Assembly: GCF_000016165.1 (NCBI RefSeq)
Contig: NC_009253.1
Coordinates: 3,421,484 to 3,485,483 of the forward strand
Source of the DNA: Desulforamulus reducens MI-1
Lineage (GTDB): Bacteria; Bacillota; Desulfotomaculia; Desulfotomaculales; Desulfotomaculaceae
Length of the DNA stretch: 64,000 nucleotides
Reading direction: 5' to 3'
Shown here: positions 1 to 64,000 of the stretch, piece after piece
Layout of the letters: each line of letters starts with the position of its first letter
Numbering within the stretch: position 1 is the stretch's first letter
Position numbers and translations under genes: made by a program
The notes under the pieces: generated by a model
The model's database searches: none
Told to the model about the DNA's origin: nothing
What the model saw: the letters and a program-made list of their open reading frames with translations, nothing else

Positions 1-401
1 TTCTGGTGTGCAGTTGCCAGATCCTTCTTTGCTAAAAGAACGTTGTAATAGGCTTCTTTGACATCAATTACTAGTTGTCTTTTTTGATTATCCAGCAATT
101 TTTCAGTGGAACGGTAGCCTAAATCAGTTTCAAAATATACTTTGTGAATTTCTCTATCCTGTTGTTCTGGTATGTTATACCCAGACATTATCCCATTCAT
201 GGACCATTTTATATTATCACGGGTTATATCCAACTTTTCCATGTCTAATTCGGTATTTTTTATTTGTGTGTTATAAATAAAAGCCTTTTGGGTAGCCTGT
301 TGCAACGTTAGTTTGTCTACTGTTTGTTGCGCATAGGAAGGCATAGCTTGGAGCATAATTGATATCATGCTAACCATAAGAATAAATATTTTTTTTCGCA
401 C
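1..401 (-). CDS. TolC-like outer-membrane efflux family protein, N-terminal part (truncated by window edge)
   Basis: This reading frame runs off the left edge, so only about 133 N-terminal residues are visible. The start is a GTG preceded by a purine-rich AAAGGGGG. A hydrophobic signal peptide (about residues 4-24, ending SYA-QQ) is followed by LTLQQATQKAF..NTQIKNTELDMEK and later VIDVKEAYYNVLLAKKDLA. These are the heptad-like helical repeats of the OEP/TolC family (PF02321). The family exports substrates through a periplasm-spanning channel in diderm bacteria. In a presumed monoderm the protein is probably a secreted or wall-associated coiled-coil protein, but its role is unknown. It lies downstream of the S-layer-like gene, separated by a terminator. 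The family call is fairly sure, the function is not. Confidence 0.7.
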   Translation of the reverse strand, partial: MRKKIFILMVSMISIMLQAMPSYAQQTVDKLTLQQATQKAFIYNTQIKNTELDMEKLDITRDNIKWSMNGIMSGYNIPEQQDREIHKVYFETDLGYRSTEKLLDNQKRQLVIDVKEAYYNVLLAKKDLATAHQ

Positions 402-430
402 GACAAAGCCCCCTTTGGCTATAGTTAGAT

Positions 431-458
431 AAAGCCCGAGCCTTTTGGCTCGGGCTTT
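431..458 (-). terminator. Intrinsic terminator after the S-layer-like gene
   Basis: A perfect 12-bp stem (AAAGCCCGAGCC) with a four-base loop lies 28 bases beyond the stop of the S-layer-like gene. In the minus direction the tail is short (TTTATCT). It also separates that gene from the TolC-like gene. Confidence 0.8.
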
Positions 459-485
459 TGATTCATTAGCTAGTTATTCTATTGA

Positions 486-2732
486 TTAGTAGGAGATAAC
501 AACTTGACCGTTAGCAAACCCTACCATTGCGCCAAAGCCTTCAGCAACATAACGAGCGGGTAACATGGTGCGGCCATTAACAATTTCAGGAGCTACATCC
601 ATGGTTACAGTAGTGTCGTTGTTCATCAGAGTTTTGCTACCGATGGTCAACTTAACTACATCGTTACCTTTGGTCAGAGTTACAACACCGTTTTCATAGG
701 CAATGTCTTGTTCGCTCACACCCAGAGCCAGTGCTAAATATTTAACAGGTACATAGGTGCGTCCTTCTTTAATATAAGGGGCAGCATCCATAACCTTGGT
801 TACACCGCCAGCAGTGTAAATGGAAGATCCAATGTTGAAGAGAACAGTGCCCGCTTCAGGAGCAGGAGTTACAACTTTAGCTGCAACGGTCTTAGCAACG
901 GTGGTGGTGTCAAATTCACCACTGTCAAGGGAATTGTCGGCGCCATCTTTCTCTTCTGCACCTTCTAACCAACCTTTTTGAGCTTTATCGTTTTGTACGA
1001 TAGCGCTACCTTTAACCTTAGCTTCGATGATACCTTCAGGAATGGTGCGGTCTAAATCTACGGTAATACCGGAAATCTTAATTTTGGAAGCCTTGCTGGA
1101 TTCGCCTTTAATAGGGATAATCAGGCGAGTGTCACCATTTGCAGTATCAATATTGTCTTCATCGATGTCCAGGTTGCCTTCGATAACTTCTACTTTGTAG
1201 TCGTTCCACTTAACTCCATCGGTCAAGTCAACATATAATTCGGTCTTTTTCTTGGTGTAATCGTTGGTCTCGGTAATAGCACCATCTTTCAGTTCGGTGA
1301 TAACGATATCGCCAATGGCTTGCTTCTTAACACCAACTTTAACGTTGCTAGCTTGACCTTCGATTTTAACAGGGTTAACAGCCTTAGCGATAACCAGCTC
1401 GCCTTCGCCGCCAGCTTTACCGATTACTTTCATTTCGATGTCGCCAGCTTTACCAGCTTCAACGGAAAGTTGTAGTTTGAATTTCAGTTTGCCACCACTG
1501 GTGTTGCCTTTAGTGGACTGGCCAATTTCAAGTTCAACTTCATTATCATCGATGTCATCAGCAGCTACGAAGGTGTCCTTAACTTTAAAGTCATCTTGGG
1601 TAAACTTAACGTCGGTCACTTTAACCCAAGAAGGTAACTCAAGGGTGACTTTACGACCTTCGATAAATGTTCCTGCAACAGATTCTTCAATGGTGATTTC
1701 TTCAGTTTCTTCGTCAAAACGACCAGCAAATAATTCTTCTACTTCTTTAACCTTCAGGTCAACTCCGAAATCGGAATACTTAGCAATTACTACATCAGCA
1801 TCAGTAACATTATCACCGGACACGTTAACTTCAACGTCGCCATATTTAGCATCTTTGTCGGGATCAATCACCGGAACAATGGTGATAATACCGCGTTGGT
1901 TGGTGCTGTTGGTAGTAGGCTTGAAGTAAATATTCAGGTTTCTACCATCGATTTGATAACCTTGAACTTTGTTAGCAATATCAGTTGAAGTTAAGCTGTT
2001 AGCAGAAGTAATATCTGCGTTAGCAAAGGATCCGGAGAAAGAAACTTTGAAATCACTGTTTGCTTTCCAGTCAAAGTCGGTAGGTAATTTTACCTTAATT
2101 TTTTGGTAATCAGTACCCATGGAACCTTTGGCAGCTTCTTCAATGGTGATTTCACCAGCTTTAGAAGTAGCATCGCCAATGGTTTCAACGTCTTCTACAG
2201 TGGTAACGGTATCTCCATCAAAGGCTCTGGCAATTGTGAGTTCTTGACTGGTTACAGCAGAATCTTTGCCATCGATCTTGACTTTAATATCTCCGTTTAC
2301 ACTGGAATCAGCTTTGATGTAAGGTGTGATAACAATATCATCAACCTTGTCAGTATCAACATCTATGTTGTTCATGGTAATTTGCAACTTGGAGTCGGAA
2401 AGAAGTTTTACTTCAGGGTCAGCAGTGGTATAAGTTTTTCCGTTGATATCTACGCTGAGTTTGGTGGCACCTTCGTTAACCCACTCAACACCGCTGGGAA
2501 GAGTTAAGGTGAAAACATCACCATATACGAAATCGTTAACATAGTCTTTGTCTTCACGAATAGTGATGTTGCCAATGCCTTGGGCTTCATCATTGTTATC
2601 AATGCTGATTACTTTGCTGACACTGTTCTTGGAATAAGCAAGGGCGGGTGTAGCTGCGGGCAGTACAATGCCACCGACCAGAGCTACAGCTACCAGAGTA
2701 GATACTACTTTTCTGGTTCTTTTCAAGTTCAT
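486..2732 (-). CDS. S-layer-like exported surface protein with C-terminal copper-amine-oxidase-like domain
   Basis: A 748-residue exported protein. Residues 1-32 form a typical signal peptide (basic RTRKV start, hydrophobic core, cleavage after PALA). The long middle section (about 33-630) is acidic, beta-rich and Lys/Asp/Thr-rich, with repeated phrases such as DITI.E and AKA, and has no catalytic motif I recognise. The last 105 residues (AAPYIKEGRTYVPVKYLA and APEIVNGRTMLPARYVAEGFGA) are two halves of a copper-amine-oxidase N-terminal-like domain (PF07833). In Desulfotomaculum relatives this domain is common on secreted proteins and is thought to be a surface module, not an enzyme. A strong TAGGAGGTA precedes ATG by a short spacer. 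Size, composition and a hairpin-rich leader suggest an abundant envelope or S-layer protein; that role is inferred. Confidence 0.75.
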   Translation of the reverse strand: MNLKRTRKVVSTLVAVALVGGIVLPAATPALAYSKNSVSKVISIDNNDEAQGIGNITIREDKDYVNDFVYGDVFTLTLPSGVEWVNEGATKLSVDINGKTYTTADPEVKLLSDSKLQITMNNIDVDTDKVDDIVITPYIKADSSVNGDIKVKIDGKDSAVTSQELTIARAFDGDTVTTVEDVETIGDATSKAGEITIEEAAKGSMGTDYQKIKVKLPTDFDWKANSDFKVSFSGSFANADITSANSLTSTDIANKVQGYQIDGRNLNIYFKPTTNSTNQRGIITIVPVIDPDKDAKYGDVEVNVSGDNVTDADVVIAKYSDFGVDLKVKEVEELFAGRFDEETEEITIEESVAGTFIEGRKVTLELPSWVKVTDVKFTQDDFKVKDTFVAADDIDDNEVELEIGQSTKGNTSGGKLKFKLQLSVEAGKAGDIEMKVIGKAGGEGELVIAKAVNPVKIEGQASNVKVGVKKQAIGDIVITELKDGAITETNDYTKKKTELYVDLTDGVKWNDYKVEVIEGNLDIDEDNIDTANGDTRLIIPIKGESSKASKIKISGITVDLDRTIPEGIIEAKVKGSAIVQNDKAQKGWLEGAEEKDGADNSLDSGEFDTTTVAKTVAAKVVTPAPEAGTVLFNIGSSIYTAGGVTKVMDAAPYIKEGRTYVPVKYLALALGVSEQDIAYENGVVTLTKGNDVVKLTIGSKTLMNNDTTVTMDVAPEIVNGRTMLPARYVAEGFGAMVGFANGQVVISY

Positions 2733-2760
2733 TACCTCCTAATGTTTTGGTTATAATTAT

Positions 2761-2829
2761 TCAGGGTAGGTATATTAAGGTGGGGTACCCTGATTTCCAC
2801 CCAGGAAACAGAGTTAAAAGTTCTCTGTC
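2761..2829 (-). promoter_or_regulatory. Hairpin-rich 5' leader of the S-layer-like gene
   Basis: Two inverted repeats lie between the upstream gene and the S-layer-like start. CAGGGTA pairs with TACCCTG across 2761-2792, and ACAGAG pairs with CTCTGT across about 2809-2829. No clear promoter was found by eye, so the transcription start is unknown. Stable leaders of this type are known for abundant surface-layer mRNAs; that parallel is an inference. Confidence 0.4.
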
Positions 2830-2910
2830 TTTCCCTTTTTTGTTGTTTCATTGGTTTAGACGTGATATGTTTCTGTAAAGTTCCCAAGAAAATATATTTT
2901 TCTCTAAAAA

Positions 2911-4278
2911 TTATTCTGGTTTACAAAGATCATCGGGATAGTACCCGTTTATTTCTGCTTGTGCTTTATCAATTAACCAAGTGCGATTTTCCTCAGGTAT
3001 TTTTTTGGCTTCCTCGCAATTTGGATGATGATACTTGCCTGTTACTCTGTCTCCCAGGAATTTGCCATTGGTAAGACCCGTATCAATATGAAGTTCATGG
3101 TCCTTTTCCACATCAATCTGTACCTGCTGATGATTCTCGCTAATGATACTGTACTTTTTTCCATCTGTCTCAATAATGATGGTACCATTTGTTCCTGTGC
3201 TGTATAGCTTTGCCCCTGCCTCTTGGATTCTCTTAAGGGTTGTTCCCTTGGGGTAACCAAGTACGCTATTGTCGGAGGTTAAAATCGCCACTTCTGGCTT
3301 TGTGAGATTCAGGAGTTCTTTACTGGTGGAGTATATACCGCCGTGGTCGGCTATTTTAAGCACTATATACTTTTGAGCCGGTATATCGGACATCTCAGTT
3401 TGACCGGTTCTATCTGACATGAATAGGAATGACTGATCCCCTACTTTTAATGAAGAAACAATGGTTTTGGATGGTCTGTCGGCATTAATCATTTGGCCAT
3501 AACTACTAAGAATCTCAAAGGTTACTCCACTTAGAGCCAACACTTGTTTGTTGGCTGGCTCGTAAGAAATGTTTCTTTTTGTAAGCTCTTCTTTAAACCT
3601 TTCATAGTAGTTATCGTTGCTGGCAGTGTAAGTATCAATAACTTTTTTTACTTTAAAGGATTGGAATATTGTAGCAAGCCCTTCCATATGTTCCTGTGAC
3701 ACGGTAGATGAAACGACCAAGTCAATTTCTTTTACTCCCTGATTCCTTAAATAAGTAGCTACAGTCCCCCCACCTTTTTTGTCACCTGCATCAATGAGAA
3801 TATTTTTATCATTTAATAATTGAATAAAAATAGCATCGCCAAAACCCACATCAATGAAATGCACTTTAGCCAAGGGCTTTCCAGTTAACTGTATTTTATC
3901 TTCGGCATAGGTTACATTATAATTTAAAGACTCTGCCAAGAACCTTAAGGGAACGTAGGCCTTTCCTTCTATTACTACAGGAGATACCCCGGAGGATACA
4001 ATTTTATTATTTAAATAGGATAAAGCATCACCCATATGGATTCTTAGCTGGGTTTCATTTTTTTCAATATAGGCTATACCAACATCCGCAAGGTAGTTAA
4101 CTTTTGCTCCTAATAGATTCGAGGTATCCCGTAGAGGGATAAGAATATGGCCCTGGTACGTAACCGCCTGTAAGCTGTACTCTTTCCCTTCCACGGTTAC
4201 CTTGGTATCTGCATAGGCCGGCAGTGCAAATAGCATTAGGGTCGCCAGTATAAGAAGCCAAAGTTTTGTTTTCTTCAT
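2911..4278 (-). CDS. Exported copper-amine-oxidase-like domain plus degenerate ComEC-type metallo-beta-lactamase domain protein
   Basis: A 455-residue protein with a signal peptide (1-23, PAYA-DT). The first domain (about 24-132) is copper-amine-oxidase-like (GKAYVPLRFLAESL), as in the neighbouring S-layer-like protein. The second (about 136-375) resembles the ComEC/Rec2 C-terminal metallo-beta-lactamase fold: VHFIDVGFGDAIFIQL, NILIDAGDKKGGG, and LYSTGTNGTIIIETDG. The usual metal-binding THxHxDH segment is replaced by SSTVSQEHMEG, and the later HHG reads ADHGG, so most metal ligands are missing and hydrolase activity is doubtful. The tail (about 405-455: GKYHHPNCEEAKKI...GYYPDDLCKP) resembles the small metal-binding module of Ada-like proteins. 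The function is unknown; it may be a structural surface protein. Confidence 0.7.
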   Translation of the reverse strand: MKKTKLWLLILATLMLFALPAYADTKVTVEGKEYSLQAVTYQGHILIPLRDTSNLLGAKVNYLADVGIAYIEKNETQLRIHMGDALSYLNNKIVSSGVSPVVIEGKAYVPLRFLAESLNYNVTYAEDKIQLTGKPLAKVHFIDVGFGDAIFIQLLNDKNILIDAGDKKGGGTVATYLRNQGVKEIDLVVSSTVSQEHMEGLATIFQSFKVKKVIDTYTASNDNYYERFKEELTKRNISYEPANKQVLALSGVTFEILSSYGQMINADRPSKTIVSSLKVGDQSFLFMSDRTGQTEMSDIPAQKYIVLKIADHGGIYSTSKELLNLTKPEVAILTSDNSVLGYPKGTTLKRIQEAGAKLYSTGTNGTIIIETDGKKYSIISENHQQVQIDVEKDHELHIDTGLTNGKFLGDRVTGKYHHPNCEEAKKIPEENRTWLIDKAQAEINGYYPDDLCKPE

Positions 4279-4312
4279 TCGGAACCCTCCTCTTATGATA
4301 ATTTAAATATAA

Positions 4313-4332
4313 GGCTAGCTTTTCAGCTAGCC
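4313..4332 (-). terminator. Hairpin at the 3' end of mbl
   Basis: An 8-bp perfect stem (GGCTAGCT/AGCTAGCC) with a GAAA loop on the transcribed strand, followed by TTATATTT. It overlaps the mbl stop codon. Confidence 0.65.
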
Positions 4333-5361
4333 CACAACCTTCCTAAACAACTTACTACTCTTCGGCTTCGGCAAAATATTCATCATGGCCAGAGCCTTGC
4401 CTGTTCCATGGGCTACGCAGGAAATAGCGTCCTCGGCTATGTAAACCCCCAGGCCAGTTTCTTCCGATATAAGAGTATCCAGACCATGCAACAGAGCCCC
4501 GCCGCCGGTCATAACAATGCCTTTGTTAACAATGTCTGCTGCCAGTTCCGGAGGAGTCATTTCCAGAACTTCTTTGACTGCCCCCACCACAGCTTCCAAA
4601 GGTTCGGCAATGGCATTGTAAACTTGGTGACTGCTGACGGTGATGGCCTTGGGAAGGCCGGTAATCAGGTCCCGGCCGCGAATTTGGGTGGTTCTCTCGG
4701 CAGTCTTATCTGGGACGGCGGTGGCCACTTCTACTTTGATTTCTTCCCCGGTGCGTTCGCCAATCATCAGACTGAATTCTTTTCTAATATAGCGTACGAT
4801 GGCTTCGTCAAATTTATCACCGCCAACACGGATGGAACGGCTGCAAACAATACCACCCAGGGATAGTACTGCTACGTCGGAAGTACCACCGCCGATATCT
4901 ACGATCATGGAGCCATTGGGTTCTGCGATATCGATACCGGCCCCCAGGGCAGCGGCCAGGGGTTCTTCAATGAGGTGGGCAGAACTGGCCCCGGCGGAAA
5001 TGGCTGCTTGTCGTACGGCCCTTTCTTCTACGCCAGTAACACCCGAAGGGATACAAACCATCACCCGAGGCCGGAAAAACCATTTCTTTCCATTGGCTTT
5101 ATTAATGAAGTAACGAAGCATTTTTTCGGTCACTTCGTAGTCGGCAATAACACCTTCCCGGAGGGGACGTGTGGCCACGATGTTGCCTGGCGTACGACCC
5201 AGCATTCTGCGGGCCTCTTCGCCCACTGCAATTATGGTGCCGGTGTCTTTATTGATGGCAACCACAGAGGGCTCCCGGAGTACGATTCCTTTTCCTTTAA
5301 CGTAGACCAGGACGCTGGCAGTTCCCAAGTCTATTCCGATATCGGTGTTGAGACCAAACAT
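4327..5361 (-). CDS. mbl: Rod-shape-determining actin homolog Mbl/MreB
   Basis: A 344-residue protein of normal MreB-family length. Phosphate 1 (DIGIDLGTASVLVYVKG), phosphate 2 (MIVDIGGGTSDVAVLSLGG) and the adenosine motif (IVMTGGGALLHGLD) are intact. MreB/Mbl polymerises into membrane-bound filaments that guide lateral wall synthesis. The position directly downstream of spoIIID matches the B. subtilis spoIIID-mbl pair, so Mbl is preferred over other paralogs. The start ATG follows TAGGAGGAAGT with good spacing. A hairpin overlaps the stop. Confidence 0.93.
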   Translation of the reverse strand: MFGLNTDIGIDLGTASVLVYVKGKGIVLREPSVVAINKDTGTIIAVGEEARRMLGRTPGNIVATRPLREGVIADYEVTEKMLRYFINKANGKKWFFRPRVMVCIPSGVTGVEERAVRQAAISAGASSAHLIEEPLAAALGAGIDIAEPNGSMIVDIGGGTSDVAVLSLGGIVCSRSIRVGGDKFDEAIVRYIRKEFSLMIGERTGEEIKVEVATAVPDKTAERTTQIRGRDLITGLPKAITVSSHQVYNAIAEPLEAVVGAVKEVLEMTPPELAADIVNKGIVMTGGGALLHGLDTLISEETGLGVYIAEDAISCVAHGTGKALAMMNILPKPKSSKLFRKVVG

Positions 5362-5672
5362 AGTTTTTACTTCCTCCTAGCTTGTAGTTCGTATTCGGTA
5401 AGATTGGTATTCTGAGCATTTGTTAGCTTCCTGCTGGCTCTGGGCCTTGGGCCATTGGCTTTTTTGCATGTCAATCTTAGGGTTCTGGTTTTTAAAAATT
5501 CATGGCTTGACCCATAAGTAGTGCCCGTAAGTAAGGCTTGTCCACCATCCCAAGGGGAGTTGTACAACGGGTATGCAAAGAAAAACAGGAATGGCAGATT
5601 ATCCTAAAAAACAAGGATTCTCTATTTCCTGCATAAATTCCTTTTTATCTTTAAAATTTCTCTTTTAATTGA
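5362..5672. other. Intergenic region mbl/spoIIID with a partial composite repeat
   Basis: This 311-base gap holds no convincing gene; a 66-codon frame inside it is low-complexity and lacks homology. About 5439-5480 carries part of the dispersed composite repeat (GGGCCTTGGGCCATTGGC followed by TTTTTTGCATGTC). I could not place a promoter for mbl. Confidence 0.5.
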
Positions 5673-5924
5673 CTAGCTTATTTCTTTATATTTCTTGCGG
5701 GTAGCTTCTCCTCCCCTGAGGTGTCTTTCGGCCTTATTTTCATCCAGTATGGTTTTCACTTCCAGTGCCAATTGTTTATTCAGGGACGGGAGTCGTTCAG
5801 TCATGTCTTTGTGGACTGTGCTTTTGCTAACTTGAAAAACCTGGGCAGCTTTCCGCACTGTCGCCCTGGTTTCTAAGATATACGCACATATGTCCAGCAC
5901 CCGCTTTTGGATGTAGTCCTGCAT
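5673..5924 (-). CDS. spoIIID: Sporulation transcription factor SpoIIID
   Basis: An 83-residue DNA-binding protein, the usual SpoIIID length. The helix-turn-helix (about 23-43, TVRKAAQVFQVSKSTVHKDMT) and the basic C-terminal tail (RHLRGGEATRKKYKE) match the family closely. SpoIIID acts in the mother cell, repressing and activating parts of the sigma-E regulon and priming sigma-K expression. The ATG follows TAGGAGGTAGGAAA. Placement between spoIIQ/spoIID and mbl matches the Bacillus arrangement. Confidence 0.95.
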   Translation of the reverse strand: MQDYIQKRVLDICAYILETRATVRKAAQVFQVSKSTVHKDMTERLPSLNKQLALEVKTILDENKAERHLRGGEATRKKYKEIS

Positions 5925-6073
5925 TTTCCTACCTCCTATTTGAGAAGTGAGACGTGAGAGGTTAGAAGTGTGAGAATGGATGTCTATATTCTCTGGTAAG
6001 TTAATTCACTCCGAGCTACTTTTTTACTTAAATATATGCGGGGGGTTAGGAGAAATGTCACAAAATAAAAAGA

Positions 6074-6096
6074 AAATGGCCTATAATAGGCCATTT
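6074..6096 (-). terminator. Intrinsic terminator after the spoIIQ-like gene
   Basis: A 10-bp stem (AAATGGCCTA/TAGGCCATTT) with a three-base loop, followed in the minus direction by TCTTTTTATTTT. Confidence 0.88.
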
Positions 6097-6120
6097 GGAA
6101 AAGCTATGAGAAGATAATAT

Positions 6121-6861
6121 TTATTTCCAGTAAATATTGGGGTCTACGGGTTTTCCGTTCTTGGTAATTTTAAAGTACAAATGGTTCTCTAAAACGCCGT
6201 TGGTTCTGCTGTGTTCACCCAGGGTACCTAGGGTTTGGTTTTTCTCAATTTTTTGTCCTGCCTTAACCTGAACCTGACCCAGTCCACCATAGGTCGCTTG
6301 CCAACCGTTACCGTGGTTAATGCTTACAACCATGGTGCCCTTATCTCCTGAGGAAACTAAAGAAACTGTGCCGGCCAGGGCTGCCTTAACTTCGGTTCCC
6401 GGTTCTGCGGCCAGGGCAACCCCTGTGCTGTAACGGTAGTCCTTAAAGACTTCGGAAAAGGTCATGCCCACTCCGGTTAAAACATGACCCATAACTGGTT
6501 TCACCATTTCTTCCGGGTTAACTGCGGCTGGAACTGTGATCTCCTGGGTTTCTTTTTGCACAGGGTCCTTTTCTTCTTTTGCCTTAGCTAGCTGGCAGGT
6601 TGCCGGTGCCTGTTGACTATGCTTTTGCATTACCTGGTTGCTTTTTGGGTTAGTTACGGTATCCTTTAGTATCTGCCCGCTGTGCCAACTGTAGAGTCCA
6701 TAGGCAGACAAAAGTGCCGCGACCACTACAAGGGCCACCAGGGCTGTGGAATTAAACTTACTGTTTCCTTTGAGTAACCATTTTCTAAGCCATTCCCGGT
6801 ATTTCTTTATTAGGTCTTGATTACGTAGTTGGTTGCGGAGCGAATTTTCAAAGGGCCACAT
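6121..6861 (-). CDS. spoIIQ: SpoIIQ-like membrane protein with a degenerate M23 (LytM) domain
   Basis: A 246-residue protein with a basic cytoplasmic N-terminus, one transmembrane segment (about 39-59, STALVALVVVAALLSAYGLY), a linker rich in Lys/Gln/Glu, and a LytM domain (about 140-246). The zinc-site signatures are degenerate: the usual HxGxD reads YSTGVALA, and the C-terminal HxH reads HLYF, so an active peptidase is unlikely. SpoIIQ spans the forespore membrane and pairs with mother-cell SpoIIIAH to form the engulfment channel; Bacillus SpoIIQ is also catalytically dead. Position between spoIIID and spoIID supports the call. The likely sigma-F promoter was not identified. Confidence 0.8.
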   Translation of the reverse strand: MWPFENSLRNQLRNQDLIKKYREWLRKWLLKGNSKFNSTALVALVVVAALLSAYGLYSWHSGQILKDTVTNPKSNQVMQKHSQQAPATCQLAKAKEEKDPVQKETQEITVPAAVNPEEMVKPVMGHVLTGVGMTFSEVFKDYRYSTGVALAAEPGTEVKAALAGTVSLVSSGDKGTMVVSINHGNGWQATYGGLGQVQVKAGQKIEKNQTLGTLGEHSRTNGVLENHLYFKITKNGKPVDPNIYWK

Positions 6862-6935
6862 TAGTTTGGATCAGCCTCCTGATAATACTAGTTGATTATA
6901 GTATTGCCAGGAAGGGAGGAGAGTATACTAGGGGA

Positions 6936-7101
6936 TTAGCCGTCAGCCATCAGCTTTTTTGCATGTTGTTTTTTGGGGTTGGGGCCGTGGGCCGTGAGCT
7001 TTGGGCCTACTTCTTTTTCAGCGGGAGTCAGACCCCGATGAGTGTCTGGCTTTGGGCCTGTAACCTTTCCAACTTTTAGCCTTTCCAACTTTTAGCTAAT
7101 A
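6936..7101. repeat. Composite intergenic repeat copy (spoIIQ/spoID gap)
   Basis: The gap between spoIIQ-like and spoIID is filled with modules seen elsewhere in the window: AGCCGTCAGCCATCAGC, then TTTTTTGCATGT and a GGGGTTGG stretch, then GGCCGTGGGCCGTGAGC, then a GTCAGACCCCGATGAGTGTC module at 7021-7054, and finally CTTTCCAACTTTTAGC repeated twice. No gene is apparent. Confidence 0.7.
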
Positions 7102-7102
7102 G

Positions 7103-8065
7103 CTATTTCAAACTTTTTATTTTTACTCCGGTATAGTAATGTTTCAGTATTTGTTCGTAGGTTTTGCCTTGCTGGGCCATCCCTTTGGCGCCATATTGGC
7201 AGAGACCCACGCCATGTCCGTAACCTCTGGTGGTAAAGGTGATTTTATCTCCAGTAGCTTGCCAAGATATGCGTGTTGAGCGAAGGTTTAGAATTTCCCG
7301 CAACATGGTGGCCGAGTATTCTTTATTGCCTATCCTTATTTCCTTGGGACGGCCAGTGGCGGTTTCCTTGGTAATCTGAATGGCTTTGTTCTTTAGGGTT
7401 GAAACCGGGACAGCCGAAAGGTTGGTTTTTAACTTTTGATCTAGTTCTGACAGTGTAAAGGCCACTTGTCTTTCCGGTTGTGGATCTGCACAATAAGGGC
7501 AGGCGACCCCTTTGAGGTAAGGGGCAGCGGTCACCCATACCTCCTCGGCGTTTTCAGTTCCACCGCCACAGGAGGCATGGAAGGCTGGGAATATTAATTG
7601 GGAGTTGTAATAGATGACCTGTCCGCTGGTGCTGTCCACAGCCCATTTAATTTTGTAGTAATACTCTAGATATTTTAACTTGCCCCACCGTTTTTCCATC
7701 TCTGCTTTGGATATCCAAGCCTGGCCTTCCCGTGGATCACTGGAGACGTCTGCTCCGGGGTGGCGTGCATTTTGAACTCCTCCTGGAGTCATGCGCTGCA
7801 TAATATAGGTACGGGCTGCCACTGCTTGTGCTTTAAGGGCTTCCACCGGAAAGGCTGCCGGCATTTCCGCCGCCACCACTCCTACCACATATTCCTCCAG
7901 GGGGAGGGTCTGAATTTTTTGGGTAAGATGGTTATACATTTTTACTGTTGTGCCCTCAGATTTTATATGGGGAGGGTTTACCAGTTGGTAAAGTTTTAGG
8001 GTAACGGAGGGAAAGGCAACCATAAGAATCAGGAGTCCGAAGAGAGCCAGCATGAGTTTTCGCAC
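7103..8065 (-). CDS. spoIID: Stage II sporulation protein D (SpoIID)
   Basis: A 320-residue protein with one N-terminal membrane segment (about 4-22) and the SpoIID/LytB domain. Family motifs are clear: LPLEEYVVGVVAAEMPAAFP, EALKAQAVAARTY, FHASCGGGTENAEEVW and GYGHGVGLCQYGAKGMA. SpoIID is a lytic transglycosylase that works with SpoIIP and SpoIIM to degrade septal peptidoglycan during engulfment. The start is GTG (VRKLM...), with a weak ribosome site (GGACGGTGCTCC). It lies between murA and the spoIIQ-like gene, as in B. subtilis, and was probably transcribed with neither, given the repeat-filled gaps. Confidence 0.93.
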   Translation of the reverse strand: MRKLMLALFGLLILMVAFPSVTLKLYQLVNPPHIKSEGTTVKMYNHLTQKIQTLPLEEYVVGVVAAEMPAAFPVEALKAQAVAARTYIMQRMTPGGVQNARHPGADVSSDPREGQAWISKAEMEKRWGKLKYLEYYYKIKWAVDSTSGQVIYYNSQLIFPAFHASCGGGTENAEEVWVTAAPYLKGVACPYCADPQPERQVAFTLSELDQKLKTNLSAVPVSTLKNKAIQITKETATGRPKEIRIGNKEYSATMLREILNLRSTRISWQATGDKITFTTRGYGHGVGLCQYGAKGMAQQGKTYEQILKHYYTGVKIKSLK

Positions 8066-8088
8066 TTTTGGAGCACCGTCCTTTGTAT

Positions 8089-8300
8089 AGCTGTGGGCTG
8101 TGAGCCGTGAGCTTTTCTAGCTTCGACGGGAGTCAGACCCCGATGAGTGTCTGGCTTTGTGAGAGGGGTCAGACCCCTTAGGTTCAGTCGTCAGCCTTCA
8201 GCTTTTTTCTTTTGGGTATTGCTTTGGGGCGGGCCATGAGCCATGGGCCGTGGGTTGTGAGCTTTTTTGAATGTGTGTTCTTTGGGTCGGATTTTTGCGG
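8089..8300. repeat. Composite intergenic repeat, left arm
   Basis: Upstream of spoIID. It contains GTGGGCTGTGAGCCGTGAGC, a full copy of the roughly 58-base module (8125-8182, beginning GACGGGAGTCAGACCCCG and ending AGACCCCTTAGG), CGTCAGCCTTCAGC, and then GGGCCATGAGCCATGGGCCG with an AGCTTTTTTGAATGTG piece. Parts of it are inverted at 8471-8556. The roughly 170-base segment between the arms is AT-rich and gene-free. Confidence 0.7.
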
Positions 8301-8433
8301 GTTACTTAAAAATAAACCTTATTTCTATAGATATGAAACTAGATGGTAAAATATACCATTTAGTTATCTTTATTATTGATTTTTATTTAAAGCCTATGTC
8401 GGGGTTAAAACAAGTTTTCAGATAGGTTTGTTT

Positions 8434-8458
8434 GGTCATGGTGCCAGGCACCATGACC
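8434..8458. repeat. 25-base palindrome built on GGTGCCAGGCACC
   Basis: GGTCATGGTGCC and GGCACCATGACC are perfect inverted arms around a single A. The core GGTGCCAGGCAC recurs at 9851-9863 and, inverted, at 9913-9923. It is followed at once by AGACCCCTTAGG, the end of the 58-base module. Confidence 0.75.
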
Positions 8459-8470
8459 AGACCCCTTAGG

Positions 8471-8556
8471 TTTTCCAAAAGGCTCACAGCCCATGGCTCA
8501 CGACCTTCAACCCCAAAGAAATACTTGCACAAAAGGCTGAAGGCTGATGGCTAAAC
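8471..8556. repeat. Composite intergenic repeat, right (inverted) arm
   Basis: AGGCTCACAGCCCATGGCTC, then ACCCCAAAGAAATACTTGCA, then AGGCTGAAGGCTGATGGCTA are reverse-complement versions of modules at 6936-7000 and 8089-8300. The arm ends only a few bases before the murA stop and could act as its 3' hairpin region. Confidence 0.65.
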
Positions 8557-8563
8557 TAGGCCA

Positions 8564-9826
8564 TCACTGCTTCACTTCAACCCGGCGAATATTTGCTCCG
8601 ATACCCTGCAGTTTTTCGATTAGTCTTTCATAGCCACGGTCAATGTGATGGATATTGGCTACTTCGGTTTCTCCTGTGGCGGTTAGGCCCGCCAAAATCA
8701 TGGCTGCACCGGCCCGCAGGTCTGTGGCCTTAACTGCTGCTCCGTTCAAAGTTTTTACACCCTGAACAATGGCGGTTCGCCCTTCAATTTTAATTTTTGC
8801 ACCCATACGTTTTAATTCATTAACATGCATAAAACGATTTTCAAAAACTGTTTCTGTGATTATGCTGGTGCCTTCTGCCACAGCCATCAAGGTCATAAAC
8901 TGGGCCTGCATATCAGTGGGAAAACCCGGATAGGGTAGGGTCTTTATATCCACACCCTTTAATATGCCATTACAGCAAACCTGGATGTGGGTCTCTTCTT
9001 CTTTAATTTCGGCACCGGCTTCCTTTAGCTTGGCCACAACCGGTTTAAGATGGTCTGCAATGACATTTTCCACCATAACATCCCCCCGGGTCATGGCCGC
9101 AGCCACTAGATATGTGCCGGCTTCAATACGGTCTGGAATGACGGCATGGGTGGTGCCAGTTAGTTCCTTAACACCATTGATACGGATTACCTTTGTACCA
9201 GCCCCTTTAATTTTAGCCCCCATGGCGTTCAGGAAGTTGGCTAGATCAACAATTTCTGGTTCTTCGGCTGCATTTTCGATGGTTGTTTGACCTCTGGCCA
9301 GGACAGCGGCCATCATGATGTTTTCGGTGGCCCCAACACTGGGAAAATCCAGATAAATATCGGCTCCTGTCAATTCCTTGGCCACTGCTTCAATATGGCC
9401 AGAACCATACCGAATGTCGGCACCCAGGGCCGAAAAACCCTTTAGATGTAAATCAATGGGCCTAGTACCGATGGCACAGCCCCCGGGTAAGGAGATTCTG
9501 GCCCTTCCCTCCCTGGCTAATAAAGGTCCCATGACTAAAAAGGAAGCCCTCATCTTTCGTACATATTCATAGGGGGCTTCTATGTGCTGGAGGGAGGGAA
9601 TGGATATTACTAGCTCTTCCTTGGTTTTTTCAATGCGGGTACCAAGTTCTTGCAAAACTGAACAGATCACTCCCACATCTGCCAGATCCGGTACATCCAA
9701 TAACCGGGTTTGGGTAGTGGTAAGTAAAGAAGCTGCCAATATTGGAAGGACAGCATTTTTAGCCCCACTGACACGGATGGAGCCGGTTAGAGGGCGACCG
9801 CCTGAGATAATAATTTTTTCTTCCAT
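8564..9826 (-). CDS. murA: UDP-N-acetylglucosamine 1-carboxyvinyltransferase MurA
   Basis: A 420-residue enzyme of full family length that transfers enolpyruvate from PEP to UDP-GlcNAc, the first committed step of peptidoglycan synthesis in the cytoplasm. The N-terminal [15 protein letters not shown], the catalytic loop [15 protein letters not shown] (with the PEP/fosfomycin-reactive Cys), and the C-terminal [13 protein letters not shown] are intact. The ATG follows AAGGAGAAACC. It lies downstream of the ATP synthase operon and upstream of spoIID, matching murAA in B. subtilis. Confidence 0.96.
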
Positions 9827-9848
9827 GGTTTCTCCTTATTTCTGCTTC

Positions 9849-10080
9849 TATGGTGCCAGGCACTTGCTCGCATGTAGGACTGGCTTGATTCGTGCTTTTA
9901 TCTGCGGCAAGAGCCAGGCACCACGTGGGCTTTCCAATATTCGACGGGAGTCAGACCCCGATGAATGCCTAGCTTTGTGAGAGGGGTCAGACCCCTCTGG
10001 TTTTTGTCCCACTTTCCGCTTTCCAACTTTCCAACTTTCCAACTCTCCAACTTTCTGCTTTCCGCTAACTGCTAACAGCT
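9849..10080. repeat. Composite intergenic repeat copy (murA/atp gap)
   Basis: This gene-free gap contains TGGTGCCAGGCAC (9851-9863) and its inverse GCCAGGCACCA (9913-9923), a copy of the 58-base module (9943-10000) with a few differences from the 8125 copy, then an array of CTTTCCAACTTTCCAACT-type words, and GCTAACTGCTAACAGCTACC. Short frames crossing it are not credible genes. Confidence 0.7.
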
Positions 10081-10118
10081 ACCGTATAGTATTGCCACAA
10101 AAACCCCTTATAAATACA

Positions 10119-10151
10119 AAAACCCAGGACAGCTTCGCTATCCTGGGTTTT
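10119..10151 (-). terminator. Distal terminator of the ATP synthase operon
   Basis: AAAACCCAGGA pairs with TCCTGGGTTTT, and the stem continues inward with G-U pairs to a GAA loop. Poly-U follows on the minus transcript and T-rich sequence on the plus side too, so it may work both ways. Confidence 0.92.
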
Positions 10152-10204
10152 TTCTGGCATATCAGAAAGTATAGGACTTCCCGATATGCATAAGGGCAAA
10201 CTAA

Positions 10205-10236
10205 AGCTCCGCCTGCGTCAATGACTTGGCGGAGCT
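10205..10236 (-). terminator. Proximal terminator-like hairpin of the ATP synthase operon
   Basis: AGCTCCGCC pairs with GGCGGAGCT over a 14-base loop, 14 bases after the atpC stop. The T-run after it is short. It is in tandem with the stronger terminator at 10119-10151. Confidence 0.7.
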
Positions 10237-10249
10237 AAGTTTTTCTAAC

Positions 10250-10648
10250 TTATTCAGCAGCTTTGATACGGTTGATTGCTTTGTGCAGAGCAATTTCTGC
10301 CCTGTGAACATCGATTTCGGAGCCCTTGCTGTTCAGGCGCTGTTCAGCACGCTGTTTTGCTGCTTTGGCCCGTTCGACGTCAATTTGGTCGGCTCGCTCG
10401 GCGGTGTCAGCCAGAACAACAATCCGGCTGTTCTTGACTTCCATGAACCCACCGCTGACGGCCACTTTGAAGAATTTGCCACCCTGCTGAACCCTTAATG
10501 TACCAACCTTAAGGGCTGTTACCAGGGGTGCGTGCTCAGGTAAGATACCGAGTTCACCATCGGCGCCGGGTGCCACGACAAAATCGATTTCTTCACTGAA
10601 TACTACCTTTTCAGGTGTGACAATATCAAGGCGTTGGGTTTTAGCCAT
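10250..10648 (-). CDS. atpC: ATP synthase F1 subunit epsilon
   Basis: A 132-residue subunit with the N-terminal beta-sandwich (TPEKVVFSEEIDFVVAPG, GELGILPEHAPLVTALKVG) and a C-terminal helical hairpin (about 88-132, AERADQIDVERAKAAKQRAEQRL). It links the rotor shaft to the c-ring and can inhibit ATP hydrolysis. It is the last gene of the operon, two bases after atpD. Confidence 0.95.
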   Translation of the reverse strand: MAKTQRLDIVTPEKVVFSEEIDFVVAPGADGELGILPEHAPLVTALKVGTLRVQQGGKFFKVAVSGGFMEVKNSRIVVLADTAERADQIDVERAKAAKQRAEQRLNSKGSEIDVHRAEIALHKAINRIKAAE

Positions 10649-10650
10649 AA

Positions 10651-12105
<1,455 letters not shown>

Positions 12106-12111
12106 CTATTC

Positions 12112-12963
12112 TTATTCCAATGCCGCCGCACCACCAACGATTTCGGAGATTTCTTTCGTAATGGCAGCCTGACGGGCACGGTTCAAGGACAGGGTTAGTT
12201 TATTTATCAATTCTTTGGCGTTCTTGGTAGCGGAATCCATTGCTGTCATCCGGGCACCTTGCTCGCCGGCCTTAGCTTCCAGCATGGCCCTGAAGACCGT
12301 TGTTTCCACATAGGTGGGTAGAAGTTCCGCCAGTACAGCTTCGGCGGAGGGCTCGAAGATGTATTCCACCTGGGGCCCTTTCTTCTCTTCGGTGGGGGTT
12401 TCCACTGGCAGCAGTTTGACTTTGACGGGTCGTTGGGTCAGGATGTTGACAAATTCGCTGAACACCAAATGCACCTCATCAAACTCACCGGCAACGTATT
12501 TGTCTATGACAAACCTAGCAATCTCTTTAGCCTGGGAAAACTGAATGGCTTCACCTAAACGCACATAAGATGCAGTAATATCATAGCCACGTCGGGTAAA
12601 GTAATCCCGGGATTTAGTACCAACGGCAACTATGGCCGGGTTATTAACATCCCTTACCTCGCTGGCAGCACGCCTCAGGATGTTGGCGTTGAAACCGCCA
12701 CATAGCCCTCGGTCGGCAGTTATAATAACGTAGGCGATTGTTTTAACTTCCCGTTCCTCTAAAAGGGGATGGCTGGCACCACCGCTGGCGGCAGCCACAC
12801 GGCTTAATACGTCTTTAATCTTCAAGGCAAAGGGACGGGCTGCTTCAACCGCCTCCTGAGCCCGACGAAGTTTGGCGGCAGCCACCATTTTCATGGCTTT
12901 GGTGATTTGTTGGGTACTTTTAACACTTTTAATCCGGCGCCTTAAATCACGGGCACTGGCCAT
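12112..12963 (-). CDS. atpG: ATP synthase F1 subunit gamma
   Basis: A 283-residue central rotor subunit. The N-terminal helix ([36 protein letters not shown]) and the C-terminal helix ([39 protein letters not shown]) that form the coiled-coil shaft are well conserved. The middle contains [12 protein letters not shown]. It follows atpA by 85 bases, and that gap holds a TTCGAGGTTCGA direct repeat. Confidence 0.97.
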
Positions 12964-13048
12964 TTACTAAATCACCACCTTCTTTTCGAAGTCCGTGGTT
13001 CGAGGTTCGACGCTTTCTATACCGAACTACGAAAATAGAACATTATGT

Positions 13049-14572
<1,524 letters not shown>

Positions 14573-14575
14573 CTA

Positions 14576-15121
14576 TTAACTGGTTTTTGACATGAGGCGT
14601 GATTTTATTGTAGCAAGGCGGGTCTTGATGCTGCCATCAATCACCTTACTACCGATACGTACAACAACACCGCCGATGAGAGAAGGATCCACCCCGAAGG
14701 TTGGTTCCACTTCTTTCCCGGCCATGCGGGAAGCTACTTTTACCAGTTCTTGTTTTTGCTTTTCATCAATTTCAATGGCTGTGGTAACTTCTGCCGCCAC
14801 TTTACCACGGGCCTCATTGGCCAAAACTGAAAACTCAGCAGCAATGCCTGCTATGTAGTTTTCTCTGCGCTTGTCTACCACAAGACCCAGAAAATTCAAG
14901 GTCTCGTCAGAGACTTTATCGGTAAAAAGTGCCTTAAGCAGGTTTTTCTTTTCACCTGGTAACACCTGCGGGTGGTATAATACCTTTTGGAGTTCCCTAG
15001 TCCCTTCAATTGCTTCGGCAACACCCTTTAGCTCTTGTTCCATAGCTTCCAGGGCGTTTTTCTCCTGGGCAATTTCATACAGGGCCTGAGCATAACGTCT
15101 TGCCACAGCCCCTCTTAACAT
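14576..15121 (-). CDS. atpH: ATP synthase subunit delta
   Basis: A 181-residue peripheral-stalk subunit. The family signature is visible: VARRYAQALYEIAQEKN at the start, and DPSLIGGVVVRIGSKVIDGSIKTRLATIKSRL at the end. It joins F1 alpha to the b-subunit stalk. The start overlaps the end of atpF by seven bases, typical of translational coupling. Confidence 0.95.
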   Translation of the reverse strand: MLRGAVARRYAQALYEIAQEKNALEAMEQELKGVAEAIEGTRELQKVLYHPQVLPGEKKNLLKALFTDKVSDETLNFLGLVVDKRRENYIAGIAAEFSVLANEARGKVAAEVTTAIEIDEKQKQELVKVASRMAGKEVEPTFGVDPSLIGGVVVRIGSKVIDGSIKTRLATIKSRLMSKTS

Positions 15122-15609
15122 GGCAGATCGCCTGCCTCTTTGACAAATTTGTTAACCAGATCCTTTTGAACATCGTCATTCAGCTTCTGGTCGATAATTT
15201 TGCCAGCCACCAAAATGGAGAGTGTAGCAACTTGATCCCTGAGTTCAGCCACTGCCCTTTCTTTCTCACGCTGGATTTCGGACAGGGCACTGTCTTTTAC
15301 ACGGGCAGCTTCAGCTTTGGCAGCTTCGATGATCTGCTGGGCTTGCTCTTCGGCATTCTTGGTTGCACGGGCCATCATCTCTGTGGCCTGCTCCCGGGAA
15401 CGCTGTAAATCAGCCTGTAAGGTAGCACGAAGTTGCTCTGCCTGCTTTTTATCTTCTTCGGCGGCAGCTATACTGCCTTCGATCAGTTCCCTACGTTTTT
15501 CCAGCATGTTCATAAACGGCTTGTAGGCCACCGCCCTGAGCAAGATTAATAAGACCAGGAAGTTGAACATCTGGGCTAGTAATGTGCCATTAAAACCTAA
15601 GCTCTCCAC
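15115..15609 (-). CDS. atpF: ATP synthase Fo subunit b
   Basis: With the GTG at 15609 the product is 164 residues: one membrane anchor (about 9-27, LAQMFNFLVLLILLRAVAY), then a long charged coiled coil (KPFMNMLEKRRELIEGSIAAAEEDKKQAEQL...) that forms the stator stalk. I prefer this start because a perfect AAGGAGG lies seven bases before it and the length fits the family. An in-frame TTG at 15684 would add 25 Pro/Ser-rich residues, but it has no ribosome site and falls inside a hairpin between atpE and atpF. Confidence 0.92.
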   Translation of the reverse strand: MESLGFNGTLLAQMFNFLVLLILLRAVAYKPFMNMLEKRRELIEGSIAAAEEDKKQAEQLRATLQADLQRSREQATEMMARATKNAEEQAQQIIEAAKAEAARVKDSALSEIQREKERAVAELRDQVATLSILVAGKIIDQKLNDDVQKDLVNKFVKEAGDLPC

Positions 15610-15652
15610 GAATTCCCCTCCTTCCGTCTGGGCGGACAATAAGGAAGGCGCT

Positions 15653-15682
15653 GGCGGGCTTGGAGACTGCGTTAAGCCCGCC
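15653..15682 (-). promoter_or_regulatory. atpE-atpF intercistronic hairpin
   Basis: GGCGGGCTT and AAGCCCGCC form a 9-bp GC-rich stem with a 12-base loop in the gap between atpE and atpF. There is no U-run. It may protect or process the atpE message, since c is needed in excess over b; this is an inference. Confidence 0.6.
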
Positions 15683-15720
15683 AAATCGCCCCCGTCCTAA
15701 AAAAAATGTACTTGTTGGAA

Positions 15721-15954
15721 TTAACCAAGCTTACCAAATAACATAAAGGCAAGTACTACGGCGATAATGGGGATAGATTCGATCAGACCTACAGAAATAA
15801 ACATGGTGGTTTGGATGGTACCTTTGGCTTCAGGCTGACGGGCGATGGACTCGATGGCTTTACCAGTACAAATACCGTCACCAACAGCAGCACCCAGAGC
15901 ACCTAAACCTACAGCTAAACCAGTAGCAATAGCAGCAGCAGCTCCTACTTCCAT
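15721..15954 (-). CDS. atpE: ATP synthase Fo subunit c
   Basis: A 77-residue two-helix proteolipid. The polar loop RQPEAKG (39-45) is canonical, and the ion-carrying carboxylate is Glu59 in helix 2 (GLIESIPII). Unusually, helix 1 has Asp26 (AVGDGICTGK), at the position that is Gln32 in the sodium-type c subunit of Ilyobacter; spacing to the RQP loop is identical without gaps. So two carboxylates may face each other in the ion site. The ring drives rotation by proton or sodium transfer. Preceded by a GGAGGGG ribosome site. Confidence 0.95.
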   Translation of the reverse strand: MEVGAAAAIATGLAVGLGALGAAVGDGICTGKAIESIARQPEAKGTIQTTMFISVGLIESIPIIAVVLAFMLFGKLG

Positions 15955-15993
15955 TCATTTCCCCTCCTTTCCTGTGATGTTAATCAATAAAAC

Positions 15994-16782
15994 CTAGTGG
16001 TGGTCAGCTTCATGTGCAGCAAACTGTGAAACATATGCAATGGTTAACATTGAGAATACGAATGCTTGTACGAAACCTACGAACACAGAGAAAGCTAACC
16101 AGATAACAGAAGGAATAAATCCACCAAACACATAGGCATTGATGTTAATCAAACCTAGCAATACAGCAATCAGCACTTCACCGGCGAAGATGTTACCATA
16201 AAGACGAAAGGCCAGGGTAACAGGTCTTGCGATTTCTTCAATCAGGTGAATCACCACAAAGGGTTTAAAGGGCTGAAAGTAGTGTCCGATATGACCGCCA
16301 ACACCGTTGGCCTTGAGGCCATGGTAGTGAATTAATAAAACTACGATTAATGCAAGTCCGAAGGTTGTGTTTTTATCTGCGGTGGGTGAACTTAATGTCG
16401 GTATCAGACCCAGCAGGTTGGCAAACACAATATAGATAAAAAAGGTTACAATGATTGGCATCATGGCAGCCCCTAGCTTATTGCCAAGGTTGCTGAATAC
16501 CTGTCCTCCCAGAAATTCCCACAACACCTCGAAGGTTGCCTGTGCTTTGCCAGGACTTCTGACGTTCTGGTTTTTGGTGCACGCCCAGGCGAAGAGCAAT
16601 ACCAGTGCCATGGTGATCCAAGTCATAATCATCGTCCTGGGGCTAATACTCAGACCCATAATATGCCAATACTTGTCGTATTCCGTGAATAGTGGAATGT
16701 TCCAAAAGTTCAAGTCCATTTCCACCATGTGCAGCATATCGTGATGCTCTGCTGCCTGCGCAGCTCCCGCTGCAGCGCTCAT
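15994..16782 (-). CDS. atpB: ATP synthase Fo subunit a
   Basis: A 262-residue membrane protein with five to six transmembrane helices. The essential arginine motif RPVTLAFRLYGNIFAGEVLI (about 188-207) is present, which forms the ion half-channels against the c-ring. The His-rich N-terminus (AEHHDMLHMVEMD) lies outside the membrane. The start overlaps the stop of the upstream atpI-like gene by four bases (ATGA), with GGGGGTG as ribosome site. Confidence 0.96.
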   Translation of the reverse strand: MSAAAGAAQAAEHHDMLHMVEMDLNFWNIPLFTEYDKYWHIMGLSISPRTMIMTWITMALVLLFAWACTKNQNVRSPGKAQATFEVLWEFLGGQVFSNLGNKLGAAMMPIIVTFFIYIVFANLLGLIPTLSSPTADKNTTFGLALIVVLLIHYHGLKANGVGGHIGHYFQPFKPFVVIHLIEEIARPVTLAFRLYGNIFAGEVLIAVLLGLININAYVFGGFIPSVIWLAFSVFVGFVQAFVFSMLTIAYVSQFAAHEADHH

Positions 16783-17237
16783 GCGTTTTCACCCCCTTCA
16801 CGTTGTATTTGCCTAACTTTATTATCGAGAGCCTCTGATTTTAGGGAGCTCTCTTTAATCATTGTGATAAAAAAGTCGGAAATTGACAATATTGGGGCAA
16901 CAAACAAGCCTACCGCTGTGGCATTCACGCTGACACTGGGAATTCTGATAGACAGCCACAGGGTGGCCATAATAATAATCAGGCGGATAAAGAAACCCCT
17001 GCGCATATATGCAATTGCTTTACCTACATCTTTAATGGTTGAAACCTTTTTTATTCTTTTACTTAATAATATGGCATTTTGCAGACTAACCAGAGAACCG
17101 ATAAACAATCCTTTATAAATTGTATTTGGAAAATCCAGAACAACTGCCAAGGCTAAAAAAGCTACTATAATGGCTGTAGATTTTACCGTTCGCTTCAGTT
17201 GAACCTCTAGACTCGGCATGATTTGGGAACCCAGCAT
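16779..17237 (-). CDS. atpI: ATP synthase subunit I-type membrane protein
   Basis: A 152-residue protein with four predicted hydrophobic segments (about 15-34, 38-54, 76-97, 103-125), matching the AtpI/subunit I family (PF03899). It precedes atpB in the operon, as AtpI does in many Firmicutes, where it helps assemble the c-ring. Sequence conservation in the family is low, so the call rests partly on topology and position. Confidence 0.8.
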   Translation of the reverse strand: MLGSQIMPSLEVQLKRTVKSTAIIVAFLALAVVLDFPNTIYKGLFIGSLVSLQNAILLSKRIKKVSTIKDVGKAIAYMRRGFFIRLIIIMATLWLSIRIPSVSVNATAVGLFVAPILSISDFFITMIKESSLKSEALDNKVRQIQREGGENA

Positions 17238-17241
17238 CGAC

Positions 17242-17472
17242 TCACCCCTTGTCTTTTTTACGAAAGGTTTCCAGTGTATGATAGACCCCCCACATCCCCC
17301 CGGCCATACCCAATAGCAAACCCAGCAGCATTAACCAAGGATCTGTTTGAAACTTACTGTCTAGCCAGCGTCCTCCAAAAAAACCAATAACAGTGGCAGA
17401 TGCAATTTCTACGCTGATGGAAGAGGCCAGTGCCAATGCTCTTAATGGTTCTCCTTTACCTTTTTCACTCAT
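17242..17472 (-). CDS. atpZ: AtpZ/AtpI family small membrane protein
   Basis: A 76-residue protein with two transmembrane segments (about 12-34, 44-63). Motifs ASSISVEIASATVIGFFGGRWLDSKFQTDPWLMLLGLLLGMAGG and the end GVYHTLETFRK fit the AtpZ family (PF09527), implicated in ion supply and assembly of the ATP synthase. It is the first gene of the operon. Its ribosome site is weak (GGACACC). Confidence 0.85.
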   Translation of the reverse strand: MSEKGKGEPLRALALASSISVEIASATVIGFFGGRWLDSKFQTDPWLMLLGLLLGMAGGMWGVYHTLETFRKKDKG

Positions 17473-17742
17473 ATTTATTAGGTGTCCTTTCGGGTCTACC
17501 CTAGGTACGTCTTTCAGTTATCCTTCGGGATTAAAATATGACCCTAATTCCATCTTTCACAATGTCCACCCTAAAACCATTTGTCACTTTTGTCGTCTAG
17601 CTGTCATTCATATTGAGATTGATATATAACTTCTACAAGTTTTGCATTTTTCCTCCAGCTGAATTATGATTTTAGCCAATTTTTTAAATAATTTTTTAAT
17701 ACAGACGGTTTTGGCTACCATTAATGGAAAAATTTATTACAT

Positions 17743-18894
17743 TTATTTTGTCAAAAACTCTTCTGGCTGTTCTTCTTGTAGGCCGAATCTATAGCATATA
17801 AAATCAACAATTCGTTTGGAGGCCAAACCATCCCCATAGGGATTGACAGCCTCTGACATTTTTGTGTAAGATTCGAAATTGTTCAATAAATGGTTTGTGA
17901 CCGTATGAACTTTCTCCCGATCGGTGCCCACCAGCTTTACGGTTCCCGCTTCAATGGCTTCCGGTCGCTCGGTGGTATCCCGTAATACTAAGACGGGCTT
18001 CCCCAGGGAAGGGGCTTCTTCTTGCATCCCCCCGGAGTCTGTTAATACCAGGTAACAACGCTGCATCAAGTTAATAAAGGGCTCATACTGCAAGGGTTCA
18101 ATTAGGTGAACCCTCTCGATTCCTCCTAATACTTCATTAACCACACGACGTACCGCAGGGTTCTTATGTACCGGGAAAACGATCTCTACATCCGAGTGTG
18201 TTGCAACGATCTCCTTAAGGGCCAGATAAATGGCCCGCATGGGCTCTCCCAGGTTTTCCCGGCGGTGAGTTGTTACCAGTAAAACACGATGTTTGGTAAA
18301 ATCTATTTTATTTAGCAGTGGATCTGAAAATACATAATCTTCTCTTACGGTTGCCTTCAGAGCGTCAATGACGGTATTGCCGGTAACGAAAATATTGTCC
18401 ATGTTAATGTTTTCTTTAATCAGGTTCTGCATGGCCTTCTGGGTTGGTGCAAAATGATATTCCGCCAGGGCCCCAGTAAGGCGCCGGTTCATTTCTTCGG
18501 GGAAGGGTGAGTATTTATTATGGGTTCTCAGCCCTGCCTCTACGTGTCCTACTGGAATCTGCCGATAATAGGCGGCTAGGGCTGCCACGAAGGTGGTGGT
18601 GGTATCCCCGTGCACAAGCACTAGATCTGGGTTACATTCAATTAAGACCGACTTTAGGCCTTCCAACGCCCTTGTGGTAACATCATAGAGGGTTTGACCC
18701 TCCTGCATTATATTAAGATCATAGTCTGGAATGATATCAAACAGTTCCAGAACCTGATCCAACATTTCCCGGTGCTGGGCCGTTACTGCCACCATGGATT
18801 TAATTTTATCCGGCCGACTGTTCAATTCTTTTACCAATGGAGCCATTTTAATTGCTTCGGGCCGGGTACCGAACACGGTAAGTACTTTAAGCAT
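17743..18894 (-). CDS. wecB: UDP-N-acetylglucosamine 2-epimerase (non-hydrolysing)
   Basis: A 383-residue enzyme interconverting UDP-GlcNAc and UDP-ManNAc for wall or surface polysaccharide. Family motifs are complete: [16 protein letters not shown] at the start, [36 protein letters not shown], and [22 protein letters not shown]...TERPEA. I use the ATG at 18894 because it follows GGGAGGGAAGATC; an upstream ATG at 18936 lacks a ribosome site. It follows the mazG-like gene closely. Confidence 0.94.
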
Positions 18895-18940
18895 GATCTT
18901 CCCTCCCGGTGAATTCTTAAAACTAAGAAAACACACTATT

Positions 18941-19255
18941 TTATTCTATGCAAAGATATCCTTTATTAATCAATTTTTCTATATGCTTCTCCTGGGTCTT
19001 TTCAATATTAACGCCATATTGTTCCTCCAGCACAAACATCATACTGACGGCAGTCTGAGCCACGTCCAATAATTCTTTGGTGATTAGCTCCATTACTTCT
19101 TTTTCTTCAAACTTTTTCTGTTCCCCGCTCATACCACGAAATTTTCCGATAGCTTGGGCCAATTCCCCGGCTTCTTCCATTAGTTTTAAAGCAGTGGATT
19201 CCATGGTCGGTGAGAGGTGATTTAATTTGGGTAGGGCGATGGTTTTGGTTAACAT
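18941..19255 (-). CDS. MazG-like nucleotide pyrophosphohydrolase
   Basis: A 104-residue all-helical protein. The metal-binding ExxE..ExxD pattern is visible as [16 protein letters not shown] and [12 protein letters not shown], typical of the MazG-like/dUTPase-like superfamily that hydrolyses noncanonical or excess NTPs. The substrate cannot be told from the sequence. The ATG follows GGAGGCAACG. It probably shares a transcript with wecB. Confidence 0.8.
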
Positions 19256-19402
19256 TATCGTTGCCTCCTCTCCCCTACAAGTATATTACGTAATGCTTGC
19301 CAATGACAAGTTTTGTAAATCTTTAGAAAGATTTAAACAAGTTAATCTTCGAAAGTCGGCTGGCATCATATCGACAGCAAGACCTGATTGCCTTTTGCAT
19401 AA

Positions 19403-19434
19403 AGTAAGGCCTACCCTAGGTGTTACCCCTGGCA
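19403..19434 (-). terminator. Probable terminator after comEB
   Basis: GGCCTGCC pairs with GGTAGGCC (one wobble), with an internal GGT/ACC pair, followed in the minus direction by TTACTTT. The rest of the 220-base gap also holds an AAATCTTT/AAAGATTT hairpin closer to the mazG-like start. Confidence 0.55.
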
Positions 19435-19475
19435 GGCCCCAATCCCTTTACTCTTAGATGTCTCAACCTGGATAC

Positions 19476-19928
19476 CTAACTCGTTGCTTTAACCAGTTCT
19501 ATACAGGCTTCTTTAAATATTTGCAAAGAGAGGTCGTCTGGATAGTCGCCGGCAAAGATCACTTTTTTAATCCCCGCATTGACAATCATTTTGGAGCACA
19601 TGACGCAGGGTTGATCCGTTACATAGATGATACTGCCCTGAATTGCCGTACCGTGTACCGCCGCCTGGATAATAGCGTTTTGTTCGGCGTGCAAGGCCCG
19701 ACATAGTTCATGGCGTTGGCCCGAGGGGACCCCCAATTTTTCTCTCAGGCAACCTATTTCCAAGCAGTGGGTAAGACCCGCCGGAGCACCATTGTAGCCG
19801 GTGGCCAGAATGCGGTTGTCCTTAACAATGACCGCACCTACCTTACGGCGCAGACAGGTGGAACGGGTGGCAACCACCCGGGTAATTTCCATGAAGTATT
19901 CATCCCAGGAAGGGCGCACTTGGGGCAC
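19476..19928 (-). CDS. comEB: Deoxycytidylate (dCMP) deaminase, ComEB type
   Basis: A 150-residue zinc enzyme converting dCMP to dUMP for thymidylate synthesis. The zinc site is complete: the HAE motif (ALHAEQNAI, about 79-87) and PCVMCSKM (about 108-115). The N-terminal [11 protein letters not shown] and [19 protein letters not shown] match the ComEB/dCMP deaminase family. It lies five bases downstream of glyA, suggesting cotranscription within the one-carbon and nucleotide group. Confidence 0.93.
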
Positions 19929-19933
19929 CTCCC

Positions 19934-21175
19934 CTAAGCATACAGCGGATATTTGTCGCAGAGTTCTTTGACCATGGCTCTGGCTTTTTCCTGGGTGTCT
20001 GGGTTGTCTTTTTCTTGCAGGGTAAGAGCAATGATTTCTGCCACTTTATCCATATCCTTTTCTTTAAAGCCCCGGGTTGTTACCGCCGGTGTACCTAGGC
20101 GAATACCGCTGGTTACAAAGGGTTTTTCCGGGTCAAAGGGAATGGCGTTTTTGTTGCAGGTGATATGAACTTCGTCCAACAGTGTTTCGGCCTGTTTACC
20201 CGTAATGCCGGTGCCCCGCAGGTCCACCAGTATCAGGTGGTTGTCGGTACCGCCGGAAACAAGGTTAAAGCCCCGCTCCAGTAAACCCTTGGCCAAGGCT
20301 TGAGCGTTATTAATAATCTGCTGCTGGTATGCTTTAAACTCTGGTTTCAGTGCTTCCCCAAAGGCCGCTGCCTTGGCCGCAATCACATGCATCAAGGGTC
20401 CGCCTTGGCTGCCAGGGAATATGGCTTTGTCAATTAACTGAGCATATTCTTCTTTGCATAAAATCATACCGCCCCGGGGTCCCCGCAGGGTTTTGTGGGT
20501 GGTGGTGGTAACAACATCGGCATAGGGTACGGGACTCTGATGTAACCCTGCAGCTACTAAACCAGCAATATGGGCCATATCCACAAAGAAGTAAGCATCA
20601 ATTTCCTTGGCAATTTCCCCAATTTTTTTAAAATCGATGGCCCGGGCATAGGCACTGGCACCTGCCACGATCATTTTGGGCTTTTCCTGCAGGGCGATCT
20701 CCCGTAGTTTCTCATAATTGATGCACCCAGTGTCCTCTTCTACTCCATAGGCCACCACATTAAAATATTTACCCGATACGTTGACCGGGCTGCCATGGGT
20801 TAGATGTCCCCCGTGGGCCAGGTTCATACCTAGAATTTTGTCCCCGGGTTGTAACAGGGCAAAGTATACGGCAAAGTTGGCCTGAGCTCCGGAATGGGGC
20901 TGCACATTGGCATGATCTGCCCCAAATAATTTCTTAGCCCTACTAATAGCTAGGGACTCTGCAATATCCACAAATTCACAGCCCCCATAATAGCGTTTGC
21001 CGGGGTAACCCTCTGCGTATTTGTTGGTAAGAATAGATCCCTGGGCTTCCAATACTGCAGGACTCACAAAGTTCTCCGATGCAATTAACTCGATGTTTCT
21101 CTGCTGGCGTTGGTGTTCCAGCTCGATAGCTTTTGCAAGCTCCGGGTCGGTTTGAGCTAGTTTACCGTTAAACAT
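19934..21175 (-). CDS. glyA: Serine hydroxymethyltransferase
   Basis: A 413-residue PLP enzyme that interconverts serine and glycine with tetrahydrofolate. [25 protein letters not shown], the PLP-lysine segment [19 protein letters not shown] (Lys about 227) and [13 protein letters not shown] are intact. The start ATG follows GAGAGGAGAGAAAATTCC. The order glyA-rpiB-ywlE-mntP-sua5 matches the glyA-ywlG-ywlF-ywlE-ywlD-ywlC block of B. subtilis. Confidence 0.97.
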
Positions 21176-21214
21176 GGAATTTTCTCTCCTCTCATATGTA
21201 TCAGTGACTTTTAC

Positions 21215-21673
21215 CTATAAGCTATACTTTTTCTCAATAGCACTAATCTTGTCCACCCGTTTGGCGTGGCGATCGCCGGCAAATTCAGTGTTGATAAATT
21301 TTTCCACGATAGCCTTGGCCTGGGCTAGGTCGATAAATCTTGATCCCATGGTGAGGACGTTGGCGTTGTTGTGTTCCCGGGCCAGTTGCGCAATTTCCGG
21401 TGCAAAAACGTTAGCCGCCCGTACACCAGGTACCTTGTTTACGGCAATGGCCATACCCACACCGGTACCACAGATGAGAATGCCCTGCTGACATTGGCCA
21501 GAGCGAATTTTTTCTCCCACAGCCAGAGCAAAATCCGGGTAGTCACAGGATTCGGTGCCGTTACAACCCATGTCCTGCACTGTGTGCCCCTGACCTTGCA
21601 AATATTCCTTTATTTGTTCTTTCATTTCGAAACCTGCATGATCGCTTCCCAGTACTATTGATATGTTTTTCAA
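21215..21673 (-). CDS. rpiB: Ribose-5-phosphate isomerase B
   Basis: A 152-residue enzyme of the RpiB/LacAB family. LGSDHAGFEMKEQIKEYL, the catalytic-Cys segment GILICGTGVGMAIAVNKVPGVRAANV (Cys about 68) and ANVLTMGSRFID are present. I place the start at the TTG at 21673 because GGAGG lies eight bases upstream; the ATG at 21688 contains that ribosome site itself and would add MEVEA. Confidence 0.93.
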   Translation of the reverse strand: MKNISIVLGSDHAGFEMKEQIKEYLQGQGHTVQDMGCNGTESCDYPDFALAVGEKIRSGQCQQGILICGTGVGMAIAVNKVPGVRAANVFAPEIAQLAREHNNANVLTMGSRFIDLAQAKAIVEKFINTEFAGDRHAKRVDKISAIEKKYSL

Positions 21674-21702
21674 TGCTTCAACCTCCATGCTGCTAAATTA
21701 AT

Positions 21703-22164
21703 TTAAAGACTGTCCTTAGATAACTTATCCAAAGCCTTACTGATCAAGTTTTTTAATTCCCCTGCGCAGCGCCGATAGGTTTCTACGGGGCTGCCAAAGG
21801 GATCTGACACATCACCGTTCTCTCCCACATAATCCCCTAGGGTGAAAACCTTCCCTTGGGACTCCGGGGCTTGGCGTATAATCTGCTGGCGATGGTTTTC
21901 AGTCATGGTTAGAATTAAATCAGCCTCGGTTACCAATTCCGGTGTCAAAAGCATGGCCCGGTGTTGGGACAATTCGATCCCCTGTTCCCCCAAGACCTCC
22001 ACCGCCTGCTGGCTGGCTTTCTCCCCGGTCCAGGCCATGGTCCCGGCAGAAAGAAAGGTGTATCCCCCTAAGTTTTTTTCCTCTGCCAATGCCTTGGCCA
22101 ATGCTTCGGCCATGCTGCTGCGACAAGTATTCCCAGTACAAACAAACAAAATTTTCTTTCCCAT
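21703..22164 (-). CDS. ywlE: Low-molecular-weight protein arginine/tyrosine phosphatase, YwlE type
   Basis: A 153-residue enzyme. The P-loop FVCTGNTCRSSMAEAL (Cys-x5-Arg nucleophile loop) opens the protein and the general-acid motif DVSDPFG closes it. The Thr after the first Cys in CTGNTCRS is typical of YwlE-like arginine phosphatases, which reverse McsB marks; that specificity is inferred from motif and synteny. The ATG at 22164 follows GGAGGAGTGTTGC, so the longer frame from 22209 is not preferred. Confidence 0.87.
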   Translation of the reverse strand: MGKKILFVCTGNTCRSSMAEALAKALAEEKNLGGYTFLSAGTMAWTGEKASQQAVEVLGEQGIELSQHRAMLLTPELVTEADLILTMTENHRQQIIRQAPESQGKVFTLGDYVGENGDVSDPFGSPVETYRRCAGELKNLISKALDKLSKDSL

Positions 22165-22272
22165 GCAACACTCCTCCGATGCTAGTATTCCCAGGGTTGT
22201 CCTAAGCAATAAGAAAAACTGCCCTTTTCACCAAGAACAGTTATTTTTTCTACAATTATCATGCTTTTTCCT

Positions 22273-22815
22273 TTAAAAAAATAATTTTACTCCGATTCCC
22301 ACCAGAATAATACCCCCCACCAATTCGGCCCTTTCACCAATCCAGTCCCCGACATATTTGCCCAGTGTAAGGCCGGCAAAGGTCATCATCCCCGCTACGA
22401 GACCGATAACACCGGCTGCCAGAACAAGGGATACCTGTTGGGTTCCCAGGGTAAACCCTACACTTAGGGCGTCCATACTTACACTGGCTGACAAAAGCAG
22501 TAACCCCCCTGTGTTGGTAATAACGAACCGTGGTCCCTCATCTTTCCCAGGTTTTATGGTATCCCAAATCATTTTGCCCCCAAGGTACAGCAGCAGCAAC
22601 GCCCCGGCAATGGATGCGGCCTGACCCATTTTGCTTCCCAGAAAACCACCGGCGTACCAACCTAGGAGGGGCATCAAGATATGAAATATTAACACGGTTA
22701 AACTTATAAGGGCAATTTGGCGACGGTTAACCCCAGCTATTCCAATGCCAATACATAGTGAGAAAGCATCTGTTCCTAAGGCCACCGCTAAGGCAAATAA
22801 TGTAAATAAACTCAA
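22273..22815 (-). CDS. mntP: Manganese efflux pump MntP
   Basis: A 180-residue, six-helix membrane protein. The duplicated acidic motifs of MntP are present: LAVALGTDAFSLCIGIG (helix 1) and SASVSMDALSVGFTLG (helix 4). MntP exports excess Mn(II). The start is a TTG. An extended -10 lies about 100 bases upstream. I looked for a yybP-ykoY manganese riboswitch in the leader and found no match. It corresponds to ywlD in the Bacillus block. Confidence 0.9.
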   Translation of the reverse strand: MSLFTLFALAVALGTDAFSLCIGIGIAGVNRRQIALISLTVLIFHILMPLLGWYAGGFLGSKMGQAASIAGALLLLYLGGKMIWDTIKPGKDEGPRFVITNTGGLLLLSASVSMDALSVGFTLGTQQVSLVLAAGVIGLVAGMMTFAGLTLGKYVGDWIGERAELVGGIILVGIGVKLFF

Positions 22816-22917
22816 AATAACCCCATCTTTCTTTAATAAAAATTAGGGCTTCCTCTCCTAGATATTAATCTATGGTCTTGGGTTACTAAAAATAACTTAA
22901 TTGTACCACTACAAACC

Positions 22918-22923
22918 ATTATA
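22918..22923 (-). promoter_or_regulatory. Extended -10 promoter element upstream of mntP
   Basis: TGCTATAAT on the minus strand is an extended -10. The 17 bases upstream of TATAAT are AGCTAATGGCTAAATGC, a piece of the dispersed repeat family, so the repeat supplies the spacer. The -35 (CTAAAA) is poor. Confidence 0.5.
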
Positions 22924-22926
22924 GCA

Positions 22927-22998
22927 TTTAGCCATTAGCTTTTAGGTGTTATCCTTTTGGCTAACGGCTAATAATTAATGGCTAATGGCCAACGGCTA
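22927..22998. repeat. TAGCCATTAGC-type repeat cluster
   Basis: Between mntP and the end of sua5, variants of GGCTAATGGC and GGCTAACGGC occur at least five times in both orientations, in under 75 bases. They can fold into alternative hairpins and may terminate sua5 transcription. Confidence 0.65.
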
Positions 22999-24060
22999 GC
23001 ATTCTATCCTTTCACCAGCCGCCCGGCGCAGGCGATTCATGACGGCCAAACCGATTCCCTTTGTTTCGAAACCTTCGGTCAGGATTACATCCACCTGAAG
23101 CTGGTCGAATTCCCTTAAACGTTTAAAAAGCATGGCTGCCACGCCGGCAGGATTCTTTCTGGAGCCAATTTTTAATATTTTGCTATCTGGCGGATAGTCT
23201 TGGGCATGTTCCTCGGTGGCCAGTATGCCCACTCGTTTACCCCCCTTTAACAGTTCCTCTGCCCTTTCAACTATGGCAGCCTTAACCTTTTCCGGTTCAC
23301 CCTCAAAAAGGATCAAAGGGGCCGCGGGAGCATAGTGCTTATATTTCATACCAGGGGAGCGGGGAGCCTTATCCTTGGACAACCTTTCTCCCAGCGCCGA
23401 GGGGTCTATGGTAACATCCCCCAGTGCCTCCAGCAACTGCTCATAGGTAACACCACCGGGCCGCAAGATAACCGGTGCGGCACCGGTTAAGTCCAACACT
23501 GTGGATTCCAAGCCCAAACCTGCGGGTCCGCCATCCAAAATGGCATCGATACAGCCTTGCAAATCAAGCTTCACGTGCTCTGCGTTGGTGGGACTGGGTC
23601 GCCCGGATTTGTTTGCACTGGGTGCTGCAATGGGTACACCGGAGGCTTTAATAAGAGCTAAGGCCACTGGGTGATGGGGCATCCGTACCGCCACTGTGGC
23701 TAAACCGCCGGTTACTTCCCGGGGGATGTGGCTTGCTCTGGGAACCACTAGGGTTAATGGTCCCGGCCAGAACTTTTTCATCAGTAAGGTAGCCTTTGGC
23801 GGTAGGTTTTTGCTTAATTCTCGCACCATGTTGGTATCGGCAACATGGAGTATCAATGGATTGTCAGAGGGCCTACCCTTGGCACGATAAATATCTGCCA
23901 CAGCCTTACCGTCAAGCCCATTGGCCCCAAGGCCATAGACGGTTTCTGTGGGGAAAGCCACCAAGCCACCTCTTTTTATGATTGCCGCTGCCTGATTAAT
24001 GAGCCTCATATCCAGGGCAGAGGGATTTAGATGCCATATTTTAGTATCAATGCGTTCCAT
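22996..24060 (-). CDS. sua5: Threonylcarbamoyl-AMP synthase (Sua5/YwlC)
   Basis: A 354-residue protein with the YrdC-like domain (about 16-205: GGLVAFPTETVYGLGANGLDG, YRAKGRPSDNPLILHV, PSANKSGRPSPTNAEHV) and the C-terminal Sua5 domain (about 220-354). It makes threonylcarbamoyl-adenylate from threonine, bicarbonate and ATP, for the t6A37 modification of ANN-reading tRNAs. Length and both domains indicate the Sua5 form, not short TsaC. It is the first gene of the ywl-like block. Confidence 0.94.
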   Translation of the reverse strand: MERIDTKIWHLNPSALDMRLINQAAAIIKRGGLVAFPTETVYGLGANGLDGKAVADIYRAKGRPSDNPLILHVADTNMVRELSKNLPPKATLLMKKFWPGPLTLVVPRASHIPREVTGGLATVAVRMPHHPVALALIKASGVPIAAPSANKSGRPSPTNAEHVKLDLQGCIDAILDGGPAGLGLESTVLDLTGAAPVILRPGGVTYEQLLEALGDVTIDPSALGERLSKDKAPRSPGMKYKHYAPAAPLILFEGEPEKVKAAIVERAEELLKGGKRVGILATEEHAQDYPPDSKILKIGSRKNPAGVAAMLFKRLREFDQLQVDVILTEGFETKGIGLAVMNRLRRAAGERIEC

Positions 24061-24175
24061 TCTGCGCCTCCATCCTTCGCAGATAGTATAACATATTATC
24101 TGGTTGCAAATGCAAGATCTGGTATGAAATTGCCAAAGAAAGAATAGTTATTAAGGATTAGGGAATCCAGGAGGT

Positions 24176-24877
24176 ATGAAGGTGGATTTTTGGATGTATT
24201 TTTGTTCAGCCCTAGGAATCGGCGCCTTGCATGCATTGGAGCCCGGACACGGCAAGAGCATTATGGGGGCCTATTTGATTATGTCCAAAGGGAAGTCCCG
24301 GGATGCCGTTTTGTTGGGTTTAACCTCAGCTATTACGCATACTCTGGTCATTGTGATAATGGCTGTCCTGGCCCATTCGGCCACTGCCCTGGCTATATCC
24401 AATGTAGCAATGCCCCAAGAACAAATGGAGCTATGGCTTAAACTGGTTTCCGGTACCATTATTGTCCTGGTGGGGTTGCGAATGATGTTTCGAAAAAATG
24501 TACTATGTGGTTGTGGTTGTGGTTGTGGTTCCCAACATTACCGTCCTAGCCTAACCCCTTCCCGGGGAACTCTGCTGGATGTCTTAATGTTAGGCTTTAC
24601 CAATGGTTTAATGCCCTGTCCCAGTGCCCTGGCCATATTGCTAATGTCTCTCAGCAGCGGCACTTTTTTTACAGGTTTAGCGCTGGTTTTGGCCTTTGGT
24701 ATCGGGGGGGCTGCGGCTTTGGTAACCATTGGTCTACTATTTGTAAAGCTATCTTCTTTAACCGGCAGCCTGTTGGACCAGGGACCCTGGCGGTTGCTGC
24801 CACGGTTAAGTGGTTTATTAATCTTTGCCATCGGGAGTATAACAGCATATAGCGCTATTACAAAACTTTATTTTTAG
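24176..24877 (+). CDS. NicO/RcnA-type nickel/cobalt transporter-like membrane protein with Cys-Gly repeat
   Basis: A 233-residue protein with about six transmembrane helices. The metal-transporter signature in helix 1 is LGIGALHALEPGHGKSIMGAYL, with a second motif GFTNGLMPCPSALAILLMSL. Between helices 3 and 4, at about 104-111, lies CGCGCGCG, encoded by a perfect four-fold TGTGGT repeat; metal-binding loops in RcnA-like exporters are usually His-rich, so this looks like a thiolate version. The substrate (Ni, Co or another thiophilic metal) is inferred. It is one of very few plus-strand genes here. The ATG follows CAGGAGGT. Confidence 0.78.
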   Translation: MKVDFWMYFCSALGIGALHALEPGHGKSIMGAYLIMSKGKSRDAVLLGLTSAITHTLVIVIMAVLAHSATALAISNVAMPQEQMELWLKLVSGTIIVLVGLRMMFRKNVLCGCGCGCGSQHYRPSLTPSRGTLLDVLMLGFTNGLMPCPSALAILLMSLSSGTFFTGLALVLAFGIGGAAALVTIGLLFVKLSSLTGSLLDQGPWRLLPRLSGLLIFAIGSITAYSAITKLYF

Positions 24878-24885
24878 AAGGTTTA

Positions 24886-24911
24886 GGCCGACAGGATTTT
24901 ACCTGCCGGCC
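24886..24911. terminator. Shared terminator of convergent genes
   Basis: GGCCG-A-CAGG pairs with CCTG-C-CGGCC around a six-base loop, with ATTTTAT on the plus side. It sits between the plus-strand transporter gene and the minus-strand flavoprotein gene. Confidence 0.75.
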
Positions 24912-24921
24912 ATTTTATCAA

Positions 24922-26763
24922 TTATTTGGTTTTATTTTTCTCAACGTATGACTTTAGCAGACTGTAGGCTGCTCCCCGGGTCAATCTACCATCGTTATCT
25001 GCCAAACTGTCCGATATATTCTTATCCCCGTAGTGCTCCATTGCGTAATCAAAGGCTTCCTCTCGGGACATTTCCTGCCCAGCATATTGGGAAATAATCA
25101 GGGCGGCTTTTTTTCCGCTCAGGAGATCAGGATCTCCCTTTTTATCCTTTAATTCCCCGGGTATACTAATTACGTACAGGTGTGAAAGCTCCTGCAATAG
25201 GTGAATAAAGTCCTCTTCGGTGATAATATCGTCTAATTGGTAATTATTGGAGTAACCACCTTGTACCAGGGCATGTTTACGCATCATTTTCAGGGCTTCA
25301 TAGGCCCAATGTTTGGTTACTTCCGGTGCCCGCCAGGTAAAGGGTTCAATATCCATCCCCTGGTCGTTCAGCAGCTCCTGTAATTGATTAATCAAAGAGG
25401 AATTCTTAATTATCTGCCGGAAGGTCTTGTCCTCTTCTATACTAAGGGCCACAGCTGCACCGGCAGCCTCGCCGGTGGCCATACCCACCGGAATGGTTCT
25501 GGCACTGCCGTGGGGTAGGGAATCAAAGCTGGCTGCTCGTCCCACCACCAGAAGGTTGTCCACCCTTTGCGGTACAATACAGCGAAAGGGTATGGCATAC
25601 TGGGCCGGTACACCGACAACCGCACCCTTTTCCTTGGGACCCGATGCTTGAACATCCACAGGGTAGGAACCAAAGGCAATCCGATCAGGAAAATCTCTGT
25701 TCTCTAACACATCATCAATGGTTAGGCGATATTCTCCATAGATATGTCTGGATTCGCGAATATATAGTTCCGGGGCCACTTCCGCCAGAAAGCAATTCTG
25801 TAGGCCAGGTATGTTTTCTTTCATATAGTCAATAATTCTCGGCAACTCCTGTTCTGCTAACCGACGGGCTTCCGAACGTGATTCTTTACTTAAGGGGTCT
25901 ACACCAAAGATATGGAGGGCGTTAATTAATAGGGTGCCATTCTTTTGACGACCAATATTCAGCCCCCGAATACCGACCCGGGCATTACTGGGGCGGTACT
26001 GTTCCATAACTGGTCCAAAGCCCCAGGCACTTACATTGGTTGCCCCGGTGAACCAGTCATTGTCCACGGTAAGAACCCGGCGGATCTCCTGCCAATCTTC
26101 AGGGGTGACTCCCCCCAGTTTAAATACCAGGGTGGTGGCCATCTTTCGCTCGGGATAGCCGGCATCTTCCTGCCCCACACTAAAGGGGACGCCAGCCGCA
26201 GCAGCCAAGTCGGCATCCTGGGTTGCATCAATGATCCCTTTGGCGGTATAGGTAGTAATTTCTCCTTTTTTATCCTCTACCTTTACTCCTTCCACAACGG
26301 GCTTGCCCTTTTGGTATCCCATGACCGGTGAGAAGTATTTTACGCCCAGGCACAATTCCAAATCCTCTTCCTGCCCAAGCATTTGCTCAAAAATTTCCTG
26401 GGCCCTAGGAACATCAAAGGTACCGGAGCCGATCTGACGATAAAACTCCTGAAAGATTCCTTTGTTGAGAATCTCATTTCGGTTCCCAAGATTATTAGGA
26501 GCCATGTTCATGTCAATGACGTTGAGCCAGCCCCGGGTCATTAGACCACCTACTTCGGGGCGAGTATCAATTAATAATGTGGCAAGACCGTTTCTTGCTC
26601 CGGAGATGGCTGCTGCAATGCCCTCCGGATCGCTTCCCACAACAATTAGATCGTATTTTTCAGTTTTTTCGTCGGTGGTTTTCGCCTGGGCGGCCATGGG
26701 CCAGGGCAACACAACCGTAAGCATTAGAAAAAATAGTAGTACGGTACCAGTTAGCTTCTTCAA
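24922..26763 (-). CDS. Exported FAD-dependent oxidoreductase with C-terminal SLH-like repeats
   Basis: A 613-residue protein with a Sec-type signal peptide (1-27, AQA-KT), followed by a dinucleotide-binding fold: YDLIVVGSDPEGIAAAISGARNGLATLLID (about 37-66). VGGLMTRGWLN, GIIDATQDADLAAAAGVPF and LLVVGRAASFDSLPHGSARTIPVGMATGEAAG match the FAD-dependent oxidoreductase family PF12831. The C-terminus (about 480-613) contains HWAYEALKMMRKHALVQGG..N.YQLDDIITEEDFIHLLQEL and a second half ending LTRGAAYSLLKSY, which look like S-layer-homology repeats that anchor proteins to the wall. Substrate unknown. How FAD is loaded outside the cell is unclear. Confidence 0.78.
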   Translation of the reverse strand: MKKLTGTVLLFFLMLTVVLPWPMAAQAKTTDEKTEKYDLIVVGSDPEGIAAAISGARNGLATLLIDTRPEVGGLMTRGWLNVIDMNMAPNNLGNRNEILNKGIFQEFYRQIGSGTFDVPRAQEIFEQMLGQEEDLELCLGVKYFSPVMGYQKGKPVVEGVKVEDKKGEITTYTAKGIIDATQDADLAAAAGVPFSVGQEDAGYPERKMATTLVFKLGGVTPEDWQEIRRVLTVDNDWFTGATNVSAWGFGPVMEQYRPSNARVGIRGLNIGRQKNGTLLINALHIFGVDPLSKESRSEARRLAEQELPRIIDYMKENIPGLQNCFLAEVAPELYIRESRHIYGEYRLTIDDVLENRDFPDRIAFGSYPVDVQASGPKEKGAVVGVPAQYAIPFRCIVPQRVDNLLVVGRAASFDSLPHGSARTIPVGMATGEAAGAAVALSIEEDKTFRQIIKNSSLINQLQELLNDQGMDIEPFTWRAPEVTKHWAYEALKMMRKHALVQGGYSNNYQLDDIITEEDFIHLLQELSHLYVISIPGELKDKKGDPDLLSGKKAALIISQYAGQEMSREEAFDYAMEHYGDKNISDSLADNDGRLTRGAAYSLLKSYVEKNKTK

Positions 26764-26821
26764 TTTTCCTTACAGCCTACCTTTCTATAAGAATCCTCTA
26801 TAAGTTAGGACGTAAGAGTAT

Positions 26822-27691
26822 TTAAAAATGTTCGCCTTTTTTCTCCGCCAGCACCAGGCGTTCGCGGCCGGCCAGGTCCTTAAGTACAGTACCCTGCCAC
26901 TGCCCTGCTGGCAAGATTTTTTTTGCACCTGTGCCCTGTCCCGGGCCAATTTCCATTAGCAGCAACCCACCGGGTTGCAGCAATCGGTAAGCCTGGGGAA
27001 TCAGCAGACGGTATAGGTCCAATCCATCGGGCCCACCATCTAGGGCCAAGTGGGGTTCGAATTCTTTTACATCTCTCATTAAGGTGGGTATGTCACCGCT
27101 AGGTACATAGGGAAGATTTGCCGTTATGATGCTGACCTCTTCCCCCATTGTTTTGAGCAGTGGTTCCAATAGGTTACCCTGTTGAAAATGCACCCTTTCT
27201 TTCATACCTAGCCGTTCAGCATTTTGTCTGGCCACTTTGAGGGCTGCTTCTGAAAGATCGATGGCATAGACTTGTAATTCCTGCACCAGACTGGCCAAGC
27301 TAACGGCAATGGCACCACTGCCGGTTCCTACGTCCACAGCCACCGGGGGACAACTAGAGTTTTTGTGAAAAAACTTCACAGCAGTTTCCACCATTAGCTC
27401 TGTATCTGGTCTGGGAATTAAAACATCGGGGGTTACCACAAAATCCCTGCCCATAAATTCTTTTCGCCCAATCAGGTAAGCCACGGGTTCCCCCTGGGCA
27501 CGACGCTCCAGTAATATTTGGTATTTTTCCTGTTGTTGCGGGGTTAGGGGTTGCTCCTGCCGCATAAACAAGCCAGTCCGATCAATGCCCGTAACCTGCG
27601 ATAACAGCACTTGGGCGTCCAACTGAAAGGAGTCAATTTGTTGTTCTTTTAAATATTGCCGCCCCTTTACCAGGGCTTCTCTGATGTTCAT
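26822..27691 (-). CDS. prmC: Release factor glutamine methyltransferase PrmC
   Basis: A 289-residue SAM-dependent enzyme that methylates the Gln of the GGQ motif in peptide-chain release factors. The N-terminal helical domain is followed by the methyltransferase fold: PRPDTELMVE, VDVGTGSGAIAVSLA, and ITANLPYVP in place of the common NPPY active-site motif (NLPY is a tolerated variant). It lies downstream of prfA, whose product is its substrate, separated by a terminator-like hairpin. Confidence 0.92.
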   Translation of the reverse strand: MNIREALVKGRQYLKEQQIDSFQLDAQVLLSQVTGIDRTGLFMRQEQPLTPQQQEKYQILLERRAQGEPVAYLIGRKEFMGRDFVVTPDVLIPRPDTELMVETAVKFFHKNSSCPPVAVDVGTGSGAIAVSLASLVQELQVYAIDLSEAALKVARQNAERLGMKERVHFQQGNLLEPLLKTMGEEVSIITANLPYVPSGDIPTLMRDVKEFEPHLALDGGPDGLDLYRLLIPQAYRLLQPGGLLLMEIGPGQGTGAKKILPAGQWQGTVLKDLAGRERLVLAEKKGEHF

Positions 27692-27790
27692 TGGTATACC
27701 TCACGTTTAAGTAAATCTTACTTCTTCTTGTTTATTAGTATTCTTGTTATCCCCAGCAAAACGACTTATCGGAGCATAGTTAAAATAAAA

Positions 27791-27839
27791 GGTATTTCCC
27801 TGACAGCACTATGTTCTATAGTGTGCCCAAAGAAATACC
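27791..27839 (-). terminator. Long terminator hairpin after prfA
   Basis: GGTATTTC pairs with GAAATACC across 49 bases, and an inner CACTAT/ATAGTG stem closes a five-base loop. TTTTATTTT follows in the minus direction. Confidence 0.8.
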
Positions 27840-27849
27840 CTGCCATTTT

Positions 27850-28920
27850 TTATTCTTCTACTGCCTTTAATCGTTCAGCCTGGTCGGTGGTGATTAAGGC
27901 ATCGATTAATTCGTCCAGGTCGCCCTGTAATACATACTCCAGCCGGTGTAAGGTAAGTCCAATCCGGTGGTCGGTAATACGGTTCTGCGGGAAGTTGTAG
28001 GTACGAATGCGTTCGCTGCGGTCACCACTGCCCACCATGGATTTCCGTGCACCTGCAATGGCCTTTTGCTGCTCATCCTGGGCTTTGTCCAGTAGACGGG
28101 CCCTCAGTACACGCATGGCTTTATCCTTATTCTTATGCTGGGATTTTTCATCCTGACAGGATACCACTGTACCGGTGGGGATGTGGGTAATCCGCACTGC
28201 GGACTGGGTGGTGTTTACGCACTGTCCGCCGGGACCACTGGCACAGAACAAGTCGATCCTAATATCATTGGCATTGATATCGATATCAACTTCTTCGGCT
28301 TCTGGCAGTACTGCCACGGTGGCAGCAGAGGTATGAATGCGACCGCCGCTTTCGGTGGCCGGGACCCGCTGTACCCTGTGTACACCGCTCTCGAACTTCA
28401 GGGTGCTAAAGGCACCTTTCCCTTCAATAACAAAGGTAACTTCCTTGAAACCACCTAAATCTGTTTCATTGGCATCTATAATCTCGGTACGCCAGCCCTT
28501 CTTCTCCGCATAACGGGAGTACATTCTAAATAAATCCCCAGCAAAGAGAGCTGCTTCGTCTCCACCGGTACCACCGCGGATTTCCATAATAACGTTCTTA
28601 TCGTCGTTAGGATCCTTGGGTAACAGCAAAATTTTTAGTTTGTTTTCCTGTTCCTCAATTTTGCTTGTAAGCTCTTCTATTTCTAATTCGACCATCTCAC
28701 GGAAGTCCGGCTCCAGTTTATCCTCCAACATTTGTTTATTTTCCTGAAGATCTTCCTTGGCCTTTTTGTACTGGCGGAAAACGTCCACCACTTCCGCTAA
28801 ATCAGAGTGAGACTTCACCAGTTGCTGCCACTTGGCACGGTCTGCCATGACTTCCGGGTCACTGATTTGACTTTCCAGTTGCTCAAATCTATCCTCTAAC
28901 GCCTGGAGTTTATCGTACAT
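27850..28920 (-). CDS. prfA: Peptide chain release factor 1
   Basis: A 356-residue release factor for UAG and UAA codons. The GGQ loop ([22 protein letters not shown]), the anticodon-mimic region preceding it, and the C-terminal [22 protein letters not shown] are intact. The ATG at 28920 follows GGAAGGTGACATTC. Its first bases overlap the end of the yqhQ-like gene, suggesting coupling. Confidence 0.96.
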
Positions 28921-29788
28921 GAATGTCACCTTCCTTAAGGACTGCATTTAAGGCTTTTATTGCAACTTCTACCTGACTGTTCTCGGGTTCCCGAGTGGTC
29001 AGCTTCTGTAACCAGAGTCCGGGGGCAATAAAGATACGACAGATGCCTTTATCCTGATATTTCCCAGACAGTTTTAAAAGTTCGTAGGCCACACCGGCCA
29101 CCACCGGCAGAAGGAGGATGCGAAAGAAAATCTGACCCATTAATCCCGAAGCCGTTACTCCAGAGAAGATAACCACTTTTATCAGTATAACGATGAGTAG
29201 AAAGCTGGTACCACAGCGGGGGTGCAGGGTAGAAAACTTCTGCACTTCTTCTACTGTTAAATCTTTGCCAGCTTCGTAGGCATTAATCACTTTATGTTCT
29301 GCCCCATGGTACATAAAGACCCGTTGGATATCCTTCATCCGTGATACAGCATATACATATCCCAAAAATACAGCCAATCGGATAACCCCTTCGATGATAT
29401 TCCGAAAAAAATTATCCTGAATAGAAGTGGCGGTATAATAGGTTAAAGTGGTGGGAATGACAATAAACAAGACAATGGCCAAACCCAGGGAAACCGCTAT
29501 GGTTAAAAACATCTCCCATTTGCTGAGTTTTTCCTCTTCTTCTTCCCCCATGGCCTGTTCCGCTGAATAGCTTAGGGCTTCAATCCCCATTACAAGGGAT
29601 TCAAACAGCATAACAACACCCCGAATAAAGGGAAGTTTGAGAAAGGGAAATCTTTTTGTTATAGAACCAAGCTTTTTTTCATTGATAACAATGCTTTCGT
29701 CAGGACGCCTGACAGCTATGGCTCGGCTGCCTGGTCCACGCATCATGACACCCTCAATAACAGCCTGACCACCATATTGAAAAGACAT
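28910..29788 (-). CDS. yqhQ: DUF1385 family membrane protein (YqhQ type)
   Basis: A 292-residue membrane protein of DUF1385 (PF07136). The signature [15 protein letters not shown] opens it, [16 protein letters not shown] and [16 protein letters not shown] are in the middle, and four to five transmembrane helices are visible. The family often sits beside rpmE and prfA in Clostridia, as here; the function is not known. The start at 29788 (MSFQYGG) follows AAGGGGGTTACTT. Confidence 0.87.
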
Positions 29789-29828
29789 AAGTAACCCCCT
29801 TGCAAAAAATTTGGGGCACATAAAGAAA

Positions 29829-29850
29829 TAGCAGAGCCACCGCTCTGCTA
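29829..29850 (-). terminator. Terminator after rpmE
   Basis: A 9-bp stem TAGCAGAGC/GCTCTGCTA with a GGUG loop on the transcript, then TTTCTTTATG in the minus direction. Confidence 0.8.
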
Positions 29851-29856
29851 ACTACG

Positions 29857-30057
29857 CTATTTCAAGCCGTATTTCTTACGGAATTTCTCAGCCCGGCCAC
29901 CAACTTCGATTTGACGTTGAGCTCCGGTGTAGAAGGGATGGCAGTTGGAGCAAATTTCTACTTTAATCTCCTTTTTGGTAGAGCCAGTTTTAAAGGTGTT
30001 TCCGCATACACACTTAACTTCTACTTCCTGATAGTTTGGATGAATCTTTTCTTTCAC
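29857..30057 (-). CDS. rpmE: Ribosomal protein L31 (zinc-binding form)
   Basis: A 66-residue large-subunit protein. [42 protein letters not shown] and the end KFRKKYGLK define L31; the cysteines of KCVCG and CSNC mark the zinc-containing C+ type. The start is the GTG at 30057 after GAAGGTGAGTTGCAA; the longer frame from 30090 is rejected because L31 starts at this point. Confidence 0.95.
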
Positions 30058-30171
30058 TTGCAACTCACCTTCTTTCTCGACCAGATACAACCAATGCCAG
30101 TGGCATTAATGACATATAAACACACGACGATATTATAGCATAGAAATATTTGAGGAGCAAGAACTTGCTTG

Positions 30172-30270
30172 CAGGTATTTCTTTGGGGTCGGCTTTGGGC
30201 TTTGAGCTTTGAGCCGTGGGGTCTATCCCTCAAGCTCAAGGCTCATGGCTCACAGCCAACCCCAAAATTT
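30172..30270. repeat. Composite repeat arranged as a large imperfect hairpin
   Basis: The left arm (TTTGGGGTCGGCTTTGGGC, TTTGAGCTTTGAGCCGTGGG) and right arm (CTCAAGGCTCATGGCTCACAG, CCAACCCCAAAA) are imperfect inverted copies of about 38 bases each. The words match modules at 6936-7101 and 8089-8556. It lies between rpmE and the structured plus-strand leader. Confidence 0.65.
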
Positions 30271-30339
30271 TTTCCCAAAAGCATAAATTTATTATTTCCA
30301 AAAAAAGGAATACAGAAACGTGCGTCGTATTACTTGTAT

Positions 30340-30460
30340 AAATACCAAATATTGGTATTTACGGTCCTGTACAACCGCCTATGTATGCGGGGATGTGACA
30401 TCCCTCCGCCGGGAGTAATTACTCCATCACACGGCATTAGAGAATTCAGTTTACAGGACC
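30340..30460 (+). ncRNA. Candidate structured leader RNA (multi-stem)
   Basis: A 9-bp hairpin (AAATACCAA/TTGGTATTT, loop ATA, 30340-30360) is followed by a closing stem GGTCCTGTA (30363-30371) with TACAGGACC (30452-30460). Inside are CCGC/GCGG (30375-30390), GGGATG/CATCCC with a TGA loop (30390-30404, sharing one base with the previous stem), and GCCG/CGGC enclosing the palindrome GGAGTAATTACTCC (30408-30435). The element ends 61 bases before a 112-codon ORF. No known riboswitch was recognised. The fold is from eye only. Confidence 0.45.
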
Positions 30461-30521
30461 TCACAACTAAATATGATTGGTCCTTTGACACAGTACCTGC
30501 ATGTTGAGGGAGGCGATTTCG

Positions 30522-30860
30522 ATGTGTTTAATTAAGCATTTGCCTAAACAACTCAGGAACAGGATATCTTGGCCCTCAGGCTCACCCAGCAGACTGTTTC
30601 AAGAAGAGGAGGTGCAATCACCACCAGATGCCGGACGGCCAAAGTTAAAAAAAGTCTCCGCACAGATTGGTGGGGCCACAGTATCACAAGCTGCCCCAGG
30701 TGAATTTTTAAGTCCACCAGGTGGGCCTGTACAGAACTTTAATCCCTCCCTGTCAGGGGACCCGGGCATTCCCAGGCCGCCAACAAGGGAAGAACTCATT
30801 TCTCTATTGAAAGGATGTGATGCTTTCAGTGGTCCTAGAAACCACTGCTCCAAAAAGTAA
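30522..30860 (+). CDS. Possible small protein of unknown function, proline/serine-rich
   Basis: I do not recognise this 112-residue product. The ATG at 30522 follows GGGAGGCGATTTCG, a good ribosome site. The N-terminus is basic (MCLIKHLPKQLRNRIS), the middle Pro/Gly/Ser-rich (SPPDAGRPKL, LSPPGGPVQN), and the end is TREELISLLKGCDAFSGPRNHCSKK, a possible short helix with two Cys. No membrane segment or signal peptide. A structured leader lies upstream and a hairpin with a T-run at 30887-30913, so it looks like a complete transcription unit. It could still be a chance frame; the reverse strand carries a similar-length frame. Confidence 0.4.
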   Translation: MCLIKHLPKQLRNRISWPSGSPSRLFQEEEVQSPPDAGRPKLKKVSAQIGGATVSQAAPGEFLSPPGGPVQNFNPSLSGDPGIPRPPTREELISLLKGCDAFSGPRNHCSKK

Positions 30861-30886
30861 TTTTGCTCACCCCTCTTTATACAAGC

Positions 30887-30913
30887 AAATTCCCAAAGGG
30901 GAAATTTTCTTAT
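30887..30913 (+). terminator. Possible terminator of the 112-aa ORF unit
   Basis: AAATTCCC and GGGGAAATTT pair with a bulge around an AAA loop, followed by TTCTTATAGCTTTT. The stem is short, so the call is moderate. Confidence 0.45.
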
Positions 30914-31217
30914 AGCTTTTGAGATCCTTTCCTTTCTTTTAAAGTTTCTTTAAGCATAGATTTACTGGCACTGCATAACCCAAGTAGCCAAGTCACGGGT
31001 TTTATTGCAGTACCTCATTGTTAAGAAACCCCAGGTGCAGAGACGTCGTTCCCAATGAAAAACATAAGGCTAAGTCCTTTACTCCCTATTTTCTACAGCG
31101 CATGGTGCGGCATGCTTATTTAAAGAGCAACCCCACAGCGAAGATTTTTATTTATATGAAAGATTGATGGGAAACCTTTGGAAGGGCGTTACGGAAAATT
31201 GAATAGAGAAAATAAAC
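30914..31217. other. Gene-free region with a strong hairpin
   Basis: No credible ORF on either strand. GGCACTGCA (30967-30975) pairs with TGCAGTACC (31006-31014) with one mismatch, continued inward by AACCC/GGGTT. A GCATG/CATGC hairpin lies near 31101-31115. The region ends at the terminator at 31221. It may hold a small RNA on the plus strand. Confidence 0.4.
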
Positions 31218-31218
31218 T

Positions 31219-31247
31219 ACCCCCATCCATTGATGGGGGCTTCTTTT
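31219..31247. terminator. Strong terminator before the LysM/M23 gene end
   Basis: CCCCCATC-CATT-GATGGGGG, an 8-bp GC-rich stem. The better T-run (CTTCTTTTT) is on the plus side; the minus side has a weaker tail. It may serve both a plus-strand transcript and the minus-strand peptidase gene. Confidence 0.8.
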
Positions 31248-31252
31248 TAAAA

Positions 31253-32197
31253 TTACCCAAACAGTCTTTCCTTTAGAAACAGTAGAGGGTCTAGGGGAAT
31301 TCCTTGCCTGAGAATTTCCATATGCAAGTGAGGACCGGCAGAACGACCAGTGTTACCAACCCTGGCAATGGGTTGATCACGGTCAACCTGTTGCCCTTCG
31401 GTCACCAGTAGTTTAGAGCAGTGGGCATACAGGGAACGTATACCGTTACCATGATCCAGAATGACCGTAAGACCATAGGTGCCCCGGGGGGCTGCCCAAA
31501 CAACTCTGCCTTGTTCTGCTGCTACGATGGTGGCACCGGAGGAGGCTCCAATATCTACTCCTTCATGGGGACGGTCACCCCGGATGCCAAAGTGGGAGGT
31601 AATCTCCCCGGCCACCGGCCAGGCCCAACCACCAATTTGAATTTTGCCCTTTTGATTGCTGGTGGCGGACACAACAGCCTCAGAAACCGCTTCTCTATTA
31701 GGGACCACCAAGGTTGCACCAATTTTAATAAAATCTGGATTAGCTAATCCATTGGCTTTCATTAGCTCAGCCATGGTTATATCATACTGTCCAGCAATGT
31801 GGGATAGGGTTTCACCACTGGCAATCCTATGATAGCCAAGGGACATGCCGGGAATAATCAGGTTTCGACCGGCCACCAATACATCGGTGGGATTCATTTT
31901 ATTAATTTCTGCCAGCTTCCCAACACTGATACCCGTTCGTTCAGCTATGCTCCATAAAGAATCCCCGGGACGCACCTGATATTCCATTTCTATTTCAGAA
32001 TTTGCTGTTTGACTTTTGGGTGCCTTGGTTAAAGGCTTTTGAACTTCTATATTGCGGGCTAAGGGCGGTGAATAAGCCCCCTCGGAGACAACTTCGTCCA
32101 AACCAGCACTGGCAGGTAAAACTCCCAGAACCATACTGACAAAGTATACCGCTATGGTTAACGTCACAAGTTTTCTTTTATTTATATGAAAATGCAT
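31253..32197 (-). CDS. Exported LysM-M23 peptidoglycan endopeptidase
   Basis: A 314-residue protein with a signal peptide (about 1-31), two LysM repeats (about 70-115 YQVRPGDSLWSIAERTGISVGKLAEINKMN; about 122-166 HRIASGETLSHIAGQYDITMAELMKANGL) and an M23 peptidase domain (about 190-314). The zinc ligands are present: HEGVDIGA and HLHMEI with the YAHCSKL loop, so it should be active, unlike the SpoIIQ-like protein. It binds and cleaves peptidoglycan outside the membrane, in growth or sporulation. Located between rpmE and rho. Confidence 0.9.
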   Translation of the reverse strand: MHFHINKRKLVTLTIAVYFVSMVLGVLPASAGLDEVVSEGAYSPPLARNIEVQKPLTKAPKSQTANSEIEMEYQVRPGDSLWSIAERTGISVGKLAEINKMNPTDVLVAGRNLIIPGMSLGYHRIASGETLSHIAGQYDITMAELMKANGLANPDFIKIGATLVVPNREAVSEAVVSATSNQKGKIQIGGWAWPVAGEITSHFGIRGDRPHEGVDIGASSGATIVAAEQGRVVWAAPRGTYGLTVILDHGNGIRSLYAHCSKLLVTEGQQVDRDQPIARVGNTGRSAGPHLHMEILRQGIPLDPLLFLKERLFG

Positions 32198-32282
32198 AAA
32201 AAATCACCTCGTAATAAACAAACTATTGATAGTTTATCCAAGGTGATTAAATATTATTCATAATTTTAAATACTTTATTTGT

Positions 32283-33635
32283 CTATTCCTGTATTTTCCT
32301 TCTATAGGGACGTTTTTGTCCCGGCGGCTGTGACACATCTAAATTAGGGTTTAGGGGTTGTACCCTTGTCTTGGGCTTAAAATCATGCAGTATCTCATCA
32401 TTGGCCCGGGTATTTTTCAAACGATCCAGTAAACTTTCCAGTGCCTCAATGGAACTCATACCGGCAATGACCTTGCGAAGGCTCCAGACATAATCCAACT
32501 CTTCTTTGGATAAAAGCAAATCTTCCCGCCTGGTGCCGGAACGTTGTATATCAATGGCCGGAAACAACCTGCGATCGGCTAATTTGCGGTCTAAAATCAG
32601 TTCCATATTGCCGGTTCCTTTAAACTCTTCAAAGATTACATCATCCATACGACTGCCGGTTTCAATTAGTGCAGTGGCTAAGATGGTCAGGCTACCGCCT
32701 TCTTCCATATTACGGGCCGCACCAAAGAACCGTTTGGGTTTATGCAATGCAGCGGGATCCACACCGCCTGAAAGGGTACGTCCACTGGGGGGAATGACAA
32801 GGTTATGGGCCCTGGCCAGCCTAGTGATGCTATCCAACAATATCACTACATCACGACCGCTCTCAACCAGCCGTTTAGCCCGCTCCAAAACCATATCCGA
32901 GGCCTTTACATGGTTTTCCGGTGGTTCATCAAAGGTGGAACTAACTACTTCCGCTTTAACGGATCGTTCAATATCCGTTACTTCCTCAGGCCTCTCATCG
33001 ATTAGTAGAATAAACAATTCAATCTCAGGGTGATTAGCCGTAATACTATTGGCAATTTCTTTAATTAAAATGGTTTTACCTGCCTTTGGGGGAGCCACAA
33101 TCAAGCCTCTCTGTCCTTTTCCCAAGGGTGAAATGAGGTCTATGATGCGAGTTGAAATCTTATCAGGGGTGGTTTGTAATCGGATGCGATCCTGGGGGTA
33201 AAGGGGTGTAAGTCCGGCAAAGTGCATACGCTCCGCCGCAAGTTCGGGTCTTGCACCATTAACCTGCTCTACTCTTAGCAGACCGTAGTACCGCTCGTTA
33301 TCCTTTGGCTTCCTTACCTGGCCATAGACCATATCCCCTGTTCTTAGATCAAATCGTCGTATCTGGGAGTTAGATACATAAATATCGTCGTTGCTAGGTA
33401 CATAGGTTGATGGTCTTAAAAAGCCATATCCGTCAGGGAGGATTTCCAGTACCCCTCCGGCATAGGAAACACCGCTTTGCTTCGATTGTAATTTCGATAT
33501 CTCAAAGATAATTTCTTTTTTGCGAAATTTATAATAACCTGGAATCTCTAATTCACGGGCAATACCATACAATTCCTGCATGGTCTTTGCTTCCAGTTGA
33601 GCCTGTGTCATGACAGGTCTATCATTTTCAGCCAA
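32283..33635 (-). CDS. rho: Transcription termination factor Rho
   Basis: A 450-residue hexameric RNA helicase. The N-terminal Rho domain ([29 protein letters not shown]), the RNA-binding cold-shock fold ([16 protein letters not shown]), Walker A ([15 protein letters not shown]), Walker B ([16 protein letters not shown]) and the Q/R loops ([18 protein letters not shown]) are intact. The start is TTG, after GAGGTGGATTATTT. The leader contains TTGAAG and TAAAAC hexamers 16 bases apart as a possible promoter. Gene order rho-fsa-fba-spo0F-pyrG matches Bacillus. Confidence 0.96.
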
Positions 33636-33845
33636 AAATAATCCACCTCGTATCCGGATTTTATACTAACTATATAACCACGATATAATCGTTTTATTCA
33701 CAGGTATATTGGCTTCAAAAATAAACAATCCTTGAAAAAGCTTTGTTTACAGATGTCGAAACCTGTCGTTTGCCCTTTCAAGTATATCGCAGGGTCGATA
33801 TTTGGTCAATAGATGGGATTTTACTGATCAGAGGCCAATTTTGTA

Positions 33846-33878
33846 GCCACCGACAGGTAACTTTACCCGTCGGTGACA
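33846..33878 (-). terminator. Hairpin after the transaldolase-like gene
   Basis: CACCGAC-GGTA and TACC-GTCGGTG pair around a short loop with one bulged base on each side. The T-tail is weak. Confidence 0.6.
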
Positions 33879-33885
33879 TGAAAAT

Positions 33886-34536
33886 TTAGGCTTTTGGGGT
33901 AAGCTTTGCCCAGTCGGCAAGGAAGGCATCAATTCCCTTATCTGTTAAGGGATGTTTGGCCATTTGCAGCAATACTTTATAAGGTACTGTGGCTATGTGG
34001 GCCCCGGCCTTGGCGGATTGCTGAACGTGTAACGGGTGACGAATACTGGCTGAGATAATTTGGGTAGCAAGATCATAATTGTTAAAGATATCTGCTATAT
34101 CGTAGATCAAGCCAATCCCATCCTGGCCAATATCATCTAAGCGTCCCACAAAGGGACTAACATAGGTAGCACCTGCCCTGGCAGCCAATAGCGCCTGATT
34201 AGCAGAAAAGATTAGGGTAACATTGGTTTTAATGCCCTTTTCCATACAGGCCCGGGTTGCTTTTAATCCCTCGGTGGTCATTGGTATTTTGATAACAATA
34301 TTGGGGTGAATGGCTGCAAGTTCCACAGCTTCTTTCATCATACCTTCGGCATCCAAGCTAATCACTTCTGCACTGATGGGACCGTCAACAATGGAGGTTA
34401 TTTCTTTTACAACTTCCGCAAAATCACGTCCTTCTCGGGCAATCAGAGAGGGATTGGTGGTTACGCCAGCAATGACACCCAGGGCATTGGCAGCCCGAAT
34501 TTCATCTACATTTGCAGTATCGATAAAAAGAAGCAT
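33886..34536 (-). CDS. fsa: Transaldolase / fructose-6-phosphate aldolase family protein
   Basis: A 216-residue class I aldolase of the small TalC/FSA family. [20 protein letters not shown], and the Schiff-base lysine in [13 protein letters not shown] (about 86) are present; [14 protein letters not shown] and [12 protein letters not shown] complete the barrel. Members act as transaldolases in the pentose phosphate pathway or as fructose-6-phosphate aldolases; synteny with Bacillus tal (ywjH) favours transaldolase. It follows fba across a terminator hairpin. Confidence 0.9.
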
Positions 34537-34568
34537 TATTCAGCCCTCCTATATTTAAGGTAATAAAC

Positions 34569-34599
34569 CTCAGCCATCAGTGTTTACCTGATGGCTGAG
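34569..34599 (-). terminator. Terminator after fba built from the CAGCCATCAG repeat word
   Basis: CTCAGCCATCAG and CTGATGGCTGAG form a perfect 12-bp stem with a seven-base loop. The words are those of the dispersed repeat family. GTTTATT follows. Confidence 0.75.
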
Positions 34600-34616
34600 C
34601 GTTACTTTATCTCATC

Positions 34617-35471
34617 TTATGCCCGACCGGAACTACCAAATGCCCGAATTTTCTCACGGATTACCTGTGTGGCAGCCTCTCTGGCCGGGGCTAATACTTT
34701 ACGGGGATCAATTTCTTTGGCATTGTTCTCCAAGGCTTGTCGGCAACCACCGGTAAAGGCCTCGCGGATGTTGGTATCAATATTTACTTTACGCACACCC
34801 AGACGAATGGCCTCTTGAATGGCTTCAGTGGGAACGCCTGAGGAACCATGCAAAACAATGGGGGTATCAATCATGCCAGCAATCTTCTCCAGGCGGGCAA
34901 AATCCAGTTTAGGAACACCTTTGTATTGCCCATGGGCAGTACCAATGGAAATTGCCAGCGCATCTACGCCGGTTTTTTCTACAAAATAGCGTGCCTCTTC
35001 AGGATCAGTAAAGAAAGCATCTCTTTCATCAACATGAATATCATCCTCGGTGCCGCCGATTTTACCCAATTCTGCCTCAACAGAAACACCGGTGGCCCGG
35101 GCCACTTCAATAACCTTGTTGGTAAGAGCAATATTTTCTTCCAACGGCAATTTAGAGCCATCAATCATCACCGAGGTAAAGCCAACCCGGATACACTGCA
35201 TACATTGTTCAAAGCTAGTGCCGTGATCCAGGTGCAGGGCAATGGGTACAGTGGATTGGCTGGCTGCTATAAGGGCCAAGCCATGGATGTATTGAATACC
35301 TGCATATTTAATGGCGCCCTGGCTAGCTTGCATAATAACCGGTGCCCGTTCTGCCTCTGCGGCAGCTAAAATAGCTTGAACAATTTCCATGTTATTAACA
35401 TTAAAGGCACCTACAGCGTACTTTCCCTCTTCCGCCCTTGCAAGTAATTCTTTTACAGGAACTAATGGCAT
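34617..35471 (-). CDS. fba: Class II fructose-bisphosphate aldolase
   Basis: A 284-residue zinc aldolase of glycolysis and gluconeogenesis. Zinc and catalytic motifs are complete: PIALHLDHGTSFEQCMQCI, VEAELGKIGGTEDD, ALAISIGTAHGQYKG and IVLHGSSGVPTEAI. The ATG follows AAGGAGGTACATCAA. It lies next to fsa, spo0F and pyrG as in B. subtilis. Confidence 0.96.
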   Translation of the reverse strand: MPLVPVKELLARAEEGKYAVGAFNVNNMEIVQAILAAAEAERAPVIMQASQGAIKYAGIQYIHGLALIAASQSTVPIALHLDHGTSFEQCMQCIRVGFTSVMIDGSKLPLEENIALTNKVIEVARATGVSVEAELGKIGGTEDDIHVDERDAFFTDPEEARYFVEKTGVDALAISIGTAHGQYKGVPKLDFARLEKIAGMIDTPIVLHGSSGVPTEAIQEAIRLGVRKVNIDTNIREAFTGGCRQALENNAKEIDPRKVLAPAREAATQVIREKIRAFGSSGRA

Positions 35472-35523
35472 TTGATGTACCTCCTTGTTTTAGCTACAAA
35501 GGTAGCATTAGGCAAAATAAAAA

Positions 35524-35561
35524 GCCTGGACCGCGTTCGAGCCGACGAACTGGTGCCAGGC
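35524..35561 (-). terminator. Long hairpin between the zinc-ribbon gene and fba
   Basis: GCCTGG/CCAGGC, ACC/GGT and GTTCG/CGAAC pair in series, followed by TTTTTATTTTG in the minus direction. It terminates the zinc-ribbon gene or attenuates readthrough into fba. The core GGTGCCAGGC also matches a word of the repeats near 8.4 and 9.9 kb. Confidence 0.7.
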
Positions 35562-35657
35562 AAATTCTTCAGGAACCATATTCCGGCATGAGCAATTAGA
35601 CGGTCACACTCCAAACGGGATTAAAGTCAGTATGACCACAGTTACCCGGAATTATGT

Positions 35658-36350
35658 TTAGGAGTGTCTGTTTCGCTTGCGCCGGGTCTTTTTCGCTAGC
35701 TTAGAGTTATTATTGGAAAAACTATCCAAACAACGAAAACCGTGCTGTGTCAATTCTATGGTATCCACTTGCTGAATCACATTTAGGTCCTCTTCTGTTT
35801 CTGCATAAACAATGTTAATGCTATCGCATTCTTTACAATGGAGCTCCAGTCGATCCAGATAAACATCTACTTCAATGTGTGTATTTCCACACTGACAGTA
35901 AAGGCCACCATTGTCTGCAATCTCCTGGAGGGACTGCATAACCTCATGCATAATCTCTGAGTTATTAAAGTACTCGTCATATCCGAGCTCGTCAATTAAT
36001 GATTCTATACCAGAGTCTAAGGATTCTGCCAGTTCTTTAACTTCCTCATACTTGCCAATAAACCCTAGTTCGAGTCCAGATTCTGGACAATTGAGATAAA
36101 TGACCTCTTTGCCCCACAGGCGTACTCCAGAAATTTCGCGAATGTGCTTTGTCTCGCAAAATATACAGGGTATTTGCAACCAATAACTGCCCGCTGAACG
36201 GTTAACAATACCTAACAAGAAGGCACCACAGGAGCAGCTAATTTGGAGCTTACCACGGCCTGAAAGAGCAAACCTTGAGAGGTTATGAAATTCTAATGCG
36301 CCACACTCTGGGCAGCGAATGGCCAGGGTGGTGACATTGGTTATAAGCAC
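35658..36350 (-). CDS. Multi-CXXC zinc-ribbon protein of unknown function
   Basis: I do not recognise a named family. The 230-residue protein has several Cys pairs: IRCPECGAL (about 12-20), SCSCGAF (about 38-44), PCIFCETKH (about 62-70), LYCQCGNTH (about 150-158) and LHCKECDSI (about 171-179), consistent with two or more zinc ribbons. The middle (about 98-148) is acidic and helical, and the tail (KLAKKTRRKRNRHS) is strongly basic, which suggests nucleic-acid contact. No signal peptide. The GTG start follows AGGAGGTTATAGAG. Next to spo0F, so a sporulation link is possible but unproven. Confidence 0.75.
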   Translation of the reverse strand: MLITNVTTLAIRCPECGALEFHNLSRFALSGRGKLQISCSCGAFLLGIVNRSAGSYWLQIPCIFCETKHIREISGVRLWGKEVIYLNCPESGLELGFIGKYEEVKELAESLDSGIESLIDELGYDEYFNNSEIMHEVMQSLQEIADNGGLYCQCGNTHIEVDVYLDRLELHCKECDSINIVYAETEEDLNVIQQVDTIELTQHGFRCLDSFSNNNSKLAKKTRRKRNRHS

Positions 36351-36436
36351 CTCTATAACCTCCTCTTTAGTATAAAGAGTTCGCCACCTAGGAAAAAATT
36401 CCTTTTTTTCTTTATCAATTACCAGTATACAGAGGT

Positions 36437-36844
36437 TTAGCCAATATCCGCTTGTAACTTTCCGTAGCCTTCGGAACGTGATAAAATTGAGCGTACCAAA
36501 ACTCGAACGTCATCCAAATCAAAGGGTTTATTTAGGTAATGTTGGACTCCTAAACTTTTGGTTTGATCCATAATCTCCATATCTCCGTAGGCTGTCATCA
36601 TAGCCACAGGCAGTTGTGCATAATGTTTGCGAATTTCCTGAAGAGTTTCAATGCCGGTCATGCCTGACATCTTTATATCCAGTAGGACTAGAGAAGGCAG
36701 AGTCTGGGAAAGAACTTGCAATGCCTCAGCCCCGCTTCCGGCCATTTTCACAATGTAACCTTCGTCAGCCAGAGCCTCAAATAATAATCGTCTTACTCCT
36801 ACCTGGTCATCCACTATAAGAATATCAAACGATGTACTATTCAT
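36437..36844 (-). CDS. spo0F: Sporulation phosphorelay response regulator Spo0F
   Basis: A 135-residue single receiver domain without an output domain. The acidic pocket (ILIVDDQ), the phospho-acceptor Asp (LVLLDIKMSGMTG, about 58), the switch Thr (VAMMTAYG) and the Lys (YLNKPFD) are present. Spo0F passes phosphate from sensor kinases to Spo0B or Spo0A; many Clostridia lack the relay, but placement between fba and pyrG is the Bacillus spo0F position. Other single-domain CheY-like roles remain possible. Confidence 0.85.
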   Translation of the reverse strand: MNSTSFDILIVDDQVGVRRLLFEALADEGYIVKMAGSGAEALQVLSQTLPSLVLLDIKMSGMTGIETLQEIRKHYAQLPVAMMTAYGDMEIMDQTKSLGVQHYLNKPFDLDDVRVLVRSILSRSEGYGKLQADIG

Positions 36845-36954
36845 TTTATTCGGTACCCCCTGAACTCATAACCTTAGCTTAATAGTTTTTCGACACCATG
36901 ACAGCAATACCTGCTTGCATTTGAAATTTCAGAATTTTTTCGGTTTTGACCTTT

Positions 36955-37758
36955 CTACCAGCTAGGCGGTACAAAGGAGGCTAGCACAGTCATCAAGCCC
37001 ACCATACTAATAACGGCCAGCAGAACAGCCACAAGGGCAGGCGTAAAAATAACCGCCAGCGCCCTACCTGTATTGAAACCGTGGGCTTCCCTTAACCCAA
37101 TGGTTAATAGAACAACCCCCCAAATAAATAGGATCAGATTAGTCAAGGCCATCAGGCCGGTGGCCACGCCGGGTGACAGCCAAGTGGTTAATACCCTTAA
37201 AGGTATTAAAAATACCTCTGGCAAACCAGCTAAGCCATAAATTACAAATACAGTACGGGCGGTTCCACGGCCACCGTAGAAATCTGCCACTAAATGCAAT
37301 AGGGCACTGTAAAAAAACCATTTAATAAAATAAAACAGAGCACCCAAGATGGCTAACAGAGGTGCAGCAGCCCGCAGTGCCTGGGTAAAATTCTCTGACC
37401 GTGGCAAAGGGATTCCCAGATTTAATCTTAAATCACTGGGCACTCCATGGGCTGAGGTATATAGATTGGTAAGTAAGCCAATTAGAGACAGTAACACCAC
37501 AATCAGCAAGGTAACTCCTAGGGGTGGATTCTGTACAATCCTTTTCATGGTTGGCACAGGGTCAAACAATACACCATAGATAATTTCGTAAAACTTCAAG
37601 GGAGACTCTTCAGCTTCTTTTTTGATTATCAGGTTGTTGTCCTTTGCATTGTCTTCTTTTTCCAATACTTTCTCTATTAAATCCTCGGGCAGTGCATGAT
37701 CTTCGGGCGTCTGGTCACAGGTTAACTGCTCGGAGTTTTGATCCTTTAAATTGCTCAA
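36955..37758 (-). CDS. Yip1-domain membrane protein
   Basis: A 267-residue protein with an acidic cytoplasmic N-terminus (about 1-50) and five transmembrane helices (about 75-262). FYEIIYGVLFDPVPTMKRI and the spacing of helices fit the Yip1 family (PF04893), whose bacterial function is unknown. The start is taken as the TTG at 37758, since AAGGAGG lies seven bases before it. It is six bases from sppA's end, so they are likely cotranscribed. Confidence 0.75.
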   Translation of the reverse strand: MSNLKDQNSEQLTCDQTPEDHALPEDLIEKVLEKEDNAKDNNLIIKKEAEESPLKFYEIIYGVLFDPVPTMKRIVQNPPLGVTLLIVVLLSLIGLLTNLYTSAHGVPSDLRLNLGIPLPRSENFTQALRAAAPLLAILGALFYFIKWFFYSALLHLVADFYGGRGTARTVFVIYGLAGLPEVFLIPLRVLTTWLSPGVATGLMALTNLILFIWGVVLLTIGLREAHGFNTGRALAVIFTPALVAVLLAVISMVGLMTVLASFVPPSW

Positions 37759-37770
37759 GGCCACGCCTCC

Positions 37771-38712
37771 TTACTGTATATTGGTATTTATGGGCATTAC
37801 TACCTTATCAGGTAATAAAAGTAGGCCCTCCAGAGGGATTGGTAAGATTTTATTTTTGCCTTGCAGGCCGCCAAATAATTGTTGCCATAGGAGTTGTTCT
37901 CCGGTCATGTCTACCAGCTCCGGCTCCCCTTTAATACCGGCTAAATTTGCAGTGATTCTTACGGCTTCATTGAAATCCCCCAATTCATCCACCAGCCCCA
38001 ACTGTTTTGCCTGTTTGCCAGTGTAGATTCTGCCGTCTGCCAACTTCCTTACCTGGGTCGGGTCCATCTTTCTTCCTGCTGCCACCACTTGTATGAAATC
38101 TTCATAACTGTCGTTAACCAGTCCCTGAAAAATCTGACGTTCTTCCGGTGAAAGATCCTTATTGCTGGCCCCCATATCCTTGAAGGCCCCTGTCTTAATG
38201 TTGTTGACCTCCACTCCCAGTTTATTATACAAGTCTTTCATTTCCGTTAGCTGCATAATCACACCGATGCTGCCGGTGAAAGTTCCCGGGTTTGCTACGA
38301 TTTTATCGGCCTTGCAGGAGATCCAGTAGCCACCGGAAGCCGCCATCTCTCCCATGGCCGCCACAACTTTTTTGCCAGACTTACGTACTCGCTCCACTTC
38401 TCTGCCAATTTCATCAGAACCCACCACAGTGCCCCCGCCGGTGTTCAGTTTTAATATAACGGCCTTAATTTCCGGGTTCTCCCGGGCTTCTTTTAATTCG
38501 CTAACAATACGATCTGCGGCAGCCACACCTGCTGTGCCGAAACCACCTGGGGCAGAAGACATAATGGTTCCTTCTATATGTACCACTGCAATTTGTTCTC
38601 CCACTCCGGTATTTTCGGCCGTTTTGCCCCCATTGCCTTTCAAGGCTATAGCCACCGCCAGGGAAAACAGTACAACCCCGATGACAATGCCTGTAATGAT
38701 CTTCTTACGCAA
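37771..38712 (-). CDS. sppA: Signal peptide peptidase SppA
   Basis: A 313-residue serine protease of family S49 with an N-terminal membrane anchor (about 5-25). IAVVHIEGTIMSS, LNTGGGTVVGSDEIGREVERV, and the nucleophile segment MGEMAASGGYWISCKAD (Ser about 131) with FTGSIGVIM are conserved; the catalytic Lys lies further on. It degrades cleaved signal peptides at the membrane surface. The start is TTG after AAAGGAGCTGAGGATAT. Confidence 0.92.
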   Translation of the reverse strand: MRKKIITGIVIGVVLFSLAVAIALKGNGGKTAENTGVGEQIAVVHIEGTIMSSAPGGFGTAGVAAADRIVSELKEARENPEIKAVILKLNTGGGTVVGSDEIGREVERVRKSGKKVVAAMGEMAASGGYWISCKADKIVANPGTFTGSIGVIMQLTEMKDLYNKLGVEVNNIKTGAFKDMGASNKDLSPEERQIFQGLVNDSYEDFIQVVAAGRKMDPTQVRKLADGRIYTGKQAKQLGLVDELGDFNEAVRITANLAGIKGEPELVDMTGEQLLWQQLFGGLQGKNKILPIPLEGLLLLPDKVVMPINTNIQ

Positions 38713-38844
38713 ATATCCTCAGCTCCTTTGATCTAGTTCTCCTTATCTTTTTGCCAAAGTTTTTGTTATTCCCTGCTTATCTTACGTCAGGGTGACAAAA
38801 AAATACCTATCAGAAAATACCTTATCCTTGCATTAGATTAGAAA

Positions 38845-38874
38845 AAAAGCTTTGGCGTAAACACCAAAGCTTTT
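38845..38874 (-). terminator. Intrinsic terminator of pyrG
   Basis: AAAAGCTTTGG/CCAAAGCTTTT, an 11-bp stem with an eight-base loop, then TTTC in the minus direction. Confidence 0.9.
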
Positions 38875-38891
38875 CTAGGTTTAAGTTTGTG

Positions 38892-40505
<1,614 letters not shown>

Positions 40506-40573
40506 TCAAAATCAGTAGAATTTTGGCTAACGCCTATCCCATTTTAACGATGGGGACTTGTCCTGTCAATAGT

Positions 40574-40738
40574 TTATCTCATCCACCCTAATCGCACAGC
40601 AAGTACATAACCTAGAAATAATCCTACCACACCCATAACCCCGGCTAGGGTCGGTGGAGCAGGAACCGGTAATTTTAACTTTGCAAATAGGAGGCCCACC
40701 AGAAAACCAGTAATTGTGGAATATAGTACCTCTTTCAT
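40574..40738 (-). CDS. XapX-domain small membrane protein
   Basis: A 54-residue protein translated by eye: it begins MKEVLYSTITGFLVGLLFA and ends LAVRLGWMR. Two hydrophobic segments flank the short PVPAPPTLAGVMGVVGLF region, the hallmark of XapX/DUF1427 proteins, whose function is not established. It starts 12 bases after the argS stop with GGGAG as ribosome site, so it is likely the last gene of the argS transcript. A longer frame overlapping it on the same strand has no coding character. Confidence 0.78.
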   Translation of the reverse strand: MKEVLYSTITGFLVGLLFAKLKLPVPAPPTLAGVMGVVGLFLGYVLAVRLGWMR

Positions 40739-40750
40739 ATAACGTACTCC

Positions 40751-42436
40751 CTACATTTTTTCTGGTGCCGTTAAGCCCAACAGCCCCAGAGCGTTTCTTA
40801 ATACAATGCGTACACATTGTACCAAAACCAAACGAGCTTCTGATATCGCTTCGTTTTCTGTAATCACTCGATGACTGTTGTAGAAGCTATGAAATAAGCC
40901 TGCCAGGTCGTGCAAATACCGGGCTATCCGATGAGGTGCCATCATTTCCGCTGCTGCAGCAATTTCGCTGGGGAAATCTGCCAGTTTGCGCAACAACTCT
41001 AATTCTGCCTCTTCTTTTAGTACTGTAGGATTTATAGCTGCTATTTCAGGCAATGGACGTCCTTGCTCTTGCAGTTGACGTAAAATACTACAAATCCGGG
41101 CATGAGCATACTGAATATAAAAAACCGGGTTATCATTGGTTTGGGACTTTGCTAAATCCAGATCAAACTCCAAATGGCTATCTGGACTTCTCATAACAAA
41201 GAAATAACGCGCTGCGTCCCTTCCAACCTCTTCCACCAATTCTTCCAGTGTAACAAACTGTCCGGTACGTTTTGACATACGAACAACTTCGCCCCCACGT
41301 AATAAACGGACTAACTGCATAAGGATAATTTGCAGGTTGTCGCGGTTATGGCCTAGGGCTTCCATAGAACCCTTCATCCGGTTCACATGGCCATGGTGAT
41401 CGGCACCCCAAATATCAATTACACGGTCAAAGCCCCGCTTATATTTGTCCTTGTGATAGGCAATATCCGCAGCAAAATAGGTGGGTATGCCATTAGAGCG
41501 AACAACAACTTCATCTTTTTCATCACCAAAGGCAGTGGCTTTGAACCAGAGAGCATTTTCTTGTTCGTAAATAAAACCCTTTTGGCGCAATTCATCCAGT
41601 GTTTCTTGAATGGCACCGCTATCATGAAGGGCTTGTTCAGAGTACCATACATCATATACAACACCAAAGTCCAACAGTGTATTACGAATATGGGTTAATT
41701 TCTCTTGCAATGCATAGGCAGCCAGGGTCTTCCGACGAGTCGTCTGGTCTGCATCCAGCAATCCCCTACCATTTTTGTTAATATAACCCTTTACTGTGTC
41801 AATAATATCTTCTCCATGATATCCTTCTTCGGGCAATTGGATATCCTGACCCAATTGTTGTAGATAACGCACCTCTAGGGACTTGCCAAAGTTTTCGATC
41901 TGGTTCCCGGCATCATTAATATAGTATTCCCTACTAACCCGATAGCCGGCAAAATCTAAGATCGACGCCAAACTATCTCCCAAAGCTGCTCCCCGGGCAT
42001 TTCCCATGTGTAGCAGACCAGTGGGGTTTGCACTAACAAATTCTACTTGTACCCTTTGACCATCTCCCAGTTCCAGCCGCCCATAGTTTCGATCCTCTTG
42101 AATAATCATAGGAATAACTCCGTGTACCCAGCTAGGTTGCAGGTAGAAATTAATAAAGCCCGGGCCGGCTATTTCCACACGTTCCACTTGTGTATTTGCC
42201 AGGTCCAGGTTTTCTATAATTGCCTCTGCTATTTTTCTGGGGGCCATTTTAGCAGGCTTGGCCAGTTGCATGGCTAAATTAGTGGCAAAGTCTCCATGTC
42301 CTTTTTCCCGCGGTACTTCAATGATAACTTCAGGTATTTCCAGCTTGTTTACCTGACCCTTGTCCACAGCCCCAGCAATTGCAACCTGCAAAGCTTTGGC
42401 TAAGCTGGATTTTATATTTTCTACCAATCCTTGCAA
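40751..42436 (-). CDS. argS: Arginyl-tRNA synthetase
   Basis: A 561-residue class I synthetase. The N-terminal Add-1 domain (about 1-90), the HIGH-like PTGLLHMGNARGAALGD, the KMSKS-like VRMSKRTGQFVTLEEL and the C-terminal anticodon-binding domain (about 440-561) are present. I place the start at the TTG at 42436, eight bases after GAAGGAGG; the ATG at 42475 has no ribosome site. No T-box was found upstream. Located next to ywiB as in B. subtilis. Confidence 0.95.
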   Translation of the reverse strand: MQGLVENIKSSLAKALQVAIAGAVDKGQVNKLEIPEVIIEVPREKGHGDFATNLAMQLAKPAKMAPRKIAEAIIENLDLANTQVERVEIAGPGFINFYLQPSWVHGVIPMIIQEDRNYGRLELGDGQRVQVEFVSANPTGLLHMGNARGAALGDSLASILDFAGYRVSREYYINDAGNQIENFGKSLEVRYLQQLGQDIQLPEEGYHGEDIIDTVKGYINKNGRGLLDADQTTRRKTLAAYALQEKLTHIRNTLLDFGVVYDVWYSEQALHDSGAIQETLDELRQKGFIYEQENALWFKATAFGDEKDEVVVRSNGIPTYFAADIAYHKDKYKRGFDRVIDIWGADHHGHVNRMKGSMEALGHNRDNLQIILMQLVRLLRGGEVVRMSKRTGQFVTLEELVEEVGRDAARYFFVMRSPDSHLEFDLDLAKSQTNDNPVFYIQYAHARICSILRQLQEQGRPLPEIAAINPTVLKEEAELELLRKLADFPSEIAAAAEMMAPHRIARYLHDLAGLFHSFYNSHRVITENEAISEARLVLVQCVRIVLRNALGLLGLTAPEKM

Positions 42437-42517
42437 CAGAAATCCTCCTTCGTACGAGGTAATAAGACCATACACAGTATAATATACTACTTTCTTTAGT
42501 ACAGTCCACCCGATTTT

Positions 42518-42560
42518 GCTATTAGCTTTTAGCTTTTTGCATGTATTACTTTGGGCTAGA
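42518..42560. repeat. Composite repeat fragment in the ywiB-argS gap
   Basis: CTATTAGCTTTTAGC followed by TTTTTGCATGTATTACTTTGGG shares the TTTTTTGCATGT...CTTTGGGG module seen at 5.46, 6.95, 8.27 and 30.17 kb. Confidence 0.55.
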
Positions 42561-42591
42561 AATCTTAATCTTAGTCCATGAGTAGGATTAG

Positions 42592-43017
42592 CTATGCTTT
42601 TTTTACTATTATCTCTAAGCAGTTTCTGCCAAGCGGTGCATGGTCAAGTAACAACTCATAATCTAGCTTAATACTTCCCCCAATGTCTGTCAAGTTAACC
42701 TCAATATTCCTAGTTGTGACTGTCATGTCCATTCTGCTAAAGCTAGTTTGGTAGATGGAACTGCGCTCCATCCCTGCTTCATAGATTTGTCGCATGGATA
42801 CATTACCATTTCGAATGATGGTGACAGTTTTACTCTCTACCTTTAGGGTAGTTGTAGTATTCTCCATTCCCGTTAGGGCACTTTCTTTATAGATAATGTA
42901 ATAACAGTTATTTTTGCGGTGGTAAGTTCCCGGTACTACCATTTCTGTAATTTCCGGTTCATCATTAGCCGGGTCCATTCTTATTGCCTTGATGGTTAGC
43001 ATTATATTCATACCCAT
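42592..43017 (-). CDS. ywiB: DUF1934 beta-barrel protein (YwiB type)
   Basis: A 141-residue protein of the DUF1934/YwiB family (PF09148), a calycin-like beta-barrel of unknown function. TYHRKNNCYYIIYKES, TTTLKVESKTVTIIRNG, and GSIKLDYELLLDHAPLGRN match the family. It sits directly upstream of argS, the usual arrangement in Firmicutes. ATG after GGAGGAAAAAAT. Confidence 0.87.
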   Translation of the reverse strand: MGMNIMLTIKAIRMDPANDEPEITEMVVPGTYHRKNNCYYIIYKESALTGMENTTTTLKVESKTVTIIRNGNVSMRQIYEAGMERSSIYQTSFSRMDMTVTTRNIEVNLTDIGGSIKLDYELLLDHAPLGRNCLEIIVKKA

Positions 43018-43078
43018 ATTTTTTCCTCCAAAACTATTTTAACCTTTGGGAAAAATAACAATGCATTATGTCAAAAGC

Positions 43079-43121
43079 AAACCCAAAAAAGAGCGGACAA
43101 TATCCGCTCTTTTTTGGGTTT
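43079..43121 (-). terminator. Very strong terminator of dsrABD
   Basis: A perfect 19-bp stem starting AAACCCAAAAAAGAGCGGA with a five-base loop; the stem itself supplies the T-run (TCTTTTTTGGG) in both directions. It lies 16 bases after the dsrD stop. Confidence 0.93.
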
Positions 43122-43136
43122 AACATTAATGGTAAA

Positions 43137-43355
43137 TTACGCTTCCTTTTCAACGCCAGGTGTATGGTCTTTACCGGCTAGGGTTATATAGGAGGTACCT
43201 ATGTAAAGGTACTCAATTTTACCCTCTTTAGCCAATTCTGCCACAGCCTTATCTACTTCTTTCTTTTTAACACCAATTTTTTCTGCAACTACACGGGGTT
43301 TTTCTTTGCTTACTCCTGCGAGATAGGCTAAAATTTTCTCTTTAATTTCTTCCAT
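43137..43355 (-). CDS. dsrD: Dissimilatory sulfite reductase-associated protein DsrD
   Basis: A 72-residue winged-helix protein (MEEIKEKILAYLAGVSKEKPRVVAEKIGVKKKEVDKAVAEL...KIEYLYIGTSYITL). It follows dsrB, the characteristic place of dsrD in sulfate reducers. DsrD looks like a DNA-binding fold but is known as an activator of DsrAB sulfite reduction. The acidic C-terminal tail (GKDHTPGVEKEA) is short. The ribosome site is GGTGGTG. A GC-rich stem-loop separates it from dsrB. Confidence 0.88.
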   Translation of the reverse strand: MEEIKEKILAYLAGVSKEKPRVVAEKIGVKKKEVDKAVAELAKEGKIEYLYIGTSYITLAGKDHTPGVEKEA

Positions 43356-43405
43356 TTTTTACACCACCGTTTCCTACCATCCATACGGGTGGTAAATGTT
43401 GAGAT

Positions 43406-43427
43406 GCCGCCGCCTCACGGCGACGGC
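43406..43427 (-). promoter_or_regulatory. dsrB-dsrD intercistronic stem-loop with GUGA tetraloop
   Basis: On the transcript GCCGUCGCC and GGCGGCGGC pair (one G-U) around GUGA, a GNRA tetraloop. There is no U-run, so it is more likely a stability or processing element than a terminator. Confidence 0.6.
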
Positions 43428-43466
43428 TTTTACTCATATTATACTCATGCTCAAGGGGCTATATTC

Positions 43467-44531
43467 CTACCACTTGAACTGAGTGGTGCTTCTGAATGTA
43501 GTTTGAGCCAGAGTGAAGTCGTCGATGTGCTTGTCTGTAAATTGCAGACCAGTAACCTCGAAGAATTTCTCCCAGCTAATGCGTTCAATCCACTCAGCCA
43601 TACGCTCGCCAGGTTGTGCATTTGCTGCATAAACCTCAACGATATGCTTAACTGCGTTAACAACTTCCGGCCAACGTGGGGGGTTGTTAGGCAAGAAAGG
43701 AATGGCCAGACGAGAGAATCTGGGACCAATACGGCTGTTGGAAATCTTGCCACCAACCCAGATGGACACAGCATCGTTCTTAGCATCGATGATATGAACA
43801 GATGGGCACATGGTGTAGCAGTTACCACAGTACATGCAACGCTCAGCCTTAATCTCGACGGATTTCAGCTTGGGGTTAGGACGGATAGCTGCGGTGGGGC
43901 AGCTAGCAGTCAGAGTCGGAATTTCGCAAACCTTATGCAGTGTATCGTGGTCGATCTTAGGAACAGTTCTGTGAATACCTAAAATCGCGATGTCGGAGCA
44001 GTGTACAGCACCGCACATGTTCAGACAGCAAGCCAGAGAAATTCTCAGTTTTGCAGGCAGTTTCATGGTGGTGAAGTATTCAAACAGCTCATCCATAACG
44101 GATTTAACAATACCAGATGCATCAGTGGCAGGGGTGTGGCAGTGTACCCAACCCTGGGTGTGTACGATGTTGGTAATGGAGTTACCAGTACCACCAACGG
44201 GAACACCCTTCTCTGTCAACTCAGCGATCAGGGCATCGACTTTGCTTCCGTCGGATAACAGGAATTCAACGTTGTGACGGCTGGTAAATCTCAGGTAACC
44301 ATCACAGTATTTGTCTGCCAAGTCACAGATTTCGCGAATGAAGTAGATACTAATCAAACGCGGAGAACCAGCACGTACAGTGTACAACTTGGCTCCGGTT
44401 TCAGATACGTGTACGAGCACGCCAGGCTTTACAATTTCATGGTACTGCCATTTACCATAGTTTTCTTTGATAATAGGCGGTAACATTTCTTTATAGAGCG
44501 GCGGTCCGATGTCAGTTCTTGCTTGTGCCAA
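43467..44531 (-). CDS. dsrB: Dissimilatory sulfite reductase subunit beta
   Basis: A 354-residue subunit. The siroheme/[4Fe-4S] region includes [20 protein letters not shown] and [15 protein letters not shown]; the inserted ferredoxin domain is [19 protein letters not shown] (about 231-249). With DsrA it forms the alpha2beta2 enzyme reducing sulfite, handing a trisulfide to DsrC. The start is TTG after GAGAGGTGAACCATT, 60 bases beyond the dsrA stop. Confidence 0.97.
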
Positions 44532-44591
44532 AATGGTTCACCTCTCCCCATTTCATTATTTTATGCGGCAATAGCCTGCATATTATTCAAA

Positions 44592-45794
44592 TTAGTCCTG
44601 AACGGTTTCTTCAGGCCACCAGAAGAAGAAGGGGTTTGCACGAGGAGCCATAACCATCTGAGGAATGGGCTCGAGCTCAATAGCGCGCAGGAAGTTACGC
44701 ATACCCAGACGCAGGATCAGTTCACCCAAGCGCTCACGGGTCTTACCGTTTTCATCCCACCACTCCCATACTTTTTCGAGGAACTCTTTGAGTTCTTCAT
44801 AGCCGGAGCCAGACTCAAGCTTCATGAAGGGTACGATAACCCAACCCATCATAGCACCTTGAAGAATAGGAGCTTTACCACCAATCAGGATGGTAGCACC
44901 ACGATCGTCTCCAGGACGTAAAGCTTTGGTCATTTTGTTTATGCAGTGCATGCAACGAGTGCAGTTAGCATTGTCAATAGTTAATTCGTTACCATCCCAA
45001 GCTATACACTTGGTGGGGCACTTGGAAATAACCATGCCATTGATATCAAAGCCACCAGCAACATATTCACGAACAGCTTCTTGGTTGATCTTGATATCGT
45101 CTCTCCAGGTACCCTGGATAGAAATATCGGAACGGGCGATAGAAGCTACGCAGTCGTTGGGGCAACCGGAAATTTTGATTTTGGATTTATAAGGCCACAT
45201 CGGACGATGCAGATAGTCTTGGAACTCGTTAGTCAAGTCATGACAGAGATCCAAGGTGTCGATCATAGCAAATTCGCAACGAGCGGGACCAGCACAGCAG
45301 CTGGGGGTACGCAGGTTGGAACCAGATCCACCTAAATCCATGGGATGCTCTTCGAAGTTAGAAACTTCATCAAAAATAGTTTGGATGTACTCTGTTTTGG
45401 TTCCCAGCAACACCATGTCACCAGTGGCACCGTGCAGGTTGGTCAGACCAGAACCATACTTTTCCCATACGTCACACACTTGGCGCAACGCTTTGGTGTT
45501 GTAGTACCAACCGGAAGGCTGGTTCAAACGAATGGTGTGGAACATCTCAATGTTCGGGAATTGCTCAGGTACGTCAGAGTAACGACCGATTACACCACCG
45601 CCGTAACCCATAACACCTACCAGACCACCGTGTTTCCAGTGAGCTTTCTTGTCTTCATAGGAAAGCTCTAATTGACCCAGCAAGTCTTGGGAGGAAATGT
45701 TGTGAGCAGCGGCTTTTTTAATTTCTTTTACGAAACTGGGCCACGGGCCTTTCTCAAGTTCGTCCAAGAGAGGAGTCTTCTTGGTTTCGGTCAT
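44592..45794 (-). CDS. dsrA: Dissimilatory sulfite reductase subunit alpha
   Basis: A 400-residue catalytic subunit. [22 protein letters not shown] and [20 protein letters not shown] bind the coupled [4Fe-4S]-siroheme; the ferredoxin domain holds [10 protein letters not shown] and [12 protein letters not shown]. The start is the ATG at 45794, after GGAGGTGAACTTA; an upstream in-frame ATG at 45887 lacks a ribosome site and would add 31 unusual residues. The gene is first in dsrABD behind a good promoter and a leader of about 216 bases. Confidence 0.97.
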
Positions 45795-46010
45795 TAAGTT
45801 CACCTCCGTTTTTTTGTAAAAAAAGATAGTTGTTTCTATCTCCGCCATAAATGGCACAGCCGCCTTCCTTGCCAGATCCTGTCCCACTATTTTGTTAGCA
45901 TCTAGAACCTAGCTAGTTAGACAAAAAAAGACAACTTGTCCAACCAAGAAGAGCAGGCAATAAATTGTCTAAATTTGCACAATCCAGATCAACTGTATAG
46001 ATTTCATTCC
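45795..46010 (-). promoter_or_regulatory. Long 5' leader of dsrABD
   Basis: If transcription starts about seven bases after the -10, the dsrA leader is roughly 216 bases, long for a bacterial operon. It holds GACAACTTGTC (palindrome) and several TTGTCTA/TAGACAA words. No known riboswitch was recognised, and no short ORF with a good start. Confidence 0.4.
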
Positions 46011-46016
46011 ACGTAA

Positions 46017-46045
46017 ATTTTACACCTGTCGATATAGTATGTCAA
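46017..46045 (-). promoter_or_regulatory. dsrA: Sigma-70-type promoter of dsrABD
   Basis: TTGACA (46040-46045) and TAAAAT (46017-46022) lie exactly 17 bases apart on the minus strand, a near-consensus vegetative promoter. Upstream on the same strand are two AGACTAT copies nine bases apart (about 46081-46096). Confidence 0.82.
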
Positions 46046-46243
46046 CAGATATTGCACTTTACGGAATGTGGAGTTTTTCACATAGTCTGAATAGTCTAAA
46101 AAAATCCTTTTATTGCGTTATTTAAGCAATTTGCTAAAATTTTTTCTTATTTATATTTTGCGACCATGAAACTAATTATAGCACATGCATATGGGGTTGT
46201 CTTGTTGGTTTTTTTGTTGATGAAGGAATATTTTGTTTAGTAT

Positions 46244-46280
46244 CTTCTAGCCATCAGTTTTAATAACCGATAGCTAGAAG
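46244..46280 (-). terminator. Terminator hairpin after iorB built from repeat words
   Basis: CTTCTAGC pairs with GCTAGAAG and ATCGGTT with AACTGAT (one G-U) around ATTAA. The words CCATCAG and TAGC belong to the dispersed repeat family. The U-tail is weak. Confidence 0.6.
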
Positions 46281-46304
46281 AATTAACCAACAAACAAGTA
46301 ATAC

Positions 46305-46880
46305 TTATAAGCTATAACCTTCTTCAAAGGCTTTCAGGTTTATGTCAATGAATTTTTCCGGCACACGGACCCTCAGAGCATTAATCCATAGTTCTTTAGC
46401 TATGGGCAAACGTTTGGCTAACAGCCCCACCAAAACCACATTGGCTGCCTTTGGGTTGCCGCATTGTACGGCAATCTTTAATGCATCCACAATGGTTGTC
46501 TTGGCCGTGCTTTGCTGAACCCGCTCCAAGCAATCCGCCGGATATACTGTCGCACCGGTCAATACCGGCATTGGCGGTATGGCTTGATCGTTAATAATAA
46601 TACTACCGCCATCCTTAAGATGGGAAAGCCAGCGCAGTGCTTCCATTTTTTCGAAGGCTAAAATTGCATCGGCTTTGCCCTCGGAAATCAAAGGAGAGTA
46701 TACCTTTTCTCCTAGGCGAATCTGTGTAACCACACTACCGCCCCGTTGGGACATTCCTTTTATTTCGGATACCTTTATGTCATAGCCGGCATCTTGGGCT
46801 GCCTTAGCCATAATTCTGGTGGCTAGAATGGTACCCTGTCCCCCGACACCAACAAGCAAAATGTTTAATGGTTTAAGCAT
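46305..46880 (-). CDS. iorB: Indolepyruvate:ferredoxin oxidoreductase subunit beta
   Basis: A 191-residue gamma-domain subunit of the 2-oxoacid:ferredoxin oxidoreductase family (PF01558). LLVGVGGQGTILATRIMAKAAQDAG and EIKGMSQRGGSVVTQIRLG are typical. With IorA it interconverts arylpyruvates and arylacetyl-CoA plus CO2 and reduced ferredoxin. The start at 46880 overlaps the iorA stop by eight bases, with GGGGTGAACAGA as ribosome site. Confidence 0.93.
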   Translation of the reverse strand: MLKPLNILLVGVGGQGTILATRIMAKAAQDAGYDIKVSEIKGMSQRGGSVVTQIRLGEKVYSPLISEGKADAILAFEKMEALRWLSHLKDGGSIIINDQAIPPMPVLTGATVYPADCLERVQQSTAKTTIVDALKIAVQCGNPKAANVVLVGLLAKRLPIAKELWINALRVRVPEKFIDINLKAFEEGYSL

Positions 46881-48654
46881 TCTGTTCACCCCGCTTTTTT
46901 AGGGCTCCTTTTTGACAAAGCTGTACACATAGTCCACAGCCCCTGCACTGAATTGTCGAAATAGCTACTTTTCCTTCCTGGCGTGAGATGGCCGGGCAAC
47001 CCAGCTTCATACACATGCCACAATTGATGCAGAGTGTTTCATCCACTTCGATTGGTTCCGGCGTTTTGTTGTTCTTTAACAAAGCACAGGGTCTTCTCAC
47101 AATAATAACCGATGGTTCAGCAGCAGCAACTTCCTCCTTGACCGCCCGGTCAATTTCACTTAATTGCATAGGATCGACGGTCCGTACTCGTTTAACGCCC
47201 ACAGCCCTGGCAATAGCTTCCAGATCTACCGCTGGAGCAGGGTTGCCCATGAGGGTTGCCCCGGTGGCAGGGTTCTCCTGATGCCCAGTCATGGCAGTGG
47301 TTCTATTATCCAGAATGAGCACCGTTGATGAGCCGCCATTATAGACCACATCCATCAAACCCGTTATCCCCGAGTGCAGGAAGGTGCTGTCCCCGATTAC
47401 CGCAACAGTTTTTCGACCCATTTCTGGATTGGCCTTCTCCATTCCCAGGGCAGCCCCAATACTGGCCCCCATGCAAATGCACGTGTCAATGGCACTTAGG
47501 GGACTGAGACTACCCAAGGTGTAGCAACCAATATCCCCGCTGACCACTAACTTTTGTTTTTTCAGTGTGTAAAAGACCCCCCTGTGAGGACATCCTGCAC
47601 ACATCACAGGTGGACGCCCAGGCAGGGGCTCTGCGGCGGCAGCCACTTCCTGGGTAGCCTGACCCATGGGCCGGAATTCCTCTGCCACCTCAATGCCCTC
47701 TTGCATTAGAGCTTTGGCAATCAGTGCAGAACTTAATTCCCCATAGGACGGTAACATTTCTTTGCCCTTTAGCGCAATTCCCATGGCCCTGATCTGCAAT
47801 TCCAGGAAGGGCTCCAGTTCCTCAATCACCAATAGGCTGTCTACACCAGCTGCAAATTCCCTGATAAGCTTTTCCGGCAAAGGATTGGTCATACCCAATT
47901 TTAATATAGAGGCCTGGGGCAAAACTTCCTTGGCATAGTGATAGCTAATACCACTGGCAATAACACCAATATTCTTGTCTCCCCATTCAATGGTATTCAA
48001 AGGACAGTTCTCACTATATTCCTGCAATTTGGCCATACGTTCTTCCAGAAAAACCCGCCGCATGCGGCCATGGGCCGGCACCATCACATATTTAACGGGA
48101 TCCTTGGCATAGGGGCGCAGGGTTCTAGTGCCTGGTTCTTTCATTTCTACAAAGCTTTGAGAGTGGGAAACCCGAGTGGTTACCCGTAGCATGACGGGTG
48201 TATCAAATTGCTCACTAATTTCCAGGCCCAGGCCCACCATGTCCTTTGCTTCCTGGCTATCGGCTGGCTCTAGACAAGGCATTTTGTTCACCAAAGCATA
48301 GTAACGGTTGTCCTGTTCGTTTTGAGAGCTGTGCATCCCCGGATCATCGGCAGATACCAGTATAAGGCCCCCGTTCACACCGGTGTAGGCCAATGTAAAC
48401 AACGGGTCCGCCGCCACATTTACACCTACGTGTTTCATGGTAACTAGTACCCTGGCTCCTGCTATGGATGCACCAGCCCCTACCTCCAGTGCAACCTTTT
48501 CGTTGGGTGACCATTGGGCATAAATATCCGGGTACTTTGCAAAGTTTTCCAGAATCTCTGTGCTAGGTGTGCCCGGGTAACCTGTCGCTACGGAGATGCC
48601 TGCTTCATAGGCCCCTCGGGCAATGGCAGCATTACCAGATAGTAACTCCTTCAT
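46873..48654 (-). CDS. iorA: Indolepyruvate:ferredoxin oxidoreductase subunit alpha
   Basis: A 593-residue TPP-dependent subunit. MCAGCPHRGVFYTLKK, the TPP-binding GDSTFLHSGITGLMDVVYNG...DNRTTAMTGHQENP, and a C-terminal two-cluster ferredoxin domain (CINCGMCMKLGCPA, CRGCGLCVQLCQKGAL) are complete. It acts on aryl pyruvates from Phe, Tyr and Trp and can run in either direction. The ATG at 48654 follows GGAGGTATGAGG; the longer frame from 48705 is not preferred. paaK lies directly upstream. Confidence 0.95.
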   Translation of the reverse strand: MKELLSGNAAIARGAYEAGISVATGYPGTPSTEILENFAKYPDIYAQWSPNEKVALEVGAGASIAGARVLVTMKHVGVNVAADPLFTLAYTGVNGGLILVSADDPGMHSSQNEQDNRYYALVNKMPCLEPADSQEAKDMVGLGLEISEQFDTPVMLRVTTRVSHSQSFVEMKEPGTRTLRPYAKDPVKYVMVPAHGRMRRVFLEERMAKLQEYSENCPLNTIEWGDKNIGVIASGISYHYAKEVLPQASILKLGMTNPLPEKLIREFAAGVDSLLVIEELEPFLELQIRAMGIALKGKEMLPSYGELSSALIAKALMQEGIEVAEEFRPMGQATQEVAAAAEPLPGRPPVMCAGCPHRGVFYTLKKQKLVVSGDIGCYTLGSLSPLSAIDTCICMGASIGAALGMEKANPEMGRKTVAVIGDSTFLHSGITGLMDVVYNGGSSTVLILDNRTTAMTGHQENPATGATLMGNPAPAVDLEAIARAVGVKRVRTVDPMQLSEIDRAVKEEVAAAEPSVIIVRRPCALLKNNKTPEPIEVDETLCINCGMCMKLGCPAISRQEGKVAISTIQCRGCGLCVQLCQKGALKKRGEQNA

Positions 48655-48731
48655 CCTCATACCTCCAATGTAATAAGGTATTATTTCGGTCTTGTCAACA
48701 GTCATTAGCTATCGCCCCTTGGGGCTGATGG

Positions 48732-50030
48732 CTATTTATTTCTTAAGTCCACTACACGTTTCGCTTTGCCAGCTGTACGCTCTAGGGACCTAGGTTCCAA
48801 AAGCTTCACCTTTGGGCCAATGGAAAGCACCGTTTGTAGTCGTGCCTTTACATTTCTTTCTAGATTCTCAAGATCACGCCAATTACCAGTAAAGGCTTTG
48901 TCATTCATTTCGACTTGGACTTCCAAGGCATCCAGATAGCCCTTCTTGGTCACAATTAATTGGTAATGGGGAGCTACACCTTCTATCTTTAATAGAACAT
49001 CCTCGATTTGTGATGGAAAAACATTTACACCGCTAATAATAAGCATATCATCGGTTCGCCCAGTAACTTTACGCAGGCGGGCTGTAGTTCTACCACAAGC
49101 ACAGGGTTCTGAAGTTTTTATAGTGATATCCCGGGTACGATAGCGGATAATGGGCAGTGCTTCCTTAGTCAGGCTGGTAATAACCAACTCCCCTTCTTCG
49201 CCATCTGGTACCGCTTTCCCGGTTGCCGGATCAATGACTTCTATTAGGAAGTGATCTTCCGCGATATGCATACCCTTGCGTTCTTGACATTCTCCCGCTA
49301 CACCTGGCCCTATGACCTCACTTAGGCCATAGTTATCTGTGGCAAAGAGACCCCAAACTTTCTCCAGTTCATCCCGCATACTCTCTGTCCATGCTTCGGA
49401 ACCAAATAGACCCACCTTTAATCCCAATGACTTTGGATCGATGCCCATTTGTCGCGCCACTTCTGCGATATGCAACGTATAGGAGGGTGTACCAATCAAA
49501 GCGGTGGTACCAAAATCCTGCATCAGCATAATTTGTTTTTCTGTATTCCCGGTGGAGGAAGGAACCACCGTGGCTCCAACTTTCTCCAAACCGTAATGCA
49601 ATCCAAAGGCCCCGGTAAACAGTCCGTAACCAAAACTTACCTGGGCCACATCATTATCCGTAACTCCGGCAGCCGTAACCATGCGTGCCACCAACTCTGA
49701 CCAGTTTTCAATATCCTGCCGAGTATAGCCAACAACGGTTGGTTTACCAGTGGTTCCGGATGAAGCATGCAATCGCACCACCTTTTTCATGGGTACAGCA
49801 AACATATTAAAGGGATAATTATCCCGGAGGGATAGTTTTGTTGTAAAGGGTAATTTCCCGATATCCTCCAATCCTTGGATATCCGTAGGCTTGACCCCAT
49901 GTTGGTCAAAAAGCTCTCTGTAGTAAGCTACATTCTCGTATACATTGGTTATCGTTTGCTGCAACCGGGAGGTTTGCAGTTTTTGCAACTCCTCCCGATC
50001 CATGGCTTCAAACTGTTCATTCCAGATCAT
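48732..50030 (-). CDS. paaK: Phenylacetate-CoA ligase
   Basis: A 432-residue AMP-forming ligase (family PF00501/PF14535). The P-loop ([17 protein letters not shown], about 89-105), [17 protein letters not shown], and the C-terminal lid [26 protein letters not shown] are present. It activates phenylacetate and often other arylacetates to CoA thioesters. It overlaps the symporter gene by four bases (ATGA) and leads into iorAB, so the four genes are one operon for arylacetate/arylpyruvate interconversion. Confidence 0.94.
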
Positions 50031-51541
50031 AATTGCTCCACCTTCTTATTTTTGACTCTCAGTGTACCTGTCGGGCATCTTTCACCAAAGACCTGTTCTA
50101 GGTGATCTTCCGATAACGGTTCTGTTACCATACTAACCAGAGGTAAAACCAACAAAGGAATCAGCATTGCTAAGCTACCTATCATCGGAAGCATCCCAGC
50201 ATCCAGTTTTACATAGAAACTAAAGAGCAAAGAAATGGTTAAACCAGTTAGGGATGCAATCCAGGCTCCTGTGGCAGTTGCTCTGCGCCAGTATAGCCCC
50301 ATTAAGTAAGGCGCAAGAAATGCTCCAGCAATGGTTCCCCAGGAAACGGCCATCAGACTTAGGATAATGGTCGGCTTCGCTAGGGCCAGGGCCACCGAAA
50401 GGGCGATAAACAATGCACAAAACAATCTCATTAGCCCAACCTTACGACCATCGGGCAGGGTAGGATATAATCCCTGCAAAAGATCTATGGTTACGGCTGA
50501 GCTTGATACCAGCACCAGGGATGCCAGTGTGGACATGGAAGCAGAAAGCACCAGTAATAAAATTAACGTAACAGCCCATTCCGGCAAGGTATTCATTAGA
50601 ATCTTAGGAACCATCAAGTCCGGGTTAGGCTTGCCGGTAAGTGCATCCACAGGTACTTTATCAAAAAACAGCCGGGTTAGACTTCCGGTAAAGTATGCTC
50701 CTGTTGTAATAATCAGGGCAAACAGAGTGGATACAATGGTGGCTGGTCGAATGGATGCTTCATCTTTGATAGCATAAAACTTTTGCACCATCTGGGGTAA
50801 TCCCCAGGTACCTAAACTTGTCAAAATCACTAACGAAGCAATGGGCAGAAATCCAGGCGGCCCCACAGGACCTGTAAGTTTAGGATTAATGGCTTGCAAT
50901 TTATTAACAACCTGATCTAACCCACCTATCTGTGGCGCCCCCAATACGTAATACAGTAGGGCAAAAACGCCAAAAATCATAATACTTCCCTGTACCATAT
51001 CCGTAAGGGCCACCGCACGATAACCCCCGGTTACCAGATACATAGCCGTTAATAATGCCATGATAATGGTTGCATAGGTATAGGGAATGTTAAAAACTTG
51101 TTCAAAGAGATAGCTTAGGCCCATGAAAACTGAAGCAGAATAGGGGATCATAAATACGAAAATAATAGAAGCGGCAAAGATTTTAAAGCCCGGTGATTGG
51201 TAGCGCGCCTCCAGAAATTGCGGCATAGTTAAGGCATTTAGCCGAAAGGTCATTTGTCTTGTTCTTTTGGCTAATACCCACCAGGCCAGAAGACTCCCCA
51301 GAAGTGTGTTGCCCACCACAATCCAAAGGCTGGATAAACCAAAACCCCAGCCTACTTTGCCAGCATAGCCTATAAAAATTACCGCCGAAAAATAGGTCGT
51401 CCCGTAGGCAAAGGCAGAAAGCCATGGTCCCACAGACCTCCCCCCCAGGAAGAAATCATTGAGGGTTTTCGTACGACGCATGCAAAAAAGCCCACTAAAT
51501 AAAAGAAACCCTATAAAAAGGGTTAGAAAAATCCCTTTCAT
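50027..51541 (-). CDS. Sodium:solute symporter (SSS family)
   Basis: A 504-residue membrane protein with about 13 transmembrane helices. [59 protein letters not shown] and [23 protein letters not shown] match the SSS/PutP-PanF family. Substrate is unknown; position in an operon with paaK and iorAB suggests an aryl or carboxylic acid. The gene is preceded by the 15-bp repeat array. Confidence 0.88.
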
Positions 51542-51596
51542 TCTACCGTCCTCCCGTTCTCCTCTTTATGACTTTAAATCTACATGTTATGCTAAG

Positions 51597-51715
51597 TGTC
51601 CTAGAAAATTACTAACCTACAAATTACTATCCTACAAAGCACTGTACTACATTTACTGTCCTGCTATAAATATGCTCCTACCAAGTACTGTCCTACCAAA
51701 ACTACAAACCCTACC
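51597..51715. repeat. Array of degenerate 15-bp direct repeats upstream of the symporter gene
   Basis: Plus-strand units: AAATTACTAACCTAC (51606), AAATTACTATCCTAC (51621) and AAAGCACTGTACTAC (51636) are exactly 15 apart; ATTTACTGTCCTGC (51651), TATAAATATGCTCCTACC (51665), AAGTACTGTCCTACC (51683) and AAAACTACAAACCCTACC (51698) follow with 14-18 base spacing, and GTGTCCTAG (51597) precedes. The consensus is AAATTACTGTCCTAC. It is not coding on either strand. Such spacing fits cooperative protein binding on the promoter of the symporter-paaK-iorAB operon. Confidence 0.8.
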
Positions 51716-51900
51716 GTCCTTCTTACCACCTCCTAAAATGGGGTTTACTTTGTATTCTATATGTCTATGTCTTTTCCTGCTTAATGTTGCAAATTATTGC
51801 TTAAATTGTTAGTCTAACAGGTGTCAAAAATTAGTCACCGGGCTATGCCTAGCGGCTCAGACTATAAAACTCCCTTAAGTTGTATTTAACTATTTGTCAA
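51716..51900. other. Remaining intergenic sequence, symporter to aminotransferase
   Basis: Gene-free. No clear promoter hexamers were placed for the symporter operon. The minus strand reads through GGAGGTGGTAAGAAGGACGG just before the array, which is purine-rich but lacks a start codon. Confidence 0.4.
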
Positions 51901-51934
51901 TAATCAACCACCGACCTGGGTCGGTGGTTGATTA
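51901..51934 (-). terminator. Terminator after the aminotransferase gene
   Basis: A perfect 15-bp stem TAATCAACCACCGAC with a four-base loop. The tail in the minus direction is TTGACAAATAG, so the U-run is poor, but the stem is very strong. Confidence 0.78.
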
Positions 51935-51944
51935 AGAACGTTTA

Positions 51945-53144
51945 TTAACTATATACCGTTTTAACCTTTTTCATGCCACGGTGTTTGATAAACCTGCCCA
52001 TTCTTTTGATGGCCTCGGTTAGGTCCTCGACGGATGAGGCATAGGAACAGCGAATGCATCCTTCTCCGCCGGGTCCAAAAACATCGCCAGGTACCACGGC
52101 TACTTTTTCCTCCAGCAGCAGGTTTTCAGCAAATTCAGCAGCAGTTAATCCGGTATCTCCCACATAGGGGAAGGCATAGAAGGCTCCTCCGGGTTCAAAG
52201 CAGGTCAAACCAATTTCTTTAAAACCATGAAGTACCAATCTACGACGACGATTATACTGAGCTACCATTTTATCCACAGCACTCTTGCCATTCCGCAGGG
52301 CTTCCAGGGCAGCAACTTGTGCCGTGATGGGTGCGCAGAGCATTGTATATTGGTGGATTTTGTTCATGGCAGCAATAAAGTCTTCATGGCCAGCTGCATA
52401 ACCTAACCGCCAGCCAGTCATGGCATATGCCTTGGAGAAACCATTTAATATGATGGTGCGATCTCTCATGCCCGGCAACGAAGCAAAACAGGTATGCTGC
52501 CCGTTATAGGTAAGACGTTCGTAAATTTCATCGGCAATAACCAACAGATCATGTTTTTCTACTAATTCCGCAATTTGCAGCAGGGTCTCTCGATCCATGA
52601 TCGCACCAGTTGGGTTATTGGGGAAACACAGCAGCAGCACCTTTGACTTTGGCGTGATTACCGCTTCCAATTTATCCGCCGTAAGACGGAAATTATCTTC
52701 CATACTGGTTTGTACCGTAACTGGTATTCCTCCAGCCAAAGCAGTGCAGGGAATATAGGAAACATAACAAGGCGTGGGTATGATTACTTCGTCCCCTGGG
52801 ATAATCAAGGTGCGCAAGGCTATATCCAACGCTTCACTAACCCCAACAGTTACTAGGACTTCCTTTTTGGGGTCATAATGGACCCTCTGACTCCCCAAGT
52901 ATTGGGCAATCTCTTCCCGTAGTTCCAATAACCCTTGGTTACTGGTGTAACTTGTTCTGCCCCTATTTAAGGAGTAAACACAGGCCTCCCGAATATGCCA
53001 GGGTGTAACAAAATCCGGTTCCCCTACCCCCAGGGAGATAACCCCTTCCATTTCTGCAGCTAGGTCAAAAAACTTTCGGATGCCCGAAGGTGGTATCCTT
53101 TTTACCGAGGGGTTAATATAGTCACTCCATTTGTTGTTACTCAA
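51945..53144 (-). CDS. PLP-dependent class I aminotransferase, probably aromatic
   Basis: A 399-residue fold-type I aminotransferase. LGVGEPDFVTPWHI, PNNPTGAIMDRE, DEIYERLTYNG and the PLP-lysine segment IILNGFSKAYAMTGWRLGYAAG are complete. It resembles PatA/AraT-type enzymes. Substrate is not settled by sequence; neighbours (iorAB, paaK) point to aromatic amino acids. The start overlaps the Lrp-family gene by four bases, so both share the T-box leader. Confidence 0.9.
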   Translation of the reverse strand: MSNNKWSDYINPSVKRIPPSGIRKFFDLAAEMEGVISLGVGEPDFVTPWHIREACVYSLNRGRTSYTSNQGLLELREEIAQYLGSQRVHYDPKKEVLVTVGVSEALDIALRTLIIPGDEVIIPTPCYVSYIPCTALAGGIPVTVQTSMEDNFRLTADKLEAVITPKSKVLLLCFPNNPTGAIMDRETLLQIAELVEKHDLLVIADEIYERLTYNGQHTCFASLPGMRDRTIILNGFSKAYAMTGWRLGYAAGHEDFIAAMNKIHQYTMLCAPITAQVAALEALRNGKSAVDKMVAQYNRRRRLVLHGFKEIGLTCFEPGGAFYAFPYVGDTGLTAAEFAENLLLEEKVAVVPGDVFGPGGEGCIRCSYASSVEDLTEAIKRMGRFIKHRGMKKVKTVYS

Positions 53145-53626
53145 GGTTGGATCACCAGCCTTTGATCATTTTCTCGATCTTCAAAGATAAAACCGTCCTG
53201 TTTATAGGTCTTTAATACAAAGTGTGTGGCGGTACTAAGTACATTGTCAATGGTAGCTAATTTTTGTGCCACAAAAAGGGCTACTTCTTTCATGGTTGCT
53301 CCTTCAAGAAACACTGCAAGATCATAGGCGCCGGACATTAAGTGAACACTTTTTACTTCCGGGAACCTGTAAATACGTTCAGCTACAGAATCAAAGCCAA
53401 CATCCCGCTGGGGTGACATTTTTACTTCAATCAATGCAGATACCTTTTCCAACCCGGCCTTTTCCCAGTTAATTAGGGTAAAATATTTGATAATGGTTTT
53501 ATCTGCTTCCAATCTTTCTATAATCCCTTTTACTTCATCTTCTTCCTGTCCGGTCAGCACCGCTATTTCTTTGGCAGTTAAGCGACTGTTGCTTTGTAAT
53601 AGTTCTAAAATTTCTAACATACTCAT
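53141..53626 (-). CDS. Lrp/AsnC family transcriptional regulator
   Basis: A 161-residue regulator with an N-terminal winged helix (about 1-55, MLEILELLQSNSRLTAKEIAVLTGQEEDEVKGIIERLE) and a C-terminal RAM ligand-binding domain (about 70-145, VSALIEVKM, FPEVKSVHLMSGAYDLAVFLEG). Lrp family members bind amino acids and often 15-bp operators in arrays. It is the first gene after the T-box and is cotranscribed with the aminotransferase. The array at 51597-51715 is a natural candidate target; this is inferred. Confidence 0.92.
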   Translation of the reverse strand: MSMLEILELLQSNSRLTAKEIAVLTGQEEDEVKGIIERLEADKTIIKYFTLINWEKAGLEKVSALIEVKMSPQRDVGFDSVAERIYRFPEVKSVHLMSGAYDLAVFLEGATMKEVALFVAQKLATIDNVLSTATHFVLKTYKQDGFIFEDRENDQRLVIQP

Positions 53627-53644
53627 ACACCTCCAGATTTACAT

Positions 53645-53893
53645 ACAAAAAACTCCGTCCCTCAGAAGGGACGGAGTTAATTCCGTGGTACCACCCTAAT
53701 TGGCTACCTCACATTTCGCAGGGTAACCCACTCGGCCTTCGATAACGGTGAAGCTAACCGGCTAAGCTTACTTGGATTTCAGCTTGCTCTCCGGGGTGGC
53801 CCAGTAGTCTCATTGGCCGGGCTTACACCTACCCCAGCTCGCTGCGCAATTAACGCTACCTTCTTCCCCATCATTGATTTATCATATGTTTGT
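53645..53893 (-). ncRNA. T-box riboswitch leader
   Basis: The T-box sequence GGGTGGTACCACGG (about 53683-53697) and a terminator with an 11-bp stem AACTCCGTCCC plus T6 (53645-53678) are unmistakable. Stem I features are visible upstream on the RNA: GATGGGGAAGAAGG, CAGCGAGC and GGTGTAAGCCC. The specifier should lie within 53793-53807 (CTACTGGGCCACCCC on the RNA); I could not fix the codon by eye (UGG, GCC or an upstream ACU are possible). Uncharged tRNA would antiterminate and switch on the Lrp-family gene and the aminotransferase. Confidence 0.93.
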
Positions 53894-53899
53894 AGACTT

Positions 53900-53928
53900 A
53901 GTTTAGCATCCACTTAATACTCTGTCAA
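53900..53928 (-). promoter_or_regulatory. Promoter of the T-box leader
   Basis: TTGACA (53923-53928) and TAAACT (53900-53905) are 17 bases apart on the minus strand. The -35 begins one base after the ypeB stop codon. Confidence 0.82.
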
Positions 53929-53929
53929 T

Positions 53930-55288
53930 TTACATTGTCAAAATTCCGTTCTCTTGTTCAATTAATTTTAGCACTTTGTCGGTCTTACCCGTAATGGCAT
54001 TGACATAAACAAGATAAGTTTCTCCGTCAATATTACCGGTAATTTCATAGGAAAACCTTTCTTTGCCACCGTCAGTTGGAATAATTGCCAGCTTGGTTTC
54101 GGTTATTTCCATCCTTTTATTAACCTTTTTCTTGGCTTCATTAGCACTGATTTGAGGTGCCGGGATATCTCTTTTCTTGTGGGCCATCAGATAACCTCTG
54201 GCATCAAAACCAATGACCTGACCGTTATCCAGGGCCACACTGACCTTAATTTGATCTGGGTAAATGACAACACCCTGTTGCTGCGGGATAAAATTAAAAA
54301 TTGCTCGATTGTCCTGGAGTTGGTGATAAATATTGGTGACATTCTTGTATCCCTTTGCCTCCAGGAATTGCAAGGCCTTTTCCCTGGCCTGGTCCGTGGT
54401 AAGTTTTGGAGCGCCTATGTCTCTGCTGTCCATGTACCAAACCATTTTGCCGCCCTTATTGCTGACGTTTCCTACAATACGCCTGGCTTCACCATTTCGA
54501 GGAATTAATTCCACTAAATAGCCTGGTATTTTTTCTTTGGTCCTGCCAGAGATTTGGGCCCTATAGGATTCATCGTCCTTAATATCGATAAATCTTCTGG
54601 CTATGGTGCGGGCTTCATCGGCACTGATGTCTTCGTTCCCCAGTCCAACCGGTGTAACTCTATCTAGGTGGTCTGAGAAGGGGCCATCATAAATCAAAGT
54701 AGGAAAACCCTGCATTTGCTGATCAATACCTTGAAAATTTTTTGCCGCACCAGTAGGGGTTCCTTTCGCTAGATCTTGTCGCGCAGATTGGACAATCTCT
54801 GAGACAGTTAAGCGACCATCCGCCACCTTAGCCTCCATACCCTGCAGATCTTTGTTTAGCTGGGCTGCCTGACGGTAAAGGCTGTTTAGGGTACTATACT
54901 CCTCTTCGGTGAGAATTTGCCCACTGGTAATTTTATTTGCCTGTACCCGGGCAAAGTCACCGGATTGGGCCAAGAATTTTGCTGTTCGTCCCACCATACT
55001 GGAGGTTAAGGGTAATTGAGTAAGATTCTCCCTGGCTCCCTCCGCCTGCAGCCAAATCTCAGAAAAAATTAACGTATTATCTGTATCCCCTGAAACTGCC
55101 AAGGTTTTGCCTAACAGAACTTCCATGTTCTGTACACGATTAATTAAATTATAAAAGGACATTTGGTAACGATTGTTAAGGTAGTTTTCCAGCACGATCC
55201 GGTCTTGATATTCTTTGTACCCCCAGAAACCAATGGCGGTTAAAATTAGCAGCCCAAGGAGGGCCGGAATTCCCCATCTCTTAATCAT
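53930..55288 (-). CDS. ypeB: Spore germination protein YpeB
   Basis: A 452-residue protein with an N-terminal membrane anchor (about 7-24), a helical domain (about 30-190), and a C-terminal region with PepSY-like repeats (DEARTIARRFIDI, TDQAREKALQFLEAKGYKNV, SANEAKKKVNKRMEI). This is the YpeB architecture. YpeB is needed for the stability and placement of the cortex-lytic enzyme SleB in dormant spores. It follows sleB by 15 bases, the classic sleB-ypeB pair. Confidence 0.92.
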   Translation of the reverse strand: MIKRWGIPALLGLLILTAIGFWGYKEYQDRIVLENYLNNRYQMSFYNLINRVQNMEVLLGKTLAVSGDTDNTLIFSEIWLQAEGARENLTQLPLTSSMVGRTAKFLAQSGDFARVQANKITSGQILTEEEYSTLNSLYRQAAQLNKDLQGMEAKVADGRLTVSEIVQSARQDLAKGTPTGAAKNFQGIDQQMQGFPTLIYDGPFSDHLDRVTPVGLGNEDISADEARTIARRFIDIKDDESYRAQISGRTKEKIPGYLVELIPRNGEARRIVGNVSNKGGKMVWYMDSRDIGAPKLTTDQAREKALQFLEAKGYKNVTNIYHQLQDNRAIFNFIPQQQGVVIYPDQIKVSVALDNGQVIGFDARGYLMAHKKRDIPAPQISANEAKKKVNKRMEITETKLAIIPTDGGKERFSYEITGNIDGETYLVYVNAITGKTDKVLKLIEQENGILTM

Positions 55289-55303
55289 ATACGGTACCCC
55301 TTC

Positions 55304-56017
55304 CTATTTTGCAAAAACATGATTGCCAATTTGAGTTACGATTGAACGGGACCAAATCCATTTACTTACGGGCTTGTAAGGATTCCAAAAGAAAATAGCA
55401 CCTCCGGTGGGGTCATAGCCTGCTAAGGCATCTCGAGCAGCCTTGACGGCTTCCGGGCTTAATGCTCTGTTATATTGGCCATTTGATACAGATTCAAAGG
55501 CCATGGGTTGATATACCACACCTGAAAGGGTTTGGGGAAAGCTGCTACTTCTTGTACGATTGAGTAATACTGCACCCACCGCCACTTTACCAACATAGGG
55601 CTCATCTGCGGCTTCGCCCATGATTACCCTGGCTAATAGGTTAATGTTATGATCGTTCCCCACATAAACACCAGTTGTAGTTGTTTTAGCCGTATAGGTT
55701 GTTTTACGGGGCGGGGTATACAAACCCATGGCACTGAATGTTTTAGGGCCCACTATACCGTCTGTTGCTAGTCCATGATAGGCTTGAAATTTTCTTACAG
55801 CAGACGCTGTCTTGCCACTGAAATAACCATCAACGGGTCCATCGTAGTAACCCCAATCCTTAAGTCTTTGTTGTACCGCTCTTACTTTGGTGCCACTGCT
55901 TCCCCAGTACAAAGTATCATTTTGAGCGAAGGCATATCCCGCAACACTACATAGAAATATTGCCGTAATAAACCAGATCAAGTATTTTTTCTTATTGCCC
56001 AATTGCATTTTGTTCAC
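55304..56017 (-). CDS. sleB: Spore cortex-lytic enzyme SleB
   Basis: A 237-residue exported enzyme: signal peptide (about 1-32), a peptidoglycan-binding domain (about 40-100: GTKVRAVQQRLKDWGYYDGPVDGYFSGKTASAVRKFQAYHGL) and a catalytic SleB domain (about 120-237: NLLARVIMGEAADEPYVGKVAVGAVLLNRTRSSSFP, SVSNGQYNRAL). The Glu in MGEA is the likely catalytic acid. It is a lytic transglycosylase acting on muramic-delta-lactam cortex at germination. A sigma-G-like -10 CATAAT lies upstream, but its -35 is unclear. Confidence 0.94.
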   Translation of the reverse strand: MNKMQLGNKKKYLIWFITAIFLCSVAGYAFAQNDTLYWGSSGTKVRAVQQRLKDWGYYDGPVDGYFSGKTASAVRKFQAYHGLATDGIVGPKTFSAMGLYTPPRKTTYTAKTTTTGVYVGNDHNINLLARVIMGEAADEPYVGKVAVGAVLLNRTRSSSFPQTLSGVVYQPMAFESVSNGQYNRALSPEAVKAARDALAGYDPTGGAIFFWNPYKPVSKWIWSRSIVTQIGNHVFAK

Positions 56018-56084
56018 CCCAATCTTTTTTTGTTATTTTTCCTCTTAATTACAAAATTATGTGGGGTAAGAAGGCAAATAAAAA

Positions 56085-56107
56085 AACTCCGGCATAAGCT
56101 CGGAGTT
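56085..56107 (-). terminator. Intrinsic terminator after dsrN
   Basis: AACTCCG and CGGAGTT pair over a nine-base loop, followed by TTTTT in the minus direction. Confidence 0.88.
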
Positions 56108-56157
56108 GAAATTATTCCCGGGATTTTTCTTTTGTTAAACCATATGTAAGATCCTAG

Positions 56158-57585
56158 CTATTTTCTCTCCCTGCGCCAATTTTCGGCCATCTTTACGAAA
56201 TGGTGGGCCCAATCTGTTTCTGCCACAGCATGAATGTGATTATACAAGGCCAAGACATTTTTATAGTGAATCCCGTCGTATTGGCCGTTTATACCGTGTC
56301 CTCTCAGAACCTTAAAGGCAAAGTCACAACCACTTGTATCCAAGTCAGTCACTCTGGAGTTGTGAAATTCGTGTCCCTTCACAATTTTACCGGTGGCAAA
56401 ATAGGGGGTACCTGGCAGTGCTTCCAGATGCATGTAACCATGCCCCTGGGGCTTCTTGATCATTTCCACCTCCAGAGGCAGCGCTCCTACCATTTTAAAG
56501 GATTGTCCTTCCCAGTGGATACGGCGTCCCAAATACATGAGTCCCCCGCACTCAGCATAGACGGGTAAGCCCTGCTCAATCAGCTGCTTCAGGTGCTGCC
56601 GGAAAGAATGGTTCTCTTCTAACTCCCGGGCCAAAACCTCCGGGAAGCCGCCTCCGATGTACAGCCCGTCAATGACTGGCAGTTCGGGATCTGATATTGC
56701 ACTGACTTCTACCAGTTGGGCACCAGCCTCCACCAGTGCTTCTAAATTCTCAGGATAATAAAAGGAAAAGGAACGATCCCGGATCACCCCTATGACCGGA
56801 ATATTAGATCTTTGATTGGAAGTATCCTGTTTAATCCATTCTATTTCAATAGGTTTCTGAATAACCTGTTCCTCTACAATTCCCGGCCACTCCTGGGCCA
56901 TTTTAAGAATCCCTTCTATATCCAGGTACTGTGCAGCGGCCTCTCCGATTTTTTTTACTGACTCCATGAGGGCATCATTTTCACCCGCAGGAATCAATCC
57001 CAAGTGACGGTCTGGAATGGTAAACTGTGTACCCTTAGGCATAGCACCCAGTACCGGTACGTCACAGTATTCTGCTATGGAGGACCGCAGCATTTTTTCA
57101 TGGCGACTTCTAGCCACTTGGTTTAGAATAACTCCACCAATCTTTACATTGGGGTCAAAATTAGCATATCCATTAACCATGGCCGCTACACTACGGGTCA
57201 TTCTGGTGCAATTTATCACCAACAACACCGGTGCCTGCAAAATCTTGGCAATTTCTGCAGCACTACCGCTTCCCTGAATATCGACCCCATCAAACAAACC
57301 CATGGCCCCTTCAACAATGGCAATATCCGCAGCCTGGGCATGTCGAATAAAGTTTTGTCGAATGGATTGCCTTTCCATCAAATAGCTGTCTAAATTACGA
57401 CAGGTATGGCCGGCTACCTTTGTTAACCAACTGGGATCAATAAAATCAGGTCCTTTTTTAAATGGCTGTACATGCAAACCTTGGCCGATTAATGCAGCAA
57501 TTAATCCAACGGTTATGGTCGTCTTGCCGGAACGTCCCTGGGGTGCCCCAACCAGTAGACGGGGAATCTTATATGTATTGGACAA
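56158..57585 (-). CDS. dsrN: DsrN, siroheme amidase (CbiA/CobB-like glutamine amidotransferase)
   Basis: A 475-residue protein of the cobyrinic acid a,c-diamide synthase family. The N-terminal P-loop domain (VGAPQGRSGKTTITVGL) and the C-terminal glutamine amidotransferase domain (LPVYAECGGLMYLG with nucleophile Cys; GHEFHNSRV; LYNHIHAVAETDWA) are complete. In dsr loci this protein is DsrN, which amidates the siroheme of DsrAB. The placement downstream of dsrMK-dsrC and the lack of other cobalamin genes in the window favour DsrN; a cobyrinate synthase cannot be excluded from sequence alone. Confidence 0.85.
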   Translation of the reverse strand: MSNTYKIPRLLVGAPQGRSGKTTITVGLIAALIGQGLHVQPFKKGPDFIDPSWLTKVAGHTCRNLDSYLMERQSIRQNFIRHAQAADIAIVEGAMGLFDGVDIQGSGSAAEIAKILQAPVLLVINCTRMTRSVAAMVNGYANFDPNVKIGGVILNQVARSRHEKMLRSSIAEYCDVPVLGAMPKGTQFTIPDRHLGLIPAGENDALMESVKKIGEAAAQYLDIEGILKMAQEWPGIVEEQVIQKPIEIEWIKQDTSNQRSNIPVIGVIRDRSFSFYYPENLEALVEAGAQLVEVSAISDPELPVIDGLYIGGGFPEVLARELEENHSFRQHLKQLIEQGLPVYAECGGLMYLGRRIHWEGQSFKMVGALPLEVEMIKKPQGHGYMHLEALPGTPYFATGKIVKGHEFHNSRVTDLDTSGCDFAFKVLRGHGINGQYDGIHYKNVLALYNHIHAVAETDWAHHFVKMAENWRRERK

Positions 57586-57600
57586 AATATCACCTCATTA

Positions 57601-57640
57601 TGCCGTCAGCTATCAGCCTTCAGCCCTATGGATAAGTCTG
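57601..57640. repeat. Repeat-family fragment between dsrC and dsrN
   Basis: GCCGTCAGCTATCAGCCTTC, followed by AGCCC, repeats words of the dispersed family found at 6936 and 8184. Confidence 0.6.
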
Positions 57641-57789
57641 GGTGCTTCTTTATATAAGTATGGTAGATAATAGACTGGGCATAGGTATAGAATCCCTTGA
57701 TCCGCTATTATTATTCCTTTTTTCTTTAAATCCATTATTATCGATCCTATGATACCAAAGAATGATAGCTAAAGGCCTCGGACTAATAA

Positions 57790-57838
57790 GGAAACACCCC
57801 CACCGGTAGTATTCCAGGTGAGGGTGAATTTTCCTTAT
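57790..57838 (-). terminator. Terminator between dsrC and dsrN
   Basis: ATAAGGAAA and CACCCTCACC pair with GGTGGGGGTG and TTTCCTTAT (one wobble) around an 11-base loop. The tail TTAGTCCG is poor in U, so readthrough into dsrN is likely. Confidence 0.7.
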
Positions 57839-57846
57839 GATAAATA

Positions 57847-58164
57847 TTAAACGCAACCAGTGGGCTTGGGCAGACCAGCCAGTTTGCAAGCACCCTTTGC
57901 AGGGCCAGTGGGGAACAGTTCGTAAATACCTTTCAGGCTGTAGCCAGTGTCTTTGCACAGCTTACGAACCATGGGAGCAATGCCGAACTGGAAGAAGTAG
58001 TCACGCAGGTACTTGATTACTTTCCAGTGGTCTTCGGTCAGCTCGTCGATACCTTCTTCTTTGCAGAAGTACTTAGCTACATCTTCAATCCAGGTATCGG
58101 GGTTTAATAAGAAACCATCCTCATCGACTTCAAATTGCTGGCCATTAATTTCAATAAATGCCAT
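57847..58164 (-). CDS. dsrC: DsrC, sulfur carrier protein
   Basis: A 105-residue protein of the DsrC/TusE family. The C-terminal arm LFPTGPAKGACKLAGLPKPTGCV carries both redox cysteines: the penultimate Cys, and the other Cys 11 residues earlier. It accepts the trisulfide from DsrAB and is reduced by the DsrMK membrane complex. WIEDVAKYF and EDHWKVIKYLRDYFFQFGIAP are also conserved. It has an AT-rich upstream region with a TATAAT and may be transcribed separately as well as from dsrMK. Confidence 0.97.
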   Translation of the reverse strand: MAFIEINGQQFEVDEDGFLLNPDTWIEDVAKYFCKEEGIDELTEDHWKVIKYLRDYFFQFGIAPMVRKLCKDTGYSLKGIYELFPTGPAKGACKLAGLPKPTGCV

Positions 58165-58312
58165 TTACAAGCGCACCTCCAGGAGTTTATTTATTCGTAC
58201 CGCAAATGCGGAACACTCATACCATTTTATATTATATACTTTTTATACACTTTTTTGTAGTAGTACAAGCACATATTTTTTAGAAAAGACATACTATATT
58301 ATTTATTTGTAA

Positions 58313-59707
58313 TTACTTGTTAATGGGTGGATACAATGCTAAGCCAACCAAGTCAATAAGACCCTTAACTTCTACGCCAAGTTCATGCTCCTCAACCATG
58401 GGATATAACTGTGCCTTACAAATGGAACAGGGTGCACAGAGAATTCCATCGCCGTTCTTGCCAACACCTGTTTCACGAACCTGCTCAGCCTTCTTAGCAG
58501 AGAACTTGATACGCAGATCGTACATTTCCGGATCATCAAACAGGACTGCGGAACCACCACCACAGCAGAAGTTGCGCTCGCGGTTGGGGTACATTTCCAC
58601 AAAGTTGCTTACTGAAGCATTCATAACAACACGCAACGTATCACACAGGTTGCAAGCTCGACCAAAGTTGCAGGGGTCATGCAGGGTAACTGGTCTGGTA
58701 TTGGCATCTTTGTGTAGAGTTAGGGCACCCTTCTCAATGTAATACCGTACCTCATCGTGCAAGTGTACAATGGGAATACGACCAGGACGATCTAACATAC
58801 CCGGCAGGTACATCTTACCGGTACGCCAGCCGTGACCACACTCGCCCCAAACAATCTTCTTACAGCCTAACTTAAGGGCTTCATCGATAATACGCATGCA
58901 GTTGGCACGCATGGTGTGTCGCTGGTCAAACAGCAAGCCAAAGTTACCCGCTTCGGCAATCTCACTACTCATGGTCCAGTTGGCACCTAGGTAGTGGAAA
59001 AATTTAGCTGCCCCCATCATGGTATTGGGGTTGAGCAGGAAGTCCGCGGAAGACGGAATGTAAAGAATATCGGAATTGGGTTTATCAGTGGGAATTTTAA
59101 TTTCCACGCCAGTTTCCTCTAGCATTTCTTCTTCCAGGAACTCATTGGTATCGAGCAGACCCGGTTTGGGTAAACCAGTGTGGTTACCGGTTTTCTTCAT
59201 GGCAAAACCTACACCAGCCTGAAGCTTGGGCACCATACCCAACCAATGCAACAACTGACGTCCAGCCATGGTGATTTCACAGGTGTCTAAGCCAAAGGGA
59301 CAAGCCAAGGAGCAACGACGGCACTCATTGCACTGGTAGAAATAGGAGAACATTTTCTCTAAATCTTCCAGTTCCAAATCTTTGGCACCAATAAGTTTCG
59401 GGAAGAACTTGCCTTCCGGAGTAAAATACCGCTTATACACCTTACGCAGTAAATCTGCACGGTTAGTAGGAATATTATTAGGATCCCTTGTGCCAAGATA
59501 GGTGTGGCAGTTTTCAGCACAGGCACCACACTTAGTACAGGCTTCAAAGGTAATCATTAGAGAACGAAACTTTTCGCCCAGTTCCTGCAAGTGCTTGATG
59601 GCTGCCTCAACCTTTTGATCATCAGGCACAGGATTGATATCGATTTTTAGCATGTCCGCAGCACTGGCTCTGACAGGCTGCTTTAGACCCGTTTCAGTTA
59701 ATGGCAT
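58313..59707 (-). CDS. dsrK: DsrK, heterodisulfide-reductase-like iron-sulfur protein
   Basis: A 464-residue HdrD-like subunit. Two [4Fe-4S] ferredoxin motifs (CTKCGACAENCHTYLG, about 59-74; CNECRRCSLACPFGLDTC) are followed by two CCG-type domains (TLHDPCNFGRACNLCD; RNFCCGGGSAVLFDD; CAPCSICKAQL) that bind the special catalytic cluster. It is the cytoplasmic subunit of DsrMK that reduces the DsrC trisulfide with electrons from menaquinol. One base separates it from dsrM. Confidence 0.96.
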   Translation of the reverse strand: MPLTETGLKQPVRASAADMLKIDINPVPDDQKVEAAIKHLQELGEKFRSLMITFEACTKCGACAENCHTYLGTRDPNNIPTNRADLLRKVYKRYFTPEGKFFPKLIGAKDLELEDLEKMFSYFYQCNECRRCSLACPFGLDTCEITMAGRQLLHWLGMVPKLQAGVGFAMKKTGNHTGLPKPGLLDTNEFLEEEMLEETGVEIKIPTDKPNSDILYIPSSADFLLNPNTMMGAAKFFHYLGANWTMSSEIAEAGNFGLLFDQRHTMRANCMRIIDEALKLGCKKIVWGECGHGWRTGKMYLPGMLDRPGRIPIVHLHDEVRYYIEKGALTLHKDANTRPVTLHDPCNFGRACNLCDTLRVVMNASVSNFVEMYPNRERNFCCGGGSAVLFDDPEMYDLRIKFSAKKAEQVRETGVGKNGDGILCAPCSICKAQLYPMVEEHELGVEVKGLIDLVGLALYPPINK

Positions 59708-60523
59708 TTACTGCACCCCCCCTGTAGCGGATTGGCCGCCAGAGACGGCATGGCCGGAGCCACCTACTGCAACGCCGGGCAGACCCGGTGCGGGCTCAAC
59801 ATAGGGACGGTTAATAATCCAGCGGTGTGCAAACATACCCGGAATGTGCAGGAGCTTGCTAAAGGGCAGGATTATCATCAGAATTTGAACCAGCAGTAAG
59901 TGTATGACAAATAAAGGCTTGTGCATTACTTCCATGTCAGCAGTAACCGGTGTAAAAGTAAGCAGATTTGCTACATAGTCACGAACAGGCTCATAATGAA
60001 TACCCCATTCTGGCACAAAGCGCATTAAGTTACCAGCAGTTACAATGGCAATTAATAATAACAAGTGAAGATAGTCACTGGGGGCAGAGATTTCTTTTAC
60101 CGCTTGCACAGTCATTCTACGGTACAGCAAGTACAATAAAGCAAGTACGATTACCACACCAAAGGATGTTCCCAGCAGATTGGACAAATACTCACTGGTG
60201 TGTGCAGAAGTCATGCCAATGTAGTAAAATTGCAGACCCAATAGGCCAATACCCATGACGTGCCCACCAAGAATGGAAAACAATGCTACGTGCATAATCC
60301 ACGCACCAGTCCAAACAGGCTTGTCAGATTTGTACAGGCTACGGAAGAAAACCGCTTCTAGAGCAATGTCCAGCATAGCACCGGTTTGGGTGGTGGGTGC
60401 CGGGGTCAAGGTAATGTTATGGACAATGCGCCCACTGGCCCACCTGCCCATTCTGTAAAGAAGACCAATTGTTAAAACAAGCACTGAAATATAAGGAAGA
60501 ATCTGTAAGGTAAAATAGGTCAC
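59708..60523 (-). CDS. dsrM: DsrM, membrane cytochrome b subunit
   Basis: A 271-residue membrane protein with five transmembrane helices, related to NarI-type cytochrome b. Candidate heme ligands are in MHVALFSILGGHVMG and HKPLFVIHLLLVQILMIILPFSKLLH. It oxidises menaquinol and feeds DsrK. The GTG start at 60523 follows GAAGGAGGTGTAGCA; the longer frame from 60556 is rejected. The last 30 residues are a Gly-rich tail (GVAVGGSGHAVSGGQSATGG) of unknown role. No dsrJOP genes adjoin. Confidence 0.95.
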   Translation of the reverse strand: MTYFTLQILPYISVLVLTIGLLYRMGRWASGRIVHNITLTPAPTTQTGAMLDIALEAVFFRSLYKSDKPVWTGAWIMHVALFSILGGHVMGIGLLGLQFYYIGMTSAHTSEYLSNLLGTSFGVVIVLALLYLLYRRMTVQAVKEISAPSDYLHLLLLIAIVTAGNLMRFVPEWGIHYEPVRDYVANLLTFTPVTADMEVMHKPLFVIHLLLVQILMIILPFSKLLHIPGMFAHRWIINRPYVEPAPGLPGVAVGGSGHAVSGGQSATGGVQ

Positions 60524-60653
60524 TGCTACACCTCCTTCAAATTTTAAAAAACTCATTATGCTTATCTAATTACCTAGCTTGCAATTTGCTATAATGTCTT
60601 ATATCCGCAACACCACTCCCAGCCCAGAACGAGTTAAGTATATTTACAAAGAA

Positions 60654-60842
60654 TTAAAGCTCCTGCAGAGTACAAGCTTCGTTCGGACAAGTTACCACAC
60701 AGGTTTCACAACCCATGCAGTCGGTTTCAGCCCCAGTTACTTCTGCCTTACCATCAACCATGCCCAAGATGCCTGCGGGACAAGCATCAATGCATTCACC
60801 ACAGCCTTCACACTTGTCGGCATCAATTGAAACTACATACAT
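60654..60842 (-). CDS. 2[4Fe-4S] ferredoxin
   Basis: A 62-residue bacterial ferredoxin. CEGCGECIDACPAG and CMGCETCVVTCPNEAC bind two [4Fe-4S] clusters. The ATG at 60842 follows GGAGGGTTGTGGA; a longer frame from 60878 is less likely. It lies 130 bases upstream of dsrM and may exchange electrons with DsrMK or serve IorAB; both are inferences. Confidence 0.93.
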   Translation of the reverse strand: MYVVSIDADKCEGCGECIDACPAGILGMVDGKAEVTGAETDCMGCETCVVTCPNEACTLQEL

Positions 60843-60943
60843 TCCACAACCCTCCTTTGGTAAATATTTATAATTCATTGGGTTGGGCTAGGGTTTGGTA
60901 CTTATACCGCTTCATAAGGGCATGTTTAACCTGTATGAGGGTG

Positions 60944-60949
60944 ATTATA
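60944..60949 (-). promoter_or_regulatory. -10 element of the ferredoxin-dsrMK operon
   Basis: A perfect TATAAT on the minus strand about 100 bases before the ferredoxin start. The -35 (CTTAAG/TTAAGT) is weak, which may mean activation is needed. Confidence 0.5.
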
Positions 60950-61021
60950 GAGCCTATTCGCTGAAACTTAAGTTATTCCTTCTTGAATAGTCACTTTTTT
61001 TTGACAAATAGCTCGGCTAAT

Positions 61022-61046
61022 GTCTGATTTCATGTCAGACTTTTTT
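61022..61046 (+). terminator. Orphan plus-strand terminator
   Basis: GTCTGA-TTTCATG-TCAGAC followed by TTTTTT on the plus strand. There is no upstream plus-strand gene; it would end a transcript running antisense to the ferredoxin leader. The rest of the 60843-61306 gap holds only a GTTAAG/CTTAAC hairpin (61145-61164). Confidence 0.6.
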
Positions 61047-61306
61047 ATGTTAAGTTGATAAAATAAGCTCCTATAGAAATATAACATTGAATTACCTATT
61101 CCGTAAAGGTGTTCTTACTGTCTTCCTTGGTCAGTTTTAGCACGTTAAGTTGTTTTCCTTAACTGGTTTTCTTAATTCGAAGATAAGATTACTGGTTTCA
61201 ATTTATTCCAGCTTTTTTCTTGTTCTTTCTTGTTTTTAGCCATCTTTATTTTTCTAGTAGGATTTTTTGTATGGTTGGAGAAAATAAAAATGTGGAGGTG
61301 AAAAAT

Positions 61307-61720
61307 ATGTCAGTTTATGAAATGGCACTTGAATTGGGAAAAAACTTATCCACCACCGAAGAGTATCAAAGGGTATTAGATACACAAAGGGCTGTGGCAA
61401 TGGACCAGGAAGCTCGCTCCCTGGTTAAGGAATTTCAACAGTTACAACAATCCTACCAACGGATGCAAATGATGGGGCACCAACTTACCAAGGAAAACAT
61501 GGCAACCTTGGAAGAAATGGAGAAAAAAGCCACCGCGCACCCTTTAGTAGAAGAGTATCTTGCAGCCCAGTCCCAATTCTATGAAGTGGTAAATGAAGTT
61601 AACGTAAAAATTCAAGAAGGTCTGAAAGGTCCTGAAAAGGATGTACCCCAAGCCCAAGGAGGATGCAGTTGCTCTTCCAATGACAGCGGTGTTTGCGGCG
61701 GTTCCTGCTCCGGTTGCTAA
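61307..61720 (+). CDS. YlbF/YmcA family protein with cysteine-rich tail
   Basis: A 137-residue all-helical protein. SVYEMALELGKNLSTTEEYQRVLDTQRAVAMDQEARSLVKEFQQLQQSYQRMQMMG and HPLVEEYLAAQSQFYEVVNEVNVKIQEGL match the YlbF/YmcA fold (PF06133). In B. subtilis these proteins with YaaT help RNase Y processing and influence sporulation, competence and biofilms. The last 20 residues carry six cysteines (GGCSCSS, GVCGGSCSGC), a likely metal or iron-sulfur site. The ATG follows GGAGGTGAAAAAT; an upstream frame start at 61220 is rejected. Plus strand, opposite the dsr genes. Confidence 0.87.
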   Translation: MSVYEMALELGKNLSTTEEYQRVLDTQRAVAMDQEARSLVKEFQQLQQSYQRMQMMGHQLTKENMATLEEMEKKATAHPLVEEYLAAQSQFYEVVNEVNVKIQEGLKGPEKDVPQAQGGCSCSSNDSGVCGGSCSGC

Positions 61721-61739
61721 CATTATAAAGAGACCTACT

Positions 61740-61768
61740 TAACCCCCACTTCTCTAGGTGGGGGTTAA
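61740..61768 (+). terminator. Terminator after the ylbF-family gene
   Basis: TTAACCCCCAC pairs with GTGGGGGTTAA around a short loop. Strong stem, weak T-tail (GTCTTGG). Confidence 0.78.
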
Positions 61769-61837
61769 GTCTTGGCAAACCTTTCTAGCGCTACTTTGTC
61801 AACATACTAAACCGTCCTTCAAAGGGACAGTTCCTTG

Positions 61838-62479
61838 TCAGTCTTTGCTTTTGATAATGAGCAACAGGCCGCTGGCCAGCTCAATTTTACCCGTCTCCCC
61901 CGACAGTACATTGCTGATTCCCAGGGAATGTCCAACCACCAGTGTCGCATTATACAGGGGATATTGAAACCCTGTGAGGGTAATGCCTGTAACTTGCTGG
62001 GTCAGGGGGAGCAAAGATATCTGTGTGAATTGATCCTTCTTTATTATTGCCTGATCCTTGATGAGAAAAATCTCATTTTTCTCATCAACAATGCAGCAAG
62101 GGACCCCTTCCTGTAAGGCCTTGGCCAATAAGTGAATATTGGCCAGACTGTGGTCAAAGCGGTCTCCCAAAACACCCAGCAGGATAATTTCCCCAGGTTT
62201 GCGTTGTAACGCCCAGTTAAAGGCCATTTCCGTATCGGTCTCATCCTTCTGAACCGGATCACAGGATAAATATTCTTTGCTTTCTTCCTTTATCCTAGCC
62301 AATTGGCTGTGGGTTACCGAATCAAAATCCCCTATGGCCATATCCGGGGATATACCGTTCTCGATGAGAAAATAGGCCCCCCGATCAACACCTAAAAGAA
62401 AATCTCCCGGCGCTATTTTCTTTAAAGCCCAGGACCCCAGGTTACCCCCGGAAAATATTAACGTTCTGTTTTGTGTCAT
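61838..62479 (-). CDS. thiN: Thiamine pyrophosphokinase
   Basis: A 213-residue enzyme that converts thiamine to thiamine diphosphate. LGVDRGAYFLIENGISPDMAIGDFDSV, DETDTEMAFNWAL and LGVLGDRFDHSLANIHLL match the TPK catalytic and binding motifs. The start is uncertain: the ATG at 62479 (MTQNRTLIF) or the one at 62512; GGGAGGAG lies 12 bases before the former. It overlaps the upstream ABC ATPase gene, so the three thiamine-related genes are one operon. Confidence 0.92.
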   Translation of the reverse strand: MTQNRTLIFSGGNLGSWALKKIAPGDFLLGVDRGAYFLIENGISPDMAIGDFDSVTHSQLARIKEESKEYLSCDPVQKDETDTEMAFNWALQRKPGEIILLGVLGDRFDHSLANIHLLAKALQEGVPCCIVDEKNEIFLIKDQAIIKKDQFTQISLLPLTQQVTGITLTGFQYPLYNATLVVGHSLGISNVLSGETGKIELASGLLLIIKSKD

Positions 62480-63278
62480 GAAGACGGTTCTCCTCCCAGT
62501 TGAAAAGCCCATTCTCCAAATATCGGTAGACCTTTTCTTTTATTCGAGCAAAGGCACTGTTTGTTGTTATGCGCGGATTACGGGGTCTGGGTAACTGCAC
62601 CATTATTTCTGCCTGTAACCTGCCCGGCCTAGGTGAAAGTAGGTAAATGCGGTCCGAAAGAAGAATGGCTTCATCTATATCATGGGTAACAAACAACACT
62701 GAAGGCTTAAATTGCTCCCAAATATCCAAAAGCCATTGCTGCATTTGAATTTTTGTTAGGGCATCTAATTTACCAAAGGGCTCGTCCAGCAGCAGCAGGT
62801 CCCTTTTGCATAGATACGTCCTTAATAAAGCCGCCCGCTGCCTCATACCGCCCGAAAGCATATCCGGGTAACTGTGGGCGAACTTCTCTAAGCCAAAAAC
62901 CGGTAGTAAGTCCAAGGCTTCTTTGCGAGCCTCTGCGATACCGATCCTTTGTAATTGTAAGGGAATTATCACGTTATCAAGGACCGTTCTCCAGGGAAAC
63001 AGCAAATCACTCTGGGGCATATAGCTGACATAACCCCGTTTCCCAACAATGGACTGCTTTCCCAACAATATATCTCCCTCATCGGGGTTAGACAAGCCTG
63101 CCACCATATCCAACAAGGTACTTTTTCCGCAACCACTCGGGCCAAGGATGCTGACAAATTCTCCAGCCGCCACCGCCAGAGAAACACGGTCCAAGGCCAT
63201 GACAACCGGCTGATTATTTTGATGAAAACTTTTACTGACGGCCTTAACAAAAAGCCCGTGGTCCAGCATTTTACCCAC
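62442..63278 (-). CDS. thiZ: ABC transporter ATPase, ThiZ-like
   Basis: A 278-residue ATPase of the nitrate/sulfonate/taurine-type subfamily. Walker A (LGPSGCGKSTLLDMVAG), signature (LSGGMRQRAALLRTYL), Walker B (LLLLDEPFGKLDALT) and H-loop (FVTHDIDEAILLSDR) are complete. Linked to an NMT1-like binding protein and thiN, it probably energises uptake of a thiamine pyrimidine precursor, as ThiXYZ does; the permease lies outside the window. Confidence 0.85.
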   Translation of the reverse strand: MGKMLDHGLFVKAVSKSFHQNNQPVVMALDRVSLAVAAGEFVSILGPSGCGKSTLLDMVAGLSNPDEGDILLGKQSIVGKRGYVSYMPQSDLLFPWRTVLDNVIIPLQLQRIGIAEARKEALDLLPVFGLEKFAHSYPDMLSGGMRQRAALLRTYLCKRDLLLLDEPFGKLDALTKIQMQQWLLDIWEQFKPSVLFVTHDIDEAILLSDRIYLLSPRPGRLQAEIMVQLPRPRNPRITTNSAFARIKEKVYRYLENGLFNWEENRLHDTKQNVNIFRG

Positions 63279-63289
63279 CTACTTTAACT

Positions 63290-64000
63290 TTACTGGGGAA
63301 GGAATTCATTGGTAAAGGCCTCTTTCGGGTTTATATTTTTCTCAATCAAACCCCGTTGAAACATCCAATCGGCATAACGGGCCCAAACTTCTTCCTTCTG
63401 TTCCCCCCATCGTGGGGCATCTTCCTGATATTTTTGGCTTACCCACCCCTGACTGGCTTTTACCAGATCGGCATTCAATTCAGGTGCATTCTCTAATAGT
63501 ATTTCTGCGGCTCCAGTAGGATTTTCAATACTCCACTGGTAGCCTTTGGCTGTGGCAGCCATAAATTTTTTAACCAGTTCCTTTTGTTCGGAAATGTGTT
63601 GTTCATTTGTTGCAATAACCGGGGTATAGTAGTCCAGGGCCGGGTCTAAATCCTTCAGCATAATTAGATTTAGGTCCATACCCCTCCTTTGGGCTTCCAC
63701 ACCATCCCAGCCATAATAGATCCATTCAAAATCAGCATCCCGCCCAATGGAGTTGAAAAAATCCGTGGCACCCAGAGTTATATTTTGCACCTTTTCAGGA
63801 CTGGCACCAGCCTTTTCCATCACAGCCTTGATAACGGCTTCCTCCACCGGGGAGCCCCAACCACCATATCGCTTACCTGCAAAATCTTTGGGGGAATTGA
63901 TGTTTGCTTCCTTAAGTGAAGCAAAGGCAGAAGTATTATGCTGGATAATTGCTGCCACGGACACCAGGGGAATGCCGGTGGACCGAGCTTGGGTAACACT
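63290..64000 (-). CDS. thiY: ABC transporter substrate-binding protein, ThiY/NMT1-like (partial, N-terminus off window)
   Basis: At least 237 C-terminal residues are present; the frame continues off the right edge. SVAAIIQHNTSAFASLKEANINSPKDFAGKRYG, IYYGWDGVEAQRRGMDLNLIMLKD, and EQHISEQKELVKKFMAATAKGYQWSIENP match NMT1/THI5-like periplasmic-type binding proteins. In operon with a thiZ-like gene and thiN it likely binds formylaminopyrimidine or another HMP precursor. Any TPP riboswitch would lie upstream, outside the window. Confidence 0.82.
   Translation of the reverse strand, partial: SVTQARSTGIPLVSVAAIIQHNTSAFASLKEANINSPKDFAGKRYGGWGSPVEEAVIKAVMEKAGASPEKVQNITLGATDFFNSIGRDADFEWIYYGWDGVEAQRRGMDLNLIMLKDLDPALDYYTPVIATNEQHISEQKELVKKFMAATAKGYQWSIENPTGAAEILLENAPELNADLVKASQGWVSQKYQEDAPRWGEQKEEVWARYADWMFQRGLIEKNINPKEAFTNEFLPQ

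Follow-up and report, generated by a model that had tools for sequence, protein, structure and literature searches.

The window analysed, a stretch of 64,000 nucleotides from Desulforamulus reducens MI-1 (contig NC_009253.1, positions 3,421,484 to 3,485,483), carries on its plus strand a small open reading frame (ORF) flanked by two RNA domains. In all nine genomes of the genus Desulforamulus this unit sits between rpmE and a facing gene with an M23-type peptidase motif at the end of its product, the names of both neighbours being assigned by eye. An earlier note, made from the letters of the window, had proposed that a structured leader and a small-protein gene together form a unit on the plus strand, and such a unit is supported by its occurrence in 9/9 genomes, by covariation in the closing stem of the leader, and by the ratio of substitution rates (pN/pS) in the ORF. 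The features, in window coordinates, are as follows.

30298..30330, plus strand: promoter-like element, CCAWAAAAAGG, 17 nt, CGTA[TA]; same sequence and spacing in 9/9 genus genomes.
30339..30361, plus strand: P0, perfect inverted repeat or 5' hairpin, TAAATACCAA-ATA-TTGGTATTTA; two-sided changes, pairing in 92.8% of cells.
30363..30460, plus strand: 5' RNA domain, P1 enclosing P2, P3 and P4; fold, P1/P2 covariation, model R1.
30363-30371/30452-30460, plus strand: P1, 9-bp closing stem; covariation.
30387-30392/30403-30409, plus strand: P3, GCGG-GG/CC-U-CCGC; comparative alignment.
30411-30415/30421-30425, plus strand: P4, GGAG/CTCC; comparative alignment.
30481..30511, plus strand: P6 hairpin over the ribosome-binding site, TCCTTTGACA / TGTTGAGGGA; helix possible in 9/9.
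30507..30513, plus strand: Shine-Dalgarno sequence AGGGAGG, 8 nt before the ATG; invariant in 9/9.
30522..30860, plus strand: small-protein ORF of 112 aa (ATG 30522, stop 30858-30860); orthologs in 9/9, pN/pS, alignment.
30971..31010, plus strand: T0 hairpin with conserved loop AGCCAAGT; loop invariant in 10/10 rows.
31033..31206, plus strand: 3' RNA domain, closed by GACGTC (31042-31047) / GGCGTT (31185-31190); model R2, covariation.
31220..31247, plus strand: intrinsic terminator of the unit; found in this genome, and by pattern in the other eight genus genomes and the sister-genus contig.

The ORF is found in all nine Desulforamulus genomes by protein and profile searches, and the leader RNA is recovered in the same nine, all of which are also matched by its covariance model, R1. 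The complete genome of D. reducens (3,608,104 bases) has one copy of the unit. In a scan of 113 genomes of the order, the leader model matched ten genomes at E ≤ 0.1 (nine of the genus and one weak match), the protein profile matched nine at 0.01, and the model of the 3' domain, R2, matched twelve at 0.1 (nine of the genus, one strong match in a sister genus within the family, and two weak matches). In a draw of 398 genomes from the phylum, matches are found only in four Desulforamulus genomes; the draw included just four of the nine, and all four were recovered. Since scoring with the RNA models was capped, under strict filters, at 25 candidates per genome in the order and 7 in the phylum, diverged copies could be missed in these scans. 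The sister-genus contig stops 85 nt upstream of its 3'-domain match, just before the ORF would start, and searches with the leader model and the protein profile find neither leader nor ORF in the rest of that genome, which is 70% complete. Outside the genus, the rpmE locus was examined with the models in 21 of the 96 genomes having an rpmE match. In one of these 21, a genome of another family (G036, L067), the M23 peptidase faces rpmE with roughly 0.9 kb between them, and the unit is absent from this spacer.

Several isolated matches were judged to be due to chance: one of R1 in G085 (E = 0.053), where no matching ORF was seen when the sequence was read; those of R2 in G088 (0.031), G091 (0.022) and L074 (0.17); a protein match in G040 (E = 0.0015) that is missing from the profile search; and a pattern match in a gammaproteobacterial MAG, the sequence of which was inspected. 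The unit is real, conserved, narrow in distribution, and uncatalogued in the libraries searched.

The ORF is open in all nine genomes and encodes 54-112 aa. The protein has a conserved N-terminal motif, WPxGxPSRLxxEE, and a conserved C-terminal motif, GDPGxPRPPTxxxLIxLLKGC; the middle, rich in Pro, Gly and Ser, is deletable and is missing in three species. The pN/pS pooled over species pairs is 0.53 in the ORF frame; the other five frames give 0.98, 1.06, 0.68, 1.19, and 1.26. By part, the ratio is lowest in the C-terminal motif (0.26), with 0.56 in the N-terminal motif and 0.60 in the middle. On these substitution patterns the ORF is a protein gene under purifying selection, and is so in its own frame only; the ORF of the earlier note is thus real.

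AlphaFold2, run with the nine sequences, gives a mean pLDDT of 61, a pTM of 0.20, and a single helix of some confidence (89-102), the shallow alignment limiting the prediction. The small protein is accordingly predicted to be mostly unstructured. It resembles a flexible tether that carries a pair of short binding motifs, one of them (the second) being the helix, and such a protein would probably act by binding a partner. No family was found for it in Pfam or NCBIfam (five of the nine orthologs run), and no family match in the PDB. Two PHROG matches (0.12 and 0.18) and a PADLOC JetB match in two of the nine members (best 0.0089) were judged to be chance. The protein is therefore as unrecognisable as had been claimed, there being nothing credible in Pfam, NCBIfam, PHROGs or the PDB, and the same is true of the RNA: the unit has no match in Rfam 15, the eight relatives give only sub-threshold noise, and the leader thus matches no riboswitch class described there.

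Upstream of the gene, the earlier note had folded by eye about 120 bases into a hairpin and a closed multi-stem domain, and sequence and folding confirm this: the 102-nt domain has a folding energy of -37.1 kcal/mol and a z of -3.5 against 200 shuffles. The 9-bp closing stem and the 14-base palindrome (30412-30425) are present as described. Inner stems also exist, but those in the lowest-energy fold of this single sequence (CCGC/GCGG and GGGATG/CATCCC) differ from the stems that the species have in common, which are P2, P3, and P4. The z is -2.9 for the 211-nt leader, and for a slightly longer stretch it is -2.0 in this genome with a mean of only -1.2 over the nine species. Folding energy alone is therefore weak evidence, and the case rests on comparison.

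The comparison is most informative for P1. In the sequence-only alignment, two-sided changes occur in four of its seven pairs with 95.8% of cells paired, and in the model-fitted alignment in five of seven with 96.4% paired. Covarying pairs in the closing stem, which had been set in advance as the supporting observation, are thus present in four to five of the seven. The whole leader structure beats at least 496 of 500 shuffles in percentage paired, two-sided pairs, two-sided cells, and covariation score, and the same four measures exceed all slid controls; a fifth, further pair types, is unexceptional, being reached by 54-103 of 500 shuffles. P2 covaries but pairs in just 53-70% of cells, one reason being that it sits at different positions in different species. 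P3 and P4 hardly vary and hence have no covariation support; they are consistent with the structure, unproven. P5 shows no two-sided changes. The core of the leader is nearly invariant, including single-stranded and junction positions (CGGGGANGNG..ATNCCNCCGCCGGGAG). On the alignment, the 5' leader contains a conserved, covarying aptamer-like domain, which is one feature expected of a riboswitch; the leader may be riboswitch-like, as the earlier note had suggested. The hairpin P0, with 10-bp arms (30339-30348/30352-30361), shows two-sided changes in two of eight pairs, and its excess over shuffles is modest (pair count reached by 25 of 500, covariation score by 50 of 500). P0 could alternatively be a DNA operator.

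Between this domain and the gene lies the good ribosome site already seen in the earlier note, AGGGAGG, which does not vary among the nine genomes. In each of the nine, a perfect helix of 5-11 bp overlapping this site can form (P6), and its pairs show one-sided changes only. P6 is not consistently favoured when the whole unit is folded by partition function: its strand makes up most of the partners listed for the ribosome site in one of the nine genomes. A conserved alternative pairing able to make a switch was found neither in the pairing ranks nor by reading the alignment of the nine genomes. The strand of P3 that is a candidate anti-ribosome-site reads CCUCC in seven genomes and CCCCC in two. 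Competition of the P1 3' strand with ACCUGC of the P6 loop was rejected: one species has lost the loop, and in this genome P1 is changed without it. A pairing of the ribosome site with the 5' strand of the closing stem of the 3' domain, an idea that arose from the resemblance of GGGAGGCGAUU to GGGACGGCGUU, was dropped, its ranks being 0-106 of 657-871 windows in the nine genomes.

The promoter-like element precedes P0 in every genome of the genus. According to passages of PMC10575876, the -35 region of SigI promoters contains an A-tract and their -10 region contains CGWA. Both strings are present in the element, but its A-tract continues into GG. The genome encodes one RsgI_N protein. The genome's own sigI-rsgI locus lacks the pair of strings, and genome-wide there is no enrichment of the element: with two mismatches or fewer allowed, it has 13 matches and the reversed control 23. 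The strings thus suggest a SigI promoter, a reading unsupported by the sigI-rsgI locus or by enrichment. The RsgI_N protein, at G000:C1:2525759-2525872 (L100), adjoins a 250-aa SigI-like ORF identified by eye.

Just upstream of the promoter-like element, at 30182-30266, is an imperfect inverted repeat with 33-nt arms (82%). Its hairpin has a z of -8.3 here and of -7.5 and -3.8 in two other species, and is not strong in the remaining six. It looks like a dispersed palindromic repeat; its left end is present once in the window.

Downstream of the ORF, an unconserved spacer of 66-137 nt leads to T0. The segment identities are 0.62 for the leader, 0.62 for T0, 0.54 for the ORF and 0.53 for the 3' domain, against 0.23 both in this spacer and in the stretch preceding the promoter. 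The outer stem of T0 is made of complementary letters that differ by species (CTGCAT/ATGCAG, TGTACC/GGTACA, GCTGC/GCAGC, and GCCGGG/CCCGGC). R2 finds the 3' domain in the nine genus genomes and the sister genus. Its closing stem is paired in all cells, with one-sided changes only, while two-sided changes occur in its second helix and in the apical one. The number of two-sided cells, 17, is reached by none of 500 shuffles, and that of two-sided pairs, 8, by 55-74 of 500. In the whole-unit folding, the closing stem has a probability of at least 0.5 in four of the nine genomes.

A terminator-like hairpin at 30890-30903 had been taken as the 3' end of the unit. This does not hold: by the same criterion it has a counterpart in none of the eight other genus genomes (1/9 in all), and the conserved end is the terminator at 31220-31247, which follows the 3' domain in 10/10. 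This terminator is also terminator-like on the minus strand, where it would serve the facing gene. In eight of the nine genus genomes there is no terminator between the ORF and T0. Upstream of T0, the alignment has no conserved promoter-like block, and this genome has no consensus promoter there.

This comparison of sequences shows the closing stem of the leader and the protein gene, as well as the 3' domain, the terminator and a promoter-like element fixed in sequence and spacing. The explanation favoured, tentatively and at somewhat less than an even chance, is that of a lineage-restricted single-copy small-protein gene on a transcript of about 0.9 kb, the leader of which gates translation through the hairpin over the ribosome site. 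The order of the unit would be promoter, 5' hairpin, 5' domain (P1-P4), P6, small-protein gene, 3' domain, and terminator, with all parts on one transcript; as the promoter-like element stands before P0 in 9/9 and none stands before T0, we infer a single transcript as the simplest reading. The leader would be a cis-acting control element binding a metabolite, a protein or an RNA, and the state of the P1-P4 domain would decide whether P6 stays closed, hiding the ribosome site, or opens, allowing the small protein to be made. The 3' domain would be the 3' untranslated region of the same mRNA, protecting or localising it. Translational gating is argued against by the inconsistency of P6 and of the closing stem of the 3' domain in the whole-unit folds, by the absence of a conserved alternative pairing, and by the lack of two-sided changes in P3, P4, and P6 in the alignments. 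The leader fold is also not unusually stable in most species, and the measure of further pair types is unexceptional.

This gating reading has its nearest likeness in the orphan riboswitch candidates, which share with the unit a compact multi-stem leader whose core does not vary and which stands immediately ahead of a ribosome site that a hairpin is able to sequester. The unit differs in that its gene is of unknown function, that it occurs in one bacterial family, that a second structured domain follows the gene, and that it is without a conserved alternative pairing. To our knowledge, the arrangement RNA domain-gene-RNA domain is unusual among known regulated small-protein genes. In the literature no paper naming the gene or the RNA was found, which is a weak negative; the listed passages of PMC4759654 and PMC4137172 in which Dred_31 tags occur concern other matters.

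The main rival, unlikely but carrying most of the weight among the alternatives, is a dual-function RNA, in which both RNA domains act in trans, by mRNA pairing or protein assembly, and the ORF adds a small protein. SgrS, RNAIII and SR1 are dual-function RNAs, and the unit resembles this class in combining RNA structure with the coding of a small protein. It differs in the size of its ORF (54-112 aa) and in having conserved RNA domains on both flanks. The two RNA domains are conserved at least as well as the protein gene, the T0 loop is conserved and unpaired, and the protein is short and quick to lose its middle, all of which favour this rival. However, the ORF occupies a third of the unit and is longer than the 29 aa given for VcdP of the dual-function RNA VcdRP in passages of PMC8672173, and the leader runs straight into the ribosome site, which fits a role in cis. 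Gating and dual function both predict a transcript and a peptide, and differ on whether the RNA domains matter once the protein is supplied separately.

Large non-coding RNAs offer further likenesses. OLE is described in passages of PMC12054373 as non-coding and about 600 nt long. As far as those passages go, OLE-type large ornate RNAs are, like the unit, large, structured, long-conserved, and found in anaerobic Bacillota, while the unit, unlike OLE, encodes a protein and is matched by no Rfam model. The 3' domain is a long rod, closed and interrupted by internal bulges, and in this it is like 6S RNA. Identity with the latter was rejected, as the window has no RF00013 match and the genome's two 6S RNAs, both above the Rfam cut-off, lie elsewhere (G000:C1:811548-811737 and 1397655-1397839).

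It is rather improbable that the unit is instead two neighbours, a small-protein gene controlled by its leader and, apart from it, a small RNA (30971-31206) that has a promoter to itself. The spacer between them, unconserved at 0.23 identity, would fit such a division, as would the 3' domain of the sister genus, though the contig there ends before the ORF would begin; against it stand the lack of a conserved promoter-like block upstream of T0 and, in eight of nine genomes, of a terminator between ORF and T0. Less probable still are ordinary structured untranslated regions, in which the hairpins merely stabilise the mRNA of the small protein and there is neither switching nor RNA function. The absence of two-sided changes in P6 and P5 is what would be expected from this, and with the promoter-like element just before P0 the transcript could begin with P0; yet the unpaired leader positions and those of the T0 loop are nearly invariant, beyond the needs of stability. 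We give little credence to a self-contained ribonucleoprotein, in which the RNA domains at the two ends would meet and be bound by the small protein, the RNA being message, scaffold, and regulator at once. The decayed mobile element or phage remnant suggested in the earlier note is highly improbable and unsupported, as nothing beyond the unrecognised protein and RNA speaks for it, while the pattern is vertical with identical neighbours at the same locus in 9/9 genus genomes, the genome holds a single copy, and searches of plasmids, phages, and viral contigs yielded no relative.

With the unit come two RNA domains and one small-protein family that are lacking from the curated libraries searched. 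All nine species of a single genus have kept it, and none of the other families sampled has it, which makes it a compact case for the origin of lineage-specific RNA regulators. Strains like D. reducens are the subject of metal-reduction studies, and a new regulator in them would be open to RNA-seq and reporter testing. Elsewhere in the window, a T-box leader is present on the minus strand at 53664-53883 (109.3 bits).
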